Below, in pieces: positions 1 through 64,000 of a stretch of 64,000 bases of DNA. Numbering within the stretch: the stretch's first letter is position 1; each line of letters begins with the position of its first letter. The stretch lies in contig JAJEAL010000093.1 in the NCBI GenBank assembly GCA_022822785.1, positions 62,001 through 126,000 on the forward strand, written 5' to 3'. The position numbers and the translations under genes were made by a program. Under the pieces are notes generated by a model. The model ran no database searches, was not told the origin of the DNA, and saw nothing but the letters and a program-made list of their open reading frames with translations. This DNA comes from Candidatus Poribacteria bacterium (GTDB lineage Bacteria; Poribacteria; WGA-4E; PCPOR2b).

Positions 1-659
1 TGTCCGCAGAGGAGCTAATCGAAGTTGCAGGCGGGGTCAAGGGTGAGCGCGTAAAAGCCGTTATCCCCGGCGGCAGCTCCGCACCGATTTTAACGCATTA
101 TGAGTTGGAATGTCGTCTCGACTTCACCTCCTTAACACTCTGGAAATCAATGCTTGGTTCTGGTGGCATCATTGTCATGAACGAAACACGGAACATCGTC
201 GATTGTCTCCTCAACATCATGAAGTTCTACGCACATGAGTCGTGCGGTCAGTGCACACCGTGCCGTTGGGGAACACCTTGGGTGAGAGATATCGTCCAAC
301 GAATCGCCGATGGCGAGGGGCGACAAACGACGATTCAGCGCCCTAAGTTTGGCGTTGCGGAGGGTGGTAGATGGGGTGACACCGGTGAGATGGAAGAGGT
401 TTACGAAGATCTTGATTTACTCGAAAGCGTCGCAAACAATATCGCAAATGTGGATACCATGACATGGAACACCATCTGCGTCTTTGGTATCGCTGTCTCT
501 TGGCCCGCAGTGAGCTATCTGCGGAAATTCCGTCCCGAGTTTGAGGCTGCAATCCGTGAAGGGAAACTGGTAACATTGTCGGTAGAGGAAGCGACCGTGC
601 CGCCGGAAGAGAATTACGCCTATCAGCAGCGGATAGTTCCGCAACTATTTGAAGCCTAA
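1..659 (+). CDS. nuoF: NADH-quinone oxidoreductase subunit F, C-terminal part
   Basis: Partial gene entering from the left edge; the frame is open from base 3 and gives 218 residues. NuoF carries FMN and the N3 [4Fe-4S] cluster in the peripheral arm of complex I and takes electrons from NADH. The C-terminal half seen here contains the N3 motif ESCGQCTPCRWGT, the distal cysteine in TICVFG, and the usual tail with a Trp-Pro and FRPEFE. The preceding PGGSSAPIL is also typical of NuoF. The 73-base gap to nuoG has a GAGGAA ribosome site, which fits an operon. The nearby TTG at 105 is an internal codon, not the start. The family call is secure; the N-terminal half lies outside the window. Confidence 0.96.
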   Translation, partial: SAEELIEVAGGVKGERVKAVIPGGSSAPILTHYELECRLDFTSLTLWKSMLGSGGIIVMNETRNIVDCLLNIMKFYAHESCGQCTPCRWGTPWVRDIVQRIADGEGRQTTIQRPKFGVAEGGRWGDTGEMEEVYEDLDLLESVANNIANVDTMTWNTICVFGIAVSWPAVSYLRKFRPEFEAAIREGKLVTLSVEEATVPPEENYAYQQRIVPQLFEA

Positions 660-732
660 GCTTTACCGGTGCTATCAGGAGCAGTAAGCAAACCGACCAA
701 CGCAACGTTACGCGTTCCAGAATGAGGAAATC

Positions 733-2391
733 ATGGCATTCATTAAACTGAACGACCTCGAAGTTGAAGTTGAAGACGGGACCAATATCATTGAAGCTGC
801 AAGGCAAAATGGCATTGAAGTACCACACTACTGTTACCACCCAGGGTTAACCCGCCCGGCAAACTGTCGCATGTGCCTTGTGGAGCCCCACGTCTTCTTT
901 CCGCCTGCGGGCCAGGTTGTTCCAGACCGTCAACTCGCAACCGGGTGCACAACTACAGTGCGGACTGCACCGCCGGATCGGAAGCTGGATGGAAAGTATG
1001 ATTTTATTGTCCGCACCGATTCGCCGCGTGTGAAGCAGGCACGCGAGGACATCCTTGAGTTTCTACTCGTCCATCACCCGCTCGATTGCCCCGTCTGTGA
1101 CCAAGCAGGGGAGTGCGATCTACAGGATTTCAGTTTTAATCACGGCAGCGGCAAGAGCCGATATATCGAGGTAAAGAACGTTCCACCGAAAAAAGACCTC
1201 GGTCCCGATGTACTCCTCTATTCGACCCGATGTATTGTTTGTACCCGATGTATCCGCTTCTGCGATGAAGTTTCAGGCACTGGAGAACTTGGATTAATCC
1301 ATCGAGGTTCACACGACGAGATTGATATTCCACGCGACCATAACGGTAGCCCACTCCGGTTGCTCGATAATAAACTCGCTGGCAATGTCGTCGATATCTG
1401 TCCTGTTGGTGCCCTAACCAGCAAGGATTTTCTCTTTAAATCCCGCCCTTGGTTCATGAAGCAGGTCAATAGCGTCTGCCCGGGGTGTAGTGTCGGCTGC
1501 AATATCACCGTTGATTATAAGGAGGATGGCCTCTATCGAATTCAACCCCGCTTCCACGAGGACATTAATCAACACTGGATGTGCGATGACGGCCGGCTCG
1601 GCTATCACTACGTCAACAGCGAAGATCGACTCAAAATTCCGATGAAACAGGTAGATGGGGAACTCGTCCCAACCTCGTGGGCGGATGCATTGAATATCAT
1701 CACCGAGAAATTTTCTGAGGCCGACCCGGGCTCCATCGCGGTCATCGGTTCTGCCCAAGGCACCAATGAGGAGAATTACCTGCTGGGTAAACTAGCGCGT
1801 GAAGTCCTAAAAACGGAGTCGATCGGTCTATTTGGACGTGAACCGGGTGAGGAACACAAATTCCCGCAATTCACCATTGACGCTGACAAAAATCCGAATA
1901 CTCGTGGCGCACGGGATATGCTCAGACTAGATGACGAAACCGCTTTAGCCGGGGACGCACTTTGGGGTGGAATAGCAAATGCAAAGGTCGTTTACCTCGT
2001 GAGTGGGGCACCTGAACGCTCGCTTGACGATACAGCAAAGAAGGCACTAGAATCGACCGATTTTCTGGTCGTACAGGATATCTTTGAATCCGATGTGGCA
2101 CAGCTGGCGGATGTCGTTCTCCCAGGAGTCACCTTCGCCGAGAAGGATGGGAGTTTCACCAATGCAAAGGGTTGGGTGCAACGGATACATCACGCTGTCG
2201 ATCCCCCCGGCGAGGCGCGCACTGATTGGGAAATTATTCAGCAATTAGCCAAGCGGCTAGGCGGTGAGATGGATTATCATTTCGCGGGTGAAATTGCAAT
2301 GGAGATTGCGGAAAATGTACCCGATTATCAAGACGCGACGCACCAGAAGATTGGGGATGGTGGAGTCAAACTTGCTGGCGGAGATGGTTGA
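733..2391 (+). CDS. nuoG: NADH-quinone oxidoreductase subunit G (short form)
   Basis: Peripheral-arm subunit of complex I that passes electrons through several Fe-S clusters. The N-terminal [2Fe-2S] ferredoxin domain has Cys34, 45, 48 and 72. The His-Cys3 site of N5 is His115, Cys119, 122 and 128. The N4 site has Cys167, 170, 173 and 223. Cys249, 252, 256 and 284 form the extra N7-type CxxCxxxC...C site found only in some bacteria. The molybdopterin-oxidoreductase-like domain follows but is short: 552 residues in total, against roughly 700-900 in many NuoG proteins. The last part (residues 450-520, ending in the VVLPG...EKDGSFTNAKGWVQ region) is well conserved, so the end looks natural rather than broken. 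ATG start with GAGGAA upstream. Confidence 0.96.
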   Translation: MAFIKLNDLEVEVEDGTNIIEAARQNGIEVPHYCYHPGLTRPANCRMCLVEPHVFFPPAGQVVPDRQLATGCTTTVRTAPPDRKLDGKYDFIVRTDSPRVKQAREDILEFLLVHHPLDCPVCDQAGECDLQDFSFNHGSGKSRYIEVKNVPPKKDLGPDVLLYSTRCIVCTRCIRFCDEVSGTGELGLIHRGSHDEIDIPRDHNGSPLRLLDNKLAGNVVDICPVGALTSKDFLFKSRPWFMKQVNSVCPGCSVGCNITVDYKEDGLYRIQPRFHEDINQHWMCDDGRLGYHYVNSEDRLKIPMKQVDGELVPTSWADALNIITEKFSEADPGSIAVIGSAQGTNEENYLLGKLAREVLKTESIGLFGREPGEEHKFPQFTIDADKNPNTRGARDMLRLDDETALAGDALWGGIANAKVVYLVSGAPERSLDDTAKKALESTDFLVVQDIFESDVAQLADVVLPGVTFAEKDGSFTNAKGWVQRIHHAVDPPGEARTDWEIIQQLAKRLGGEMDYHFAGEIAMEIAENVPDYQDATHQKIGDGGVKLAGGDG

Positions 2392-2418
2392 TAACCTCTT
2401 GGTTTAGAATTTGTCTAG

Positions 2419-2547
2419 ATGCAGTTAGATTTACAAGACTTGCTAAACAGACAGGTGGATCTACTTTCGCAAAAAGCTATCTCAAAACACATTCAACCCT
2501 ACATTGAACAAGACAGAGTGCTAGTCTATGCGAGGAGATCTGGGTGA
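2419..2547 (+). pseudogene. MNT-type nucleotidyltransferase (antitoxin) C-terminal remnant
   Basis: A 42-codon reading frame directly after a TAG stop. It reads DLLNRQVDLLSQKAISKHI, then PYIEQDRVLVYARR, which matches the C-terminal third of MntA-like minimal nucleotidyltransferases (pattern G-R-x-V-D-L-x(4)-L...I-x-P-Y-I-x(3)-x-V-x-V-Y). The catalytic GSxxxGxxxxxSDxD part is absent, so this is a fragment. Its stop overlaps the start of the next small frame, as in intact MNT/HEPN pairs. It lies between nuoG and nuoH in a 267-base gap. Family recognition is from pattern memory only. Confidence 0.6.
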
Positions 2548-2650
2548 CTGGGCAAGACTTCAACATATACTAGAGGCAATTTTTGAAAAGGTGAACGTCG
2601 CAGAAATTTTGGGGAGTCTTGAAAACAAAGTTGTCGAAGAATCCAGATAG
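2528..2650 (+). pseudogene. HEPN (DUF86-like) toxin N-terminal remnant
   Basis: A 40-codon frame overlapping the MNT remnant. It begins MRGDLGDWARLQHILEAI, like the first helix of DUF86/HEPN toxins (M-R-x-D...hL-x-x-I-L-E-A-I). The rest does not reach the Rx4-6H ribonuclease motif, so it cannot be an active HEPN toxin. Gene order (antitoxin then toxin, overlapping) is that of MntA-HepT modules. It ends 8 bases before nuoH. Confidence 0.5.
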
Positions 2651-2658
2651 GGAGGGAT

Positions 2659-3837
2659 ATGGACTTACCATTTCACGTTTTAATCATTAGCTCGCTCATA
2701 AAAATTGTTGTCGTCGTTCACATCCTACTCATCGGTGTGATGGCGATGATTCTTGCCGAACGAAAAGTGAGTGGCTGGATTCAAGACCGACACGGGCCAA
2801 ACCGTGTTGGCCCTTGGGGAATCCTGCAGCCCATTGCCGATGGGATAAAATTTCTGCTAAAAGAAGACCTGGTTCCAGACCACGTGGATAAACCGATCTA
2901 CCTACTCGCACCTGCAATTATTTTGGTGCCAGCCCTAGTTACTTGTGGGGTTGTCCCTTTCGGCAGTTCAATAACAATTTCAGGCTACGAAATCCCTCTT
3001 CAAATTGCCGATATTAATATCGGGATTCTGTATGTGCTGGCAATAACCTCGTTGGGGGTTTATGGCGTCGTCCTTGGTGCATGGGCATCAAACAATAAAT
3101 ATTCGCTACTCGGCGGCTTGCGCTCCTCCGCACAGATGATCAGCTACGAGCTGACGCTAGGCCTTTCCATTATCGGTGTGCTAATGCTTTCAGGATCATT
3201 AAGCCTGCGAGACATTGCAATCCAACAAGGAAGTTATCCTTGGACATGGAATTTCCTTATCCATTTTCCCGCTTTTTTAGCGTTTACCACCGCCGCCTTC
3301 GCCGAAACTAATCGACTCCCCTTCGATCTCGCCGAAGCGGAACAGGAATTGGTCGGTGGGTATCACACCGAATATAGCAGCATGAAATTCGCTATGTACT
3401 TTATGGCAGAATACATGCACATGATTGTTGGCTCGGCCGTAGCCGTCACCCTCTTCTTGGGGGGGTGGCATTTCTTCGGGTTGGAAACCGTTGGCGGTCC
3501 TTTCTGGAGTGGTGTGATTTCATTCGGTATATTCTTTGCTAAAACAGCATTTTTCCTCTTCGTTTTTATTTGGGTTAGATGGACATTGCCTCGATTCCGG
3601 TATGATCAGCTCATGAATCTTGGCTGGAAATTTTTACTACCTATTGTGATTACAACAATCGTGGTAACAGCGACGGTTTGGGCATTCACACAATCGAAGG
3701 TCTGGGTCGGCATCTTAAATGTTGTCGCCGCCTTTATCGTTGTTGCAATTGTGTCGACCACAGTGGTGATGACGCGAAAACTTGAACCGGTTGAAGAGCG
3801 GGATATTCTGAGTTTTACCGAAGAATCGTCATCTTAA
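2659..3837 (+). CDS. nuoH: NADH-quinone oxidoreductase subunit H
   Basis: Membrane subunit at the junction of the peripheral and membrane arms of complex I; it forms much of the quinone chamber. 392 residues with about 8-9 hydrophobic segments. Hallmarks seen are LAERKVSGWIQDRHGPNRVGP near residue 32, the acidic LAEAEQELVGGYHTEYS loop near residue 225, and FVWIRWTLPRFRYDQLM-like text near residue 305 (here FIWVRWTLPRFRYDQLM). The tail from about residue 345 adds a hydrophobic stretch and an acidic end. GGGAGGG ribosome site 6 bases before ATG. In most operons nuoI follows; here nuoJ does. Confidence 0.97.
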   Translation: MDLPFHVLIISSLIKIVVVVHILLIGVMAMILAERKVSGWIQDRHGPNRVGPWGILQPIADGIKFLLKEDLVPDHVDKPIYLLAPAIILVPALVTCGVVPFGSSITISGYEIPLQIADINIGILYVLAITSLGVYGVVLGAWASNNKYSLLGGLRSSAQMISYELTLGLSIIGVLMLSGSLSLRDIAIQQGSYPWTWNFLIHFPAFLAFTTAAFAETNRLPFDLAEAEQELVGGYHTEYSSMKFAMYFMAEYMHMIVGSAVAVTLFLGGWHFFGLETVGGPFWSGVISFGIFFAKTAFFLFVFIWVRWTLPRFRYDQLMNLGWKFLLPIVITTIVVTATVWAFTQSKVWVGILNVVAAFIVVAIVSTTVVMTRKLEPVEERDILSFTEESSS

Positions 3838-3883
3838 AAACTACAGCAGGCTCAACCAAGCCTACTTGATTATAAGGAAACAC

Positions 3884-4582
3884 ATGGCTGAACAGATTCT
3901 CTTTACTGTTTTTGGGATATTGGCTGTTGGTTCTGCGATATGCGTCATTACATTTAAGAATCCCATCCACAGTGCGTTGGCACTGGTTCTGACCTTCTTC
4001 TCATTGGCGGGACTGTTTGTCTCGCTGGGGGCATACTTTGTTGCTGCCGTGCAAGTGATTGTGTACGCCGGTGCCATTATGGTGCTCTTTCTATTTGTAA
4101 TCATGCTGCTCAACTTGGGCAGGCTTCAAACGCCACGCCAAATCAGCAAGGCAAAGGTGTTTGCCGTCATCTTGGGGATTGTTTTGGCAGCAGAGGCAAT
4201 CTACATCGGACTCAAAGTATATGAGGGCACGGCTGTTTCTCCTGCTCAGCGTGGAAGCGAGGTTGGAGCAGTAATCACTTCCGAACAATTGAACCAAATT
4301 GCTGCAATAGAATCCGCCTATCGGCTTGACCGTTCAGAGATTAATAGTGATTATGTGCCGCAGATTACCAGTCAAAAAAGCAACGTAGACACACTCTCCG
4401 CAGATGAAGCAGATCGACTTATTAAAAAACTTCAGGGAGAGATGGGCAACCCCGACCGTATTGGCACAATATTGTTCACAAAATTCTTGTTGCCTTTTGA
4501 GGTAACATCGCTTATATTGCTCGCAGCTTTAATCGGAGTTATCGTGCTCGTTAAACGTGAAACCCCAAACTCCGCTGCCTAA
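3884..4582 (+). CDS. nuoJ: NADH-quinone oxidoreductase subunit J with enlarged loop
   Basis: Membrane subunit of complex I next to NuoK and NuoH. 232 residues, with TM segments near 5-25, 30-50, 53-77, 90-112 and 198-224. The TM3 text QVIVYAGAIMVLFLFVIMLL and the last helix LPFEVTSLILLAALIGVIVL are classic. Between TM4 and TM5 there is a hydrophilic, Ser/Asp/Gln-rich stretch (about residues 114-188), longer than in typical NuoJ of 160-185 residues. I chose ATG 3884, which has AAGGA 7 bases upstream, over the in-frame TTG at 3866. No nuoI lies between nuoH and this gene. Confidence 0.96.
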   Translation: MAEQILFTVFGILAVGSAICVITFKNPIHSALALVLTFFSLAGLFVSLGAYFVAAVQVIVYAGAIMVLFLFVIMLLNLGRLQTPRQISKAKVFAVILGIVLAAEAIYIGLKVYEGTAVSPAQRGSEVGAVITSEQLNQIAAIESAYRLDRSEINSDYVPQITSQKSNVDTLSADEADRLIKKLQGEMGNPDRIGTILFTKFLLPFEVTSLILLAALIGVIVLVKRETPNSAA

Positions 4583-4603
4583 TCGTAAACGAGAGGTTAA
4601 AAT

Positions 4604-4903
4604 ATGGCTCTGCAATACTACCTCATTTTAAGCGCATTACTCTTTACTATTGGGGTCATCGGGGTGCTCATCCGACGAAATGCAATCATTATCTTCATGT
4701 GTATTGAACTGATGCTCAACGCGGCAAATCTGGCCTTCGTCGCAATTGGTCGCGAACTGGGAGACGCTTCAGGACAGATTTTTGTATTTTTTGTTATGAC
4801 TGTCGCCGCCGCCGAAGTTGCTATTGGGCTCGCTATTATCGTAAGTGTTTTCAGACACCGTGAAACAATTAATATCGATGAAATCAACACGATGAAGGGA
4901 TAA
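4604..4903 (+). CDS. nuoK: NADH-quinone oxidoreductase subunit K
   Basis: Small three-helix subunit of the complex I membrane arm, related to MrpC. 99 residues, the usual length. The two membrane glutamates of the proton path are visible, one in [11 protein letters not shown] (TM2) and one in [11 protein letters not shown] (TM3). GAGAGG ribosome site before ATG 4604. The stop codon is immediately followed by an ATG at 4904 that opens a broken small gene, so a foreign module seems to have entered just downstream. Confidence 0.97.
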
Positions 4904-5171
4904 ATGAAAAGAGATGAAACAGACTTCACATGGCAAACACCGAATGCAGGATTCAGATTGTCCGTCCGCTTATGGGTGGTAGGATCGGCTCCAACCCAAG
5001 GAGACGTATATCGATAACAAAACAGGTTATTCGATTTACGTTGGACCGAATGGGCGAACACATATATTTACTGCTGACGATAAATATCATACAAGTTTTA
5101 TAACCACGCGCCGCAATCGCATCTTACGAACTAGTACAGGAAAATGGACAAGACAATTTAAGGGTGATTAG
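4904..5171 (+). pseudogene. Frameshifted small gene of unknown family
   Basis: ATG 4904 abuts the nuoK stop and opens a 37-codon frame (MKRDETDFTW, later FRLSVRLWVVGSAP) that stops at 5017. From about 5002 the +1 frame reads YIDNKTGYSIYVGPNGRTHI and on through a basic stretch (FITTRRNRILR, TGKWTRQFKGD) to a TAG at 5169-5171. The two parts read as one protein of about 85 residues if one base is skipped near 5000-5010. The frame ends one base before the next small gene, as in a two-gene unit. I do not recognise the family. The basic, Gly/Tyr-rich C-terminus next to an acidic partner resembles a toxin/antitoxin or effector/immunity arrangement, but that is only an inference. Confidence 0.5.
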
Positions 5172-5172
5172 C

Positions 5173-5421
5173 ATGGAAACCTTGAAGATTCGAGAAATAG
5201 CTTCGATCAAAATGCTAGATATTGAAATGTCCGAAGATGAGTTTGATGTATGCGAGAAATGTTTGGAATATGTTTTACAAAGTTGTTCACCTGATGAAAT
5301 TGAAGCAGTGAGCGGAGCCACACAAGCAGAACTTGACGAGATATGGCGTCAGATGGCTACCACACTCAGGAAACACACGGATCTCCGAGAATCACCAAGT
5401 ACATCTGGTAGAGGAGTCTGA
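5173..5421 (+). CDS. Small acidic protein between nuoK and nuoL
   Basis: 82 residues from ATG 5173, preceded by AAGGGTG; an upstream in-frame start at 5164 is possible. The protein is acidic and probably helical (EMSEDEFDVCEKCLEYVLQS, then a second helix around QAELDEIWRQMATTLRKHT) with no membrane segment. It starts one base after the broken basic gene and its stop (5419-5421) is followed at once by the nuoL start at 5423, so it is translationally packed into the nuo operon. I do not recognise a family. A partner (antitoxin-like) role for the preceding basic protein is a guess from charge and order. Confidence 0.6.
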   Translation: METLKIREIASIKMLDIEMSEDEFDVCEKCLEYVLQSCSPDEIEAVSGATQAELDEIWRQMATTLRKHTDLRESPSTSGRGV

Positions 5422-5422
5422 A

Positions 5423-7300
5423 ATGTCGAAAGACCTAATAACTATACTTCTGATTGCTCCGCTAATTGGATTTCTAATCAACGGACTGTTCGGAAAATGG
5501 CTAAAAAATATAAGTGGGGGGATAGCCTCTCTCGCCGTGCTAATATCGTTCATTATCAGTGCGTTCTTCGTATTCCCTGCGGTCCGTGGTGGGGATGCGC
5601 TAAAGGAAACACTCTATGAATGGATCCCCATCGAATCTTTTGCCATCGGTTTCCATGTTGATGCTCTGACCACCGTAATGCTCCTTGTCATTACAGGGGT
5701 CGGCTTCCTCATCCATATCTATTCGATTGGCTACATGAATCACGATCCAGGGCGAACACGCTATTTTGCCTATCTCAACCTGTTTGTGTTCGCCATGCTA
5801 ATCCTCGTTTTAGCGAACAATTACTTGATGATGTTCATCGGTTGGGAAGGGGTTGGACTCTGTTCTTATCTATTAATCGGTTTCTGGTTCGAGCGAAAAT
5901 CCGCCACCGATGCCGGCAAGAAAGCCTTCATCGTCAACCGAATCGGCGATTTTGGATTCCTGCTGGGGATGTTCACACTCTTTGCAGCGTTTGGCACATT
6001 GAACTTTGACACACTTTTTGGACGCGCCGAATCCAACACTTATGAGCAGGTTTTCGGGGCAAGTACCCTCATCGTTGCAACCCTGTTACTCTTTGTCGGT
6101 GCAGTCGGTAAGTCCGCACAAATTCCCCTCTATGTTTGGCTTCCCGATGCAATGGAGGGGCCAACACCTGTTAGTGCCCTGATCCATGCCGCGACAATGG
6201 TCACGGCTGGCGTCTACATGGTCGCACGGTCATCAATCCTATTTAACCTAGCGCATACTGGCGTCGTCGTCGCTTGGGTTGGCGTACTGACTGCCTTGTT
6301 TGCCGCTACGATGGCGTTGGCCGCGAATGACATTAAGCGCGTACTAGCGTATTCAACCGTGAGTCAACTCGGTTATATGTTCGTCGGTGTGGGGGTCGGT
6401 GCGTACACCTCTGGTATCTTCCACCTGATGACACACGCTTTCTTCAAAGGGTTGATGTTCCTCACCGCTGGCAGTGTGATGCACGCTATGTCGGACGAAC
6501 TGGATATGCGCAAAATGGGCGGATTGAGGTCAAAGCTACCCATTACCTATTGGACATTTCTCATCGGTGCCCTCGCAATCGCCGGCTTCCCGTTCTTGAG
6601 CGGTTTCTGGAGTAAAGATGAAATTCTCCACAACGCTTGGGATAGTGGGTATCAAGTAATTTTTGGGATTGGCCTGCTTACAGCATTTCTCACGGCATTT
6701 TACATGTTTCGTCTAATTTTTGTGGTTTTTCACGGCGAATCGCGGGTCGACTCAGAGGTCGAGTCGCATCTGCACGAATCCCCACCGGTGATGTGGATTC
6801 CGCTCGTGTTGTTAGCAATTCCCTCCTTAATCATCGGCGTAATCGTCGGTTGGGGTGGAGAGCATAGCGCAATTCACAATTTTTTGGGCAGTGTATTCAC
6901 GCATCACGGCGAATCGCATCATAGCAACCCGATCCCGTTTATGATTATTTCGTCAATTGTTGGGATTGCGGGTATTTTGGTAGCTTGGCTCATATATCGC
7001 AGCAAAACCCCGCTCAGTGAACCAATAAGTCCGGTGCACAAACTCCTCGCGAATAAATACTACATCGACGAAATTTACAACGCCGTTTTTGTGCAGCCCA
7101 TACGGGGTATATCCTACTACCTATTCTGGAAGATTATGGACATCGGTATCATCGATGGGCTTGTGAATTTAACCGCATTTGTTCTCCGTGGAATTGGAGG
7201 CTTGATTCGGCGGATGCAGACAGGTGTTGTCCAAGCCTACGTTGTGTCAATGGTCATCGGTATTATCATTTTCTTGGGATACTATCTGTTTATTCGATGA
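5423..7300 (+). CDS. nuoL: NADH-quinone oxidoreductase subunit L
   Basis: Largest antiporter-like ion-pumping subunit at the tip of the complex I membrane arm. 625 residues, the normal length. Signatures are GWEGVGLCSYLLIGFWF (conserved membrane Glu, TM5), VGKSAQIPLYVWLPDAMEGP with the pump Lys (TM7), and SALIHAATMVTAGVYMV. The long C-terminal lateral helix region and last TM (residues about 545-625) are present. ATG 5423 has GAGGAG 8 bases upstream; the longer frame from 5333 would overlap the small gene before it and is rejected. Confidence 0.97.
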   Translation: MSKDLITILLIAPLIGFLINGLFGKWLKNISGGIASLAVLISFIISAFFVFPAVRGGDALKETLYEWIPIESFAIGFHVDALTTVMLLVITGVGFLIHIYSIGYMNHDPGRTRYFAYLNLFVFAMLILVLANNYLMMFIGWEGVGLCSYLLIGFWFERKSATDAGKKAFIVNRIGDFGFLLGMFTLFAAFGTLNFDTLFGRAESNTYEQVFGASTLIVATLLLFVGAVGKSAQIPLYVWLPDAMEGPTPVSALIHAATMVTAGVYMVARSSILFNLAHTGVVVAWVGVLTALFAATMALAANDIKRVLAYSTVSQLGYMFVGVGVGAYTSGIFHLMTHAFFKGLMFLTAGSVMHAMSDELDMRKMGGLRSKLPITYWTFLIGALAIAGFPFLSGFWSKDEILHNAWDSGYQVIFGIGLLTAFLTAFYMFRLIFVVFHGESRVDSEVESHLHESPPVMWIPLVLLAIPSLIIGVIVGWGGEHSAIHNFLGSVFTHHGESHHSNPIPFMIISSIVGIAGILVAWLIYRSKTPLSEPISPVHKLLANKYYIDEIYNAVFVQPIRGISYYLFWKIMDIGIIDGLVNLTAFVLRGIGGLIRRMQTGVVQAYVVSMVIGIIIFLGYYLFIR

Positions 7301-7393
7301 GCGGTGACCGTACGGTTGAAATTAGGGAATTACTCATGAATCGCAGAGCGTGAACACCTTTACGCTTTAGGCATTACACTCCGGAGGTTATAC

Positions 7394-8932
7394 TTGTTAC
7401 TTTCCGCAGTTATTTTTTTACCGCTACTCGGCGCAATTTTAATTGCCCTTGCTAGACATATCTTAGGCGAGTCAGGACTTAAATGGATTGCACTGATTGT
7501 TACCCTGCTGACCTTTGTTGTGTCAATCTCACTCTATACCGGGTTTGATGCAAGCACACATGATATGCAATTTAAGGAGGAACGCCCTTGGATTGAGGGG
7601 CTTGGCATAAGCTACCATCTCGGCATTGATGGCATCTCGCTCTGGCTAGTTCTGTTGACCACTTTTATGACGCCGATTTGTGTGCTAGCAGCATGGAATT
7701 CAATAGAAAAGGGTGCCAGCGGATTCATGATCTCCTTGCTCATGCTCGAAACGGCAATGCTTGGCGTGTTTTGTGCATTAGACCTCTTCCTCTTTTTTGT
7801 GTTTTGGGAGGCGATGCTTATCCCGATGTATCTGCTGATTGGTATCTGGGGTGGACATCGGCGCATCTACGCGACGATTAAGTTTGTCCTGTATACAATG
7901 GCGGGCAGCGCGCTGATGCTCGTCGGGATTTTGTACCTCTACTTCCAAAACGACAACAGTTTCAACCTGATGACGCTGTACGGCAGAACCTTATCGCATC
8001 AGAACCTTCTATTCATGGCGTTCTTCATCGCCTTTGCCATCAAAGTACCCCTGTTCCCCTTCCACACTTGGCTTCCCGATGCACACGTTGAGGCACCGAC
8101 AGTTGGTAGCGTCATCCTTGCAGGCGTCCTGCTCAAAATGGGAACATACGGTATCGTGCGTTTCTGTATGCCGCTTTTCCCAGAAGGGGTCGCAGCCTAT
8201 ACCCCACTTATCGTCACGCTGTCCGTCATCGGTATCATTTACGGCGCATTGGTCGCAATGGTGCAACCTGACCTTAAAAAACTGGTCGCCTATTCAAGTG
8301 TGAGTCACTTGGGTTTTGTCGTGCTTGGGCTCTTTGCCCTAAACCAGCAAGGGGTGCAGGGCGGCATCCTCCAAATGATTAATCATGGACTAAGCACCGG
8401 GGGCCTCTTCCTTCTAGTCGGGATGATCTACGAACGCAGGCATACCCGTATGATTGCCGACTTCGGTGGTCTCTCAAAACAGATGCCAATCTTTGCTGTA
8501 TTTTTTATGATTGTAACACTCTCATCAATTGGTTTACCCGGTTTGAACGGATTTGTCGGAGAGTTTATGATTCTGCTCGGTGGTTTCATGTCCGATTCAT
8601 TCTCCAAAGTGTATACCATCATTGCTACAACAGGCGTCATCCTCGCAGCCGTATATATGCTCTGGATGTTCCAACGCGTCATGTTTGGCAAGCTCGATAA
8701 TCCGAAAAATCAAGCACTAAACGATTTGAGTCCGCGCGAAATTGCTGTCCTAGTTCCGATCGTGATTTTCATCGTTTGGATCGGTGTCTATCCCAAACCG
8801 TTTCTAAGTCGAATGGAGCAATCGGTTAGTCAAGTGCTACAACAAAGCAAACCCACGGCGACGGTGAAGGCCGATACCCCTACACTCGCTCTGGACATCA
8901 CAACAAAAGAGGCAAAAAAGATTGATGAATAA
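7394..8932 (+). CDS. nuoM: NADH-quinone oxidoreductase subunit M
   Basis: Second antiporter-like pumping subunit of complex I. 512 residues from TTG 7394, supported by GGAGGT 5 bases upstream; no ATG gives a full first helix. Key features are the TM5 glutamate in [20 protein letters not shown], the TM7 lysine in [21 protein letters not shown], and [15 protein letters not shown] in the discontinuous helix region. The 93-base gap from nuoL holds nothing recognisable. Its 3' end overlaps the start of the antiporter gene by 8 bases (ATG 8925), so the two are coupled. Confidence 0.97.
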
Positions 8933-10727
8933 ACACCCATTTTTTCTGTTGACACTGCTGGGTGTCATTGGACTTATCCTTTTCCCGACAATTGGTTTTG
9001 CAGCGGCAGGTGGTGATACACATGACGATCACACCGCACATCATGGGGTGGATGGAGCAAAGTTGCCCCTCTGGAGTGTCATTCCTTTTGTCGGTATGCT
9101 GCTCTCGATTGCGATCTTCCCGCTAGTTAATTTTCATTTCTGGGAACACAACTACGGAAAAATCGCGCTAGCGTGGATTGTTATTTTCTCAATTCCCTTC
9201 CTCATCGCCTATAAAGGCGATGGATGGTACGAAATCGTCCATATTGTTCTCCTCGACTACGTTCCCTTCATTATCCTATTGGCCGCGCTTTTCACATGTG
9301 CAGGCGGAATTTGCCTGAAAGGGTCGCTGCGGGGTTCACCCGGTGTAAACACTATATTGATTGCAATAGGAACCGCCTTGGCAAGCTGGATGGGAACAAC
9401 GGGGGCGGCAATGTTGCTGATTCGTCCGATTCTTCGGGCTAACGAATGGCGCAAGCATCGTGTTCATGTTGTTGTCTTCTTCATATTCCTCGTAGCCAAT
9501 ATCGGTGGTTCATTGACACCGCTGGGGGATCCTCCGCTGTTTCTCGGATTCCTCAAAGGAATAGACTTTTTCTGGACACTGGCGCTGTTTCCTGCGATGT
9601 TGCCGGTGGCTATTTTACTCCTGATTATATTCTTCATTTTCGATACCGTTTTGTTCAAGAGAGAAGGTACGCCCCCAGACGATGGAGAGAAAGAGCCGCT
9701 TCGGCTTGAAGGGGTATGGAACTTTGTGCTTATTGCCGGTATCATCGGTGCAATTCTGTGGTCCAAATCCCTCGCTGATGGTCCGTTCAAGGACCATTCA
9801 GTAGCGCAAAAAATGGCACCACAAATCACAACCGCAGAAGAAAAGATGGACACAACAAAGGCAAAACTCGACACGTACGTCCAGGAACACGAAAATGATA
9901 CAACGATAACATTTGACGAATCTAATCAGGAGTACTATGAATTGCGTAAAAACCACCTCCATGCTCGTGCAGCAGTCAACGGTCTGCGCGCCCAAAAATC
10001 GCATGATGAAAACCGCGGCATCTCGATTTTCGGTGTAACTGTACCTTATTTTAATTTAGTGCGAGACGGCTTGCTCCTCTTGATTGCATTCATAAGTCTG
10101 CGGTACACACCAATGTACGCTCCTTCGTCAATTCAGAGGTTTTTCAATAAAATTACCGGAAAGCATGAAGGCGATCAGGAACATCACCACCATGATGAAC
10201 ATGGGCACCCGCAGATTGACCCGAGTCTGTTGGAAACCAATGTCCGCGCGGCAAACGGTTTTACCTGGGGTCCCATCCTAGAGGTCGCCAAACTGTTTAT
10301 CGGTATCTTTATCTGCATGATTCCAGCGCTGAAAATTCTGCAAGCAGGCATTGACGGAAGCCTCAGTAACGTTGTCCTTGCTGTTCAGACAACAACGAAT
10401 GATCCAGTTAATGCGATGTATTTCTGGTTGACAGGTGTGCTTTCGAGCTTCCTAGACAACGCACCGACCTATGTTGTCTTTTTCAATACAGCGGGTGGAG
10501 ATCCGACTTCCCTCATGGGACCAATGGCACAGACACTACTCGCAATTAGTTGTGGTGCGGTTTTTATGGGAGCTAACACATATATCGGCAACGCACCGAA
10601 CTTTATGGTCAAAGCAATTGCTGAAGAGAACGGGGTCCGGATGCCAAGTTTCTTCGGATACATGATTTGGTCAGTGGTAATTTTGGTTCCCGTGTTTGTG
10701 GTTGTAACCTTTGTGTTTTTTGTGTAA
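8925..10727 (+). CDS. NhaD-type Na+/H+ antiporter inside the nuo operon
   Basis: Polytopic inner-membrane protein of 600 residues in the ion transporter (CitMHS/ArsB/NhaD) superfamily. Diagnostic text is [20 protein letters not shown] (about residue 190) and its pseudo-symmetric partner [15 protein letters not shown] (about residue 505). There are roughly 12 hydrophobic segments. Two unusual soluble parts are visible: a charged, probably coiled-coil insertion (about residues 285-355) and a His-rich stretch [15 protein letters not shown] (about residue 420). The N-terminus also has a His/Asp cluster after the first helix. It overlaps nuoM and is followed by nuoN, so it is made with complex I. 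NhaD proteins expel Na+ in exchange for H+; the partnership with complex I is inferred from position. Confidence 0.88.
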
Positions 10728-10749
10728 AGATGAACCTATCTGTTCATCT
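10728..10749 (+). promoter_or_regulatory. Intercistronic hairpin between antiporter gene and nuoN
   Basis: Perfect 8-base-pair stem AGATGAAC / GTTCATCT with a 6-base loop, starting just at the antiporter stop codon. No T-run follows, so it is more likely an mRNA processing or stability element than a terminator. The nuoN ribosome site GGAGG lies 6 bases beyond it. Confidence 0.5.
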
Positions 10750-10765
10750 AAGATTGGAGGTTTGA

Positions 10766-12196
10766 ATGACAATTAACTGGCAACTGCTGATGCCCGAATT
10801 GATCATTATCTTAACCTTTATCCTCGTTGCAATATTCGATCTGTTCGATTCGCTTCAAAAAACATTCACCGCCTGGATCACAATTGTTGGTTCTGCGATT
10901 GCGCTCTACGTTTCTATTGATATGCTACAAATCGGGACCGAAGGCACAGAGTTTAGCAATATGATTCAGGTGGATAAATATTCCCTCTTTTTTAATGTCA
11001 TATTCCTCGTCTCTACAATTCTGGTCGCTCTTATTTCAATGAACTACCTGGGCCGCCAAGATAGGCGCCAGGGGGAATATTACCTATTAATCCTTTTGGC
11101 AACATTAGGCATGATGTTGATGGCTTCGGGTAATGAGTTAATTGTTGTCTTCCTCGGCTTAGAACTCATGTCTCTATCGCTTTACGTTCTAGCCGGTTAT
11201 TTCCAAAGAAGCATGGTGTCAAGCGAAGCTGGTATGAAGTACCTGTTACTTGGCGCGTTTGCGAGCGGGTTCTTCCTGTACGGGATTGCGTTAGTTTATG
11301 GAGGCGCGGGAACCACAAATATTCCTCAAATTGCCGCCACTCTAACCGGAGATGCGAAATCGCCGCTCCTGTTGACTGGTATGTTCCTGCTTATTGTCGG
11401 ATTCGGATTCAAGGTGGCACTCGTGCCATTTCATCAGTGGGCTCCTGATGTTTACGAAGGGGCACCAACTTCAATCGCCGCGTTTATCTCAGCAGGACCG
11501 AAAGCCGCGGGATTTGCTGCGTTCCTGAGAATATTTCTGGACGCGCTACAGCACCTCCAATCCGAATGGATCATCGTTGTTACTATCCTCGCCGCACTCA
11601 CGATGACGGTTGGCAACCTCGTTGCTATCGCGCAGCGAAATATTAAACGGATGCTCGCTTACTCAAGTATTGCTCATGCCGGATATGTCTTGGTCGGATT
11701 AGCAGCCGCAAACAAAGACGGGATTTCCAGCGCGATGTTTTACCTTCTTGTTTATTGCATCATGAATATCGGTGCATTCGGAGCCGTAATTCTCGCAAGA
11801 ACGGAAGATGGCGAAAGCCTCAGGATTTCTGACTACGCAGGCCTCGGCTTTAAAAAACCGCTGCTTGCACTGTTCATGACACTAATGTTGCTATCTCTCG
11901 CTGGATTTCCACCGACAGCGGGTTTTGTTGGCAAGTTCTACATTTTCCGATCCGCAGTTGAATCTGGACAGATTTGGCTGGTAATTATCGGCGCAATCAA
12001 CACCGCAATTTCTGCGTTCTATTATCTCCGTGTCGTTGTCGCGATGTACATGCGCGAACCGGAAGCAGAGCTTGATTTTCTCGCTTATCCACGCACGCTT
12101 ATTGTTGCAATGACCCTTGCAGCAATAGGGGTCGTTCTAATTGGTATTTTGCCATCATATTTCCTGAGTCCAGCCCAGATTAGCACGTTCTTATAG
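10766..12196 (+). CDS. nuoN: NADH-quinone oxidoreductase subunit N
   Basis: Third antiporter-like pumping subunit of complex I. 476 residues, normal length. The TM5 glutamate is in VFLGLELMSLSLYVLAGY; the TM7 lysine is in FGFKVALVPFHQWAPDVYEGAPT; KRMLAYSSIAHAGYVLVG follows. ATG 10766 has GGAGG at the right distance. Separated from nuoM by the antiporter gene. Its stop is only 10 bases before the first ATP synthase gene, so the nuo and atp genes probably share a transcript. Confidence 0.97.
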   Translation: MTINWQLLMPELIIILTFILVAIFDLFDSLQKTFTAWITIVGSAIALYVSIDMLQIGTEGTEFSNMIQVDKYSLFFNVIFLVSTILVALISMNYLGRQDRRQGEYYLLILLATLGMMLMASGNELIVVFLGLELMSLSLYVLAGYFQRSMVSSEAGMKYLLLGAFASGFFLYGIALVYGGAGTTNIPQIAATLTGDAKSPLLLTGMFLLIVGFGFKVALVPFHQWAPDVYEGAPTSIAAFISAGPKAAGFAAFLRIFLDALQHLQSEWIIVVTILAALTMTVGNLVAIAQRNIKRMLAYSSIAHAGYVLVGLAAANKDGISSAMFYLLVYCIMNIGAFGAVILARTEDGESLRISDYAGLGFKKPLLALFMTLMLLSLAGFPPTAGFVGKFYIFRSAVESGQIWLVIIGAINTAISAFYYLRVVVAMYMREPEAELDFLAYPRTLIVAMTLAAIGVVLIGILPSYFLSPAQISTFL

Positions 12197-12206
12197 GGAT
12201 ATCATA

Positions 12207-12536
12207 ATGGCTAAGTTGGTACGGGGTAGCGATTGGAATAGTATGGATCTGGCTTCAATCGGCATCACCCTTGTGCTAGCGATTGGTATCGGTTCCGGGT
12301 TAGGTTGGTGGATCGGTGGCAAGCTCGGCAACCAAACAGCCGGCTTAATTATCGGCTTTATCGTGGGGACTGCGGCAGGATTTATTGAAATGTTTCGCGC
12401 TGTTTCGCGCTGGAATAGGCGTATGGAACACCAAGAACAAGCTGAAAACGCCTCCGATAAGGTCGGAGTCCACGAGAATCGGGAACGGAACGGAACGGAG
12501 CAAGCAGCTGTAAAAGATTCAGAAGAGGATTCGTAA
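12207..12536 (+). CDS. atpZ: AtpZ-like ATP synthase accessory protein
   Basis: 109 residues with two closely spaced hydrophobic helices rich in glycine (LVLAIGIGSGLGWWIGGKLG and LIIGFIVGTAAGFIEMF), the pattern of AtpZ/F0F1-ATPase assembly proteins, then a charged tail of about 45 residues. AtpZ acts with AtpI in assembly of the ATP synthase and in divalent cation supply in some bacteria. It begins 10 bases after nuoN and the next gene starts one base after its stop, so all three are coupled. Confidence 0.85.
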   Translation: MAKLVRGSDWNSMDLASIGITLVLAIGIGSGLGWWIGGKLGNQTAGLIIGFIVGTAAGFIEMFRAVSRWNRRMEHQEQAENASDKVGVHENRERNGTEQAAVKDSEEDS

Positions 12537-12537
12537 A

Positions 12538-12957
12538 GTGGTCACCCGACCCCCCTTTGAAGTAGATGATCGATTTTTGCTGCAAGTTTATCGTTTAACT
12601 ACCGTCCTTGCACTCATCACAATACCAATCCTTTGGGTGGTACGTGATCTGCCAGCCAGTTTGAGTTTTGCTATTGGCAGTCTTTTGAGTTTGAGCACAA
12701 TTTTGTTGTTAGAGTTCTTCATCCGCCACATGGTTAAACCCGGCGGTTCGCCACGAGCAAAACGTTGGCTGGGATTCATCGCGCTAGGAAAATACACAAT
12801 CATCTTTGTCGGATTTTATTTTCTGACGAAAGCAAATTGGCTGAATGTCTACACCCTTGCAGCGGGAATTGGACTAGTACAGGTTGTAATCATCCTCAAA
12901 GCAATCGTAATGATGATAGGTATCCTATCAAAAAATAATTCAACAGGAACTAAATGA
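12538..12957 (+). CDS. atpI: AtpI-like ATP synthase subunit I
   Basis: 139 residues from GTG 12538, one base after the atpZ stop. Four hydrophobic segments (about residues 16-35, 39-60, 80-98, 103-127) match the ATP synthase I/AtpI family, which sits just upstream of subunit a and helps to assemble the c-ring. Sequence conservation is low in this family, so the call rests on topology, length and position. It overlaps atpB by 4 bases (ATGA at 12954), a sign of translational coupling. Confidence 0.78.
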   Translation: MVTRPPFEVDDRFLLQVYRLTTVLALITIPILWVVRDLPASLSFAIGSLLSLSTILLLEFFIRHMVKPGGSPRAKRWLGFIALGKYTIIFVGFYFLTKANWLNVYTLAAGIGLVQVVIILKAIVMMIGILSKNNSTGTK

Positions 12958-13796
12958 AAAAAACATCTTACACGCTATTTTCTATTTTACTTCTGTTGCT
13001 GCTCGCTTGTAATGTCGGTTTGGCAGCTGAAGAAGCACATCGTTCATGGTTAAGCCCAATATCAAAAATTCTCCCCGATGAAATAGTTCCAGAACCACAG
13101 CGTTGGCATCAGCCGGATCTTATCCCCAACGCTTACTTCGTGGTACTGATTATCGCACTGCTTTTTATCATTGCGACCCGCAAAATTAAGCGACTCCCTG
13201 AAGGAAAAGGGCAGACACTTCTTGAGTTGTTTGTGGGTGGGTTAATCAATTTCTTCGGCGGAATCTTGGGAGAGCATGGGAAGAAATATGTACCGTTCGT
13301 CGGATCTTTCTTCATCTTTATCCTATTCTTAAACTATTTGGGCCTTATACCCGGTTTTCAATCTCCAACAGCAGATTTGAACACCACACTTGCGCTCGGA
13401 ATTAGCGCAGTAATCGGGGTTCACATCATTGCAATTAAAGAAAATGGGCTGGTTGGCTATCTGAAGCACTTTATCGGCGATCCACCGTGGTTGGGACCTT
13501 TGATGTTTCCGTTACACATCATCGGTGAAGTCGCACGCGCAGGTTCTCTGGCAATTCGACTTTTCGGAAATATCTTCGGTGAGGAATCGGTTATTATCAA
13601 CCTAACCCTGTTGGGCCTCGCAATTCCGGCAATCGCCGGGCTTATCCCTTGGATGCCAGTTCAGGTGCCAATGCTGTTTTTCGGGCTATTTGGTGGGTTT
13701 CTGCAAGCACTCGTCTTCTCAATTCTCACATCCATTTATATTGTTACGTTCCTAGAACACGATGAGGAAGGACATGGCGCGGAGGCACATCATTGA
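12954..13796 (+). CDS. atpB: ATP synthase F0 subunit a
   Basis: Stator channel subunit of the F0 motor. 280 residues with an extra N-terminal hydrophobic segment that looks like a signal peptide (ILLLLLLACNVGLAAEE). The essential arginine is Arg202 in GSLAIRLFGNIFGEE; TM helices cover about 60-75, 113-135, 145-162, 183-200, 215-232 and 240-268. The tail is His-rich. The 86-base gap to atpE holds two hairpins and a strong ribosome site. Confidence 0.95.
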   Translation: MKKTSYTLFSILLLLLLACNVGLAAEEAHRSWLSPISKILPDEIVPEPQRWHQPDLIPNAYFVVLIIALLFIIATRKIKRLPEGKGQTLLELFVGGLINFFGGILGEHGKKYVPFVGSFFIFILFLNYLGLIPGFQSPTADLNTTLALGISAVIGVHIIAIKENGLVGYLKHFIGDPPWLGPLMFPLHIIGEVARAGSLAIRLFGNIFGEESVIINLTLLGLAIPAIAGLIPWMPVQVPMLFFGLFGGFLQALVFSILTSIYIVTFLEHDEEGHGAEAHH

Positions 13797-13801
13797 TTGA
13801 T

Positions 13802-13875
13802 GAGCGATTAGTATCGCTCGTTTAATATTGTTTTTAGTTTTCTAATCCCAGTTTTGGGATCAAAATTAAAGGAGG
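13802..13875 (+). promoter_or_regulatory. Twin hairpins and strong ribosome site before atpE
   Basis: Two perfect stem-loops follow the atpB stop: GAGCGAT/ATCGCTC (7 bp, loop TAGT) at 13802-13819, and ATCCCA/TGGGAT (6 bp, loop GTTT) at 13845-13860. An AAAGGAGG ribosome site at 13868-13875 follows. Subunit c is needed in many more copies than other subunits, and enhanced translation and mRNA stability upstream of atpE is known in other bacteria. That role here is inferred. Confidence 0.55.
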
Positions 13876-13882
13876 AAGTTTC

Positions 13883-14182
13883 ATGATTTATCTCGCAGTT
13901 TTAGCTTTCGGGACGGCACTCGGTCTACCGATTGCTGTGATTTTTGCATCCACCGCACAAGCAAGAGCAACGAGCACCGCTCTTGAAGGTATTGCGCGGC
14001 AACCTGAAGCAGCGCCTCGGATCCAGACAGCAATGATCATCGGTTTGGCTCTTATCGAATCGCTCGTGATCTACTCGCTGCTAATCTTTTTCCTACTTAT
14101 GGGAAAACTCCCAGAGGGACAGATGCTGCAAAGCATGATTGAGGCTGATGCTCAGAAACAGGTGCAAACTAGCAGTGAATAA
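13883..14182 (+). CDS. atpE: ATP synthase F0 subunit c with Na+-type ion site
   Basis: Rotor ring subunit, 99 residues forming one helical hairpin with the polar loop ARQPEA at 38-43. The ion-binding pattern is Gln26 in helix 1 and Glu59-Ser60 with Tyr64 in helix 2. The Gln-to-Glu spacing of 33 equals Gln32-Glu65 of the Na+-driven Ilyobacter tartaricus ring, where Ser66 and Tyr70 also match; the Thr67 position is Leu61 here. Proton-type rings with Gln usually have Glu-Ala instead of Glu-Ser (chloroplast and cyanobacteria). This supports Na+ coupling, not proven from sequence alone. The C-terminal tail after the second helix is longer than usual (about 25 polar residues). Confidence 0.95.
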   Translation: MIYLAVLAFGTALGLPIAVIFASTAQARATSTALEGIARQPEAAPRIQTAMIIGLALIESLVIYSLLIFFLLMGKLPEGQMLQSMIEADAQKQVQTSSE

Positions 14183-14268
14183 GACGTGAAATCCCGCTTT
14201 GCGAGGATCCTCGATGTGTCGGGACGTGAAATCCCGCTTTGCGAGGATCCTCGATGTATCGGGACGTA
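14183..14268 (+). repeat. Two 40-base tandem repeats between atpE and atpF
   Basis: Unit GACGTGAAATCCCGCTTTGC... repeats at 14183-14222 and 14223-14262 with one difference (GTGTC versus GTATC), then a third start (GACGTA) decays. Each unit contains the perfect 12-base palindrome CGAGGATCCTCG and the text GATGTRTCGGGA. Similar TATCGGGG/CCCGAT pieces recur at 44.5 and 47.9-48.2 kb, so this looks like a dispersed repeat family of the genome. Confidence 0.8.
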
Positions 14269-14357
14269 AAACGTGATTTTATTGACGTTCTGCGTTTTAC
14301 GCTACACACGCATTACTTTTCTTAGGCTTACACGATGCCATAACTTAAAGAAAAAAG

Positions 14358-14972
14358 ATGATGACAAAATTAACGTGGTTTTTTTTACTAATTATTATCA
14401 GCGCAATATTAATTGTTCCCACAAATGGATTCGCTGCAGAAGCAAGCGCCGATGACGCCGATAAAGACGGGATTTTAGCGCAGATTGGCATCGACTTTCA
14501 GACGATTATCCTCCAAGCGCTAGGCTTTCTTGTTGTGCTACTCGTGCTCTGGAAATTTGTCTTTGGGCGAATTGGCGGCCTGTTAGAGGAACGGCAACAG
14601 GAAATCACATCGCGAATGGAGAAACTAGAGGCGGACCAAAGCGAGCTCGATCGACTGAATGCCGAAACCCGTCAACGGCTCAACGAAATTGAAACGGAAG
14701 GGCAGGCAAAGATTCAAGCCGCTATCGATGAGGGCAACGCCGAACGGCAGCGGATTCTTGATCAAGCACGTCAGGAAGCGAGTGCGGAACTTGAACGGGC
14801 ACGCGCCGAGATTCAACGCGAAAAGGACGACGCTATCCTCGAACTACGAGGCACTGTTGCAGAGATTGCGATTGACGCTGCAAGCAGAATCATCGATCAG
14901 ACACTCGATGCAGAGAAACACCAGCACATTATTGATGAATCTATTAGTCGCCTTCCCACACAAAATGTCTAA
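14358..14972 (+). CDS. atpF: ATP synthase F0 subunit b
   Basis: Peripheral stalk subunit. 204 residues: a signal-like hydrophobic N-terminus (residues 5-28, ending GFAAEAS), a second membrane helix (about 48-70, IILQALGFLVVLLVLWKFVF), then a long charged helix with the Glu/Arg-rich heptads of the b dimer (about 75-190). The extra N-terminal hydrophobic segment mirrors that of subunit a in this operon and is found in several marine phyla. The gene starts with two adjacent ATGs (14358, 14361). Confidence 0.93.
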   Translation: MMTKLTWFFLLIIISAILIVPTNGFAAEASADDADKDGILAQIGIDFQTIILQALGFLVVLLVLWKFVFGRIGGLLEERQQEITSRMEKLEADQSELDRLNAETRQRLNEIETEGQAKIQAAIDEGNAERQRILDQARQEASAELERARAEIQREKDDAILELRGTVAEIAIDAASRIIDQTLDAEKHQHIIDESISRLPTQNV

Positions 14973-14987
14973 TATAAAGAATATACG

Positions 14988-15527
14988 ATGAGAGAAACTC
15001 GAATTGCTAAACCCTACGCACAGGCATTATACGATGCATCGACAGAGCAAAATCTCTTAGATCTCATTGTTGCAGATGCCAATCAAGTCCTTCAATTGAC
15101 ACAAGAATCGGAAGATTTTGATCAGTTTCTGACCAACCCCATATTATCGCCACAGTTTAAGAGCGAGATGTTTCAACAGCTGCTATCGGAAACCGTTCAT
15201 CCGCTCACGCTCAACTTTCTGCTCTTGCTAGCATTAAAACAACGTGAGAGATTCTTAGTTGCAATTTTGCAGATGTTTCTGGAGATTGTTGATTTGCGAG
15301 CAGGCCGTGTCGTGGCACAGGTGACATCAGCGGTCCCGCTCACTGATGCACAAAAAACCACCCTCTCTCAGCAATTGAGCGATTATTCAGGGGCGGAGGT
15401 GCGGCTTGAATTGAACGAAGATGCCACGATTCAAGGAGGCATCGTTGTGCGATTAGGGGATACTGTGTTTGATGGAAGTATCACATCACAGCTTCAACGA
15501 ATGAGAACATTACTTGCAAGGGGATAA
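14988..15527 (+). CDS. atpH: ATP synthase F1 subunit delta
   Basis: 179 residues of the OSCP/delta family, the stalk cap that joins the b dimer to the alpha3beta3 head. Typical features are ARPYAQALYDAS-like start (here AKPYAQALYDAS), FLTNPILSPQFKSEMF, LLLALKQRERFLVAI and the C-terminal GGIVVRLGDTVFDGSITSQL. The start ATG 14988 is 15 bases after atpF. Length is normal. Confidence 0.95.
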   Translation: MRETRIAKPYAQALYDASTEQNLLDLIVADANQVLQLTQESEDFDQFLTNPILSPQFKSEMFQQLLSETVHPLTLNFLLLLALKQRERFLVAILQMFLEIVDLRAGRVVAQVTSAVPLTDAQKTTLSQQLSDYSGAEVRLELNEDATIQGGIVVRLGDTVFDGSITSQLQRMRTLLARG

Positions 15528-15542
15528 GGGAGAACATTACTC

Positions 15543-17069
15543 ATGGCAAGAGAAGTCAGGCCCGACGAAGTATCAAACATTCTAAAACAACAACTACTAC
15601 AATATAGCCAACAGGTCGACGTATACGATTCTGGAACTGTGCTCGAAGTGGGCGACGGAATCGCCCGTGTCCACGGACTTGCCAACGTCATGGCAAGTGA
15701 AATGATTGAATTTCCCAACGGTGTTGCCGGTATGGCATTTAACCTTGAAGAGGACAACGTCGGATGCGTCCTTTTCGGCGAAGATAAACTGATCCACGAA
15801 GGAGATCTCGCCAAGCGCACTAACAGATTGCTTGAAGTGCCTGTCGGTGAGGCACTGCTTGGGCGCGTTGTAAACGCCCTTGGACAACCTATCGACGGCA
15901 AAGGCGAAATCCAGACCGAACACACCCTCCCTGTTGAACGGAAGGGATTGGGCATTGTGCAACGTCAACCGGTGAACGAACCGCTTTATACTGGCTTGAA
16001 GGCAATCGACAGCATGACGCCAATCGGGCGAGGGCAGCGGGAGCTAATTATCGGCGACCGTCAAACAGGTAAAACGGCTATCCCGATTGATACCATCATT
16101 AACCAGAAAAACACCGATGTATTCTGCATCTATGTGGCAGTTGGTCAGAAAGGTTCGACGGTTGCCCAGGTTGTGGATACCCTAGAACAGCATGGCGCAA
16201 TGGATTACACGGTTGTCGTTTCTGCACCGGCAAGTGAACCCTCTCCGCTCCAATACCTCGCACCCTACACAGGCACCTCAATGGGAGAATACTTCCGCGA
16301 TAGGGGACAACACGCGTTAGTTATTTACGATGATCTCACCAAACACGCGTGGGCGTACCGTCAGATGTCGCTGCTTTCACGACGTCCACCGGGTCGTGAA
16401 GCGTATCCGGGCGATGTCTTTTATCTCCACTCCCGTTTGTTGGAGCGCGCTGCAAAACTCAGTGATGAATTGGGCGGCGGTTCGTTAACCTCTCTGCCGA
16501 TTATTGAAATTTTTGAAGGCGACCTCACGACTTACATCCCAACGAATGTGATTTCAATTACCGATGGACAAATTTACCTAACATCGGAACTCTTCAATCA
16601 AGGCGTTCGCCCGGCAATCGATGTCGGTACCTCGGTGTCCCGTGTCGGCGGCGATGCCCAAACGCGAGCGATGAAGTCGGATGAAGTCGCAGGCACCCTG
16701 AAACTCGACCTAGCCAGTTTCCGAGAGGTTGCTGCTTTTGCACAGTTTGGATCTGATCTGGACGCTTCTACGCAATCTCAACTTCGGCGTGGAGAACGAC
16801 TCGTTGAATTACTGAAACAACCACAGTATGAACCAATGCCCGTCGAAAAACAGGTTGCATCAATTTTCTGCGGATCAAACGGCTACCTAGATGACATTGA
16901 AACAACTGACGTGGCGCAGTTTGAATCTGAATTTTTGGCATATATGGAAAGAAACCACGCAGACATTCTCAAAGCAATTGCCGATACCGGGGAACTCAGT
17001 GATGAATTGATTGAACAACTCAGCACTGCTGCACAGAGTTTTAAAGACGGATTCAAACCTGAAGCATAA
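15543..17069 (+). CDS. atpA: ATP synthase F1 subunit alpha
   Basis: Non-catalytic nucleotide-binding head subunit, 508 residues. Walker [10 protein letters not shown] (about 171-179), [17 protein letters not shown]-like segment (here [17 protein letters not shown]), the Arg-finger region [14 protein letters not shown] (about 370), and [27 protein letters not shown] are all present. ATG 15543 has AAGGGA nearby. A 424-base gap with a palindromic element separates it from atpG, which is unusually large for this operon. Confidence 0.97.
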
Positions 17070-17300
17070 TACGTAATATCAAAAACAATGAACTACGAAG
17101 CCTGAGCACGGGAAGTAACTGAAACAATAGTCCGTTACTTCTCATCGCCTAAGCTTGATAACAGAGATAATCCGGTTATTGCTCGTGATAGTTTCAGATC
17201 AACGAAAGCCAGATTTGAGAGAAGAAGTTGAAGTATATATGGTGAACAATATAAATATGTAGAGGTTCACCAATAGTGCCCCTTATCAACGCCTCATGAA

Positions 17301-17400
17301 GTCCCCCTGAACCCCTCTGATAAGAGGGGAAAGACAAGGGAGAAGATCTCCCTCTTATCTTCTCCCCTTGTCAGGGGAGGTGGGGGATTTAGGGGGCGGT
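17301..17400. repeat. REP/MITE-like palindromic element in the atpA-atpG gap
   Basis: The 424-base gap 17070-17493 has no convincing gene. Within it, 17301-17400 is a large imperfect palindrome. CCCCTC/GAGGGG forms a hairpin near 17312-17329, and GACAAGGGAGAAGAT (17333-17347) pairs with ATCTTCTCCCCTTGTC (17358-17373) with one bulge. The outer arms are GTCCCCCTGAACCCC and GGGGGATTTAGGGGGC. Related C-run/G-run hairpins occur at 58401-58436 and 59414-59442. Such repeats are common in large symbiont-type genomes; the 5' half of the gap shows nothing else clear. Confidence 0.75.
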
Positions 17401-17493
17401 TGTGCGATGCAGCAGATATAGAATCACATTCCTCCCTGTAAAGAAGCCACACGCACTTTTTATGTATTACGCATTACTCATTAGAGGTTTAGC

Positions 17494-18360
17494 ATGGCAA
17501 CATTACGTGAAATTAGACGGCGTATCGCAAGTATTGAAAATATCGCGCAGGTAACGGACGCGATGCGAGTGGTTGCTGCGGCGAGGTTACGCCGGGCACA
17601 GGAAAATATCTTAGCCACCCGTCCCTTCGCCGAAAAATTCAATACAATTTTAGGGCACCTTATCGCCCAGATTGAAAATCCTTCCCATCCATTGTTGGAA
17701 TCGCGTGAACTGAAGCACGTTTGTCTAATCTCTGTCTCCGCGGACCGTGGACTATGTGGCAGTTTTAATAGCAATGTAATCCGAACAACAACCCAGCGGG
17801 CAGAACATTACCAAGAACAGGGAGCAGAAGTGACGATCATCTGCGTTGGAAGGCGGACTCGCGACCATTTCGCCCGGCGTGATTATAACGTCATTGCTGA
17901 GTATGTGAATATTTTTCGGCAATTGGCATTTGAGACCGCCGTCGAAATTGTGGCGGAGTTTGAGCATCTGTATCGCGATAAGCAGGTTGATAGGGTGGAA
18001 GTCATTTATAACGATTTCAAATCCGCGATTCTACAAGAAGTTCTGGTTGAGCAACTGCTGCCACTTACCCCTGAAGTGCCAACCGGCGATGAACTTTTCC
18101 TCGATTATCTATATGAGCCAGAACAAGAGGCAATTTTCCAGTCTGTATTGGCAAAACACCTGAATATGCAGATGTGGAAGGTGCTGTTGGATTCCAACGC
18201 TGCAGAGCAAGCAGCACGCATGGCGGCAATGGAAAACGCAACTCGTAACGCCAATGAACTTATTGATGATTTAGTTCTTCAGCGTAACCGCGCCCGCCAG
18301 ACCCAGATTACCACAGAAATTTCTGAGATTGTAAGCGGGGCCGCTGCTTTGGAGGGTTAA
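17494..18360 (+). CDS. atpG: ATP synthase F1 subunit gamma
   Basis: Central rotor shaft, 288 residues. The N-terminal coiled coil begins MATLREIRRRIASIENIAQV and contains the DAMRVVAAARLRRAQE segment. The middle Rossmann-like part has the SADRGLCGSFNSNVI motif (about residues 82-96). The C-terminal helix MAAMENATRNANELIDDL... is the classic gamma signature. It is followed not by atpD but by three unrelated genes on the same strand. Confidence 0.96.
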   Translation: MATLREIRRRIASIENIAQVTDAMRVVAAARLRRAQENILATRPFAEKFNTILGHLIAQIENPSHPLLESRELKHVCLISVSADRGLCGSFNSNVIRTTTQRAEHYQEQGAEVTIICVGRRTRDHFARRDYNVIAEYVNIFRQLAFETAVEIVAEFEHLYRDKQVDRVEVIYNDFKSAILQEVLVEQLLPLTPEVPTGDELFLDYLYEPEQEAIFQSVLAKHLNMQMWKVLLDSNAAEQAARMAAMENATRNANELIDDLVLQRNRARQTQITTEISEIVSGAAALEG

Positions 18361-18408
18361 AACCGTCAAAGTACGAAGTATTCTCAATGTAGGAAAGGGA
18401 AGCGAGCT

Positions 18409-18807
18409 ATGAACGGGCAGAAACCTATTATCATCGATCAAGCAGAGCTCGCTTGGGAAGGTTGGGAGGACGCGGATCTTGCTGCCAAAAGTGCGATTCG
18501 CTGGAAGCTGCTAATCACTGGAGAAAGAGGACCGAGCAGCGGACTTGTTATGGGTGTAGCGGAGTTCCCACCAGACACCCGCCTCCCGCTTCACCATCAT
18601 GAGCCAGAGGAGACATATTACGTCGTTAGTGGCAACGGTCACATGGTAATTGACAATCATGAAGCGGAAATCGGACCGGGGTCAGCGATCTACATCCCGT
18701 CCAATGCTAAACATGCCGTCCGCTGTATCGGCAGCGAGCCGTTGGTTTTCGTGTTCTCCTTTGCGTGCGATCGATTCGACCAAATAGTTTATCATTTCGA
18801 TGAGTAG
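18409..18807 (+). CDS. Cupin-fold protein (cupin_2)
   Basis: 132-residue single-domain cupin. Motif 1 is HHHEPEETYYVVSGNGHMVI (about residues 61-80), with metal ligands His, His, Glu and His in the usual G-x5-H-x-H-x4-E-x6-G-like arrangement. Motif 2 is GPGSAIYIPSNAKHAV (about 89-104), with the last His. Such proteins bind Fe, Mn or Zn and act as small dioxygenases, isomerases or sugar-binding proteins; substrate cannot be told from sequence. The gene lies 48 bases after atpG, with GGAAAGGGA upstream, and is probably cotranscribed with the ATP synthase genes. Confidence 0.85.
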   Translation: MNGQKPIIIDQAELAWEGWEDADLAAKSAIRWKLLITGERGPSSGLVMGVAEFPPDTRLPLHHHEPEETYYVVSGNGHMVIDNHEAEIGPGSAIYIPSNAKHAVRCIGSEPLVFVFSFACDRFDQIVYHFDE

Positions 18808-18842
18808 CGGTCGTTCGCAGGGGTGTAATTGGAGGTGAAAAC

Positions 18843-19316
18843 ATGCCCTACAACGTTACCAAACAGATTCAAGAAGCGATGGAGCGGGGCGATTTCAAGG
18901 ACCTACCCGGCAAGGGGAAGCCTCAACAACGCGATGATAACCCTTACGTCTCGCCGGCAGTTCGCACGGTTAATCAGATGCTTAAGGATAACGGCTTCGC
19001 ACCGCGTTGGATTGAAATAGACAAGGAGATTCGCGCCGAAACCGAGAACGCGGAAAAATTAATCGAGAATATCAAAGGACGACGGAGCCGTTTGGAAGCG
19101 CAGCTCCGAGCGCAACCCTTAAAACGTGACGCGATTCGATCGGTTTTTGAACTAGAGCGCACACGGGCATTGGAAGCGTATACTATTCAGTTACAGCAGC
19201 TTAATCAGAAAATCCAGCAGTGGAACCTCATGATACCCCTGCGCGACAAACAATATCCGTTGCATAACCTTGATGCAGCGACCTCTTATTTTCACAAGAA
19301 GTGTCCTAGTCTTTAA
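18843..19316 (+). CDS. DUF1992 (DnaJC28 conserved-domain) protein
   Basis: 157 residues. The N-terminal part has the family signature IQEAMERGDFKDLPGKGKP (about residues 9-27), then NPYVSPAVRTVNQMLKDNGFAPRWIEI, which matches DUF1992, the domain found in human DNAJC28 and short bacterial YhdN-like proteins. No J domain is present. The remainder is a charged helical region (about 65-140). Function of the family is not established. GGAGG ribosome site at 18831-18835. It is the second of three genes inserted between atpG and atpD. Confidence 0.88.
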   Translation: MPYNVTKQIQEAMERGDFKDLPGKGKPQQRDDNPYVSPAVRTVNQMLKDNGFAPRWIEIDKEIRAETENAEKLIENIKGRRSRLEAQLRAQPLKRDAIRSVFELERTRALEAYTIQLQQLNQKIQQWNLMIPLRDKQYPLHNLDAATSYFHKKCPSL

Positions 19317-19411
19317 TCGTCCTATAATGAAACCGTAAAACCCAAAGAATTATGTGAGCCAAAGGCTTGCATCTAACAGTTAATCTACTTTACATTAAAG
19401 GAGACTAATTG

Positions 19412-20254
19412 ATGAAGCTCAGATTAGGAAGCATGTTTATAGTTGCTCTGCTAGGGCTAGTTGGTCTAGTCGGTTGTGACGTTGGCAGAGATATGATGAT
19501 GGACACGATGTCATCCACGGATACCGGGATGACTGATGCAATGGACATGGTGTCATCCACAGATAATGAGATGGCTGATATGATGGATATGATGTCCTCC
19601 ATGGATACCGACATGGCTGATATGGAAGCAGTTCCAGTGAAGTTAGTGTGGTTAGTCAACTATCCGGTCGGTAAGAAAGCTGACTATCTTGCATGGATTG
19701 CGAGTGTTGCACCGACACTGTTAGCGCCTGAAGAACTCAATCGGGTAGCATCTTACGATAACGCCCGCGGCGAAAGTCCGCATCGGCTCGTGGAGTTTGA
19801 GTTTGATAGCTATGTGGATGCAGCGACATATCTGAGCCGTCCCGATGTCGCTGCGGTTTTTGAGGCACTTCCGGATCAAAGCAGTGAGGTAAGTACCCAT
19901 GTATTTGCCCAACGCTCTGCCGATTATTCAAAAGACGAAAATCCCAGCCGGACGGTTAAACTGGTTTACTTAGTCGACTACCCGCTTGGTGGAAAAGACA
20001 CGTATCTGCAGTGGATTGCCTCCGCTGCACCGTCGCTGCAAGCCCCCGAAGAGGTCAAACGGATCGCATCTTACGACAACCTTCACGGTGCATCTCCACA
20101 TAGGTTCGTCGAGTTTGAGTTCGAGAGCGTCGAAGAGGCCCATACGTACCTGGAACGGGAGGAGATACAGGCTGTTAATACCGAACTCCCGAACCAATCG
20201 AGTCGCGTAAGTCAGCTTTTGTTTGAACAGCGTCCGGATTACGTCAACGAATAA
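19412..20254 (+). CDS. Lipoprotein with two ferredoxin-like-fold repeats
   Basis: 280 residues from ATG 19412 (AAGGAGA upstream). A lipoprotein signal ends LVGLVGC. A low-complexity Met/Asp/Ser linker follows (about residues 26-72; repeated MSSTDTGM, MVSSTDNEM, MMSSMDTDM units of about 16 residues). Then two homologous domains of about 95 residues start VKLVWLVNYPVG and VKLVYLVDYPLG and share ASYDN, SPHR, VEFEF and a final QSS..V. The pattern of strand-helix-strand units resembles dimeric alpha/beta-barrel (EthD/ABM-like) proteins fused in tandem. The role is unknown. Its place just before atpD is odd. Confidence 0.8.
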   Translation: MKLRLGSMFIVALLGLVGLVGCDVGRDMMMDTMSSTDTGMTDAMDMVSSTDNEMADMMDMMSSMDTDMADMEAVPVKLVWLVNYPVGKKADYLAWIASVAPTLLAPEELNRVASYDNARGESPHRLVEFEFDSYVDAATYLSRPDVAAVFEALPDQSSEVSTHVFAQRSADYSKDENPSRTVKLVYLVDYPLGGKDTYLQWIASAAPSLQAPEEVKRIASYDNLHGASPHRFVEFEFESVEEAHTYLEREEIQAVNTELPNQSSRVSQLLFEQRPDYVNE

Positions 20255-20439
20255 TTATTGAGAATCGGCTTCCTGAGTGGACCTACGAGGCTCAAGGAGC
20301 CGCGCTTCCATTCACATAAAATCCAAAACTCATCATAAGATTCAACGTCGTCGAGACGTTCCTAAAAAGATAACATCACCGATTACAATCCAGCGAGCGT
20401 TTAGGACAGTCTTATTAACTAGATGATATTGGTGATTAA

Positions 20440-21867
<1,428 letters not shown>

Positions 21868-21882
21868 CCCAACCACATAACT

Positions 21883-22290
21883 ATGCTTGAAAAAAGATTA
21901 CATCTCGAAATCCGAACACCTGAACAGCTAATTTATGAAGGCGACGTTACCAGTGTGAGAGCCCCCGGTGAACTGGGCTCATTTGAAATCCTCGCCGGGC
22001 ATATCCCTTTTCTGACTGTGTTGGATATCGGCGAGATCCGCATCCGCGAATCAGACACACCCCAATCCATCGCAACCAGTGGCGGCGTTTTTGAGGTGTT
22101 ACGTACCGGCGTCACTGTGTTAGCAGATACCGCTGAGTGGGCGTATGAAATTGATGTCGAACGCGCAGAAGCTGCCCGGCAACGGGCAGAGGAACACCTC
22201 GCCTCACGTGATTCTAATATTAACTACGCGCGAGCCGAAGCGGCATTAGCTCGCGCTACAAATCGGTTACGCATTGCGGGACAGCAGTAG
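21883..22290 (+). CDS. atpC: ATP synthase F1 subunit epsilon
   Basis: 135 residues; rotor foot and regulatory subunit. The N-terminal beta-sandwich reads HLEIRTPEQLIYEGDVTSVRAPGELGSFEILAGHIPF in pieces typical of AtpC, and the C-terminal helical hairpin contains RAEAARQRAEEHL and RAEAALARATNRLRI. ATG 21883 is 15 bases after atpD. It is the last gene of the energy block, followed by a strong terminator. Confidence 0.95.
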   Translation: MLEKRLHLEIRTPEQLIYEGDVTSVRAPGELGSFEILAGHIPFLTVLDIGEIRIRESDTPQSIATSGGVFEVLRTGVTVLADTAEWAYEIDVERAEAARQRAEEHLASRDSNINYARAEAALARATNRLRIAGQQ

Positions 22291-22346
22291 ATTTTTGCAT
22301 CGCCTCTCATCGCTAAAAGCACTGCGATTCTACGTAACTCATACCT

Positions 22347-22384
22347 AAAAAGGGGGAACAGTGATATACTGTTCCCCCTTTTTT
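22347..22384. terminator. Bidirectional intrinsic terminator after atpC
   Basis: Perfect stem AGGGGGAACAGT / ACTGTTCCCCCT (12 bp) with a 5-base GATAT loop, flanked by AAAAA on the left and TTTTT on the right. It can stop transcription in both directions and clearly ends the nuo-atp block. Confidence 0.92.
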
Positions 22385-22402
22385 GCTTTAGGAAGGGAAC
22401 AC

Positions 22403-24007
22403 ATGACACCTGTAGGCCAGCTGCAGTATTTTAAATCTCCGGTTGACGGCAAGTTACACCCCTGTGCGGTATGTTCAACCGACGCAAGTAACCAGCCCAA
22501 ACCCCTAATTGTAGAGGTCAGTCCCGGCGCATTGGGAAATCTACCCGGCGCGGTCGAGCTGACTGAACAGATTGCAGGTATTGCTGCGAAACACAACCAA
22601 TCGTGTATCGTCCTCAGACCGACAGGGCGGGGCTCCGGCTCAGTTTATCAGAATTACGGCGAACTCGATGTCCTCGAAGCTATCGAACATGTCGCCTCAC
22701 ACTACCCCGTCGATCGAGACCGTATTACAATCACCGGCAGTTCGATGGGGGGCGCTGCAACGTGGTATCTAATCTCGCACTATCCTGATCTTTTCGCAGG
22801 TGCCGCGCCGTTTTGTGGTTATTGCGACTATCGACTGTGGGAAAAACCGGGAGGACTCACGTTCCACATGCACGAATGGGAAGCGCCCTCTTGGCGCGCT
22901 AGATCTGCTGCCTTTCTCGTCGAAAATCTTGTCCATACGCCGGTTTGGATAATCCACGGCGAATGGGACCGAGGTATTGGGGGCGGCGTTCCGGTTGAAC
23001 ATTCCCGTCAGATGGTACAGCTCATGGAAGAACGGGGTTATACACTCAAGTATACGGAGGTGCCTAAGACGGGTCATGGGTGCCGTTTACCCGATATATG
23101 GGAAGAAGTCATCCTTTGGCTGCTAAAGCAGCGGAAGCAGCGGTCCCCGAATCACGTTTCGCTGGTGACCCACAATCTCCGCCATAATCGATCCTATTGG
23201 GTCACGGTAGACCAGCTGAGACACTACGGCGACCGAGGAAAGGTCAACGCGCACCTTATCAAGGAGAACAAACTCGTCGTCCGTACTGAGAATATTCGCA
23301 CGTTCTCGCTTGGACCAATCCAGCAGAATGAGCAGATCAGTATAACAATCGACAACCAGAAATGTGAACCTATGAGCTTGACCGACCAGAAACAATTTCA
23401 ACGAAACAGTGAAGGTATGTGGGCACAAGATAACTTCGATCTTTCTGCAGAGAAGCGTCACCGGGCATCGGGGCCCATCAGTGACCTCTTTTTCGATGGA
23501 CTTATCCTTGTGCCCGGCACAGTTGGAACAGAAGAAGAGACGTTTTTTAACAAATGGATCGCCGAGAACGCAGTCGGATACTATCGCAGTCGAAACGGGG
23601 GCGTCCATCGCGGCGGCATCATGGGGGATAACGCCATCCAACTCCCTGTCATCCCTGATGTTGAACTCAACGAAGATCTCTTGAAAACAAACAATCTGCT
23701 CCTATACGGCGCCTATGATTCTAATGCTATCCTATCCCAATTTGAAGGTAAGCTCCCACTCAGCTTTGACGACAGGACAATACACCTATCCGATCAATCG
23801 TACACGAGGGATAGGGCGGCGGTTTTTGCAGTATTTCCTCATCCCTTAAACCCAGAGCGTTATGTCGCGGTGCACGCTGGGATCGCCCCCGATGCAATAT
23901 GCTGGGGAAGCCATCTTGATATGCAACTGTTGCCCGATTACATTGTCTATTCAGGAGGAGAACTCCTTGACTGGGGTTTCTGGGGGAATGACTGGAAATC
24001 TCAATGA
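22403..24007 (+). CDS. Alpha/beta hydrolase (prolyl-oligopeptidase-like esterase)
   Basis: 534 residues from ATG 22403 (AGGAAGG upstream; the longer frame would start inside the terminator). Nucleophile elbow GSSMGG at about residue 113, acid candidate in IHGEWDRGIGGG (about 185-196), and the catalytic His in KTGHGC (about 220). The C-terminal half (about 260-534) is beta-rich, like large poribacterial peptidase_S9-like proteins that pair a hydrolase domain with a domain of unknown function. No signal peptide is visible. Substrate is unknown; esterase or peptidase activity is inferred from the fold. Confidence 0.8.
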   Translation: MTPVGQLQYFKSPVDGKLHPCAVCSTDASNQPKPLIVEVSPGALGNLPGAVELTEQIAGIAAKHNQSCIVLRPTGRGSGSVYQNYGELDVLEAIEHVASHYPVDRDRITITGSSMGGAATWYLISHYPDLFAGAAPFCGYCDYRLWEKPGGLTFHMHEWEAPSWRARSAAFLVENLVHTPVWIIHGEWDRGIGGGVPVEHSRQMVQLMEERGYTLKYTEVPKTGHGCRLPDIWEEVILWLLKQRKQRSPNHVSLVTHNLRHNRSYWVTVDQLRHYGDRGKVNAHLIKENKLVVRTENIRTFSLGPIQQNEQISITIDNQKCEPMSLTDQKQFQRNSEGMWAQDNFDLSAEKRHRASGPISDLFFDGLILVPGTVGTEEETFFNKWIAENAVGYYRSRNGGVHRGGIMGDNAIQLPVIPDVELNEDLLKTNNLLLYGAYDSNAILSQFEGKLPLSFDDRTIHLSDQSYTRDRAAVFAVFPHPLNPERYVAVHAGIAPDAICWGSHLDMQLLPDYIVYSGGELLDWGFWGNDWKSQ

Positions 24008-24061
24008 TAGTCACTTCGTGAATCAGGCAATGTTTACGCCAAATCAGAATATTCTTTTTCC

Positions 24062-24090
24062 TTGACACCTAATATATCGACAAGTATACT
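24062..24090 (+). promoter_or_regulatory. Consensus sigma-70 promoter for the CBM9-like gene
   Basis: TTGACA at 24062-24067, a 17-base spacer, and TATACT at 24085-24090, about 62 bases before the GTG start at 24152. Both boxes and spacing are near ideal. An AGGAGAT ribosome site lies at 24139-24145. Confidence 0.8.
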
Positions 24091-24151
24091 AGCGGTTATC
24101 TCCATTGAACTTTAACGTTTAACTTTTGATGTAAGGCAGGAGATCTAAGTC

Positions 24152-24850
24152 GTGAAAAAGCTGTTTTTTTCCATATTGATTATACTGATTGCATCAAGTT
24201 ATAGCTCCGCGCGTATTATAGATCCGAAGACAGGAGCAGAATTCAGATATAAAGCCAGACTAGTAGAGGTTGCCCCAGTAGTCGATGGATTTCTTGATGA
24301 CCCGGCATGGGACGATGCTATATCCGCCGCCCTAGATCATGATGTCGAAGAGGACAGGCGTTGGAATGAATCCAGTGATTTCAAAGGCACTTTTGCTGCT
24401 GTATGGCGCAACGCCTCTCTATATATAGGCATTGAATTGACTGACGACCAAATCGAAGTTACTCACGAAAAAGTCGCACGGCAAGATCGCCTTGAAGTCT
24501 ATATAGACGTAGGACACTCGGGTCAACAGAGCGATCTCCATCGGTATACGCTCCCCGTTGGGCAAGACATCGTGATGGCTCACCAGCTGTCGGCTAACTG
24601 GGGAAATGGGGGGCAATCTGTTGAATTGAGCTTTGATTTGGGACGTATACCGAAAAAAGAGGATACCATCAGTTTCGGAATCTACTATTACGATGTGGAC
24701 GGTGATCGTTTAAACCACCAATTCCGCTGGGGCCCTACCGGACAAACTGAACCGAACGATGCGCTTGCAGATTTGGTATTTATCGCCAACATAAAACTAA
24801 GCGAAAACCAGAAAGCGATACAATGGGGGCGTATCAAACAACTTTACTAG
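24152..24850 (+). CDS. Secreted CBM9-like carbohydrate-binding protein
   Basis: 232 residues from GTG 24152. Signal peptide MKKLFFSILIILIASSYSSA. The rest fits the family-9-like carbohydrate-binding fold found in many secreted proteins: VDGFLDDPAWDDA near residue 45, FAAVWRNASLYIGIELTDDQI near residue 90, and DRLEVYIDVGHS near residue 115. No catalytic domain is attached. It may bind sugars outside the cell. A strong promoter stands upstream and no clear operon partner follows. Confidence 0.82.
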   Translation: MKKLFFSILIILIASSYSSARIIDPKTGAEFRYKARLVEVAPVVDGFLDDPAWDDAISAALDHDVEEDRRWNESSDFKGTFAAVWRNASLYIGIELTDDQIEVTHEKVARQDRLEVYIDVGHSGQQSDLHRYTLPVGQDIVMAHQLSANWGNGGQSVELSFDLGRIPKKEDTISFGIYYYDVDGDRLNHQFRWGPTGQTEPNDALADLVFIANIKLSENQKAIQWGRIKQLY

Positions 24851-24922
24851 TTATTACGAAACGATATTACAGCTTAGGTAATCAGCATCAATAATTTTAG
24901 ACTCAAGCGCACGGAGCTCACA

Positions 24923-25102
24923 GTGTTTATCATAGGTAAAATATTAGAATTGATAGGAATGTCGTTGCTAGGAGCGGGATTATATGTCGGGTGTATCAAT
25001 CCTTACGGCTTGAGTGAATACGGTGCTATGGGCGTAGAAGTAGGCTCCCTCGTAGTAGGAATCTTAATCTTCTTCGTAGGCAGAATGATAGAGAAACACT
25101 AA
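24923..25102 (+). CDS. Small two-helix membrane protein (59 aa)
   Basis: GTG 24923 with CGGAG 8 bases upstream gives 59 residues with two hydrophobic helices (about 2-24 and 35-54) joined by a short loop around NPYGLSEYG, ending in RMIEKH. Below the usual length cutoff, but codon use and hydrophobicity pattern look real. No family recognised. The flanking stretch 24851-25252 holds only this and the terminator at 25190. Confidence 0.6.
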   Translation: MFIIGKILELIGMSLLGAGLYVGCINPYGLSEYGAMGVEVGSLVVGILIFFVGRMIEKH

Positions 25103-25189
25103 GCGTGCTCACACCGCATATTTATTTCGTACGCTAAGCATGTAACCGTTTGAAGTTAAAGATTCATTTTCGATACTTATAAGTATGCA

Positions 25190-25224
25190 AGCATCGAGCA
25201 CTTATCCCTCTCGGTGCTTTTTTA
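25190..25224 (+). terminator. Intrinsic terminator
   Basis: Stem GCATCGAG / CTCGGTGC (8 bp with one G-T pair) at 25191-25198 and 25210-25217, followed by TTTTTT. It would end transcripts from the small membrane protein gene. Confidence 0.7.
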
Positions 25225-25252
25225 ATGTTGATATTTAGCGGAGGAATATAGG

Positions 25253-25783
25253 ATGGCATTTAATGTCAAAAAACGTGGAAAATTAACCTATTACTACCAA
25301 GGCGACCATCCGGTATTGTCCCCCTTGGTCACTGAGACATTGCAAGACGGAGATCTGAAAATCTATTTCTCAGGGTTGACAGGAGGATATTCGGCGAAAG
25401 GCGTCCTAAACCTCGATGAACTAGTTACAATGGATCCGGAGCGGGAGATTCCACTGGTATTCAAAAGCTGGGAATTGTGGTTGCAAGAAGCAGGTATTTG
25501 TGACTCTCTGAAGGACGTAGACTTCATCGAAGTACATGCCTTTGGTTGTCAACCCAAAGCGCCTAACCCACTGATCGACCCGGCAGGTTACGCAGCGGAG
25601 CAGGAACGGCTGCGCAAAGCCTATGCTCAAGCGTATAGCAACTTCTTTCGTGACTACCTACCGGAAAACGGGGTACCCGCTCGGTTCACAGTCCATGTAG
25701 TTGATGTACCAGACACCGCTGCTTCCTATGAGTTTTACGGAACTGCACTCTACCAGAAAGCACTACAAAAAGATTCTGAGTAG
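25253..25783 (+). CDS. Conserved-looking hypothetical protein
   Basis: 176 residues, ATG 25253 with GGAGGA upstream. Soluble, no signal peptide or membrane segment. It contains a GLTGGYSAKG loop (about 42-51), an aromatic-rich middle (VFKSWELWLQEAG), and a helical part rich in Tyr/Ala (AAEQERLRKAYAQAYSNFFRDYLPENG). I do not recognise the family. It stands alone between a terminator and the amidase gene. Confidence 0.7.
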   Translation: MAFNVKKRGKLTYYYQGDHPVLSPLVTETLQDGDLKIYFSGLTGGYSAKGVLNLDELVTMDPEREIPLVFKSWELWLQEAGICDSLKDVDFIEVHAFGCQPKAPNPLIDPAGYAAEQERLRKAYAQAYSNFFRDYLPENGVPARFTVHVVDVPDTAASYEFYGTALYQKALQKDSE

Positions 25784-25837
25784 ATAGGCTCGTGAGATTT
25801 GAGAGGCAGCGCATTTTCTCTGAGAGACTGTAACAGA

Positions 25838-28351
25838 ATGATATATCTGAGACCTCTCTTCTCTTTCATCATTGTATTAATCGTACTAACCGGTTGCGGC
25901 GAGGAACGCGAAAAACAGGAAGCACTCGATGAACTGAACCAATTCCATGAATGGCATCAGCTCCCACCAGCCAATTTCGCGGCTCCACCTTACGCCCGCC
26001 ACCTTAAGGGAATCAAAATCTGCCTTGACCCAGGGCATGGTGGACAAGCTCACCTGCTAAATTACAAACGGGGCCCAACCGGGCTCCGTGAAGCTGAGGT
26101 GAACCTACGCGTAGCGCTCTACCTGCGTAAATTTTTGACGGACGCCGGCGCGATTGTTTTCATGACGCGTACTGATGATTCCTTTGTCAGCATCCCGGAA
26201 CGTAGTGAGCTCGCCAATCAGAACGCTGTCGATTTTTTTATCTCCCTCCACCACAATTCGTTCAGCAATCCCGACATTAATTACACCTCCACATGGTACC
26301 ATCAGGATGCTGATGATTCCCGCGCTAGTTTAGACCTCGCCCGGTACGTGCAGCAGAGCGTCGCTGACGCCCTACGCCTACCGCAAGTTATGCCCACAGG
26401 CCTCTACTCCGATCGATTGGTAATCCCCTCAGGATTCGGTGTACTACGTCAAACAAAACGTACCGCTATTTTGTGTGAAGCGTCGTTCTATTCCAACCCT
26501 GAAGAAGAACAGCGTTTAAAAAAGGAGTCATACAACAAGCGTGAAGCTTACGGCTATTTTACTGGAATTGCACGTTACGTTGCAGCGGGGTTTCCGAAGG
26601 GCATATTGCTGACCCCATCGCCAGAATCCTCCATCGAAACAAGGAAACCCCACATCAAGATCCGTGTGGCGGACGGCTTGCATGAGCGCGGCGCGTGGAT
26701 GCTCAAAAGACAACAGGTCTTCTCCGATTCCATCAGCGTCAAACTTGATGGCGTTATTGTTCCTCACCAATATCTCCGCGCTGAAGATCTCATTGCAGTT
26801 GCCTTACCGAAGCCGCTTTCCAACGGTGTACACCTTGTCGAAACTAATCTTGTCAACTACTACGGGAATCACAGCCTACCGGGCGGGCAGTGGTTCAAGG
26901 TTGCTCCACCCGCCGCAAAGCTGACACTCCGTGCATGGACGAAAATCCTTCCGCCCGATGGCGTAAGTTATGTCGGCATCACCGCCACTGCTCTGGACAG
27001 AGAGGGTATGCCAATCGCCGATGATGAGACAATTCATGCACAAACATCCACAGGATGGCTTGCTGAAGCAGAGGAACAAACTTCCGGTTCAGCCAAAACG
27101 CTGAAATCTGTCGTCCAACGCTCAAAGAACGGGGAAGTACGATTTTATTTATACACAGATGCGACACAGCCACAGCAAGGGCTCGCACAAGTGAGAGTGG
27201 CTTATAAGGACAAATCGGAATCCATCGCCATCCGCTTTGAGAAAATTCGCGACGGGATTGTTCAGGGCAGTATTCGAGATGTTTCCGGAAGCATTATTCC
27301 AGATGCAGCCGTGCAGCTAGTGGGGAACAAAACTAGAGCAACGATGACCAACCCGGATGGACACTTCTTTTTTAATAAGGTTCCGCCGGGGAACGCAACC
27401 CTTAATGTATCAAAGGCCGGCTACTACAATCTTCGGTTGGAAACCAACGCTACATCAAACAGCGCACAAGTCATCCACCCTCAATTACATCCGATTGCAG
27501 ACGCTATACTTATCGGCAAGACTTTCGTCCTCGACGCACGTTACGGCGGCTCAGAACAAGGGACACCTATCATCAATTCTGTCGTTCCTGCAGATCTAAA
27601 CCTCGCCGTGGTCAAAGCACTCAAGGAAATGCTAGAACTTGCCGGCGCTCGCGTTTACCTCGTTCGAGAGAAAGACGAGAAAATCTCTGTTGCCGAGCGT
27701 GTCAAGACAATTAACGCCGTTAAGCACGACGGATACTACCTCCGAATCGGTCACAGTGCCTGGGTCGATGGAGAACCGTCAGTAATTGCTACCAGTTATC
27801 CGGGGAACCAAGTCGCAGCAGATTATCTAAAGGCAATACTTGAAGAATTCAATTGGCAACTTTTTGAGACACCCATTGTAACCTTTGGGGACGAAGAATC
27901 GCCGGAGATTCGTTCAACTAACAAAATCGCACTTGCGCTTGAAATCCGTTCTATCAAGCATCCACATCTTCATGAACCCGTGCACACTCCTGCCCTTATT
28001 GCACAGAAGGCGTATGCAATCTTTTTGGGAACGTGGAAATTCCTGAAAAGTGCTCAACCGGCAGAATGGACACTCAACTCTCACATAATGGATGAAACCT
28101 TACCTCAAACGACACTGGAAATTCGAGCTGTTGATAAGCTTTCACACCAACCCGTTGCTGGCGCGAGAGTCGCGTTAGATAACACCTTCCCTTTAGTAAC
28201 AGATCGGACTGGAAAAACCGTTTTTTATGCGGTCCAGCCCCGCCGATATCGCATTGCGGTCATGGCTGCGGGATACATCCATCAAGAAATTGGATCAGGT
28301 TTACCGAGTTCAGGTCCGGTACTGGTAGAACTGCAGAAGCAGAATCAATGA
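25838..28351 (+). CDS. Lipoprotein with active and degenerate amidase_3 domains
   Basis: 837 residues from ATG 25838; a longer TTG start at 25799 would spoil the lipoprotein signal that ends IVLTGC. The first N-acetylmuramoyl-L-alanine amidase domain (about 55-255) has all zinc/catalytic residues: His67 in DPGHGG, Glu85 in REAEVNL, His138 in SLHHN, and Glu214 in ILCEASF. A carboxypeptidase-regulatory-like beta domain follows (about 470-545). A second amidase-like domain (about 560-750) reads DARYGG, PADLNL, RIGHSAW and LALEIRS at the matching places, so the first His is Tyr and the first Glu is Asp. A last Ig-like carboxypeptidase-regulatory domain ends the protein. It likely cleaves peptidoglycan stem peptides in the periplasm, with the second copy acting as a regulator or binder. 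Confidence 0.85.
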   Translation: MIYLRPLFSFIIVLIVLTGCGEEREKQEALDELNQFHEWHQLPPANFAAPPYARHLKGIKICLDPGHGGQAHLLNYKRGPTGLREAEVNLRVALYLRKFLTDAGAIVFMTRTDDSFVSIPERSELANQNAVDFFISLHHNSFSNPDINYTSTWYHQDADDSRASLDLARYVQQSVADALRLPQVMPTGLYSDRLVIPSGFGVLRQTKRTAILCEASFYSNPEEEQRLKKESYNKREAYGYFTGIARYVAAGFPKGILLTPSPESSIETRKPHIKIRVADGLHERGAWMLKRQQVFSDSISVKLDGVIVPHQYLRAEDLIAVALPKPLSNGVHLVETNLVNYYGNHSLPGGQWFKVAPPAAKLTLRAWTKILPPDGVSYVGITATALDREGMPIADDETIHAQTSTGWLAEAEEQTSGSAKTLKSVVQRSKNGEVRFYLYTDATQPQQGLAQVRVAYKDKSESIAIRFEKIRDGIVQGSIRDVSGSIIPDAAVQLVGNKTRATMTNPDGHFFFNKVPPGNATLNVSKAGYYNLRLETNATSNSAQVIHPQLHPIADAILIGKTFVLDARYGGSEQGTPIINSVVPADLNLAVVKALKEMLELAGARVYLVREKDEKISVAERVKTINAVKHDGYYLRIGHSAWVDGEPSVIATSYPGNQVAADYLKAILEEFNWQLFETPIVTFGDEESPEIRSTNKIALALEIRSIKHPHLHEPVHTPALIAQKAYAIFLGTWKFLKSAQPAEWTLNSHIMDETLPQTTLEIRAVDKLSHQPVAGARVALDNTFPLVTDRTGKTVFYAVQPRRYRIAVMAAGYIHQEIGSGLPSSGPVLVELQKQNQ

Positions 28352-28428
28352 AATAACAAACTCAGCAAGACCGAATCGCAGTTTGTAACATTCTTTTCTA
28401 ATTGAAGGTTTTTGGGGAGCGTGATAAG

Positions 28429-29874
28429 ATGAGTGCCACTATGAAAAATGTATTAGTCATTGATGATGATGAGAAAATTTGTTGGGCTTTTGAGCAATTT
28501 CTGACAGACGAAGGCCACCGGACGGTTATCGCCAACAACGCAGAGGAAGGCTTGCGAAAAGTTCAGTCGGAAACGCCTGATATCATTCTGCTCGATGTGC
28601 GACTGCCCGGCATGAATGGGTTGGAGGCGCTGAAGCAAATCAAGACCTTCCAGCCAGAGGCAATCGTCATCGTGATGACCGCGTATGATAACGTGGAGAT
28701 AACTATCCAAGCGATGCAGCTACATGCGTTTGACTTTATCCCTAAACCAATTAATCTGGATCAGGTAAAAACAATTATCAATCGCGTCTCGCAGATGCAA
28801 GCAGAGCGCAGTAAAATGCCGCCCACTGAACATCCTTCGCCTGAGCTTGAACTGCCAGAATATCACTTGGTCGGGAAAAGCCCACAGATGCAAGAGATTT
28901 ATAAGCTCATCGGGATGATGGCGAACAACACCGTCACAGTGCTAATCGAAGGTGAAAGTGGAACAGGAAAAGAGCTAATCGCACGTTCAATCCACTCAAA
29001 CAGCACACGAAAGGATAAACCCTTCGTTCCGGTCAACTGTGGCGCACTCCCTGATGATCTGCTTGAAAGCGAACTCTTTGGCTACGAGGCGGGTGCCTTT
29101 ACGGGAGCCAGCACCAAAGGTAAACCCGGCAGATTTGAGCTCGCAGATGGCGGCACTCTGTTTCTTGATGAAATCAGTAATATGAGTCCGGTGCTACAAG
29201 TAAAACTCCAACGGGCTCTGCAGGAACAGGAAATCGAAAGGTTAGGCGGCACCGATCCGCTGAAAGTGGATGTCCGTATCATCGCTGCGACAAATCAGGA
29301 TCTCGCCGAAGCAGTCCGGCTAGGCGGGTTCCGTGAAGATCTCTACTATCGCTTTAACCTACTTTCAATTAACCTCCCACCGCTGCGCGAACGGTCATCA
29401 GATATTCCGCTGCTAGTCAATCATTTTCTACAGACCAGCAGTGTCGAACTTGGGCAACCTGTCCGAGGTATTTCACCACGATGTATTGAACTCTTGCAGC
29501 AATACGATTGGCCCGGAAATGTGCGAGAGCTAGAAAATACCGTTAAAAGCGCGGTGGTGCTTTCACGAGCGGACATCATCCTACCAGAACACCTTCCGCC
29601 AGAGATTCTGAATTACAAAGGAACGCGAGAATCAACCCAATCCCGTCTCGAAATAGCACTCGAATCCATATTAAAAGGAACCGTCAAAGAAGCCGTAACA
29701 GAAGGACATGAAGCACTCTACGATGAAGTCATTGATTCTGTTGACCGTACATTAATTAAATGCCTCCTTGAGGAGGTTGGAGATAATCAGACCAAATCAG
29801 CAAAAATCTTGGGTATCAGCCGTACAACGTTGTTACAGAAGATTAAAAAATTAGCGATCGAAATGAACACATGA
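28429..29874 (+). CDS. NtrC-family sigma-54 response regulator
   Basis: 481 residues from ATG 28429 (GGGGAGC upstream). Receiver domain (about 5-120) with phospho-acceptor Asp in LLDVRLPGMNG. AAA+ domain (about 150-380) with Walker A GESGTGKE, the sigma-54 contact loop GAFTGA, Walker B GGTLFLDEI, and the Arg-finger region. The Fis-type HTH (about 440-481) reads NQTKSAKILGISRTTLLQKI. It activates sigma-54 promoters after phosphorylation. No histidine kinase is adjacent, so it is an orphan here, and its target genes cannot be told. Confidence 0.95.
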   Translation: MSATMKNVLVIDDDEKICWAFEQFLTDEGHRTVIANNAEEGLRKVQSETPDIILLDVRLPGMNGLEALKQIKTFQPEAIVIVMTAYDNVEITIQAMQLHAFDFIPKPINLDQVKTIINRVSQMQAERSKMPPTEHPSPELELPEYHLVGKSPQMQEIYKLIGMMANNTVTVLIEGESGTGKELIARSIHSNSTRKDKPFVPVNCGALPDDLLESELFGYEAGAFTGASTKGKPGRFELADGGTLFLDEISNMSPVLQVKLQRALQEQEIERLGGTDPLKVDVRIIAATNQDLAEAVRLGGFREDLYYRFNLLSINLPPLRERSSDIPLLVNHFLQTSSVELGQPVRGISPRCIELLQQYDWPGNVRELENTVKSAVVLSRADIILPEHLPPEILNYKGTRESTQSRLEIALESILKGTVKEAVTEGHEALYDEVIDSVDRTLIKCLLEEVGDNQTKSAKILGISRTTLLQKIKKLAIEMNT

Positions 29875-29953
29875 GGCACGACCTATCTGCTTGCAGAACC
29901 AGAGGTGCACCTGAAACCCCTACACCCATTCAGAAAAAGGAGGGCGAAACGGA

Positions 29954-30688
29954 TTGCAAGCACCACAACTGAACAGATGGCTAGCACCGTTAATCACGTT
30001 TATATTCCCTGCAAAATGCCGACGCTGCGAAACACCGATGAGCGTCGGTCAGGTGCACTATCTTTGCGATACTTGTTGGGAACAGATTGAATTTCTTGAG
30101 CCTCCGTGGTGCCAGATTTGCGGGCTGCCACGGTGGGGTGCCATTTGTGCAGATTGCCGTGAACATCCTCCCCTGTTTAGGAAACTTCGCGCGGTCGCCT
30201 TTTACGAGCCTACGCTGCGCGAAGCCATCCATCTCATGAAATATGAGAGGAAACAGGTTATCTCAAAACATCTGATCCAATTGGTGCAAGCGCACCTTCC
30301 TAGAGACTTCGCCTCCACAGACTACGATTTCTTGCTTCCAATTCCCCTTCACACGAACCGCCTCCACCAACGAGGATTTAACCAAGCTGAGCAGATTGCT
30401 CAAGGTATTGCTCAGGTGTGGGGGGTGCCAGTTCGTACCGATATGCTTGTTCGCATCAAGGACACAGCCCCATTAAGCAGTCTACCCTCCCACGAAGACA
30501 GGGTGAAAAACATCACAGGCGCTTTTGAAATTCGATCGCCAGATTTAATTCAGAGTCGGAAGATTCTGCTAATTGACGATATTTTTACGACAGGAACGAC
30601 GATTAATGAAGCGGTCCAGATTCTACGGGTTGCTGCCCCTGAATACATCGACGTTCTGACACTAACCCGCACAAGACCGTCTATATAA
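29954..30688 (+). CDS. ComF-family phosphoribosyltransferase-like protein
   Basis: 244 residues from TTG 29954, supported by AAAGGAGG ending 10 bases before it. The N-terminus has two zinc-ribbon pairs (CRRCETP...CDTC and CQICGLP...CADC). The C-terminal PRTase domain has the PRPP loop ILLIDDIFTTGTT (about 208-220) and the LPIPLH..R...RGFNQAE signature. ComF proteins take part in DNA uptake during transformation and related DNA repair; a phosphoribosyl substrate has not been fixed. It follows the response regulator by about 80 bases. Confidence 0.9.
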   Translation: MQAPQLNRWLAPLITFIFPAKCRRCETPMSVGQVHYLCDTCWEQIEFLEPPWCQICGLPRWGAICADCREHPPLFRKLRAVAFYEPTLREAIHLMKYERKQVISKHLIQLVQAHLPRDFASTDYDFLLPIPLHTNRLHQRGFNQAEQIAQGIAQVWGVPVRTDMLVRIKDTAPLSSLPSHEDRVKNITGAFEIRSPDLIQSRKILLIDDIFTTGTTINEAVQILRVAAPEYIDVLTLTRTRPSI

Positions 30689-30724
30689 ACAAGTACAGAT
30701 GGGAAAAAGGATACAAAGACTCAA

Positions 30725-30988
30725 ATGCAAGAAGTTCAATTACCAATCAAAAAATACCAAACTGTCACAACCGTTGCTGCCGTGGTTGGATTTCTGTTAG
30801 GCACACTAATTCCTGTCTTTGCTTTTGGGAAGGGGTACTGGTCGTGCCCATTTGGGCAGGGCGTGATACGTGTCGGCGGGTTTGTCCTGTTGACAGGTAT
30901 TTTGAGTTCGCTTCTTGCCGGTAATGCGGCTGCCCTTCTTGTAATTTTTATTGCGAGATTACGCAGATCATCGCCCAAACTCAAGTAA
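30725..30988 (+). CDS. Small two-helix membrane protein
   Basis: 87 residues, ATG 30725. Two hydrophobic helices (about 13-33 and 47-77) with a Gly/Pro/Cys loop (GKGYWSCPFGQGVIR) and a basic tail RLRRSSPKLK, which places the tail in the cytoplasm. No recognised family. It converges with the minus-strand SDR gene only 7 bases away, and no clear terminator separates them. Confidence 0.6.
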   Translation: MQEVQLPIKKYQTVTTVAAVVGFLLGTLIPVFAFGKGYWSCPFGQGVIRVGGFVLLTGILSSLLAGNAAALLVIFIARLRRSSPKLK

Positions 30989-30995
30989 TCGGTGA

Positions 30996-31775
30996 TTACA
31001 GCATTGCTGATTGACCACCATCAATGGTAATAACACTTCCGGTCATATAGCGAGACGCATCAGAAGCCAGCAGTAGCAATATCCCATCGAGGTCTTCAAC
31101 CTGTCCCAATCGGCGTTGGGGAATGCGTTTAATCAAGCGTTGCCCAGCCTGCGTAGTGAAGAATTGACGGTTCATATCAGTTTCAATATAACCGGGTGCA
31201 ATGGTGTTGACCCGTATCCCATGCGGTGCCAACTCGACCGCCATAGCGCGCGTTAGGTTGATGATACCGCCCTTGGAAGCACAGTATCCCGGCAATTGTG
31301 AAATCCCCCGCTCTCCGAGCACCGACGCGATATTGACGATACTGCCGCCCTGCCCGTAATGAACCATACGCCGTGCGACCTCCTGCGCCACCAGCCAAAC
31401 GCCTTTGAGATTGGTATCAAGTACGGAGTCCCAATCTTCTTCGGCGTGTTCAAGCAGCGGCTTAGTGACAGCAATACCGGCGTTATTGACGAGGATATTG
31501 ATTGGTCCGAGCGTATTTTCTGCTACTTCGATGCACCGCTTGACGCTCTTTCCGTCAGTCACATTAACTTGGATTGCAACCCCACAACCGTTGAAACCCT
31601 CGACCTCCTTAACAACCTCCGCTAACCGGTCAACTCCACGAGCAGCCAAAGCTACCTGCGCTCCCGCCCGTGCGAGTGTCAAAGCGAAATGGCGACCTAA
31701 CCCTCTTGATGCACCGGTTACAATTGCCCGCTGACCGGTGAGATCAAAGACAGAGGAAACTTTTCCGCCTTCCAT
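30996..31775 (-). CDS. SDR-family NAD(P)-dependent oxidoreductase
   Basis: About 259 residues from ATG 31775, which has GGAAGG 9 bases upstream; a TTG start at 31784 is less likely. Classical short-chain dehydrogenase: cofactor loop TGASRGLG (about 18-25), NNAG (about 95), catalytic Ser-Tyr-Lys in NIASVLGE...GYCASKGG, and the C-terminal SDASRYMTGSVITIDGG signature. It acts on an alcohol/ketone of unknown identity. It is the last gene of a minus-strand set with the HpaB-like and Gfo/Idh genes (33-53 base gaps), pointing to one catabolic pathway. Confidence 0.93.
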   Translation of the reverse strand: MEGGKVSSVFDLTGQRAIVTGASRGLGRHFALTLARAGAQVALAARGVDRLAEVVKEVEGFNGCGVAIQVNVTDGKSVKRCIEVAENTLGPINILVNNAGIAVTKPLLEHAEEDWDSVLDTNLKGVWLVAQEVARRMVHYGQGGSIVNIASVLGERGISQLPGYCASKGGIINLTRAMAVELAPHGIRVNTIAPGYIETDMNRQFFTTQAGQRLIKRIPQRRLGQVEDLDGILLLLASDASRYMTGSVITIDGGQSAML

Positions 31776-31816
31776 TCCTTTCAACCTTCCAATCTTAAGG
31801 GAGTACCTCCACTTTA

Positions 31817-33265
31817 CTATGCGTACTCTTCTATCCCCGCCGCCTGTTTAGCCAAGGATTTGCATCGCTCTAAATCATACTCCCGATAAATGGTGATCTT
31901 CTGCGCTTCAAGGGAACCTTCAGCATGGATGGCAAGCAGTTCATTGTAACCGCCAAAGTCAGAAGCAGTCAGGTCCCGAATCAGGTTCACCAACTTTAGA
32001 CGATCTAACGTTGGAACTCCGGCGGCGGCGCCCAAGTATTTTTCGATATAATCTTGGGTTTCAGGGTTTGTGACATCTTCCTCTGAAGGTCCAGTGACCA
32101 CAAGTCCGCCGGCGATATCTTGCACGAGACTGACCATCTGGTGATAGTTGTTAGCAAAGTAAAATTTAGCAACGTTGGTGATAATCGAATTGGGGATCGC
32201 CACCCCATCAATCTGGATGCAATCGACAGCGGCGGCTTTACTGAGGGCGCGAACCGTCTCGGCGTAGTTAATCAGGTGCATCAACTTCTCGCGAACATGG
32301 CTTGCGCGACTGATGCCGTTGTGGTCCGCGATTAATGCGGCGGCACCGGTCAGGAGGTCACACAGCGGCGGCTTATATGAGACCGCAGTAAACCGGTGGA
32401 ATTGGACGAAGGTAGTGGCTAACCCGCCTGCAAAATCCCATTCCCCACTCATGAAGACCCGTTCTTTCGGAACGAAAACATCGTCGAAGATTGTAAGGCT
32501 TTCAATCATCCGGTGCTGAGAGCTGATAGGATTATGGAAATCGCTGGATGACGACGCGCCAAAGGGACTGATAATCATTTTCAAGCCGGGGGCATTGGCA
32601 GGCACAGCAAAAGCGAGGGCGTAATCTTTATCCTGCTCTGTCAGGTTTCGTGTTGGCAGCACAATGATTTCGTCTACATAAGGCGCACAGGTAGTATGCG
32701 CTTTCGCGCCTCGGACCACTATCCCATCCTCTCGCTCTTCAACGACACGCACATAGTAATCCGGATGCGTCTGCTCGGAGGGGGCTAGGCTGCGATCGCC
32801 CTTCACATCGGTCTGGGCAACCGCCATGCTGAGGTCTTCCCGCTGACAGTGCTGGTGATACGCCTCCACCCGCTTGAGGTAGTCGGTGCCGTAACCCTCA
32901 TCAACCCGCTTGGCAATCAAGGAGAGGGCAAAGAGCGCGTCCGTTCCAATCTCTTTGATTAGCAACACCACCCCGCCGCCAAGCCGAGTGCTAGTTTCGA
33001 TCATCTCCCGCCGTTTTAGCAAACCCTCTGTATCGGTAGGAGTTACAAAATACCGGCTGATCGTTTCGCCCGTATCAGGAATTTTGAGGGTCATCAAGTC
33101 CTGATACGAAGGATCCTCGGCGAGCGCAAAATCGAGTGAGGCGTGCTCCACCCCAACCCCTAAATCTGGATGGCGGGTGACATCTTCCACACGATCTCCC
33201 TTAAAGAATAGAGTGCGACCATCGTTTAAGCTCGCTTTGTACGCTTCCGCCGATCGAGTTGCCAT
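31817..33265 (-). CDS. 4-hydroxybutyryl-CoA dehydratase/HpaB-superfamily protein lacking Fe-S ligands
   Basis: 482 residues across the acyl-CoA-dehydrogenase-like HpaB fold. Several stretches are closest in pattern to 4-hydroxybutyryl-CoA dehydratase: QTDVKGDRS (151-159), EDGIVVRGAKAHTT (179-192), VFMSGEWDFAGGL (270-282) and DIAGGLVVTGPSEED (about 388-402). In the Clostridium enzyme Cys99, Cys103, His292 and Cys299 hold a [4Fe-4S] cluster. Here the region 91-110 has no cysteine, and at the H292/C299 positions it has His290 and Tyr297. So three of four ligands are missing, and a flavin-only hydroxylase activity of the HpaB kind is more likely. The partner flavin reductase (HpaC) is not nearby. 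Confidence 0.8.
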   Translation of the reverse strand: MATRSAEAYKASLNDGRTLFFKGDRVEDVTRHPDLGVGVEHASLDFALAEDPSYQDLMTLKIPDTGETISRYFVTPTDTEGLLKRREMIETSTRLGGGVVLLIKEIGTDALFALSLIAKRVDEGYGTDYLKRVEAYHQHCQREDLSMAVAQTDVKGDRSLAPSEQTHPDYYVRVVEEREDGIVVRGAKAHTTCAPYVDEIIVLPTRNLTEQDKDYALAFAVPANAPGLKMIISPFGASSSSDFHNPISSQHRMIESLTIFDDVFVPKERVFMSGEWDFAGGLATTFVQFHRFTAVSYKPPLCDLLTGAAALIADHNGISRASHVREKLMHLINYAETVRALSKAAAVDCIQIDGVAIPNSIITNVAKFYFANNYHQMVSLVQDIAGGLVVTGPSEEDVTNPETQDYIEKYLGAAAGVPTLDRLKLVNLIRDLTASDFGGYNELLAIHAEGSLEAQKITIYREYDLERCKSLAKQAAGIEEYA

Positions 33266-33293
33266 ATTCCACCTCTATCCCAATTTTCAATTA

Positions 33294-34559
33294 TTATATT
33301 CCTAGGCTTTCGTTAATCTCGCTCTGATAATCATCGACCTTCTCGGCAAGCATGTCATCAAGAGTAACAATACGTCCAATCTCACCGGACTCCAATATCC
33401 CGTAAGAGACAGCTACAGAGCGCGTCCCTTGAGCGGCATCCACTTCAACCGGCTGCTCTCCCGCTATCGCCTGTGCAAAATCCCCGTATTCGATAGCAAT
33501 AATCTTCCGATCCGTTTCAGGGAACGGGAATTCGTAACGCCACAACCGATCTCCGCCCCACAAATCTGAAGTGACCGCATCAAGCCGAAAATCGGGGACA
33601 TACTCTAGTATCTTTTCATCATCAATAGGGGATTCGCCGTCAATGTTTAGTATGATATTCCCCCCGCTGCGATCTCCCGGCAAACTCATCGAACCACGCG
33701 AACCGTAAACCTGTCGTGACCATACGCCCTGACCTCGCCCGGCGTGATCTTCGATGTATTGGCCTACCGCGCCGTTTTTGAACGTCAACGTTGCGTAAGC
33801 AGCATCTTCAGCGGTCGCTTCAAATTCGGCGGGCATCTCCTTCTGCCAGCGTCCGTAGACACCGCCGGGGTTCGATCCGGCTTCGCCGCCGCCTGCCGCG
33901 GGGTTCTTGCGGATGGGTTCATGAAGCCTTGTCTCGGCATACACCGTTTCAATATCACCGAGCAGGTACTCCATCATATCCGAGTGGTGAACACCGACAT
34001 CAAGCAACACACCACTTTGGTCCTTCTGGTGACGCCATACAGAAATCAACATCCGGTCACCGCCGCCAATAGCGTGGTGGATGAGAAAGCGTGGAGTACC
34101 AATGATGCCGGCATCTATCAGTGCTTTCGCCAAACGGTTAATAGGGTCCCGTCGATAATTCTCCGCCACGCTCAAAATCGCATCGGACGCCTCTGCTGCA
34201 CGCGCGATGAAGTTACAAGCACGGACAGTCAACCCCATCGGTTTCTCAACCATCGTGTGCCAACCCCGCTCCAATGTCTCGACAGCAACCGTGTGATGGT
34301 ATCGCGGCGTTGTCGTCACATCAACCGCTTCAACATTCAACGCTGCCAGTCCATCTAAGTCCTCAACGACGGTCGGACGTACCCCAAAATGTGTCGCCGC
34401 TTGGTCAGCGAGGGATTCGGCGTTATCGCGTACCGGATCGCATGCCCCAACCAGCTCAAACCGTTCCCAACCCACACGATGTAGTTCTGCGAGCCCATAA
34501 AGGTGACGATGGCCCATACCCCCACAACCAACAATCGCTAATCGAATTTTTTTACTCAC
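33294..34559 (-). CDS. Gfo/Idh/MocA-family oxidoreductase
   Basis: 421 residues. N-terminal Rossmann fold with VGCGGMGHRH (about 10-19) and the family's EKPMGLT motif (about 104-110); the C-terminal half is the usual alpha/beta substrate domain with DVGVHHSDMMEYLLG (about 187-201). These enzymes oxidise or reduce sugars, inositols and amino sugars with NAD(P). The gene leads the minus-strand set with the HpaB-like and SDR genes. It is divergent from the LOG gene. Confidence 0.92.
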   Translation of the reverse strand: MSKKIRLAIVGCGGMGHRHLYGLAELHRVGWERFELVGACDPVRDNAESLADQAATHFGVRPTVVEDLDGLAALNVEAVDVTTTPRYHHTVAVETLERGWHTMVEKPMGLTVRACNFIARAAEASDAILSVAENYRRDPINRLAKALIDAGIIGTPRFLIHHAIGGGDRMLISVWRHQKDQSGVLLDVGVHHSDMMEYLLGDIETVYAETRLHEPIRKNPAAGGGEAGSNPGGVYGRWQKEMPAEFEATAEDAAYATLTFKNGAVGQYIEDHAGRGQGVWSRQVYGSRGSMSLPGDRSGGNIILNIDGESPIDDEKILEYVPDFRLDAVTSDLWGGDRLWRYEFPFPETDRKIIAIEYGDFAQAIAGEQPVEVDAAQGTRSVAVSYGILESGEIGRIVTLDDMLAEKVDDYQSEINESLGI

Positions 34560-34684
34560 TATGCTCTTCCCCCTCGGATCGAAATTAAGGATATAGCGTG
34601 CTCATTATAAAGAGGATATAGGCGGATGTCAATATCAAAAAGAGCTGGCCGTGGAGGCGCAACTCATTGGAATTGACAATTGGC

Positions 34685-34712
34685 TTGCATTGCAACTGAG
34701 GTTTCTGATAAA
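34685..34712 (+). promoter_or_regulatory. Probable promoter of the LOG gene
   Basis: TTGCAT at 34685-34690 and GATAAA (in TGATAAAAT) at 34707-34712, 16 bases apart, upstream of ATG 34746. It is in the 186-base divergent gap with the Gfo/Idh gene. Confidence 0.4.
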
Positions 34713-34745
34713 ATTTATCAACCTCAATCAAGAAAGTGTGTTGCA

Positions 34746-35294
34746 ATGAAACGTGTGTGTGTATTTTGCGGATCAAGCAGGGGAAGGAAGCCGGCGTATG
34801 CCAAAGCCGCAAGACAGCTAGGCAAAACCTTAGCAAGTAGAAACTTGGGGCTTGTCTACGGCGGTACAAATGTCGGTACAATGGGTGAGCTTGCCAACGC
34901 CGCTCTTGAAGCCGGTGGCGAAGTGATTGGTATCGTGCCTAGGAGATTCGGCAGAAGAAGAATGGCTCATGCTGCGCTTTTCGATCTGCGAGTCGTTGAC
35001 TCGCTGCACGAGCGAAAAGGACTGATGGCTGAACTTTCGGACGCCTTTATCGCGCTTCCCGGTGGACTCGGTACAATCGATGAAATCTTTGAGATGGTGA
35101 CGTGGACACAGCTGGGTCTACACCGGAAACCGTGCGGTCTTCTAAACGTATGCGGGTATTACAGCAGGCTAGCGGATTTCCTCGATTATGCAGTTTCGGA
35201 GGGATTTATCAAGAAACCCCACCGTTCCTTGATACTGGTTGACGAAAGCCCGGATGTGCTGCTCAAGAAGTTTGATGAGTTTCTGAGCGATTAA
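34746..35294 (+). CDS. LOG-family nucleoside-5'-monophosphate phosphoribohydrolase
   Basis: 182 residues from ATG 34746; the longer frame from 34680 would run over the promoter. Starts VCVFCGSSRG and has the signature PGGLGTIDEIFEM (about 102-114), plus GLVYGGTNVGTMGELA near residue 38. LOG (Lonely Guy) proteins cleave ribose-5-phosphate from nucleotides including cytokinin precursors, and some act on purine nucleotide pools. Catalytic residues Arg and Glu of the PGGxGTxxE loop region look intact. Confidence 0.93.
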   Translation: MKRVCVFCGSSRGRKPAYAKAARQLGKTLASRNLGLVYGGTNVGTMGELANAALEAGGEVIGIVPRRFGRRRMAHAALFDLRVVDSLHERKGLMAELSDAFIALPGGLGTIDEIFEMVTWTQLGLHRKPCGLLNVCGYYSRLADFLDYAVSEGFIKKPHRSLILVDESPDVLLKKFDEFLSD

Positions 35295-35415
35295 ATCACT
35301 TATAGCACATATAAACTACTCTTGGAATCAAAGATGTCGCAAGAACAAAGAAATAGTATGACTCCATCGGATGAACCTACAGCTCTAACTCAACGCGAAT
35401 CAGGTGCGGTATAAG

Positions 35416-35589
35416 ATGGTATTTTCTGTTAGCGCGTTTGTCGTCGGTATAGGAATGCTTATTGGTGGTTTGACGTATCCGGGATTACTCATATCAGGGG
35501 CAGGTCTTTTTGGGGTCGCCCCGGACTATGTGAAAGCGATTTTAAGAATTTTCAGAAGAGGTAAAGGAGGAGAAAATGCGGAAGAATAG
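35416..35589 (+). CDS. Small membrane protein
   Basis: 57 residues from ATG 35416 (an in-frame GTG at 35404 is possible). One or two hydrophobic stretches (about 2-36, Gly-rich) and a basic tail RIFRRGKGG. It overlaps the next gene by 14 bases. Just upstream, ATG 35334 opens a 27-codon frame ending at 35415, which could be a leader. No family recognised. Confidence 0.6.
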   Translation: MVFSVSAFVVGIGMLIGGLTYPGLLISGAGLFGVAPDYVKAILRIFRRGKGGENAEE

Positions 35590-36220
35590 AGCAGCATATA
35601 GTTTAGCGGTTGGTGGTTTTCTCTCCCTGCTTACAGCTGGTTTGATTTTCCTAGTCGCACAAGATAGAATGACGACCGAAGTAAATCAGGTATTGGTGCT
35701 TATTTCAGGAATGACCACAATTGCTGCACTGACAGCATTTCAACAGTCTGTAGAGAATAGCACATCACCTTCTTTTGTTCGTGTCCCTTTTGATGAGGTT
35801 CTTGTGAGCAAGAGTCTTTCTGAGGGATTTACAGCACTTGATACGTCCCCTACTGAGGACGAAAAGGTTGCAGAACCGTGGGATTTAAGTTTAGGGCAGC
35901 TCGTTGGCTTAGACAACTCGTTGGCATTAGCAAAGTTGCGGATAGAACTTGAACGGGAACTTAGACACATCGCTCACAATAATCAAACAGATATTAGTTC
36001 TCGGCCGTTAGGGATTACAAGAATGGCTCAAGAACTTGTGTCCCGAAAAATTTTACCCCCTACTTGGCTTGGACCTTTGAAAGAAATTACGCACGTTTGC
36101 AACCATGCGATCCATGGTAAAACGGAAGTTCCTGATGATATCGCTGCTTCTGTTGTGAGTGTTGGTGGTCAACTGCTTGAACAACTCCGTCTTGTGCGAA
36201 ATAACGGAGGTACGTCATGA
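35576..36220 (+). CDS. Membrane protein with DUF4145-like domain
   Basis: 214 residues. Two N-terminal TM helices (about 8-29 and 36-58), then a soluble alpha-helical domain (about 95-208). Its LAKLRIELERELRHIA, GITRMAQELVSRKILPP and ITHVCNHAIHGK segments match the DUF4145 pattern of HEPN-related helical domains, including the conserved N/H-x-x-x-H near CNHAIHG. Function is unknown; DUF4145 is often found in defence and membrane stress proteins. Its stop overlaps the start of the zinc dehydrogenase gene by 4 bases, so the two are translated together. Confidence 0.65.
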   Translation: MRKNRAAYSLAVGGFLSLLTAGLIFLVAQDRMTTEVNQVLVLISGMTTIAALTAFQQSVENSTSPSFVRVPFDEVLVSKSLSEGFTALDTSPTEDEKVAEPWDLSLGQLVGLDNSLALAKLRIELERELRHIAHNNQTDISSRPLGITRMAQELVSRKILPPTWLGPLKEITHVCNHAIHGKTEVPDDIAASVVSVGGQLLEQLRLVRNNGGTS

Positions 36221-37236
36221 AAGCTGCCGTCTTTGAAGAAACTGGGAAATTAAGCGTACAGGATAAGCCGGTCCCGACCCTCAATTCAGGCGATGTTCTG
36301 ATTAAAGTCGATCTATGCGGTATCTGTGCATCCGATTTGGCAGCACTCAACGGGGACATTACCGACTACTCGCCACCCGTCGTGATGGGACACGAACTCG
36401 CCGGAATCGTCGTTGAAAGCCGACACCCCGACGTGAAAATCGGCGAGAAGGTGACGGTGAATCCGATGCTCTCCTGCGGAAACTGCGAGTACTGCCGGGC
36501 AGACCTCGACAAGTATTGCTCGAACATTGAAGGGATTGGACATGACATTGACGGCGGATATGCCGAATACCTCCGGATGCCGAAGCACGGGATTGACACA
36601 GGCAAGCTGATTTCGGTGCCAGATGTAATTTCGTCGGAAGAATTGATTTTCCTAGAGCCGTTGGGATGCTGCATCAACGCAATGCGTGAAACAATTCTCA
36701 ACAAAAGCGTCGCTATCCTAGGCGCGGGACCCATCGGCTTGATGTTTGCTCAACTCACGAGAAAAACAGGGTTGCAGACATTCGTTCTTGAACCGCTCGC
36801 ACATCGGCGGCGTACAGCGAATGAAGTGGGGGCAGATGCCACACTTGATATTACAGCGGAACAGGTGGAGACGCTCATTGAGCAGACCACCGGCGGCGTG
36901 GATACCGTCATCTCTGCGACGGTCAATGATCAACGCGCGATAGATCTCGCCTTCAAGGTTGTACGGCGGGGCGGCTGCGTAAATTTCTTCGGACTTGCAC
37001 CGGGCGGGCAGGAGCTGCGGATTAACCTTGAGCATTTTCATTACATGGGACACAAATTGATGGCGTCGTGGGCATTCTCGCGCTGGAGTTTGAACGAATC
37101 TCGCCAACTGCTTACTGACAACGAGATTAACCTCAAGCCGTTGCTGACGGATCGGTTCCCGATTGAGGGAGTAGCCGAAGGGTTTGAAAATGCCCGGCAG
37201 CAGCGTGGCGTGAAAAGCGTCTTGGTCGGTGGGTAA
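36217..37236 (+). CDS. Zinc-dependent alcohol dehydrogenase (MDR family)
   Basis: 339 residues. Catalytic zinc residues Cys in LCGICASD (about 33-40) and His in GHELAG (about 59-64). The structural zinc has four cysteines in CGNCEYCRADLDKYC. NAD-binding loop is ILGAGPIGLM (about 168-177). Similar to sorbitol/threonine dehydrogenases; substrate unknown. It overlaps the DUF4145-like gene by 4 bases (ATGA), an odd but real coupling. Confidence 0.93.
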   Translation: MKAAVFEETGKLSVQDKPVPTLNSGDVLIKVDLCGICASDLAALNGDITDYSPPVVMGHELAGIVVESRHPDVKIGEKVTVNPMLSCGNCEYCRADLDKYCSNIEGIGHDIDGGYAEYLRMPKHGIDTGKLISVPDVISSEELIFLEPLGCCINAMRETILNKSVAILGAGPIGLMFAQLTRKTGLQTFVLEPLAHRRRTANEVGADATLDITAEQVETLIEQTTGGVDTVISATVNDQRAIDLAFKVVRRGGCVNFFGLAPGGQELRINLEHFHYMGHKLMASWAFSRWSLNESRQLLTDNEINLKPLLTDRFPIEGVAEGFENARQQRGVKSVLVGG

Positions 37237-37354
37237 ATGCACCAAATCAGGGGATACCTAAAAGCGTGCTGGACAAATCGGTTCATTTTCAAGAGTAGAG
37301 CTAAGCCGCTATTACTGAGTGTATGTTAAATCCGAAATCTGGTTGTTATTATCA

Positions 37355-37962
37355 ATGAATCAGGGTATGCTCGTCAACGCCGATAAACCACATCTATGGA
37401 AAAATGATATCACCGCGTCAATAGATCTCTATAATGATTGGTTCATGTGCTCTGCGCCAAAAACGTATCAAGAGGTACGGAAAGAGACAACCGAGCGCGT
37501 ACAAGAAACAATTCAATTAACGCTCAAGAACAAAGACAACTCGCCTTGATTGGGGCATTTTTGAAGGAACGTAACTATACTGAGTATCCCCATCAGACAG
37601 GACTCTCCTTCAGAGATCTGCCATCTGGCACGTTTGCTTTTCGTTTGAACGTACGAGCTGGTAGAGATAGAAGCGTTAATATACCTGTTGATGTTGTCGT
37701 TCAGCCACATGGACATCATTCAGGCGATTTGCCAATCTTGATTGAAGCCAAATCCGCCGGCGATTTTACTAATACGAACAAGCGGCGAAAAGAAGAAGCA
37801 ACCAAAGTCAATCAATTACGTGCACGTTACGGAGCAGACCTCCAATTTATTCTATTTCCCTGTGGATATTTTGATGCTGGTTACCTAGGCTACGAAGCAG
37901 CCGAGGAAATAGACTGGATTTGGGAACACCGAATTGAAGATATGGAGTTACTCGGAATATGA
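37355..37962 (+). pseudogene. XamI-type restriction endonuclease, broken by deletion and frameshift
   Basis: The N-terminal piece (ATG 37355 to a stop at 37549) reads LVNADKPHLWKNDITASIDL, then NDWFMCSAPKTYQEVRKETT, matching the start of XamI-family endonucleases. The C-terminal piece is in the +2 frame (open from 37438 to 37962): IPVDVVVQP, then ILIEAKSAGDFTNTNKRRKE and CGYFDAGYLGYEAAEEIDWIW, the catalytic (E-x-K) and C-terminal core of the same family. Together they cover only about 200 residues, while intact members are over 300, so about 100 residues are missing as well as the frame being broken near 37510-37550. The endonuclease is almost surely inactive. Its stop overlaps the methylase start. 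Confidence 0.8.
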
Positions 37963-39557
37963 AAATGAAGGCACTCCAACAGATCGAATCTGACCGGCAG
38001 AATGCACAGACAAAGCTAGATAGCCTAAAAAGTGCCTCTGAGCGCAACAAAATGGGACAATACGCGACTCCCTTCTCCCTTGCACGCGAGATTGTTGAAT
38101 TTGTCAGAGATACATATTTTGCTGAAACAGATCGGATTCGTTTCCTAGATCCGGCTGTGGGCACAGGGGCTTTTTTTTCAGCAATGCTTCATGCTTTCCC
38201 GAAAACGCGAATTGGAAATGCTGTTGGAATTGAACTCGACTCACAAATTGTTTCGATCACTAAAAATTTATGGACAGCATGGGGATTAGAAGTAGTTAAA
38301 GCGGATTTTGCACAATTACCTTTTCCGACCTTTCCTATGTTCAACTTGCATCTTGTCAATCCTCCTTATGTTCGACATCATCACCTCGATCCGGAGACAA
38401 AGCAGCGTCTTCAAGAAAAAATCAAAACTGCGGTCGGACTTAATTTGAATGGCCTGGCAGGTCTGTACTGCTATTTTCTTTTGATAGCTCATAGGTGGCT
38501 AGCCCAAGATGGGATTGGCGTCTGGCTTATCCCTTCTGAGTTTATGGATGTCAAGTATGGAGAAGTTGTCAAACGTTATTTAACGGAACAGGTTTCCTTG
38601 CGGCATATACATCGTTTTGATGCGGAAGCACTGCAATTTGACGATGCCCTTGTTTCTTCAACCGTGCTAGTTTTTCAAAATCGTAAGCCCGAACAGGAAG
38701 GTGAGGTAACTTTTTCCCTAGGTGGCACCCTGAAGGCTCCGCGTACCTGCACACGCATTCGTCAACGGCAGCTAGCACAGGTAAGCAAGTGGACCTCGCT
38801 TCCGAGCAAATCAATGCGATATGCTGTGCGCGATGTCCATCAACTTAACAAAACAACAACGATTGGGGACCTTTTTGAAATCCGTCGGGGACTAGCAACC
38901 GGCGCAAATCAGTTTTTTATTTTGCGCCGCGATGTTGCCAGTGATAAAGGTCTGCCCGAACAATTTTTACGACCAATCTTGCCAAGTCCCAGATATCTAA
39001 ATGATGAAAAAATATTCGCTGCCGACGACGGTTTCCCACTCGTTCAGCCGTCTTTGGTATTGTTAGATTGTGATTTGGAAGATAGCGAAATCGGAGACTA
39101 TCCATCACTAAAGGCTTACCTCGATTGGGGCCAGTCACAAGGATTTGCTGACCGGTACATTACCCGCCATCGACGGCCATGGTTCAAACAGGAAAATCGA
39201 CCGGCAGCTCCTATTTTATGCAGCTATATGTCTCGCACCAAGTCAGGTAATTCTGGACTACGATTTTTTCAAAATTATTCGCAGGCAACTAGTCCAAATG
39301 TCTATCTAATGCTTTATCCGAATCAAGAGGTGCAGCAGGCTTGTAAGAATAATGTCGATCTCCTCACTCAGTTGTTCAATCTGCTGAAGCAGGCTAAGGA
39401 TGAATATCTGCTTTATGAAGGACGAACCTATGGAGGCGGACTTAACAAAATTGAACCCAAAGAGCTTGCCCGAGTGCCGTTACCTAATGATCCACTATTA
39501 CGATCAATCACCGTTACGTCCAAACAACTCTTCTTACTTGAAAATAAGTCACTATGA
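37959..39557 (+). CDS. Type II DNA adenine methyltransferase of the XamI locus
   Basis: 532 residues. Motif X/I region KMGQYATPFSLA and FLDPAVGTGAFF (about 62-73), motif IV NPPYVRHH (about 134-141) in the gamma order (I before IV), the N6-adenine class with a C-terminal target-recognition region. It would protect the site of the linked endonuclease (GTCGAC if the XamI specificity is kept). The methylase is intact although the endonuclease is broken, so it is now a solitary methylase. It overlaps the endonuclease remnant by 4 bases and the UbiA gene by 4 bases. Confidence 0.9.
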   Translation: MKMKALQQIESDRQNAQTKLDSLKSASERNKMGQYATPFSLAREIVEFVRDTYFAETDRIRFLDPAVGTGAFFSAMLHAFPKTRIGNAVGIELDSQIVSITKNLWTAWGLEVVKADFAQLPFPTFPMFNLHLVNPPYVRHHHLDPETKQRLQEKIKTAVGLNLNGLAGLYCYFLLIAHRWLAQDGIGVWLIPSEFMDVKYGEVVKRYLTEQVSLRHIHRFDAEALQFDDALVSSTVLVFQNRKPEQEGEVTFSLGGTLKAPRTCTRIRQRQLAQVSKWTSLPSKSMRYAVRDVHQLNKTTTIGDLFEIRRGLATGANQFFILRRDVASDKGLPEQFLRPILPSPRYLNDEKIFAADDGFPLVQPSLVLLDCDLEDSEIGDYPSLKAYLDWGQSQGFADRYITRHRRPWFKQENRPAAPILCSYMSRTKSGNSGLRFFQNYSQATSPNVYLMLYPNQEVQQACKNNVDLLTQLFNLLKQAKDEYLLYEGRTYGGGLNKIEPKELARVPLPNDPLLRSITVTSKQLFLLENKSL

Positions 39558-40474
39558 ACACATTAAAAGCCTATCTGGAACTAATCCGCTATCCACTCTT
39601 TGCAATTCCAATCGTCGCAACGCTACCCGGCGCCCTGATCGCTTCAGCAGGTGAGTGGAATTGGCGGGTTGGGTTGACGTTGCTCGTTGCACTGCTCGGT
39701 TACTTCGCAGGCATGATGAAGAACGACTACTTCCACCGTGAACAGGACGCCGTTGTGAATCCCGACCGTCCACTCCCGTCGGACCGACTCACGCCTCGGC
39801 AGGTGCTGATCACCGCGAGCAGCACCTACATTATCTGTGTCATCTTAGGATTCACGCTCCACATCAAAGCAGGGCTTCTGGTGGTTGCCCTTGTGATGAT
39901 TTCCCACTTATACAACGCCTTCTTTAAGGAACGCGGAATATTGGGGAGCATTAGCCTGCCCCTCGGCATCGGGCTGCTCAACGTGTTTGGTGCACTCGCT
40001 GTAAGCGGGAGTGTACCACGCCTCGTCTGGTATGCGTTTGCCGCTACGACACTCTACGATTGCGGTACACACATCACGACGACCTTCAAAGATCTTGAAC
40101 GGGATGAAAAACTCGGTATCACCACCACTCCCCTGCAACTTGGAATCAAGCCCGCCCTCGTCTGCGCTGCTGTATCGACCATACTGTCCTTTATCGTCGC
40201 CGTGTTACCCCACTGGCTTGAAGGCGTCAGTTGGCACTACACCCTATGGGTGGTCTTTGCCCTGCTCGCGACAAGTATTACTCGTCTGCCCCTTTACCTA
40301 AACCCGACTGAGAAAAACGGCTATCGCGCCCTGAAAGGCTCAATGGTAGGTGCCATCATATTTTTCCCCTGCCTGATCGGTGTTCAGATCTCGCTGTGGG
40401 GTTCCGCGCTTGTGATTGTGCCGTTGCTGCTTGTGACGATGACTTTGCTAGAAGTGACAAAGCGGGAAGTATGA
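39554..40474 (+). CDS. UbiA-family prenyltransferase
   Basis: 306 residues, about 8-9 TM helices. First Asp-rich motif NDYFHREQDAVVNPDRPLPS (about 56-75) and second TTFKDLERDEKLGI (about 175-188), the Mg-binding motifs of the family. It joins a prenyl chain to an aromatic or similar acceptor in the membrane (quinone, heme or lipid synthesis); the exact product is unknown. ATG 39554 lies inside the methylase end (ATGA), so a defence gene and a lipid gene are coupled. Confidence 0.9.
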   Translation: MNTLKAYLELIRYPLFAIPIVATLPGALIASAGEWNWRVGLTLLVALLGYFAGMMKNDYFHREQDAVVNPDRPLPSDRLTPRQVLITASSTYIICVILGFTLHIKAGLLVVALVMISHLYNAFFKERGILGSISLPLGIGLLNVFGALAVSGSVPRLVWYAFAATTLYDCGTHITTTFKDLERDEKLGITTTPLQLGIKPALVCAAVSTILSFIVAVLPHWLEGVSWHYTLWVVFALLATSITRLPLYLNPTEKNGYRALKGSMVGAIIFFPCLIGVQISLWGSALVIVPLLLVTMTLLEVTKREV

Positions 40475-40583
40475 TGTGTTATGTGTTGTATTAATCAGAG
40501 ACACATCTGCCGCTATTAGAAGAGCCTTTAATCTAACTGAAGATGAATTTTACCAAACATAAACAAGTTGAGGATTAAAATCT

Positions 40584-43220
40584 ATGACCGATATTCCAAA
40601 AACATACGCGCCGCACGACATCGAAGAAAAATGGTATAAATTCTGGCGGGACCACGGTTATTTCCATGCCGCCGACACATCTGACAAGCCCCCTTACTCG
40701 GTTGTGATTCCGCCTCCGAACATAACAGGAAGTTTGCATATCGGGCACGCGCTAGATAACACCTTACAAGATGTGCTAATCCGTTGGCGACGGATGCAGG
40801 GGTATAATACGCTCTGGATGCCGGGTACAGATCATGCAGGCATCGTCACGGAAATTATCATGGAGAAGCAGCTCGCCGCCTGGGGAACAACCCGTGAAGA
40901 ACTCGGACGTGAAAAATTCATCGCGCGGATGTGGAACTGGAAAGACGAATCTCGCGGGACAATCATTGATCAGTTAGAACAACTCGGCTGCTCCTGCGAT
41001 TGGGAACGCGAACGATTCACAATGGATGAAGGACTCTCCAAGGCGGTCCGCACGGCGTTTGTTCAACTTTATGATGCAGGTCTCATCTATCGTGGGGAGT
41101 ACATGGTCAACTGGTGTCCAAACTGCCAAACCGCGGTTTCCGACCTCGAAGTCGAGCCAGTTGAAATTGACGGCAACTTCTACCATATCAGATATCCGAT
41201 TAAGGATTCAGATGAATCCGTTGAAATTGCGACAACGCGCCCGGAGACGATGCTCGGCGACACAGCAGTTGCCGTCCACCCGGAAGACACGCGCTATCAA
41301 CACCTCATCGGGAAAACGGCAATCCTACCGGTTCTCGGACGCGAACTTCCAATCATCGCGGATGAATATGTCGATCTCGAATTTGGCACGGGCGCATTGA
41401 AAGTCACACCCGCGCATGACCCAAACGACTATGAAATCGGTCAACGGCATCAACTTGAGCAGATTAACATACTGAATCCGGACGGGAGTCTGAACGAGAA
41501 TGCCGGGGCAAAGTATCAAGATATGGATCGGGTTGCGTGTCGCGAGGTATTAATCGAAGATCTGCGCGAACAAGAGTATCTACTTAAAATTGTCCCGCAC
41601 AGACATGCGGTTGGACATCATGATCGATGCAACCAAATTATCGAACCGTACATCTCGCCGCAGTGGTATCTTAACGTCAAACCGCTCGCTGACCGATCAC
41701 TCGACGCCGCAAGACGCGGCGATGTGGTGTTTCTCCCAGAGCGTGAAACTAGACGGTTTTATCAATGGTTGGAAAATATTGAGCCGTGGCCCATTTCCCG
41801 CCAACGCTGGTGGGGACACCAACTCCCGATTTGGCACTGCGACGCTTGCGACGAAATCACGGTGGCAGTGTCTCCTCCTTCTCGCTGCGCCCACTGCAAC
41901 TCCGACAAAATTTGGCAGGATGAGGAGGTGCTTGATACATGGTTCAGTTCGGGGCTATGGCCCTTCTCGACCATGGGGTGGCCCGATGAGACAGATACTC
42001 TCAAGACGTTCTACCCGACCTCTGTCCTAGTAACAGGTTGGGATATCCTCTTCTTCTGGGTCGCTCGGATGATCATGCTCGGTCTCCAGTGTATGGATGA
42101 GGTGCCATTCCGACATGTCTACCTCCATGCGCTAGTTGCTGATGAACATGGACAGAAACAGAGCAAGTCAAAAGGTAATGCTATTGACCCCGTGCCGACT
42201 ATCAACCAGTACGGTGCTGATGCGTTTCGCTTTGCGCTCGTATTCTCCGCTGCACCGAATCCATATATTGCCTTGGCAGAATCTCAAATCGAGGCGGGGA
42301 AACGGTTTGCCAACAAGATCTGGAACGCCTCTCGCTTGTTACTGATGAATCTCGAGGATTTTCAGCCGGGGCAGCGGACGAATCTTATCCTATGTGATAG
42401 GTGGATTCGCAGCCGCTTTAACGCAACTGTGGAAACCGTAACAACATGCCTTGAAGAGTTCCGTTTTAATGACGCAGCGCACGCACTCTACGAATTTCTC
42501 TGGCATGAGTATTGTGATTGGTACGTTGAACTCATCAAGCAGCGCCTCTACTATACCGACGATTCAGCGGCAAAGCACACCGCACAGGCAGTCGCCTCCG
42601 AAATTCTCGAAGGCACAATGCGAATGCTGCATCCAATTATGCCGTTCATCACAGAAGAGATTTGGCAGCGGCTCCCTCACAAAGGTGAAAGTATCATGGT
42701 CGCTCCTTGGCCCCAACTGCAATCGACAGAGACCGATGCGAAGGCAGAAGAAGCGATGCAGATAATCATGGATGTTATTGATGGCATCCGCAGCGTCCGC
42801 GGCGAGATGAACGTGCCCCCCTCCAGTGAAGTCGAAATCCTGATTCAAACCCCAAACCGGGAAATAGCTGAACTCCTCACCGAACATCTGGAGGAATACC
42901 TGCCAGCGTTCACGCGGTTCTCGCAAATCTCTATTGCAGATCATCAGGAGAAGCCTGCCGCCGCCGCCGTAGCGGTGATTAGCGATATCGTGATCTATAT
43001 CCCACTCGCCGGAATCATCGACATTGAGAAGGAGAAGGATCGTTTGCAGAAGCGGCTGGACAAAGTACTCAAAGAACTCACCAACACCCAGAAGACGCTC
43101 GACAATCCGAACTTCGTTAACCGTGCGCCGGAAGCGGTGGTTGAGCAGAAACGGACCCGACTAGCGACTCTCGAATCGGAGCAGGAGAAGTTGGCAGCAA
43201 ATATAGAAATGTTAGGTTGA
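40584..43220 (+). CDS. valS: Valyl-tRNA synthetase
   Basis: 878 residues, class Ia. HIGH motif in PNITGSLHIGHAL (about 42-54). The KMSKS loop is in GQKQSKSKGNAIDP (about 527), with Gln in place of Met. ValRS-specific text DHAGIVTE, the zinc-like knuckle CDACDE...CAHC (about 419-441) and the C-terminal coiled-coil (about 805-875, EKEKDRLQKRLDKVLKE) are all present. ATG 40584 with GAGGA upstream. Normal length. Confidence 0.98.
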   Translation: MTDIPKTYAPHDIEEKWYKFWRDHGYFHAADTSDKPPYSVVIPPPNITGSLHIGHALDNTLQDVLIRWRRMQGYNTLWMPGTDHAGIVTEIIMEKQLAAWGTTREELGREKFIARMWNWKDESRGTIIDQLEQLGCSCDWERERFTMDEGLSKAVRTAFVQLYDAGLIYRGEYMVNWCPNCQTAVSDLEVEPVEIDGNFYHIRYPIKDSDESVEIATTRPETMLGDTAVAVHPEDTRYQHLIGKTAILPVLGRELPIIADEYVDLEFGTGALKVTPAHDPNDYEIGQRHQLEQINILNPDGSLNENAGAKYQDMDRVACREVLIEDLREQEYLLKIVPHRHAVGHHDRCNQIIEPYISPQWYLNVKPLADRSLDAARRGDVVFLPERETRRFYQWLENIEPWPISRQRWWGHQLPIWHCDACDEITVAVSPPSRCAHCNSDKIWQDEEVLDTWFSSGLWPFSTMGWPDETDTLKTFYPTSVLVTGWDILFFWVARMIMLGLQCMDEVPFRHVYLHALVADEHGQKQSKSKGNAIDPVPTINQYGADAFRFALVFSAAPNPYIALAESQIEAGKRFANKIWNASRLLLMNLEDFQPGQRTNLILCDRWIRSRFNATVETVTTCLEEFRFNDAAHALYEFLWHEYCDWYVELIKQRLYYTDDSAAKHTAQAVASEILEGTMRMLHPIMPFITEEIWQRLPHKGESIMVAPWPQLQSTETDAKAEEAMQIIMDVIDGIRSVRGEMNVPPSSEVEILIQTPNREIAELLTEHLEEYLPAFTRFSQISIADHQEKPAAAAVAVISDIVIYIPLAGIIDIEKEKDRLQKRLDKVLKELTNTQKTLDNPNFVNRAPEAVVEQKRTRLATLESEQEKLAANIEMLG

Positions 43221-43279
43221 AGCCCTACTCTGAGACACCCGGAAAGCATCTGGATTGGTAATTATGGTGAAGGATTAAA

Positions 43280-44431
43280 ATGGCAATAACCGAAAAAAAT
43301 TATCCCACCGCTAAAAAAGTTGTCGTAGTAGGCGCGGGAATCGTCGGAGCATCAATAGTCTATAATCTATCGCGTCGCAAAGGCGTTGCCGTGACCGTCC
43401 TTGAGCGGGATGAGCCGTGTGCAGGAGCGTCGGAACACTCCTTTGCATGGTTGAACGCCTTCGGCAAAGATCCCGTGAGTTACCATCATTTCAACCGACG
43501 GTCGATGGACATCTGGGATCGATTTGCTCGCAGGCTAGGGATGGATCTTGACCTCCACTGGGGTGGGGAACTCCGGTGGGAACACACGCCGGACCGAGCA
43601 GAGGCACTGCGTCAACGTGTTAAGCTGCTACAGGCGCGGGGGTATCCCACTCGCATCATTTCAAAAGACGAAATACGGGGACTTGAACCCAATCTTTCCC
43701 CCGGTCCCGTAACGATAGCCTCTTTTTCAGAGATTGATGGACGGGTGGACCCACTCAAGGTGGTTGACGCTTGTTTACAACAGGCATGTGACAACGGAAC
43801 AGTGCTGCATACCCAAACCCCAGCTACAGAACTGTGTCTCAATGAGCACGGAAAAATAGAGGCGGTCAAGACCCCTAGTGGGGAAATCAGTTGCGATGCG
43901 GTGGTATTAGCGAACGGAACTGCTACAACAGCACTCGCCGCCACCGCAGGCGTTCACATCCCCCAGCAGAATAGTCCCGGCGTGGTGATTCGCACCGATC
44001 CGCAACCACCGATACTACAAAACGTATCAGCACTTCACCTGCCACCTATTGACGAGGACCGACATGAAATTCACCTGCGACAATCTGCCGACGGAACGTT
44101 TGCCATCGGTCAAGGTTCGCAGGAAAGCGTAGACCGTGACGACTCCCAAGCACACGCGGATTCCCTCTTGAGTCGTGCTATTCATTATTTGCCTGCCCTC
44201 GCCGGTGCGAGAGCCATCCCAAAACCGGTTGGCTATCGCCCAATGCCGATTGATGGCTTGCCTGTGTTAGGATTTTGTGAGGCGGTGCCGAATCTGTATG
44301 TCGCTTTGATGCACAGCGGGGTCACGTTGGCGCCTTTGGTCGGAGAATTGGCGACGTTAGAGATTGTTGATGGTGCCCGAGTGGAAATGCTTGACCCCTA
44401 TCGTCCGGAGCGGTTCAGGTCCGCTAATTGA
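43280..44431 (+). CDS. FAD-dependent oxidoreductase (DAO family)
   Basis: 383 residues. FAD-binding loop VVGAGIVGASIVYNLS (about 14-29) and the D-amino-acid-oxidase-like fold with CAGASEHSFAWLNAFGKD, typical of glycine oxidase/sarcosine oxidase-like enzymes. Ends VGYRPMPIDGLPVLG, the usual DAO C-terminal signature. It probably oxidises an amine or amino acid, passing electrons to oxygen or quinone. Stands between valS and a PhyH gene. Confidence 0.9.
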   Translation: MAITEKNYPTAKKVVVVGAGIVGASIVYNLSRRKGVAVTVLERDEPCAGASEHSFAWLNAFGKDPVSYHHFNRRSMDIWDRFARRLGMDLDLHWGGELRWEHTPDRAEALRQRVKLLQARGYPTRIISKDEIRGLEPNLSPGPVTIASFSEIDGRVDPLKVVDACLQQACDNGTVLHTQTPATELCLNEHGKIEAVKTPSGEISCDAVVLANGTATTALAATAGVHIPQQNSPGVVIRTDPQPPILQNVSALHLPPIDEDRHEIHLRQSADGTFAIGQGSQESVDRDDSQAHADSLLSRAIHYLPALAGARAIPKPVGYRPMPIDGLPVLGFCEAVPNLYVALMHSGVTLAPLVGELATLEIVDGARVEMLDPYRPERFRSAN

Positions 44432-44483
44432 ACGAATCTACACTATATAGCAAATTATCTTGTAAAGGTAGTCTTCTATGCCA

Positions 44484-44541
44484 TCCCGATACAATCGGGA
44501 TGATCCGAGGTCCCAAACTAATCCCGATGCGCCGGGACGCT
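44484..44541. repeat. CCCGAT-type dispersed repeat
   Basis: A hairpin ATCCCGAT-ACA-ATCGGGAT at 44485-44503 is followed by AATCCCGATGCGCCGGGACG. It belongs with the similar pieces at 14183-14268 and 47.9-48.2 kb. It fills part of the 203-base gap before the PhyH gene. Confidence 0.6.
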
Positions 44542-44634
44542 ACATTTGGCAGATGATCAAGCGTTTACCAAATTAGCAACATCGAAATGTCAACACGCCC
44601 TAGCTTGATATACCATAATAAGGAGCACTGACCG

Positions 44635-45465
44635 ATGCAACCAATACAACAAACCCCAACGGCAGAAGTGCCCTCAAAGCCAGCCGCCGAGCTGATTGCC
44701 TACCCTAGTCGAGAAGAACGTGCACAGGCGATGGAACGCGACGGCTTCGTTTTTCTTCCTGCGGTCCTCAGCCCCGAACAGGTTCAAGAGTTGCGCGAAT
44801 GTTCTGACCGCATCCAAACCATCGCAACGCCGAGATGGGATTTTATTGACCCCGAAGGCAGCGGGATTAAAACGATCCAGAACGCGTTCAATCGGGACCC
44901 CCTCTATCTCGACTTCCTCGACAAACCGGGCGTTATCGAATTGGTTGAAGACACGCTGGGCGAAGATTGCCACCTCATCCAGATGACCCAATGGAACACA
45001 GGGAAGCGGGAGGAACAGAAGATGCACACCGATTGGAAGCCGATCCTGCTGCCCGATGATGTAGCAAGCGATCCGCGGGTCAAGATTCCAGCACTGATTA
45101 TGACCGCCCACTTCTATCTGGATGATATGTACGAAGCGCTTGGACCCACGCGTGTCGTCCCCGGCAGCCATCGCGCCGGCATAAGACCGGAACGGGATCA
45201 GGATAGGTGGAACGGCGCGGAAGAGCGATCAATCCTCTGTAAAGCGGGCGACGTGATTGTTTTCAGGAGCGATGTGTGGCATCGGGGCGGCGCCAATCGT
45301 ACCGATCAGGTCCGTTACCTGCTGCAGGTCCATTACGCAAATCGGTGGATCGCCCAACGATTTCCACCGTTTCTGAGTTTTCAATTTGACCCGGCGATTT
45401 TATCGAAAGCGACACCACGCCAGCGCCGCCTATTGGGCGAACATCGTCCGGGACCCTTTGCTTGA
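44635..45465 (+). CDS. Phytanoyl-CoA dioxygenase (PhyH) family enzyme
   Basis: 276 residues. Fe(II)/2-oxoglutarate-dependent oxygenase fold. The metal motif is H-x-D in KMHTDWKP (about 126-133) and the distal His in SDVWHRGG (about 217-224); the 2-oxoglutarate Arg is likely in DQVRYLLQVHY. PhyH-like enzymes hydroxylate many small molecules; substrate unknown. Poribacteria-type genomes carry many copies of this family. Confidence 0.9.
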   Translation: MQPIQQTPTAEVPSKPAAELIAYPSREERAQAMERDGFVFLPAVLSPEQVQELRECSDRIQTIATPRWDFIDPEGSGIKTIQNAFNRDPLYLDFLDKPGVIELVEDTLGEDCHLIQMTQWNTGKREEQKMHTDWKPILLPDDVASDPRVKIPALIMTAHFYLDDMYEALGPTRVVPGSHRAGIRPERDQDRWNGAEERSILCKAGDVIVFRSDVWHRGGANRTDQVRYLLQVHYANRWIAQRFPPFLSFQFDPAILSKATPRQRRLLGEHRPGPFA

Positions 45466-45510
45466 AACAGGGAGTATCAGTGTAATAGTGCCAAAACTTC
45501 GGAGGAAACC

Positions 45511-45750
45511 ATGTACGAATCATCTATTGTCCAGCACTTTACCGAAAGAGGACAAAGACAACAGGGTATCGAATATGTCCTTGACGTTTTGGAGATTCGA
45601 TTTCATCCAAGTGAGGCTGAAACCTTAAAGCCGGCTATTGAAACGATTGAGGATTTGCAACATCTCAAGCAGTTATTTCGTTCGGCCGTGCAGGCACCAA
45701 ATCTTGATGAATTCAAACGGACTCTAACTTCAATGACCAACGGGCAATAA
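45511..45750 (+). CDS. Small DUF4351-like protein
   Basis: 79 residues, ATG 45511 with GGAGGA upstream. The text GIEYVLDVLEIRFHPSEAET and IETIEDLQHLKQLFRSAVQAPNL resembles the C-terminal domain (DUF4351-like) of Rpn/PDDEXK transposase-type proteins, but the nuclease part is absent. It is a free-standing version of that domain. It is followed by HyuA 12 bases later and may be cotranscribed. Confidence 0.65.
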   Translation: MYESSIVQHFTERGQRQQGIEYVLDVLEIRFHPSEAETLKPAIETIEDLQHLKQLFRSAVQAPNLDEFKRTLTSMTNGQ

Positions 45751-45762
45751 AAGGAAATACAC

Positions 45763-47862
45763 ATGAATTTCAGGTATCGTCTGGGAGTAGACATCGGGGG
45801 AACGTTCACCGATGCAACCCTGATCAATGAGGAAACCGGTGAAATCCGCGTCGGCAAAGTGCCTTCGACACCCCAAGACCCGTCACACGGTTTTATGGAA
45901 GCAACGTATCGTATACTACGCGAAGCCAACGTGTCGCCGGACGAGGTCGGCTACGTTGTTCACGGCACAACAGTGGCAACCAACTCAATCATTGAAGGGA
46001 AGGTTGCCCGAACAGGCTTCATTACAACCGACGGCTTTCGCGATCTGTTAGAGATTCAGCGGCAGATACGACCATCGCTCTACGATTTGCAATTTGAAAA
46101 GCCTCGTCCCCTTACCCCCCGTTACCTGTGTTTCGGCGTACCTGAGCGATTGGATGCCCAAGGGAATGTGCTCACCCCGCTCGACGAGTCCGCAGTCAGG
46201 AATGCAGCAGAACAACTCCGTCGAGAGGACGTGGAATCGATCGCTGTCTGCTTCCTCCACGCCTACATCAATCCGAGCCACGAGAAACGGACGGGGGAGA
46301 TTCTACGCGAAGCGCTCCCCGACACCGTCATCTCCCTCTCATCAGAGGTCGCACCGGAGTTTAGAGAGTACTTTCGGGCAAGTACGACGGTCATCAACGC
46401 TTCTATCAGACCCGTCGTAGAGCGTTATCTCCAGAGTATTGAAGCGCGGCTGCGCGCGGAAGGGCTAGCGGCGGAGCTGCTTGTGATGCAGAGCAGCGGC
46501 GGCGTTTTCACATTTGAAGCAGCGAGCGAAAAACCGGTCTTCATGGTGGAATCGGGGCCCGCAGCAGGCGTCATTGCCGCGACCTATCTCGGTACGACGT
46601 TAGCATGTCCGGATGTTATCTCCTTCGACATGGGCGGCACAACAGCGAAGGCAGGACTTATCCAGAACGGGACGCCAACGATAACCAAAGACTACGAAGT
46701 AGGGACAGCGGCGCAAACCGGCGTGGGCGCTTCCCGCGGGGCAGGCTATCCCATCCGCACCCCCGTCATCGACCTTGTGGAAATCGGTGCCGGCGGCGGC
46801 TCCATCGCATGGGTGGACTCCGGCGGGGTGCTGCGAGTCGGACCGCAGAGCGCAGGCGCGGATCCAGGTCCGGTGTGCTACGGAACAGGCGGGGCAGAGC
46901 CAACCATCACCGATGCCAATCTGGTGTTGGGACGACTCAACCCCAGCTTCTTCTTGGGCGGTGAGATTGAATTGGACGTTGAGGCGGCCCGCCAAGCGAT
47001 CCAAGAACAGTGCGCTGATCCGTTGAACCTCGATCTCGTAGAAGCCGCTCACGGTATCGTGGAGATTGCCAACGCTGCAATGGTCAATGCCCTACGCCTT
47101 GTCTCTGTTCAACGCGGTTACGATCCCAGAGATTTCGTACTAACCGCGTTTGGCGGCGCGGGCCCAGTACATGCCAACCGCTTGGCGGCAGAGATTGATG
47201 TGCCCACCACGATTATCCCCATGAGCCCCGGCACAACCTCAGCCATGGGCTTATTGGTAACAGACCTCAAGCACGACTACTCCACAACCCTTATCCAACA
47301 TGTCGATCAATTAGATGCGGCGGCGGTGGAGGGAACCTACCGAGAGTTAGAAGCACAAGGCGGTGCAAGTCTGGAACGGGAAGGCGTGCGTCCAGAGGAC
47401 ATCAGTTTCCTCCGACAGGTGGATACGCGCTATGTCGGACAAAGCTACGAACTGACAGTCCCCCTACCGCCAGAGCAGCTAGACGCTTCAAAGATTGACC
47501 GTGTACTTGAACAGTTCCATATCGAGCATGACCGTGCTTACGGCTATAGTGCGCCCACAGAACCGGTCGAGTTCGTAAACTTGCGACTCACCGCAATCGG
47601 CAAAATCGCCAAGCCCCGCCTACGCGAATTGGAGGGAAACAACACAGACATCGCTGCAGCACAGAAAGCGACCCGATCCGTGTATTTTGCCGAGAGCGAC
47701 GGCTACGTTGATTGCCCCATCTATGACCGTTATCTTCTGGGTCCCGGCTGCGTCTTGACAGGGCCGGCAATCGTCGAGGAGATCGATTCCACCACCGTTA
47801 TCCACCCCGGCTACCGGGCACAAGTTGACAGGTTCGGCAACCTGATCCTGACCCGAATTTAA
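45763..47862 (+). CDS. Hydantoinase/oxoprolinase subunit A (HyuA)
   Basis: 699 residues. The ATP-binding actin-like N-terminus reads VDIGGTFTDATLI (about 5-17), then VVHGTTVATNSIIEGK; the hydantoinase domain has SFDMGGTTAK and the metal/nucleotide text GGAGPVHANRLA (about 463-474). These enzymes hydrolyse N-methylhydantoin, 5-oxoproline or acetone-type substrates with ATP. The usual B subunit gene (HyuB) is not next to it, so the active complex must be completed elsewhere or the gene acts alone. Confidence 0.93.
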   Translation: MNFRYRLGVDIGGTFTDATLINEETGEIRVGKVPSTPQDPSHGFMEATYRILREANVSPDEVGYVVHGTTVATNSIIEGKVARTGFITTDGFRDLLEIQRQIRPSLYDLQFEKPRPLTPRYLCFGVPERLDAQGNVLTPLDESAVRNAAEQLRREDVESIAVCFLHAYINPSHEKRTGEILREALPDTVISLSSEVAPEFREYFRASTTVINASIRPVVERYLQSIEARLRAEGLAAELLVMQSSGGVFTFEAASEKPVFMVESGPAAGVIAATYLGTTLACPDVISFDMGGTTAKAGLIQNGTPTITKDYEVGTAAQTGVGASRGAGYPIRTPVIDLVEIGAGGGSIAWVDSGGVLRVGPQSAGADPGPVCYGTGGAEPTITDANLVLGRLNPSFFLGGEIELDVEAARQAIQEQCADPLNLDLVEAAHGIVEIANAAMVNALRLVSVQRGYDPRDFVLTAFGGAGPVHANRLAAEIDVPTTIIPMSPGTTSAMGLLVTDLKHDYSTTLIQHVDQLDAAAVEGTYRELEAQGGASLEREGVRPEDISFLRQVDTRYVGQSYELTVPLPPEQLDASKIDRVLEQFHIEHDRAYGYSAPTEPVEFVNLRLTAIGKIAKPRLRELEGNNTDIAAAQKATRSVYFAESDGYVDCPIYDRYLLGPGCVLTGPAIVEEIDSTTVIHPGYRAQVDRFGNLILTRI

Positions 47863-48510
47863 CCCTGATAGGACTTACGCACTTCAATTCGTAATAGCCC
47901 CCGTTTCTTAATCCCGATTTATCGGGGGACGGGGCTTTAAGCAGCCAACCGCATAAGCCCTGGCGGAATGATTGACTTTTTGTTTGCAACATGATATTCC
48001 GATATGTTAAAATAACAATCACAGATGGCAGAAGCAGCTATCAGCTATGATCCTGACAATCTGTTAATCCCCGATCCCGCGTAGTGATTCCTGTTCTGCC
48101 TAGGCTTGCCTGCCCCGATTCATTGGGGATTTATCGGGGGCACGGACTTCCAATCTATCAGGGAGGATCTTCCGATTCCCGGGATTCTGGTGAAACGGAA
48201 CGGAACCGATGTATCGGGGGAACGGCATAAATCAGGGTTCAGAAACCCAAACCACCTCACTAAAACGCACTAAAACGCACACTCAAGTAAAAAATATGTG
48301 AGGAAATGTGAGAATATGTGACATTTTGTGACATCTGATCCAAATCAAAACCAATGTTCATCAACGATCCATCCCAAAAATAAAAAAATATGCAAAATAT
48401 GTGACACTTTGTGACATTTTGTGACATTAGAATAGAAATATCCCATAGGTTCTCTTATCGGATATCTTTGCCCGCCTTAACTTCCTTACCTTCGCCTCAA
48501 TCCCCTCCAA
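47863..48510. repeat. Repeat-rich gap between HyuA and the HigBA locus
   Basis: No gene is seen. It holds an isolated terminal-repeat sequence AGGACTTACGCA (47870-47881, see the element at 58177), several CCCGAT/TATCGGGG hairpins (47914-47935, 48115-48139, 48215-48225), a tandem CACTAAAACG repeat (48257-48279), and groups of TGTGACA (48316-48336 and 48398-48428, five copies spaced 10-12 bases within groups). The TGTGACA series resembles iterons or operator sites. The region marks the left edge of the defence island. Confidence 0.6.
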
Positions 48511-48517
48511 AAAAGAG

Positions 48518-48567
48518 TTGCAATCTTCATGGTAAATCTGCCATAATATGGCAAGTCTACCATGAAG
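48518..48567 (+). promoter_or_regulatory. Promoter buried in a palindromic operator of the HigBA-like locus
   Basis: TTGCAA (48518-48523) and CATAAT (48542-48547) are 18 bases apart. The -10 box sits in the centre of the imperfect palindrome CTTCATGGTA...TACCATGAAG (48525-48567, 19-base arms with three mismatches). This is how antitoxin-bound operators block toxin-antitoxin promoters. The downstream toxin starts at 48598. Confidence 0.65.
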
Positions 48568-48597
48568 TGAGAGGAAGATATAATTTTGAACGAAGCG

Positions 48598-48786
48598 ATG
48601 AAAGATGTAACTTGGATTGGGGATTCTCGCGAGCAAGTCCGACGTTTTCCTAAAGCGGTAAGACGGACAGTCGGCGAAGCATTACGTTTTGCCCAGCGCG
48701 GTGCGAAACACCCTAAAGCAAAACCGATGCGGGGCATTGGATCCGGTGTGTGGGAAATCGCGCAAAAACTGGAGGCAAAACAATGA
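48598..48786 (+). pseudogene. HigB-like (phage Gp49/RelE fold) toxin with internal deletion
   Basis: 62 residues from ATG 48598. The first 54 residues (KDVTWIGDSREQVRRFP, then ALRFAQRGAKHPKAKPMRGIGSGVWEIA) match the N-terminal half of HigB/Gp49-type toxins. Intact members then have about 50 more residues with the Y/T...AVYTV...LHAFQKK catalytic strands. Here the frame goes directly to QKLEAKQ and stops, so the C-terminal catalytic half is lost in frame. The toxin is probably inactive. Its stop overlaps the antitoxin start (ATGA). Confidence 0.7.
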
Positions 48787-49112
48787 GTGAAGATGTTAAA
48801 GTCGAGCAGAGCTCTGGGAATGTGTTTAAGGATTTAGGATTTTCTGATGCCGAAGCCGAGCGAGCCTTGGTGAAGGCAGATTTAGCGCTTGAAATCCACA
48901 AAATCATTGAAGCGCAAAAACTCACACAGGCAAAAGCAGGGAAAATTCTCGGTGTTGACCCATCTGATATTTCAAGACTGAAGGGTGGTGATTTTAGTCG
49001 CTTTAGCGTGGAGCGATTGTTTACACTGCTCAATCGATTTAACCGTAACATAGAGATTCGGATTACACCAGCGGAAGGTAGAGAGGGACATCAGCGAGTC
49101 GTTGCGGTTTAG
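48783..49112 (+). CDS. HigA-like XRE-family antitoxin
   Basis: 109 residues from ATG 48783. The HTH (about 40-80) reads KLTQAKAGKILGVDPSDISRLKGG, and the C-terminal NRFNRNIEIRI is typical of HigA-type antitoxins of Gp49-like toxins. It should bind the palindromic promoter region upstream. It overlaps the toxin by 4 bases and seems intact though the toxin is truncated. Confidence 0.85.
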   Translation: MSEDVKVEQSSGNVFKDLGFSDAEAERALVKADLALEIHKIIEAQKLTQAKAGKILGVDPSDISRLKGGDFSRFSVERLFTLLNRFNRNIEIRITPAEGREGHQRVVAV

Positions 49113-49557
49113 GGTTGTTTAACGCCTCCGACGTGAATCAGCAGCTCGCAGCCGTCTGTGATGGAATCAGCAAGCTGAACCAGAACCACATCGACCACCT
49201 GACGCTCCACGAATCGTGAAGTGATAAAAGTCGCAAGGTATGGGCACGTCCCCTCGCCTCCTTTGTGGCGAAACTTCAAGAGATGGGGTTTGAAAGGAGA
49301 CATAATGAAGATATTATTGATGAAAGGCGCAAATAAGTTATTGGTAGGCGCTGTTTCCAACTGCGCCGGTATAGAGTGTCCAAGTAATTCTAAAGTTCAC
49401 CATAAAAACTCCTTTGCGGCTAAAGTCCAAACCCCAATAAATCGGAATTAAGCAAAGCATTTTGTGGTATAATTTATAAGTGAAAACAAGCAATTGGCAC
49501 TACCCCTAAATGAGTCCGCAGTAGGGTAAACCATTATGATGAACTGGAGATAATCCA
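49113..49557 (+). other. Gap with gene debris and a promoter-like site
   Basis: No full gene. A stop-free stretch 49120-49218 reads FNASDVNQQLAAVCDGISKL and looks like the end of a lost protein. The text CTTCAAGAGATGGGGTTTGA (about 49274-49293) recurs in similar form at 53036-53056, before another small gene. ATG 49305 opens a 48-codon frame of doubtful reality. TGGTATAAT at 49465-49473 is an extended -10 box that may drive the methylase at 49558. Confidence 0.5.
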
Positions 49558-50952
49558 ATGTTAACTAAGGCGTTTATCGAAGAGCGGAAATTAGCGAGGG
49601 ATTCCCAATTTTTTATGAAGACCCTCGCACCAACAAATAGCGAGGGGGACCTCCGGTTTGTTCTCGAAAAGCTTGGGAGGCTGCCCTCAGATTTTGATAG
49701 GGAACTACTCTTAAATCTGCTAAAACATGCACATCCGAGTATTCGTCTGCTCGCTGTTAAGAATCTCGGGAAATTAAAGGATGTAATGTTGCTTGATGCG
49801 ATTTCTAAATTCGCAAATAGTGAAACAGACACGGCTACTCGTCGTGAAGCAGTCTCGGCGATTGGACGGATGCGGACACCGAAAGCGATTCCACTCCTTA
49901 TCGAATTTCTAAAGGACGCTGATCCAAAAGTTGTCTTACAAGCGATTCGGGGGCTCATCATTTTTAAGATGCGCCCTGAAGCGCAATCTGCGCTCACAGA
50001 GTTGGCGAACCACCCGAATGAGTTGATTCAAGATGTTATCAATCAGGAATTGAGCGCGAAAACTGAATCAAAACCAGAAAAACAACCAGCCCACCCCAAA
50101 AGTTTAGATGCCCTCAAGAATGTCATCGTTCATGCCGATGTGAGAGATGTATTGAGTGCTACACCTGATGAATCTGTCCACCTGACCTTCACCTCGCCGC
50201 CATACTACAACGCCCGTGACTACACGCTCTACGAGAGCTACGCGGCATACCTACAGTTCCTCACCGATATTTTTAGAGAGGTACATCGTGTTACAAAGGA
50301 GGGACGATTTTTTGTCCTCAATACCTCACCCGTTATCGTTCCGCGTATGAGTCGCGCCCACTCCAGCAAACGGTACGCTATTCCTTTTGATATTCACCCA
50401 ATGCTGACGCAGATCGGATGGGAGTTCATCGAGGATATCATCTGGGTGAAGCCGGAACGAACCGCCAAGAACCGGAACGGCGGATTTTTCCAGCATCGTA
50501 AACCGCTCGGATACAAGGCAAACTCTGTCTCAGAATATGTGATGGTCTACCGCAAAAAAACGGATAAGTTGATAGATTGGAATATGCGTCAATACGACGA
50601 TGGGACGGTTGAGGCAAGTTTGATCGAGGGAGACTACGAGAAAACGAATGTGTGGCAGATCCACCCAGCGAGCGACAAGGTTCACCCGGCGATCTTTCCA
50701 ACCGATTTAGCGAGGCGGATTATCCAGTTCTATTCCTTTGAAGGAGATTTAGTGTTTGACCCGTTTGCGGGCGTCGGAACGGTGGGTAACGCAGCCGCCA
50801 TGTTAGGGCGCTATTTTTTCCTTGCCGAACAAGAGGGGCAATACGTCGAGAGGGCGGTGTGGACTATTGACGCGTCGCTGTTTACGAATGTCAGTCCTAA
50901 ATACCTTAACTTGACTGAATTTAGAACCATATTAAATAAGGAGAAAGAGTGA
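49558..50952 (+). CDS. HEAT-repeat/beta-class DNA methyltransferase fusion
   Basis: 464 residues. The first 165 form alpha-helical HEAT-like repeats (RLLAVKNLGKL, RREAVSAIGRM, VLQAIRGL at about 31-residue spacing). A DNA methylase follows, with motif IV TSPPYYNARDY (about 212-222) before motif I DPFAGVGTVG (about 400), the order of the beta class; TSPPY favours N4-cytosine methylation. It overlaps the next gene by one base. The linked endonuclease is CfrBI-like, whose known partner is also an N4-cytosine methylase, so the pairing agrees. The HEAT extension is unusual for a type II methylase. Confidence 0.88.
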   Translation: MLTKAFIEERKLARDSQFFMKTLAPTNSEGDLRFVLEKLGRLPSDFDRELLLNLLKHAHPSIRLLAVKNLGKLKDVMLLDAISKFANSETDTATRREAVSAIGRMRTPKAIPLLIEFLKDADPKVVLQAIRGLIIFKMRPEAQSALTELANHPNELIQDVINQELSAKTESKPEKQPAHPKSLDALKNVIVHADVRDVLSATPDESVHLTFTSPPYYNARDYTLYESYAAYLQFLTDIFREVHRVTKEGRFFVLNTSPVIVPRMSRAHSSKRYAIPFDIHPMLTQIGWEFIEDIIWVKPERTAKNRNGGFFQHRKPLGYKANSVSEYVMVYRKKTDKLIDWNMRQYDDGTVEASLIEGDYEKTNVWQIHPASDKVHPAIFPTDLARRIIQFYSFEGDLVFDPFAGVGTVGNAAAMLGRYFFLAEQEGQYVERAVWTIDASLFTNVSPKYLNLTEFRTILNKEKE

Positions 50953-51953
50953 TGACTATCACCGGCATTGTCGTAAAGAATATTATCCGCAAATTGTTGG
51001 CGGGCGAGGATTATCGCATCGAGGTCGTCGCACTTCTTGACGCCCAATTTTTGCAATATGTCATTGATTTCTTCGGTCGTGTTGTTGATGCAAAGTTGAA
51101 GAATCAGTCTGTGACGATTGATTGGTATAAAGCGGAATTCCTCAATCCAGAACATCCAGAATTTAATCCATCGGATATTGCAATACATTCAGGGTTGAAC
51201 AAGAAAACGATTACGAATATGTATAAATCTGGTGCGAAAGCGGTTGTGCTTGAGGCATCTATGGAACATTACGATGTATTACTCAATGCGATTCAGGAGT
51301 TGACAGAACAGAGTGATGTTGATGTTACATTGACGATAAAATTTCGGGCGGTCAGCGTTGATCTTGATATTAACGAAAGTTTAATCGTTATCAATACGCT
51401 TGCAGTCAAACGCGCCGCATTGCGAGGTGGATTATGGAGCACGGCAGGAAAGCAGGTTGAAAAACCGTTGATGACAACGCTTTGCGCCCTATATCGCGTT
51501 CCATTGAAGTATTTTAATCAATCTGTTCCTTCTGCGTCAACAGGTCAAGTGATCCGTGAAGCGGATTTCTATCTGGAGGGGGACACTGGCTTGAGTCACC
51601 GTTGCGAGGTGAAGTTGATGGGTAAAGGAAATCCGGAAAGCGTGGATGCTCCAATCGCCCGCGGTAGCAAAGTGTTTGTCGCAGATACACTCTCTGATCA
51701 GAATAAAGCGCAACTCAATGAGGCAGGCATCCATTGGGTGGAACTACGAGATGAAAATGGTTACAAGCGGTTTGAACAGGTCTTAACAGCGTTGTCAATT
51801 CCTTGCCAACCGTTTGAAGACGATGTGCAAGGAGCGTTGGATAAAATCTTCCCTGTTATACTTTCGGACGATGTTCAATCTTCAGTCACTCCTGACGTTA
51901 TTCTTCGAGAGCAGAGCGGTGATGATTCACAGCTGCTAGTGGACTTTGACTAA
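50952..51953 (+). CDS. CfrBI-like type II restriction endonuclease
   Basis: 333 residues from ATG 50952. The middle and C-terminus match the CfrBI family: LWSTAGKQVEKPLMTTLCAL (about 161-180), then READFYLEG...HRCEVKLMGKGNPES, with PD-(D/E)XK residues Asp205, Glu219 and Lys221, and VFVADTLSDQNKAQL. CfrBI cuts C^CWWGG; whether this enzyme keeps that specificity is unknown. It starts at the last base of the methylase stop, so the two are made together. It looks intact. Confidence 0.78.
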   Translation: MTITGIVVKNIIRKLLAGEDYRIEVVALLDAQFLQYVIDFFGRVVDAKLKNQSVTIDWYKAEFLNPEHPEFNPSDIAIHSGLNKKTITNMYKSGAKAVVLEASMEHYDVLLNAIQELTEQSDVDVTLTIKFRAVSVDLDINESLIVINTLAVKRAALRGGLWSTAGKQVEKPLMTTLCALYRVPLKYFNQSVPSASTGQVIREADFYLEGDTGLSHRCEVKLMGKGNPESVDAPIARGSKVFVADTLSDQNKAQLNEAGIHWVELRDENGYKRFEQVLTALSIPCQPFEDDVQGALDKIFPVILSDDVQSSVTPDVILREQSGDDSQLLVDFD

Positions 51954-52012
51954 AATAAAGTGGACGGGGACGGTATCGTCCTAAGCAACCGGACGATCGC
52001 CTCCCCATTGTG

Positions 52013-52105
52013 ATGGACAAGGTGACGCCGATTGATACAGAATTGAAACTTCCACCCCTTGATGGTGGAGCGCGGGAGAAAAGAATAAATCATGAAACAC
52101 AATAA
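52013..52105 (+). other. 30-codon frame, possible remnant
   Basis: ATG 52013 opens MDKVTPIDTELKLPPLDGGA and ends HETQ at 52105. The reading is open further upstream (PDDRLPIV), suggesting the tail of a lost protein. No family recognised. It fills the 161-base gap after the endonuclease. Confidence 0.3.
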
Positions 52106-52114
52106 GGAAAAAAA

Positions 52115-52552
52115 ATGAAAAGACTCGTTATCCTTGCATGTTCACAGCGCAAGGTTCAAGACAAGTGCTTAATACCTGCGATAGAACGGTATGATGGTCC
52201 TGCGTATAAGGTTGTGCGGAAGTGGTTGCGCACCATTCCTGATGCCCGGCTCCACCATGATTTCCTCATTTTATCGGCGGAATTCGGGCTGATTTCCGAG
52301 AGCCGGCGTATCCCTTACTATGACCGTCGCATGACTGTCGAGCGGGCTAAAGAATTGCATGAGGAAACCCTCTCTGCTCTCAAGCCGATTTTAAGTTCTG
52401 GCATCTATCGCGCCGTTTTTGTCTGCATGGGCAAGACCTATCGGGGTGCAATTGAAGGCGTTGATGCCTTTTTTCCTGACATACAATACTCTCACGGTAG
52501 GATTGGTATGCAGCTCTCTCAACTCCGCCAATTTTTGTATAAGGCGGAATAA
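52115..52552 (+). CDS. DUF6884-like protein
   Basis: 145 residues, ATG 52115 with AAGGA upstream. It has LVILACSQRK (about 4-13), FLILSAEFGLISESRRIPYYDRRM (about 50-73), and VFVCMGKTYRGAI (about 106-118), which match the DUF6884 pattern (LxSCSxxK ... LSAxYGLI ... YDxxM). This family is related to YaaA-like/deazaguanine-pathway-like folds and is often seen in phage and defence islands, but the reaction is not known. It sits between two methylase sets. Confidence 0.72.
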   Translation: MKRLVILACSQRKVQDKCLIPAIERYDGPAYKVVRKWLRTIPDARLHHDFLILSAEFGLISESRRIPYYDRRMTVERAKELHEETLSALKPILSSGIYRAVFVCMGKTYRGAIEGVDAFFPDIQYSHGRIGMQLSQLRQFLYKAE

Positions 52553-52573
52553 TTACAATAGCGAGGTAAAAAT

Positions 52574-52990
52574 ATGAATTTAAAGCAAAAGATTAGGCGA
52601 GTTACCGGCAAAACTGGTTTGTATTATACCGCTTTCAAGTTGTCTGAGCGTGGTTGGAATGTGTTTCCTCAAAGGAACGGTCTATATAAACCTAACATAT
52701 TGGTCTGTGAGAGCCTAGACGGAAGCCGAAAGATGTGCGTCCAAGTCAGGAGCTTTAAGGATCGAGACCCCGTTCAAATCAGCCAAGGGGGTCTGAAGTG
52801 CAATTATTGGGTTATGGTGCACGCCATCGCGTCTGGAAAACCAGAGGCTTACATTCTGCCTATTGATGAAGTCAAAAAGCATCTGAAGCACAACGCCGGT
52901 GGGAGTGCCGTATGGTTAAATGAGAAGTTTAAGTATTATGAAGACAATCAATTTAAAGAAAAATGGGAACAAATAGGAAAAGGTTGTTAA
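52574..52990 (+). CDS. PD-(D/E)XK-fold protein with altered catalytic residues
   Basis: 138 residues, ATG 52574. The order helix (GLYYTAFKLSERGW), then VFPQRNG, KPNILVCESLDG, and KMCVQVRS follows the alpha-beta-beta-beta core of restriction-endonuclease-like nucleases (ERGW...D-x-L-V...x-V-Q-V-K). The catalytic Asp is Asn41 and the Lys is Arg59, so it should be inactive as a nuclease; a binding or regulator role is possible. The fold call is from pattern and could be wrong. No known family named. Confidence 0.55.
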   Translation: MNLKQKIRRVTGKTGLYYTAFKLSERGWNVFPQRNGLYKPNILVCESLDGSRKMCVQVRSFKDRDPVQISQGGLKCNYWVMVHAIASGKPEAYILPIDEVKKHLKHNAGGSAVWLNEKFKYYEDNQFKEKWEQIGKGC

Positions 52991-53091
52991 TCCCCAAGGT
53001 AGGGCGTACATCCCCACGCCAACCTTGCGACGAACTTTCAAGAGATGGGGATTTGAGATGAACTAAACTACAGAATAGGAGATTTGAAACC

Positions 53092-53379
53092 ATGAGTAAA
53101 ATGCCAAAAATTGTTAAGGATTTGACCGGAGACAATCATTTAATTGACGAGGACATAAAAAGAATGGAGGGGAAAACTGTTAAGCAAGCAATCCGTGGCA
53201 CACGCGAAAGCATCAAAGGAGTACATGAAAGTGAGGTTTTATATATCGAGTTTACGGACGGTGATATTCTTGCCATAGATACAGGTTCAGATTTAATCCA
53301 GATTAAATCAAAGACGAAGCCGGAGGAGGCTCATATAGATTTTATGTTTACATGGGACCCTGAAACGCCTAGTAGTTAG
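53092..53379 (+). CDS. Small hypothetical protein in the defence island
   Basis: 95 residues, ATG 53092 with AGGAG upstream. Charged, with a helix (about 17-40, DEDIKRMEGKTVKQAIRGTRESI) and a beta part (VLYIEFTDGDILAIDTG, about 50-66). No motif recognised. It precedes the second beta-class methylase by 44 bases. The leader just upstream repeats text also found at 49274. Confidence 0.6.
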   Translation: MSKMPKIVKDLTGDNHLIDEDIKRMEGKTVKQAIRGTRESIKGVHESEVLYIEFTDGDILAIDTGSDLIQIKSKTKPEEAHIDFMFTWDPETPSS

Positions 53380-53423
53380 ATGTGATTATTTGTGGAGTGA
53401 TTTTAAAGTGAAAGGAGGCACGT

Positions 53424-54233
53424 ATGACCCAGATAGTAAATACCATTAAAGAAGGAGATTGCATCGAGTTGATGGGTGAAATGCCAGAGGGGTGCGTGGA
53501 TCTTATCATAACGGATCCACCCTTTGCCATTGACTTCAAAGCCGCCCGGCATAATTACAACCGCAACGGTGACCGTGTGCTCGAAGGCTACAACGAGGTT
53601 GAAGCAGATGATTATCTCGCTTTCACGCTCCAGTGGCTTGATGCTGCGACGCGGGTGTTAAAAGAGTCTGGAAGTATGTATATCTTTTCGGGCTGGAACC
53701 ACTTAAAAGATCTCTTAATCGCTATTGATCAATGCAATCTTACGACAGTCAACCACCTGATTTGGAAATATCAGTTCGGTGTCGTTACGAAGCGTAAGTT
53801 CGTTACCTCTCACTATCACTGTCTTTTTGTGTGCAAAAATGACAAAAAGCGCAAATTTTATCCCTATTGCCGATTTAACAAAGATGCTAAGACTGAAAAC
53901 GGGGGCTCCGCACACTATAAAGACAAAGAAGATGTATGGGAAATTAAGAGAGAGTATTGGCAGGGAGCAATCAAAACGCCCACAAAATTGCCTGCGGAAC
54001 TTATCGCTAAAATCCTCGATTATTCCAGCCAAAAAGGGGATGTTGTCTTGGACCCATTTTTAGGCTCTGGACAGGTCGCTGTAGTAAGTAAAATGAAGGG
54101 ACGGGGCTACATAGGCTTTGAGATCGTTCGTGAATATTATGAGTTTGCACGCGAGCGTCTTGAATCAGGAAAATATTTAATTCAAAAAGCGAAAGCGGAG
54201 CCTAGTTGGGATTTATTCGCAACGGACGCGTAA
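53424..54233 (+). CDS. Beta-class DNA methyltransferase (TDPPF)
   Basis: 269 residues, GGAGG ribosome site before ATG 53424. Motif IV TDPPFAIDF (about 30-38) comes before motif I DPFLGSGQVA (about 212-221), the beta order. TDPPF/Y suggests N6-adenine (as in DpnA/HinfI-type enzymes). A long target-recognition insert lies between. It is 6 bases before the next gene, an obvious partner. Confidence 0.9.
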   Translation: MTQIVNTIKEGDCIELMGEMPEGCVDLIITDPPFAIDFKAARHNYNRNGDRVLEGYNEVEADDYLAFTLQWLDAATRVLKESGSMYIFSGWNHLKDLLIAIDQCNLTTVNHLIWKYQFGVVTKRKFVTSHYHCLFVCKNDKKRKFYPYCRFNKDAKTENGGSAHYKDKEDVWEIKREYWQGAIKTPTKLPAELIAKILDYSSQKGDVVLDPFLGSGQVAVVSKMKGRGYIGFEIVREYYEFARERLESGKYLIQKAKAEPSWDLFATDA

Positions 54234-54239
54234 TCTACC

Positions 54240-54905
54240 ATGTTAACCTCCAAGATAATTGATACAGTCGAGCAATTGCAGGCCACCTCTCAGAATATAC
54301 CAAAGATATGGGACGGTAGAAGTGCCATCCTAGAGATGAAAGAGGGTGGGTCAACGCAATGGAGACAGATGGAATGGATGGGTTTTTACTTTGAGTTTTT
54401 ATGTCAAACCCATTTTGAAGATATAGTTGATATGCCCGGCAAGCGGTATGGGAGAACGGAATTTGACGCTTTTGCTGAAATCTCGTGGGATTTTAAGACC
54501 CACGCGGCTAACTCAGGCAATTATACCGTCATCACGAATGATAGGGAAGCGATAGCAAGCACGATAAGCGATTACGGTTACTACGGGGTGATTATCGCAA
54601 TCGGAGAAGTCGAATACAACGACGAGAACGGGACTTTCAAAAGATGGCACGACGCACTGAAAGGGGGAATTAGCGAATACGAAATAGATAGAATCAAGAG
54701 GGATGCACCATCAAGAAAACGTAAGACAAAAGTTGCGTTGTCGGAAATTCGCTTTGCCTGTTTTAATGCCGAAACATTAAGCGAATGTGCAGGTTCATTC
54801 CAGAAGGGTTTTAGAAATGCCGATGGCAATCCGAGGCGTGAAAAGGTCACGATAAATCTCCGAAGACTCCCGGATGATGCCCTTATTGCTATTCAGGAGT
54901 TCTAG
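54240..54905 (+). CDS. Candidate restriction endonuclease partner, unrecognised family
   Basis: 221 residues, ATG 54240, 6 bases after the methylase. A compact PD-(D/E)XK-like motif is visible: Asp76 in TEFDAFAEI and Asp84-Phe85-Lys86 in SWDFKTHA, after an aromatic helix WRQMEWMGFYFEFLCQTHFED (about 41-61). The rest has alpha/beta character and a basic patch (KRDAPSRKRKTK, about 155-168). I do not recognise a named endonuclease family. Gene order and the motif together suggest it cuts the site its methylase protects. This is inference. Confidence 0.6.
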   Translation: MLTSKIIDTVEQLQATSQNIPKIWDGRSAILEMKEGGSTQWRQMEWMGFYFEFLCQTHFEDIVDMPGKRYGRTEFDAFAEISWDFKTHAANSGNYTVITNDREAIASTISDYGYYGVIIAIGEVEYNDENGTFKRWHDALKGGISEYEIDRIKRDAPSRKRKTKVALSEIRFACFNAETLSECAGSFQKGFRNADGNPRREKVTINLRRLPDDALIAIQEF

Positions 54906-55023
54906 TCTAAAACCACCAATGATAAGTAAATCACATCTATCGGATAATCACTGCCATTAGGCCGGATATAAAGTCCGAATTGAAAGCGTTGTGCCAGCAG
55001 ATTTCTAGGGAGGGTTCTGACGA

Positions 55024-55878
55024 ATGACAAGCAGAAAAGGAATTTTTGTTAGTTATGTAATAGTGCCTATTTTGTGCTTGGGGATAATAAGTCTGCTGGG
55101 CATAAATGGAGGCGGTTGCAATACAGAGCCTCTGCTCAAAAAAAAGTTTCCATTTATCGTGAAAACCCCCTCTAATGTTGATTATGGCGCTATCTTGATA
55201 GAGTATAAACCTAATAGTATAATAAAAGAAAACAAGAAGTTTGGTTCTTACTACTACATCGTTAATTATATGCCGAGCGATGAAACTGTCACTCACGAAA
55301 TGGAAGAATACGAGGCGAATCAAATAGCAAGGAGTAATAAAAAACCAGAAGCAACTAAAATTCAAAGTAACGTTACGGATGGTTGGCTCGATTTATTTGC
55401 GTCCAACCTTATATCTTCAGGATTGAATGTATTTAATCCTGAAATAGTTTCTGGTTTTGCAGATTATGAAACATTGAAACGATACCAGACGCGCTATCTC
55501 ATCGCTGCTCAATTAATCAAAGAGGATGACGATGAAGTCACACGAGATGCTGCGCTTAAAGAGGAATGGAAGCAGTATATTTATGAAGATTGGTTAAAGA
55601 GAGGTGTTTTTGATATTATTTTTTACGATAAAAGCGACAATTCTCTACTCACAACTAATGATAAAACTTTCAGACCTCATAGTTACGCTGGACACACATA
55701 TGAGTCAAATCTACGTGATGGAGTAAACATTTCGGAGATAAGTCAAATTAACAAGCAGAAACATGGCATAAAGACGATTGATGAAACATTAGAATGGAAA
55801 GGTCAATTTGATGAAAATTGGCTCACATTTGAAAACTTTCAGGACATTAATTGGGTCAAAGCAGAATATATCCGATAA
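55024..55878 (+). CDS. Membrane-anchored hypothetical protein
   Basis: 284 residues, ATG 55024 with AGGGAGGG upstream. One N-terminal hydrophobic segment (about 7-28) ending GINGGGC, which could be a lipobox-like site though poor. The rest is a charged, Lys/Asp/Tyr-rich soluble domain with a helical middle (DEVTRDAALKEEWKQYIYED) and no known motif. AT-richer than neighbours, which agrees with the island. Function unknown. Confidence 0.65.
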   Translation: MTSRKGIFVSYVIVPILCLGIISLLGINGGGCNTEPLLKKKFPFIVKTPSNVDYGAILIEYKPNSIIKENKKFGSYYYIVNYMPSDETVTHEMEEYEANQIARSNKKPEATKIQSNVTDGWLDLFASNLISSGLNVFNPEIVSGFADYETLKRYQTRYLIAAQLIKEDDDEVTRDAALKEEWKQYIYEDWLKRGVFDIIFYDKSDNSLLTTNDKTFRPHSYAGHTYESNLRDGVNISEISQINKQKHGIKTIDETLEWKGQFDENWLTFENFQDINWVKAEYIR

Positions 55879-55999
55879 CCCGAATTATCAGACATTCTGG
55901 ACGTTAGAAAGGTAGACTAAAAGAACTTCGCAATCCGTTTGCTGATTCTCTTTGTCTCTGACTCTTCCCAGTTCGTCAACGCAGCCCAGGAGATTCTCC

Positions 56000-57271
56000 T
56001 TGAGCAAAACAACAGCCAACAGCAGCGAATCAATCGGATACCGCGAACTAATTCGCGGCAATCGCAATTTTCGCTTGCTCTGGGTTGGTCAGATTATCAG
56101 TCTCTTGGGGGATTGGTTCAATTTTGTCGCTTCCGCCTCACTCATCGCAATACTCACCGGTTCCGGGTTCGCCGTCGGCAGCCTCTTCGTCGTCCGTATG
56201 CTCGCCCCATTCTTCATCAGTCCCATCGCCGGGGTGGTCGCCGATCGCTACAACCGCAAATATACTCTCATCATAACCGACGTGGCGCGCGTCGTCGTCG
56301 CATTCGGCTTCCTTCTGGTTCGGACCGCGGACGATGTCTGGCTGCTCTACGTTCTGACCGCCCTCCAACTTGGGATCGGTGGTTTCTTCTTTCCCACACG
56401 AAATGCAATCTTGCCCGACGTTGTTTCATCACAGGAGCTCGGAGCTGCCAACGCCTTGGGATCCGCGACGTGGTCGGTCATGCTCGCTGTGGGTGCCGCC
56501 ATCGGTGGAATTGTGTCCGGCGCATGGGGCATCTACCCCGCCTTTGTCATTGACGGCTTAACCTTTCTCCTCTCAGCCGCATTCATCGCCCAGATTAAAC
56601 TTGATGCGGAGCCAGGGCTCGTTGACTCGGATAAAACCATGGGGGGCGCCTTCAAAGAGTATATCGACGGTTTGCGTTACCTCGGGGGGCACACCGATAC
56701 ACTGGTCGTTGCGCTGCATAAGGCTGCCAGTGCACTGATGATGGGTTCTGGATCTCAGGTGGCGATGGTCGCCATCGCCGAAGATATCTTTACAATCGGA
56801 GAGGGTGGGGGTATCAGTCTCGGTCTTATGCTCGCGCTGGGCGGCGTTGGGACAGGCGTAGGTCCAATTGTCGCCCGCCGTTTCACCGGAGACAGAGATC
56901 GCCCGTTGCGGAATGCCATCATTTTGGGCTACCTGATGGGGGCTGTGGGGCTCGCGGTCGTCGCGCCGATGGCTCATTTCGGTTGGGTGCTTTTGGGGGT
57001 CACCCTCCGCGGGATTGGCGGGGGAATCGTCTGGGTGTTCTCGACACAACTGCTACTTCAACTCGCTCCCAGCACGGTTCGGGGACGGGTCTTCGCCACC
57101 GATTTTGCCCTTTTCACACTGATGAGCGCGGTCGGTTCTGCGGTTGCCGGCGGCGCACTCGACGCTTCACTCAGCCTCCCCGCAATCTTCTGGTGGATGG
57201 CGGGTTTGACGGTAATCCCAGCGGTGCTGTGGGCGATATGGCTGGGCGACAGAACCCAACACGAAACGTAA
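56000..57271 (+). CDS. MFS transporter
   Basis: About 423 residues from TTG 56000, chosen for AGGAGA 6 bases upstream; an in-frame TTG at 55952 is possible. About 12 TM helices. MFS loop 2-3 signature is GVVADRYNRK (about 68-77). The fold is closest in pattern to MFS drug/enterobactin-exporter-like proteins (MFS_3), with GQIISLLGDWFNFVA at the first helix. Substrate unknown. Confidence 0.88.
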   Translation: MSKTTANSSESIGYRELIRGNRNFRLLWVGQIISLLGDWFNFVASASLIAILTGSGFAVGSLFVVRMLAPFFISPIAGVVADRYNRKYTLIITDVARVVVAFGFLLVRTADDVWLLYVLTALQLGIGGFFFPTRNAILPDVVSSQELGAANALGSATWSVMLAVGAAIGGIVSGAWGIYPAFVIDGLTFLLSAAFIAQIKLDAEPGLVDSDKTMGGAFKEYIDGLRYLGGHTDTLVVALHKAASALMMGSGSQVAMVAIAEDIFTIGEGGGISLGLMLALGGVGTGVGPIVARRFTGDRDRPLRNAIILGYLMGAVGLAVVAPMAHFGWVLLGVTLRGIGGGIVWVFSTQLLLQLAPSTVRGRVFATDFALFTLMSAVGSAVAGGALDASLSLPAIFWWMAGLTVIPAVLWAIWLGDRTQHET

Positions 57272-57284
57272 TGCGTAAAACATA

Positions 57285-57345
57285 AAAACGAGAAGACGAG
57301 CTAAAGCCTTTGTCCCGTTATCCCGTCTTCCCGTTATCTCGTTTT
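57285..57345. terminator. Probable bidirectional terminator between converging genes
   Basis: AAAACGAGA (57285-57293) and TCTCGTTTT (57337-57345) form a perfect 9-bp outer stem with inner partial pairing (GTTATCCCG.../CCCGTTAT). It lies between the plus-strand MFS gene and the minus-strand isomerase gene that converge here. Confidence 0.5.
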
Positions 57346-57385
57346 CTACTTCCTTGCGTCTTTGCGCCTTTGCGTTAAGATAGGT

Positions 57386-58096
57386 TCACTCACCAAATCC
57401 CAGACTGCGGAGATGTGCCACAGCTTGCTGCATATCCCCGGGTGCCTGCATAATCCACGGCCCCTGAAAACCCACGCCTTCAAGAACCCCCTTGACACCA
57501 GCAAAATCCACCGACCCTGTGCCAAGCGTGGGGAAATCCCACTCGTCAAAATTACCGCTGTGGTCCTTCAAATGGGTGCTCACGACATACTGCGCGACCT
57601 TTTTTAACTCTGTGACCGCATCTGCCCCATCCGTATAGAAACTAATGTTCCCCGTATCGTAATTGATTCTGATGTTCGGATGGTCGGTCGCCTCGATCGT
57701 CTTCAAAGCAGCCTCAGCATTATGAAGGAGCGCCGGGTGTGTTTCGAGTGCGACGGTGATCCCCCGTTGCGCCGCTTCATCGCCCATCGTTTTCAACCAA
57801 TCACAAACCCTCGGTCTCATATCTTCATCGGCTTTGATGCTGCTGAGCGCGAGATCTACCCCCATTTTGACCGCCGCATCAAAGGCATTTATCCACGCTT
57901 GGCTCGCCTCCTCAGTAGCAACGGTATCCTCTTCGAGATACAACGCGGTCAATCCGATGGGTTGCAGCCCGTTCGCTTTGAGATTTGCCTGAAGTTCCTC
58001 AACCTTGTCCGGTTCAGGGGCGCCCACTTGAACATATCGGATACCATGTTCTAAAAGTTCTGCGCCGCCGCCTATATTCGCCAATACGTTTGCCAT
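57386..58096 (-). CDS. Sugar phosphate isomerase/epimerase (TIM barrel)
   Basis: 236 residues, shorter than the usual 270-290. AP-endonuclease-2/xylose-isomerase-like TIM barrel: VALETHPALLHNAEAALKTI (about 116-135), RINYDTGNISFY (about 143-154), VVSTHLKDHSG (about 171-181) and LGTGSVDFAGVKGVL (about 191-205), with metal ligands Glu, Asp, His and a later residue. Acts on an unknown sugar; many of these are paired with Gfo/Idh enzymes. Confidence 0.88.
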   Translation of the reverse strand: MANVLANIGGGAELLEHGIRYVQVGAPEPDKVEELQANLKANGLQPIGLTALYLEEDTVATEEASQAWINAFDAAVKMGVDLALSSIKADEDMRPRVCDWLKTMGDEAAQRGITVALETHPALLHNAEAALKTIEATDHPNIRINYDTGNISFYTDGADAVTELKKVAQYVVSTHLKDHSGNFDEWDFPTLGTGSVDFAGVKGVLEGVGFQGPWIMQAPGDMQQAVAHLRSLGFGE

Positions 58097-58176
58097 ACCG
58101 ACTCCTTTCTGCGCGGGTGAACCGCGCTTCCGATCTTCCCGACTTATACACTTTGTGCGTGATGGTGTACTATCTT

Positions 58177-58289
58177 AGGACTTACGCAGCTAAACGGTTA
58201 AAGCCCTATAGTTCGGCGATTCATCGCCGCTAGACATCGTTGCCAACGTCCGATGAATCGGGCAACTACAATCGAAGTGCGTAAGTCCT
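58177..58289. mobile_element. Small MITE-like element with 12-base inverted ends
   Basis: 113 bases with perfect 12-base terminal repeats AGGACTTACGCA (58177-58188) and TGCGTAAGTCCT (58278-58289). The flanks carry a direct repeat TATCTTA (58171-58177 and 58291-58297), which may be a target duplication. Inside is a further inverted pair (GGCGATTCATCGCC; CCGATGAATCGG). No coding capacity. The same end sequence recurs at 47870-47881 and, in reverse, at 59461-59472. Confidence 0.75.
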
Positions 58290-58368
58290 GTATCTTACAC
58301 CTTTGGCGGATGGATCGCAAGCCGTTTGTTAATTTGATCTGAATTTTTTAGCCTTTTTTTTCTAATCG

Positions 58369-58436
58369 TGCTATAATGTCTGTCTGACACCTCCCTTGCT
58401 CCCCCCGCTAGCGGGGGGATTAAGGGGGGTACAAAA
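58369..58436 (+). promoter_or_regulatory. Extended -10 promoter and GC hairpin before the PhyH gene
   Basis: TGCTATAAT at 58369-58377 is an extended -10 box without a good -35. After it comes the perfect 18-base palindrome CCCCCCGCTAGCGGGGGG (58401-58418) and a G-run. The hairpin would be in the leader of the PhyH mRNA (start 58460). The rest of the 363-base gap is filled by the element at 58177. Confidence 0.45.
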
Positions 58437-58459
58437 ATGAGCGAGGGACCATTTGCGAC

Positions 58460-59332
58460 ATGCTTAACGATTCACAGATTGCAACATTCAAAGCAGAAGG
58501 CTACCTGATCATTGAGAACCTTTTCACCGACGACGACCTGCGCCCGGTAAGAGACGAGTTCAGTGCTGTCGTCGAAGCGCAGGCGCAGCAACTTTATCAA
58601 GCCGGGCGGGTGAGCAGTTTGTATGAAAATGAGCCATTTGAACGGCGGTTGGCAAAGATCGCTGCCGAGGCACCGGAAGCGACCGCCGTACTCCAAACCC
58701 GCGCCCATAAAGACGAAGCGTTTTTTCAGTTCCTGAAGCATCCCAAAATTCTTGATCGGGTTGAGTCGATGGTGGGTCCTGATATCTTGTGCCACCCCTC
58801 CTACAACATCCACCCACGCCTACCGGGAGGGTATACCTGTCCGCATCAGGATGCCGGATTTTACCTGCCCGATGGCGACGAAACGTTGATTCTGGCGTGC
58901 TTGATACCGCTCGTCGATACCACGCTTGAGAATGGGTGTCTCTGGGTTGCCCCACGTCGGCACAAAGAGGGTGTTTTACGCCATCTCTGGGAAGAGGACG
59001 GTCTGAATATCTCTCCTGAAGCGGTCTCAGAGGCAGAGCGGCAGCCAATCCCCACAAAGGTCGGCAGCATGGTGATGTTCAGCAGTATGACCCCGCACGG
59101 TTCCCTGGTCAATCACACGGATACTATCCGTTGGAGCATGGACCTCCGCTACCAAGCACTAGGGAAACCCACAGGGCGTTGGTATGTCCCCGGTTTTGTC
59201 GCCCGGAGCCGTTCAAACCCCGAATCGGAGACCCCCAACTGCAAAGCATGGATCGCCGAAGTCGAGCGCGTCGAGGAGCACGCAAACAGATTTCCCGAAT
59301 GGCCACGTTACCGTTGGCCCAATATAAAATAG
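58460..59332 (+). CDS. Phytanoyl-CoA dioxygenase (PhyH) family enzyme
   Basis: 290 residues, ATG 58460. H-x-D is in CPHQDAGFYLP (about 120-130). The distal His is in MTPHGSLVNHT (about 212-222) and the 2-oxoglutarate Arg in TIRWSMDLRYQ. The text LENGCLWVAPRRHKEGVL is typical. It is the second PhyH gene in this window but not a close copy of the first; the two share only the metal-site pattern. Substrate unknown. Confidence 0.92.
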   Translation: MLNDSQIATFKAEGYLIIENLFTDDDLRPVRDEFSAVVEAQAQQLYQAGRVSSLYENEPFERRLAKIAAEAPEATAVLQTRAHKDEAFFQFLKHPKILDRVESMVGPDILCHPSYNIHPRLPGGYTCPHQDAGFYLPDGDETLILACLIPLVDTTLENGCLWVAPRRHKEGVLRHLWEEDGLNISPEAVSEAERQPIPTKVGSMVMFSSMTPHGSLVNHTDTIRWSMDLRYQALGKPTGRWYVPGFVARSRSNPESETPNCKAWIAEVERVEEHANRFPEWPRYRWPNIK

Positions 59333-59357
59333 ACTCACATTAAGAAATCGTGCAACC

Positions 59358-59472
59358 GAAACCGCGTTTTTTCTTCAAAACTCGGTTTCTCTGAGCGCTT
59401 TGCACCTTCTTACTACCCCCTTGATAAGGGGGGCAGGGGGGTTGGTTTTGAACCTTCAACTGCGTAAGTCCT
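59358..59472. repeat. Palindromic repeats between converging PhyH and oxidase genes
   Basis: GAAACCG(CG)TTTTTTCTTCAAAA(CT)CGGTTTC (59358-59389) is one member of a repeat family also seen at 63164-63195. A second hairpin ACCCCCTTGATAAGGGGGGCAGGGGGGTT follows near 59414-59442. The reversed end TGCGTAAGTCCT of the MITE-like element is at 59461-59472. The 225-base gap has no gene; the hairpins may also stop converging transcripts. Confidence 0.65.
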
Positions 59473-59557
59473 AAGTTCCAATAATAACCAGTATCATAGG
59501 GAACAACGATCCGCCGGCCTACCACCGAGAGCCTGAGCGTTGTTCCCCACAACTTTC

Positions 59558-60895
59558 TTAACCTGACGGCATTTCTCCCAAATCGCGCCGAAGTTCATCT
59601 GCTGAAGCAACGTCCGCAACTGTGCCGGGCGGATGGTCATACCACCCTGGATCTTCATAGTTGCGGAGCTGTTCCCGGATTTTGAGGATAGTGAACATAC
59701 CTCCCATTGTGATGTAATCAAAGGGGCCCCGCGCACCGACCATAGGGATGCTGTTCTTTGGCACAGGCATGTGGCCCGCTTCAACATGAATACCGTGCTC
59801 TCCCATGCCGTGTTCTCCCATCATCATATAGGCGGGTAGCAGATGACGGACCTTCTGATCGAACCGCTCTTTCTGCACCCCCAACACATTTGGAAAGTCA
59901 TGTCCCATCTGATTCATGACGTGATGGGTCATGTGGCAGTGCACAGGCCAATCCCCCGGCTCACTAGCGACAAATTCAATATCGCGTGTGTCGCCGACAG
60001 GGACAAGGATCGTGCCACCGGGCTCCTGCGCCGAAGCTGGGATGCTGCCCCCGTTGGTCGCGGTCGTCTTGAAGTAATGCCCGTGAAGATGAATCGAATG
60101 GTGATCCATCGCCGAAAGATTAGCCAAGCGAATCCGCACCCGGTCCCCTATTTGGGCGACCAGGGGTTCAGTACCAGGATAACACTTCGCGTTTATCGTT
60201 AGCACGTTAAAATCCTTCATCTCGTTGGGGTTGGGTGTCGATGTTCCCGGATCAATTCGCCATTCACTCAACATGATAGCAAAATCCCGATCGACCCTGT
60301 AATCAGGTGAGATTTTTCTAGGGTGGAAAACCAGCATTCCCATCATGCCCATCGCCATCTGCGTCATTTCATCATGGTGGGAATGGTACATATAGGTCCC
60401 CGATTGGCGGACCGTCCACTCATATTTGAAGGTTTCGCCCGGTAGGATAGCCCGCTGCGTTAACCCGCCAACGCCATCCATCCCATTGGGGAGAAAGACG
60501 CCGTGCCAGTGGACAGACGTGGGAGCTTTGAGTCGGTTGGTGACATAGATTCGGATACGATCCCCGTCCACCGCCTCAATGGTTGGACCATGAACCTGTC
60601 CATTATAACCCCAGCACTTCGCTTGCAGACCGGGAGCGAAATCGTGCCATACCTCCTCAGCGATTAAATGAAAGACTTTAACGCCATCAACAATCTTCCA
60701 CGGTAAAGTAGAACTATTGGGGGTGTTAACGGGGGTATAGTCCTTATCAGGCAGCCCCGGCGCTAATGCTGGCCGTTGTACGTCACCCGCGTAAGACTTT
60801 TCCCATTGAGATGCTGCTGCGTTGGATTTTACCGCTCCTAGCGCGACAGCACCACCGACCACCGCCCCTGTTTTTAGCATATCCCTTCGATTCAT
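59558..60895 (-). CDS. Tat-exported multicopper oxidase
   Basis: 445 residues from ATG 60895 (GGAGGA upstream; the longer frame lacks the clean Tat start). Tat-like signal MNRRDMLKTGAVVGGAVALG. Four copper motifs are seen: HWHG, HSHHDE, HLHGHYF and HCHMTHHVMNQM, the last with the T1 Cys-His and Met. A Met/His-rich tail (MMMGEHGMGEHGIHVEAGHM) resembles CueO-type copper-sensing segments. It is a periplasmic oxidase that likely oxidises Cu(I). It starts one base after the TolC-like gene ends. Confidence 0.93.
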   Translation of the reverse strand: MNRRDMLKTGAVVGGAVALGAVKSNAAASQWEKSYAGDVQRPALAPGLPDKDYTPVNTPNSSTLPWKIVDGVKVFHLIAEEVWHDFAPGLQAKCWGYNGQVHGPTIEAVDGDRIRIYVTNRLKAPTSVHWHGVFLPNGMDGVGGLTQRAILPGETFKYEWTVRQSGTYMYHSHHDEMTQMAMGMMGMLVFHPRKISPDYRVDRDFAIMLSEWRIDPGTSTPNPNEMKDFNVLTINAKCYPGTEPLVAQIGDRVRIRLANLSAMDHHSIHLHGHYFKTTATNGGSIPASAQEPGGTILVPVGDTRDIEFVASEPGDWPVHCHMTHHVMNQMGHDFPNVLGVQKERFDQKVRHLLPAYMMMGEHGMGEHGIHVEAGHMPVPKNSIPMVGARGPFDYITMGGMFTILKIREQLRNYEDPGWYDHPPGTVADVASADELRRDLGEMPSG

Positions 60896-60896
60896 T

Positions 60897-62348
60897 TCAG
60901 TGTCCTCCTTCCATCCCTGAAGCGTTAAGATGTCTGACAACATTGCCCCCCTGCGATAGGGAGGTATCGTCCGAGACTAGCCTGCCGTTAAGAATCTGAT
61001 CTAACGCCACGCGGGCGACATGATAATTGTAGAGTGCTTGGATATAGTCTCGACCGGCATTAATCTGCTGTTGTTTTGCCAACAACAAGCGTGGCGTACC
61101 CACCTGCATCGCATTATATTGCAGCTGGACCTGTTCGAGTATCTGCTCTTGGAGTGGAAGTATCTCGTTCTGATAAGAGAGCGCCATCTTCTGAGCGGCT
61201 AACAGTTGACGGTGAGCGGCGCGGACGACCGAACGAATCTCAACCGCTAGCGCGTGATAGGCCTCTTGCCGACGACGCAACTCCGCCGCTGCGGCCGCTC
61301 GCTCCCCCTGTTTTCGATCAAAAAGCGGAATCTCAAAACCGACTGCAGGGCCCGCCTTCCAAGCCAGCTCTTCCTGCTCAAGTTCTCCACCGATTTCCAA
61401 GTGCGGCACGAGAGACATCGCTTTTGCAATACCAAGCTGTTTCCCAAAAAACACGATCTCTCCGCGGGCGATGGCAAGATCTATGCTATTTTCGATAGCA
61501 ACCTTCTCAACGTTATCAAGTTTCATCGGTTCCGCCGGGACGTTGGGCAGCCGATCTTCAACTGTCCAAGTGGTGCCCTTGCCCCATAGTCCCATCAATC
61601 TGTTAAGTTGCTCGCGGTTTTCAGCAAGCATGACCTCTGCAGCAGTGAGCCCCAGCTCTGATTGCTCATAGAGCGTACGCTGAAGCAGCAAATCCAGCTC
61701 CGGAATGTTACCCGCCTCGTAAAGTTGGCTAGCAAATTTATGACCCGCTTGGGTTGCGAGCACAATCTGACGGAACATCTCCAACATCTGTGTATCAGCC
61801 TGAACGCGATAAAACGCTACGCGGGTTTGCCTTGCTAAATCCATTACAGCAGCCGTCACGCGGAGCTTTGTTGTCTCGAATTCAGACTGCGCGACTGATC
61901 TCCGCATCGGGCCGTACAGAAGCGAGAGAAAATCCATCTCGACCTCAAAAACATAGCTATCGTGAGCGGGATGCGCTGTCATCGGATCCTGGGGGAGCCC
62001 AAGCGTTGCCCCCGCATGAAAAGCGGGATTGGAGAGCGTTCCAGCCTCAACGACAGCAGCATGTGCGATACCAAGCTCCTCATAAGTCGCCTGTAAACGA
62101 CGGTTATTCAACAACGCAAGTTGCACGGCGGCATCGGCAATCAGCGGTTGGCTCAGCAACTCTTCAATCGTCTGTGCTGCTGCATCCGTCGGATCCGTGT
62201 GCATATTCCACTCAAGAGCGTAGCCGATACGTTCCTCGACCTGCTGTTGGACCTCGTTGAAAGCCATTTCTTTTGATACGCCGGCGCAGCCGGTTAGGAT
62301 AGATAACGCCGCGAAAAAAAACGCGGCGTGTCTCATTTTCTCGTTCAT
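60897..62348 (-). CDS. TolC/CusC-like outer-membrane efflux lipoprotein
   Basis: 483 residues from ATG 62348. Lipoprotein signal ends SILTGC. The helical coiled-coil repeats and short beta text of the outer membrane efflux protein (OEP) family are present: LQATYEELGIAHAAVVEAGTLSNP (about 85-108) and its second-half counterpart around GFEIPLFDRKQGERAAAAAEL (about 331-351). It would form the exit duct of a metal efflux system. The inner-membrane pump (CusA-like) and adaptor (CusB-like) are not in this window. Confidence 0.9.
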   Translation of the reverse strand: MNEKMRHAAFFFAALSILTGCAGVSKEMAFNEVQQQVEERIGYALEWNMHTDPTDAAAQTIEELLSQPLIADAAVQLALLNNRRLQATYEELGIAHAAVVEAGTLSNPAFHAGATLGLPQDPMTAHPAHDSYVFEVEMDFLSLLYGPMRRSVAQSEFETTKLRVTAAVMDLARQTRVAFYRVQADTQMLEMFRQIVLATQAGHKFASQLYEAGNIPELDLLLQRTLYEQSELGLTAAEVMLAENREQLNRLMGLWGKGTTWTVEDRLPNVPAEPMKLDNVEKVAIENSIDLAIARGEIVFFGKQLGIAKAMSLVPHLEIGGELEQEELAWKAGPAVGFEIPLFDRKQGERAAAAAELRRRQEAYHALAVEIRSVVRAAHRQLLAAQKMALSYQNEILPLQEQILEQVQLQYNAMQVGTPRLLLAKQQQINAGRDYIQALYNYHVARVALDQILNGRLVSDDTSLSQGGNVVRHLNASGMEGGH

Positions 62349-62369
62349 TTGTCAAACTCCTAGGCTATA

Positions 62370-63098
62370 TCAATGGCTATGTTTGTGCGGTTTCAGGTCC
62401 TCTGTATCCGACATACCAGCATTTGAAACCGAAATCTGCATTTTCGTACTATGGCACCTGAACATCGCACTCCCGAAATACGGATTGCGAGCGGATTCGC
62501 CGGTTTGCAGCCAAATCCCGCCTTCAGGGACATCGGGCGCCATCCCGCACACATAGCTATATACCGGCTTCTCATAGGTAGCGGGCACGCCCGCAGCAGC
62601 GATAAAATGCCGGAAACTATCGCTCAATGCGCCGTATCCGATTCGAGTGGCTTTGATGTCCGAGAGAGTGCCAAGCCGATGTAAGGTATCGTGAATCATC
62701 GTGGTGTGGACCTTTTGAGCACTCCACAGATCAGTAGGAGCTGCACCTTCAAGCGTATTGAATGCCTCAAGCATCGCCTGCGCTTTTACGTTGACCCCCT
62801 CCGTCGTATCAGACGCGAGTTGGTCCCCGATGGCGAAGTAGGCATCTAGCATTGCCCTCAATGCTGCGACCGCGCCGGGTGAGAATTCAGGGTTGCTATG
62901 GGCCCCACTCTCTTCGTGCGTCTGTTCCGGCGGCATATTGCCGTGACCGAGGGCAGATCCGTGTTCGGTGCCAGGGTTTGCAGGATGATCCGGTGAGGTG
63001 GTTAGGTTAACGGTTTTGCTGCCGCAGCCAAGGGCTAGCGGTATAAATAGAGTGATAAGTATAGAGAGAGCGCGTTGGTTGAAAATCCTACATAACAT
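62370..63098 (-). CDS. DUF3347 lipoprotein of the copper cluster
   Basis: 242 residues, ATG 63098 with GGAGG upstream. Lipoprotein signal ends LALGC. A His/Met-rich linker (about 35-70: HGSALGHGNMPPEQTHEESGAH) precedes a DUF3347 domain (about 75-225) with YSYVCGMAPDVPEGGIW and NPYFGSAMFRCHS, the C-x-M...N-P-Y-x-G-x-x-M-x-x-C pattern known from CusB-like proteins. The His-rich tail ends KPHKHSH. It probably binds Cu in the periplasm and delivers it to efflux or oxidation. Confidence 0.85.
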   Translation of the reverse strand: MLCRIFNQRALSILITLFIPLALGCGSKTVNLTTSPDHPANPGTEHGSALGHGNMPPEQTHEESGAHSNPEFSPGAVAALRAMLDAYFAIGDQLASDTTEGVNVKAQAMLEAFNTLEGAAPTDLWSAQKVHTTMIHDTLHRLGTLSDIKATRIGYGALSDSFRHFIAAAGVPATYEKPVYSYVCGMAPDVPEGGIWLQTGESARNPYFGSAMFRCHSTKMQISVSNAGMSDTEDLKPHKHSH

Positions 63099-63163
63099 GA
63101 AAATACCTCCGTCGTTAATGAAAAATGATGGGCCATCTAAAAAGAAGGTGCAAAACCCAAAGG

Positions 63164-63195
63164 GAAACCGGGTTTTTTCTTAAAAACCCGGTCTC
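63164..63195. repeat. GAAACCGGG...CCCGGTCTC palindromic repeat
   Basis: GAAACCGGG and CCCGGTCTC arms around TTTTTTCTTAAAAA, one mismatch. Same family as the copy at 59358-59389. It lies in the gap between the DUF3347 gene and the Cys-rich gene. Confidence 0.65.
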
Positions 63196-63336
63196 TTTCT
63201 TCTGTCGTGGATTTCTGCTGCACGATTTCTTAATATCAGCCAAAATGATTAGAGATAGGAGGGCGGTGATGCCACATGGGTGCACACCAATACCGACCAA
63301 TCAATACACTTCAGCATCGCGAAAGCATTGGGGAAA

Positions 63337-63801
63337 TTACGCAAGAACAAATGGAGGCGCTCGAGGAGAGAGCTGTAGGGCGGGTGGATCTGTGTAAGGG
63401 TTATAGGGAAGTCGAAAATGGAGGGCGAAAGAGATAGAGCCGGAAGAAATTGTGGACGTTACGGGGATTAGAACGACAAACGAAGACGTGCCTTTTTGGA
63501 CTTGTGATGTAAATTGGGGTTCGCTCATTCCGAGCGATTCCCACCGGTCAAAGCAACAGTGGCCCTCTATATCCCCTTGTCGTTCATGGGTAGGAGATGG
63601 TAGATCTTCAGTCTCACAGCAGGTAGACGAACTCATTTCGTTGGGAGTCAGTGGTTCAAGCAGATACTGCTGATAAATCGAGGTCGTACGGAAAGCGGCG
63701 CTTTCGGCTACACCCGGCATCCCTGTACATTGTACCGGACAGATAAAATAAACCGACGCTACTGAAAGCAAAAAGAGCGCGCAAAGGTTTTTGAGTTGCA
63801 T
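63337..63801 (-). CDS. Small secreted Cys-rich protein, copper cluster
   Basis: 154 residues, ATG 63801. Signal peptide KNLCALFLLSVASVYFICPVQC. Paired cysteines in SSTCCETEDL (about 59-68) and HCCFDRWE (about 81-88) could hold metal. The tail reads DPPALQLSPRAPPF. Such proteins head metal-resistance clusters, but I cannot name the family. First gene of the minus-strand set. Confidence 0.65.
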   Translation of the reverse strand: MQLKNLCALFLLSVASVYFICPVQCTGMPGVAESAAFRTTSIYQQYLLEPLTPNEMSSSTCCETEDLPSPTHERQGDIEGHCCFDRWESLGMSEPQFTSQVQKGTSSFVVLIPVTSTISSGSISFALHFRLPYNPYTDPPALQLSPRAPPFVLA

Positions 63802-63902
63802 TCAACTACCTTCTCTCAAGCAACCGATGAGATTATACGATAAGAACAGTTACTGTTTATTGATTCCACCTTCCGAAGGCACACATCGGAAGGCGGAGCC
63901 CA

Positions 63903-64000
63903 CTACATATATTCTTCCTCATCATCTTCAGCGGGATAGATGTTGACATCCGACAAGGAAATGGACTCACCAACATAGAACGTCAACCAATTCCCAACTA
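63903..64000 (-). CDS. 3' end of an unidentified minus-strand gene
   Basis: The last 31 codons of a gene that runs in from the right edge; it reads WLTFYVGESISLSDVN and ends in the acidic tail YPAEDDEEEYM before a stop at 63903-63905. Too short to assign. It lies about 100 bases upstream of the copper cluster and may be separate. Confidence 0.55.
   Translation of the reverse strand, partial: VGNWLTFYVGESISLSDVNIYPAEDDEEEYM

Follow-up and report, generated by a model that had tools for sequence, protein, structure and literature searches.

Do five neighbouring, co-directional genes in a genome of Candidatus Poribacteria make up one new defence system, or do they merely share a place on the chromosome? 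The window, the whole stretch of 64,000 nucleotides analysed here from a genome of 5.6 Mb, carries these genes, designated C to G (Table 1), after one restriction pair. The initial annotation had read them, in order, as a DUF6884-like protein, a dead nuclease fold, a small protein, a TDPPF methylase and an unknown nuclease, with a compact D...D-F-K motif, that it could not place in a known family. It had further suggested that they could be a novel type II system with extra modules, in which C and D might be accessory or regulatory parts. All five open reading frames were found on the + strand and placed as described, with intergenic gaps of 21, 101, 44 and 6 bp, in order.

Table 1. Features of the locus and its surroundings, in window coordinates
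Feature	Position	Strand	Length	Assignment and basis
C	52115-52552	+	145 aa	DUF6884, with CSQRK and LSAEFG; probable passenger, outside the F-G pair
D	52574-52990	+	138 aa	Predicted PD-(D/E)XK-like protein, catalytic residues replaced (D to N, K to R); probable passenger
E	53092-53379	+	95 aa	Small orphan domain; probable passenger
F	53424-54233	+	269 aa	Beta-class DNA methylase, predicted modification enzyme of the pair
TDPPF catalytic motif (motif IV) of F	53511-53525	+		Sequence reading
G	54240-54905	+	221 aa	Predicted PD-(D/E)XK type II restriction endonuclease; alignment, model, fold matches and linkage to F
Codon of invariant E45 of G	54372-54374	+		Start of helix 46-58; alignment and model
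Codon of invariant D76 of G	54465-54467	+		Predicted metal-binding residue; alignment and model
Codons of D84-F85-K86 of G	54489-54497	+		Predicted catalytic D-x-K, strand 81-89; alignment and model
A and B	49558-51953	+		Separate CfrBI-type restriction-modification pair; HEAT-repeat methylase and CfrBI-family endonuclease
Variable island	47863-55951			From hydantoinase gene (ends at 47862) to MFS gene (starts at 55952)

The variable island

The five genes lie in an island between a hydantoinase gene and an MFS gene. The island is empty in the congener G022, where these two genes directly adjoin, and the congeners G019, G020 and G021 hold differing inserts at the same place. The restriction pair that precedes C to G consists of A (49558-50952) and B (50949-51953). 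It resembles the CfrBI restriction-modification system in that B matches RE_CfrBI (PF09516, E 8e-20), and differs from it in that A, an N6/N4 methylase, has an N-terminal HEAT-repeat region (PF13646, E 4.6e-32). This region also occurs in G021, which has the A-B pair and lacks C to G; A and B are independent of F and G.

Two smaller observations concern the same island. In G021 (L203, G021:C61) a copy of the hydantoinase 3' end is present beyond the A-B insert at 5345-5505, which looks like a duplication of the target by the insert. In the window, a Gp49/RelE-like toxin gene is reduced to 66 aa and adjoins an intact HTH_37 antitoxin-like gene (48586-48786 and 48750-49112); its toxin counterpart in G021 (L053) has about 120 aa, so an internal stretch seems to be missing from the window copy. 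Promoter and terminator scans gave results near the shuffled expectation, and no inference was drawn from them.

Genes C, D and E

Gene C matched DUF6884 above the cut-off (PF21818, E 1.7e-8, 35.1 bits against 30). Like DUF6884 and YaaA-like proteins it carries both motifs described for the family (PMC11701544), CxxxK as CSQRK and LSAxxG as LSAEFG; it is unlike the others in that it stands alone and adjoins the nuclease-fold protein D. No significant family was found for D or E. Compared with its plasmid homologues, D has PNI...VQVR in place of VDI...VQVK, and so lacks the intact catalytic D and (D/E/Q)-x-K. A model of low confidence (pLDDT 63) matched I-Ssp6803I (E 3e-4) and the N-terminal domain of Eco15I, which supports a prediction of D as a catalytically degenerate PD-(D/E)XK-like protein. 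The readings of C as DUF6884-like and of D as a dead nuclease fold were thus borne out, the latter at low model confidence.

Outside the window, D was found in one other genome of the 85 and as a paralogue in its own genome, and none was found in the phages and viral contigs searched. E occurs elsewhere mostly as the C-terminal part of proteins of about 400 aa. In the congener G020 the gene order is a fragment of B, C, D, two other genes and a fragment of G, with F gone. Between the window and G020, dS is 0.13-0.16 for C, D and the G fragment, 0.58-0.61 for the flanking genes and 0.71 for B, and identity steps up right after B. The low dS and this step point to C to G having moved as one block within the genus; a recent block exchange with G020, comprising C, D and at least part of G, explains these values. 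Such an exchange shows that C, D and the G fragment travelled together, not that they work together.

These data bear on the possibility that C and D are a unit of their own, a DUF6884 protein with a dead PD-(D/E)XK protein that perhaps binds damaged or modified DNA and travels beside restriction-modification systems. The 21 bp gap between the two genes is the same in the window's genome and in G020, both genes are intact in both (dN/dS 0.23 and 0.29), and DUF6884 proteins have been proposed as binders of DNA lesions (PMC11701544). However, the pair is found only in these two genomes, which share a recent transfer, and in the window's own genome D has its paralogue (G000:C32) on one contig and C (G000:C67) on another. 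DUF6884 is moreover scattered over 31 of the 85 genomes, mostly without D. We therefore consider a C-D unit unlikely, and C and D are better read as two passengers.

Gene G encodes a probable endonuclease

For G, which the initial annotation could not place in a known family, profile searches of Pfam, NCBIfam and PHROGs gave no match, and the sole profile trace was to the PADLOC REase_II model (E 0.009). Searches of the PDB by sequence, both single (phmmer) and profile, returned nothing for G; the best profile matches, to ribosomal protein L35 (E 0.5), were dismissed as chance. G or pieces of it are present in 28 of the 85 genomes of the phylum, and its closest homologues are from Candidatus Poribacteria. 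A scan of genome contigs revealed relatives in Patescibacteria, Kaiserbacteria, Zixiibacteriota, Planctomycetales, Armatimonadota, Bacteroidales, Treponema, Clostridia, Proteobacteria and Actinobacteria, and the phage collection held one, in a virus assigned to Methanobacteriales; the plasmids and viral contigs searched held none. In the Actinobacteria (L101-L105) the G domain is C-terminal in proteins of 468-491 aa with a C5 methylase adjoining, and in L104 a Vsr mismatch endonuclease was confirmed.

The alignment of 30 sequences gave a set of invariant residues that includes W41, Q43, E45, W46, D76, D84, K86, R159, R161 and K162. The compact motif of the initial annotation corresponds to D76/D84-F-K86, and since D76, D84 and K86 are unchanged in the 30 homologues, down to 27% identity, it is not a chance resemblance. 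The AlphaFold2 model of G, for which the phage-record row was left out of the input, has a mean pLDDT of 93.8 and runs in the order helix 46-58, strands 77-79, 81-89 and 96-101, helix 102-112 and strand 115-126. This order, one helix, then three strands, a second helix and a last strand, is that of the PD-(D/E)XK core; D76 lies immediately ahead of the first strand, and the second carries D84-F-K86. The best fold match in the PDB was BglI (E 2.3e-3, probability 0.90, TM 0.36), followed by SfiI, EcoRV, DpnI, HincII, BcnI and PvuII. Each match is weak, with no E below 1e-3 and TM of about 0.3-0.4, and the leading matches are nearly all type II endonucleases.

BglI, EcoRV, HincII and PvuII belong to the beta branch of PD-(D/E)XK enzymes (PMC4081073). 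G resembles these endonucleases, and SfiI by fold match, in its predicted core topology and D...D-x-K, in having the size of a compact enzyme and in its adjoining methylase gene. It is unlike them in that no similarity was found by phmmer or profile, TM-scores are low and the spacing from D76 to D84 is short. G represents a probable endonuclease family that has no name in the curated protein databases searched.

Gene F and its linkage to G

The TDPPF methylase of the initial annotation matched N6_N4_Mtase (PF01555, E 1.3e-39), and F aligns with solved structures of beta-class N6/N4 methylases, the nearest of which include CcrM, MboIIA and RsrI. F is unlike CcrM in scoring below every NCBIfam equivalog cut-off, and its identification as CcrM was rejected on that ground. 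The window's own genome has a second F-like methylase (G000:C90:160640-161425, L209), with 79% identity and no adjoining G.

Immediately upstream of G, a position that F occupies in the window, 21 other related loci also have F (75-87% identity), and F-like methylases adjoin G in other phyla too. The two genes were tallied by our own count from separate F and G searches of the 85 related genomes. Full-length F is present in 39, with G beside it in 22, a remnant of G in one (G022) and no G in 16. Four of the 22 (G029, G058, G060 and G061) have a disrupted G, so that F is present with G absent or broken in 21 genomes (16 absent, five broken or remnant). G without F was found in four genomes. Three of these (G048, G057 and G074) have a C5 methylase two genes downstream of G, and only one, G078, keeps G without an evident protecting methylase: its G is open, and neither F nor a close relative of that C5 methylase is present. 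The G078 protein carries F75S and R159Q at positions that are invariant in the other aligned sequences.

The methylase therefore outlives loss of the endonuclease, but hardly any genome shows the opposite case, a pattern to be expected of a G that does harm when unprotected. Methylases without a partner are a known theme (PMC6471742). Where the two genes are paired, both are under purifying selection (dN/dS 0.02-0.05 for F and 0.06-0.09 for G). Solitary F is still constrained (median dN/dS 0.048 over 52 non-independent pairs), and G near a C5 methylase is under weaker constraint (0.22-0.28). Most carriers in family f4 have F/G variants at one chromosomal place, flanked by a sugar-isomerase-like or D-aminoacyl-tRNA-deacylase-like gene and by a TPP-decarboxylase-like gene (names by sequence reading). 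This natural series at one locus gives a direct view of the rule by which methylases persist longer than endonucleases.

Probable exchange of methylase partners

Methylases of other classes accompany G elsewhere. C5 methylases adjoin G relatives in phage, Clostridia, Proteobacteria and Actinobacteria, and an MT-A70 methylase adjoins one in Treponema. With the classes labelled by tblastn and Pfam, the labels need four changes on the G tree and a single group of C5-paired G sequences was rejected (AU p 0.0065); the C5 label takes in three Poribacteria loci in which the C5 gene does not directly adjoin G, and the tree contains long branches. The support for partner exchange on this tree is good but not final, and we infer that the methylase partners of G were exchanged. 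More tentatively, and at somewhat less than even odds, the G family may keep its DNA target while the protecting methylase is swapped among the beta N6/N4, C5-cytosine and MT-A70 N6-adenine classes. A target conserved in this way would have to contain both C and A.

At the loci L043, L044 and L046 a PD-Lambda-5_A-like protein (a weak match, checked for L044) and an unnamed protein of 312-332 aa lie between G and the C5 methylase, and these genes are possibly a separate defence system.

The weak fold matches leave some room for G as a nuclease-fold protein that does something other than restriction, for example homing or nicking, or that serves the methylase as an accessory subunit. A subunit of that kind would be expected with one methylase class, however, and the occurrence of G with three classes, together with its near absence where there is no methylase, argues for a toxic nuclease in need of protection. 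We judge another role for G to be very improbable.

Recognition site

Across 14 sampled genomes, avoidance of ungapped, non-degenerate palindromes singled out no site for F and G: genomes lacking G, which may once have had the system, avoid these palindromes as well, and two of those used as non-carriers (G082 and G083) hold F fragments. The sampled genomes of family f4 strongly avoid CTAG and GGCC (observed/expected often below 0.2). CTAG is at the expected level in the window's genome (0.98).

Conclusions

The explanation that we favour, with a probability of a little under nine in ten, is that F and G together make up a type II restriction-modification system of two genes and that C, D and E are passengers of the island. 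F would methylate a short site in the chromosomal DNA of the host, and G, as a PD-(D/E)XK endonuclease like those of the EcoRV/BglI (beta) branch, would cut that site on unmethylated incoming DNA. Cleavage by G and protection of the same site by F are thus both predicted. C, D and E would belong to the same defence island as passengers, C and D having travelled with at least part of G in this genus. The computed evidence comprises the layout, the invariant motif, the predicted fold, the linkage, the asymmetric loss, the purifying selection and the varied methylase classes. The weak fold matches, the palindrome avoidance that singled out no site and the open G of G078, a genome with neither F nor a close C5 relative, run against this explanation, although the two substitutions in the G078 protein fall at otherwise invariant positions.

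That C to G form one extended restriction system, with C, D and E accessory or regulatory to F and G, is the least credible reading, because, although the genes are co-directional with short gaps and a block of them moved together (dS 0.13-0.16 for C, D and the G fragment against 0.58-0.71 outside), F and G occur without C, D or E in 21 other genomes and also in other phyla, the distributions of C, D and E are unrelated, no second genome among the 85 has all five genes, and G020 retains C and D though F is lost and G is a fragment. Of the novel type II system with extra modules, what stands is the type II-like F-G pair with its unnamed endonuclease; the five-gene set and the accessory parts do not, and the question of a new defence system of five genes can be closed.

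The F-G locus is a system of ordinary type, with an endonuclease family that has no name and an evolutionary history that is instructive. For this probable family, an alignment, a motif and a model are now ready for testing. If the protecting methylase is indeed swapped while the target is kept, the path from a pair to a methylase alone, and on to an endonuclease with another methylase, would be traceable at a single locus within one bacterial family.
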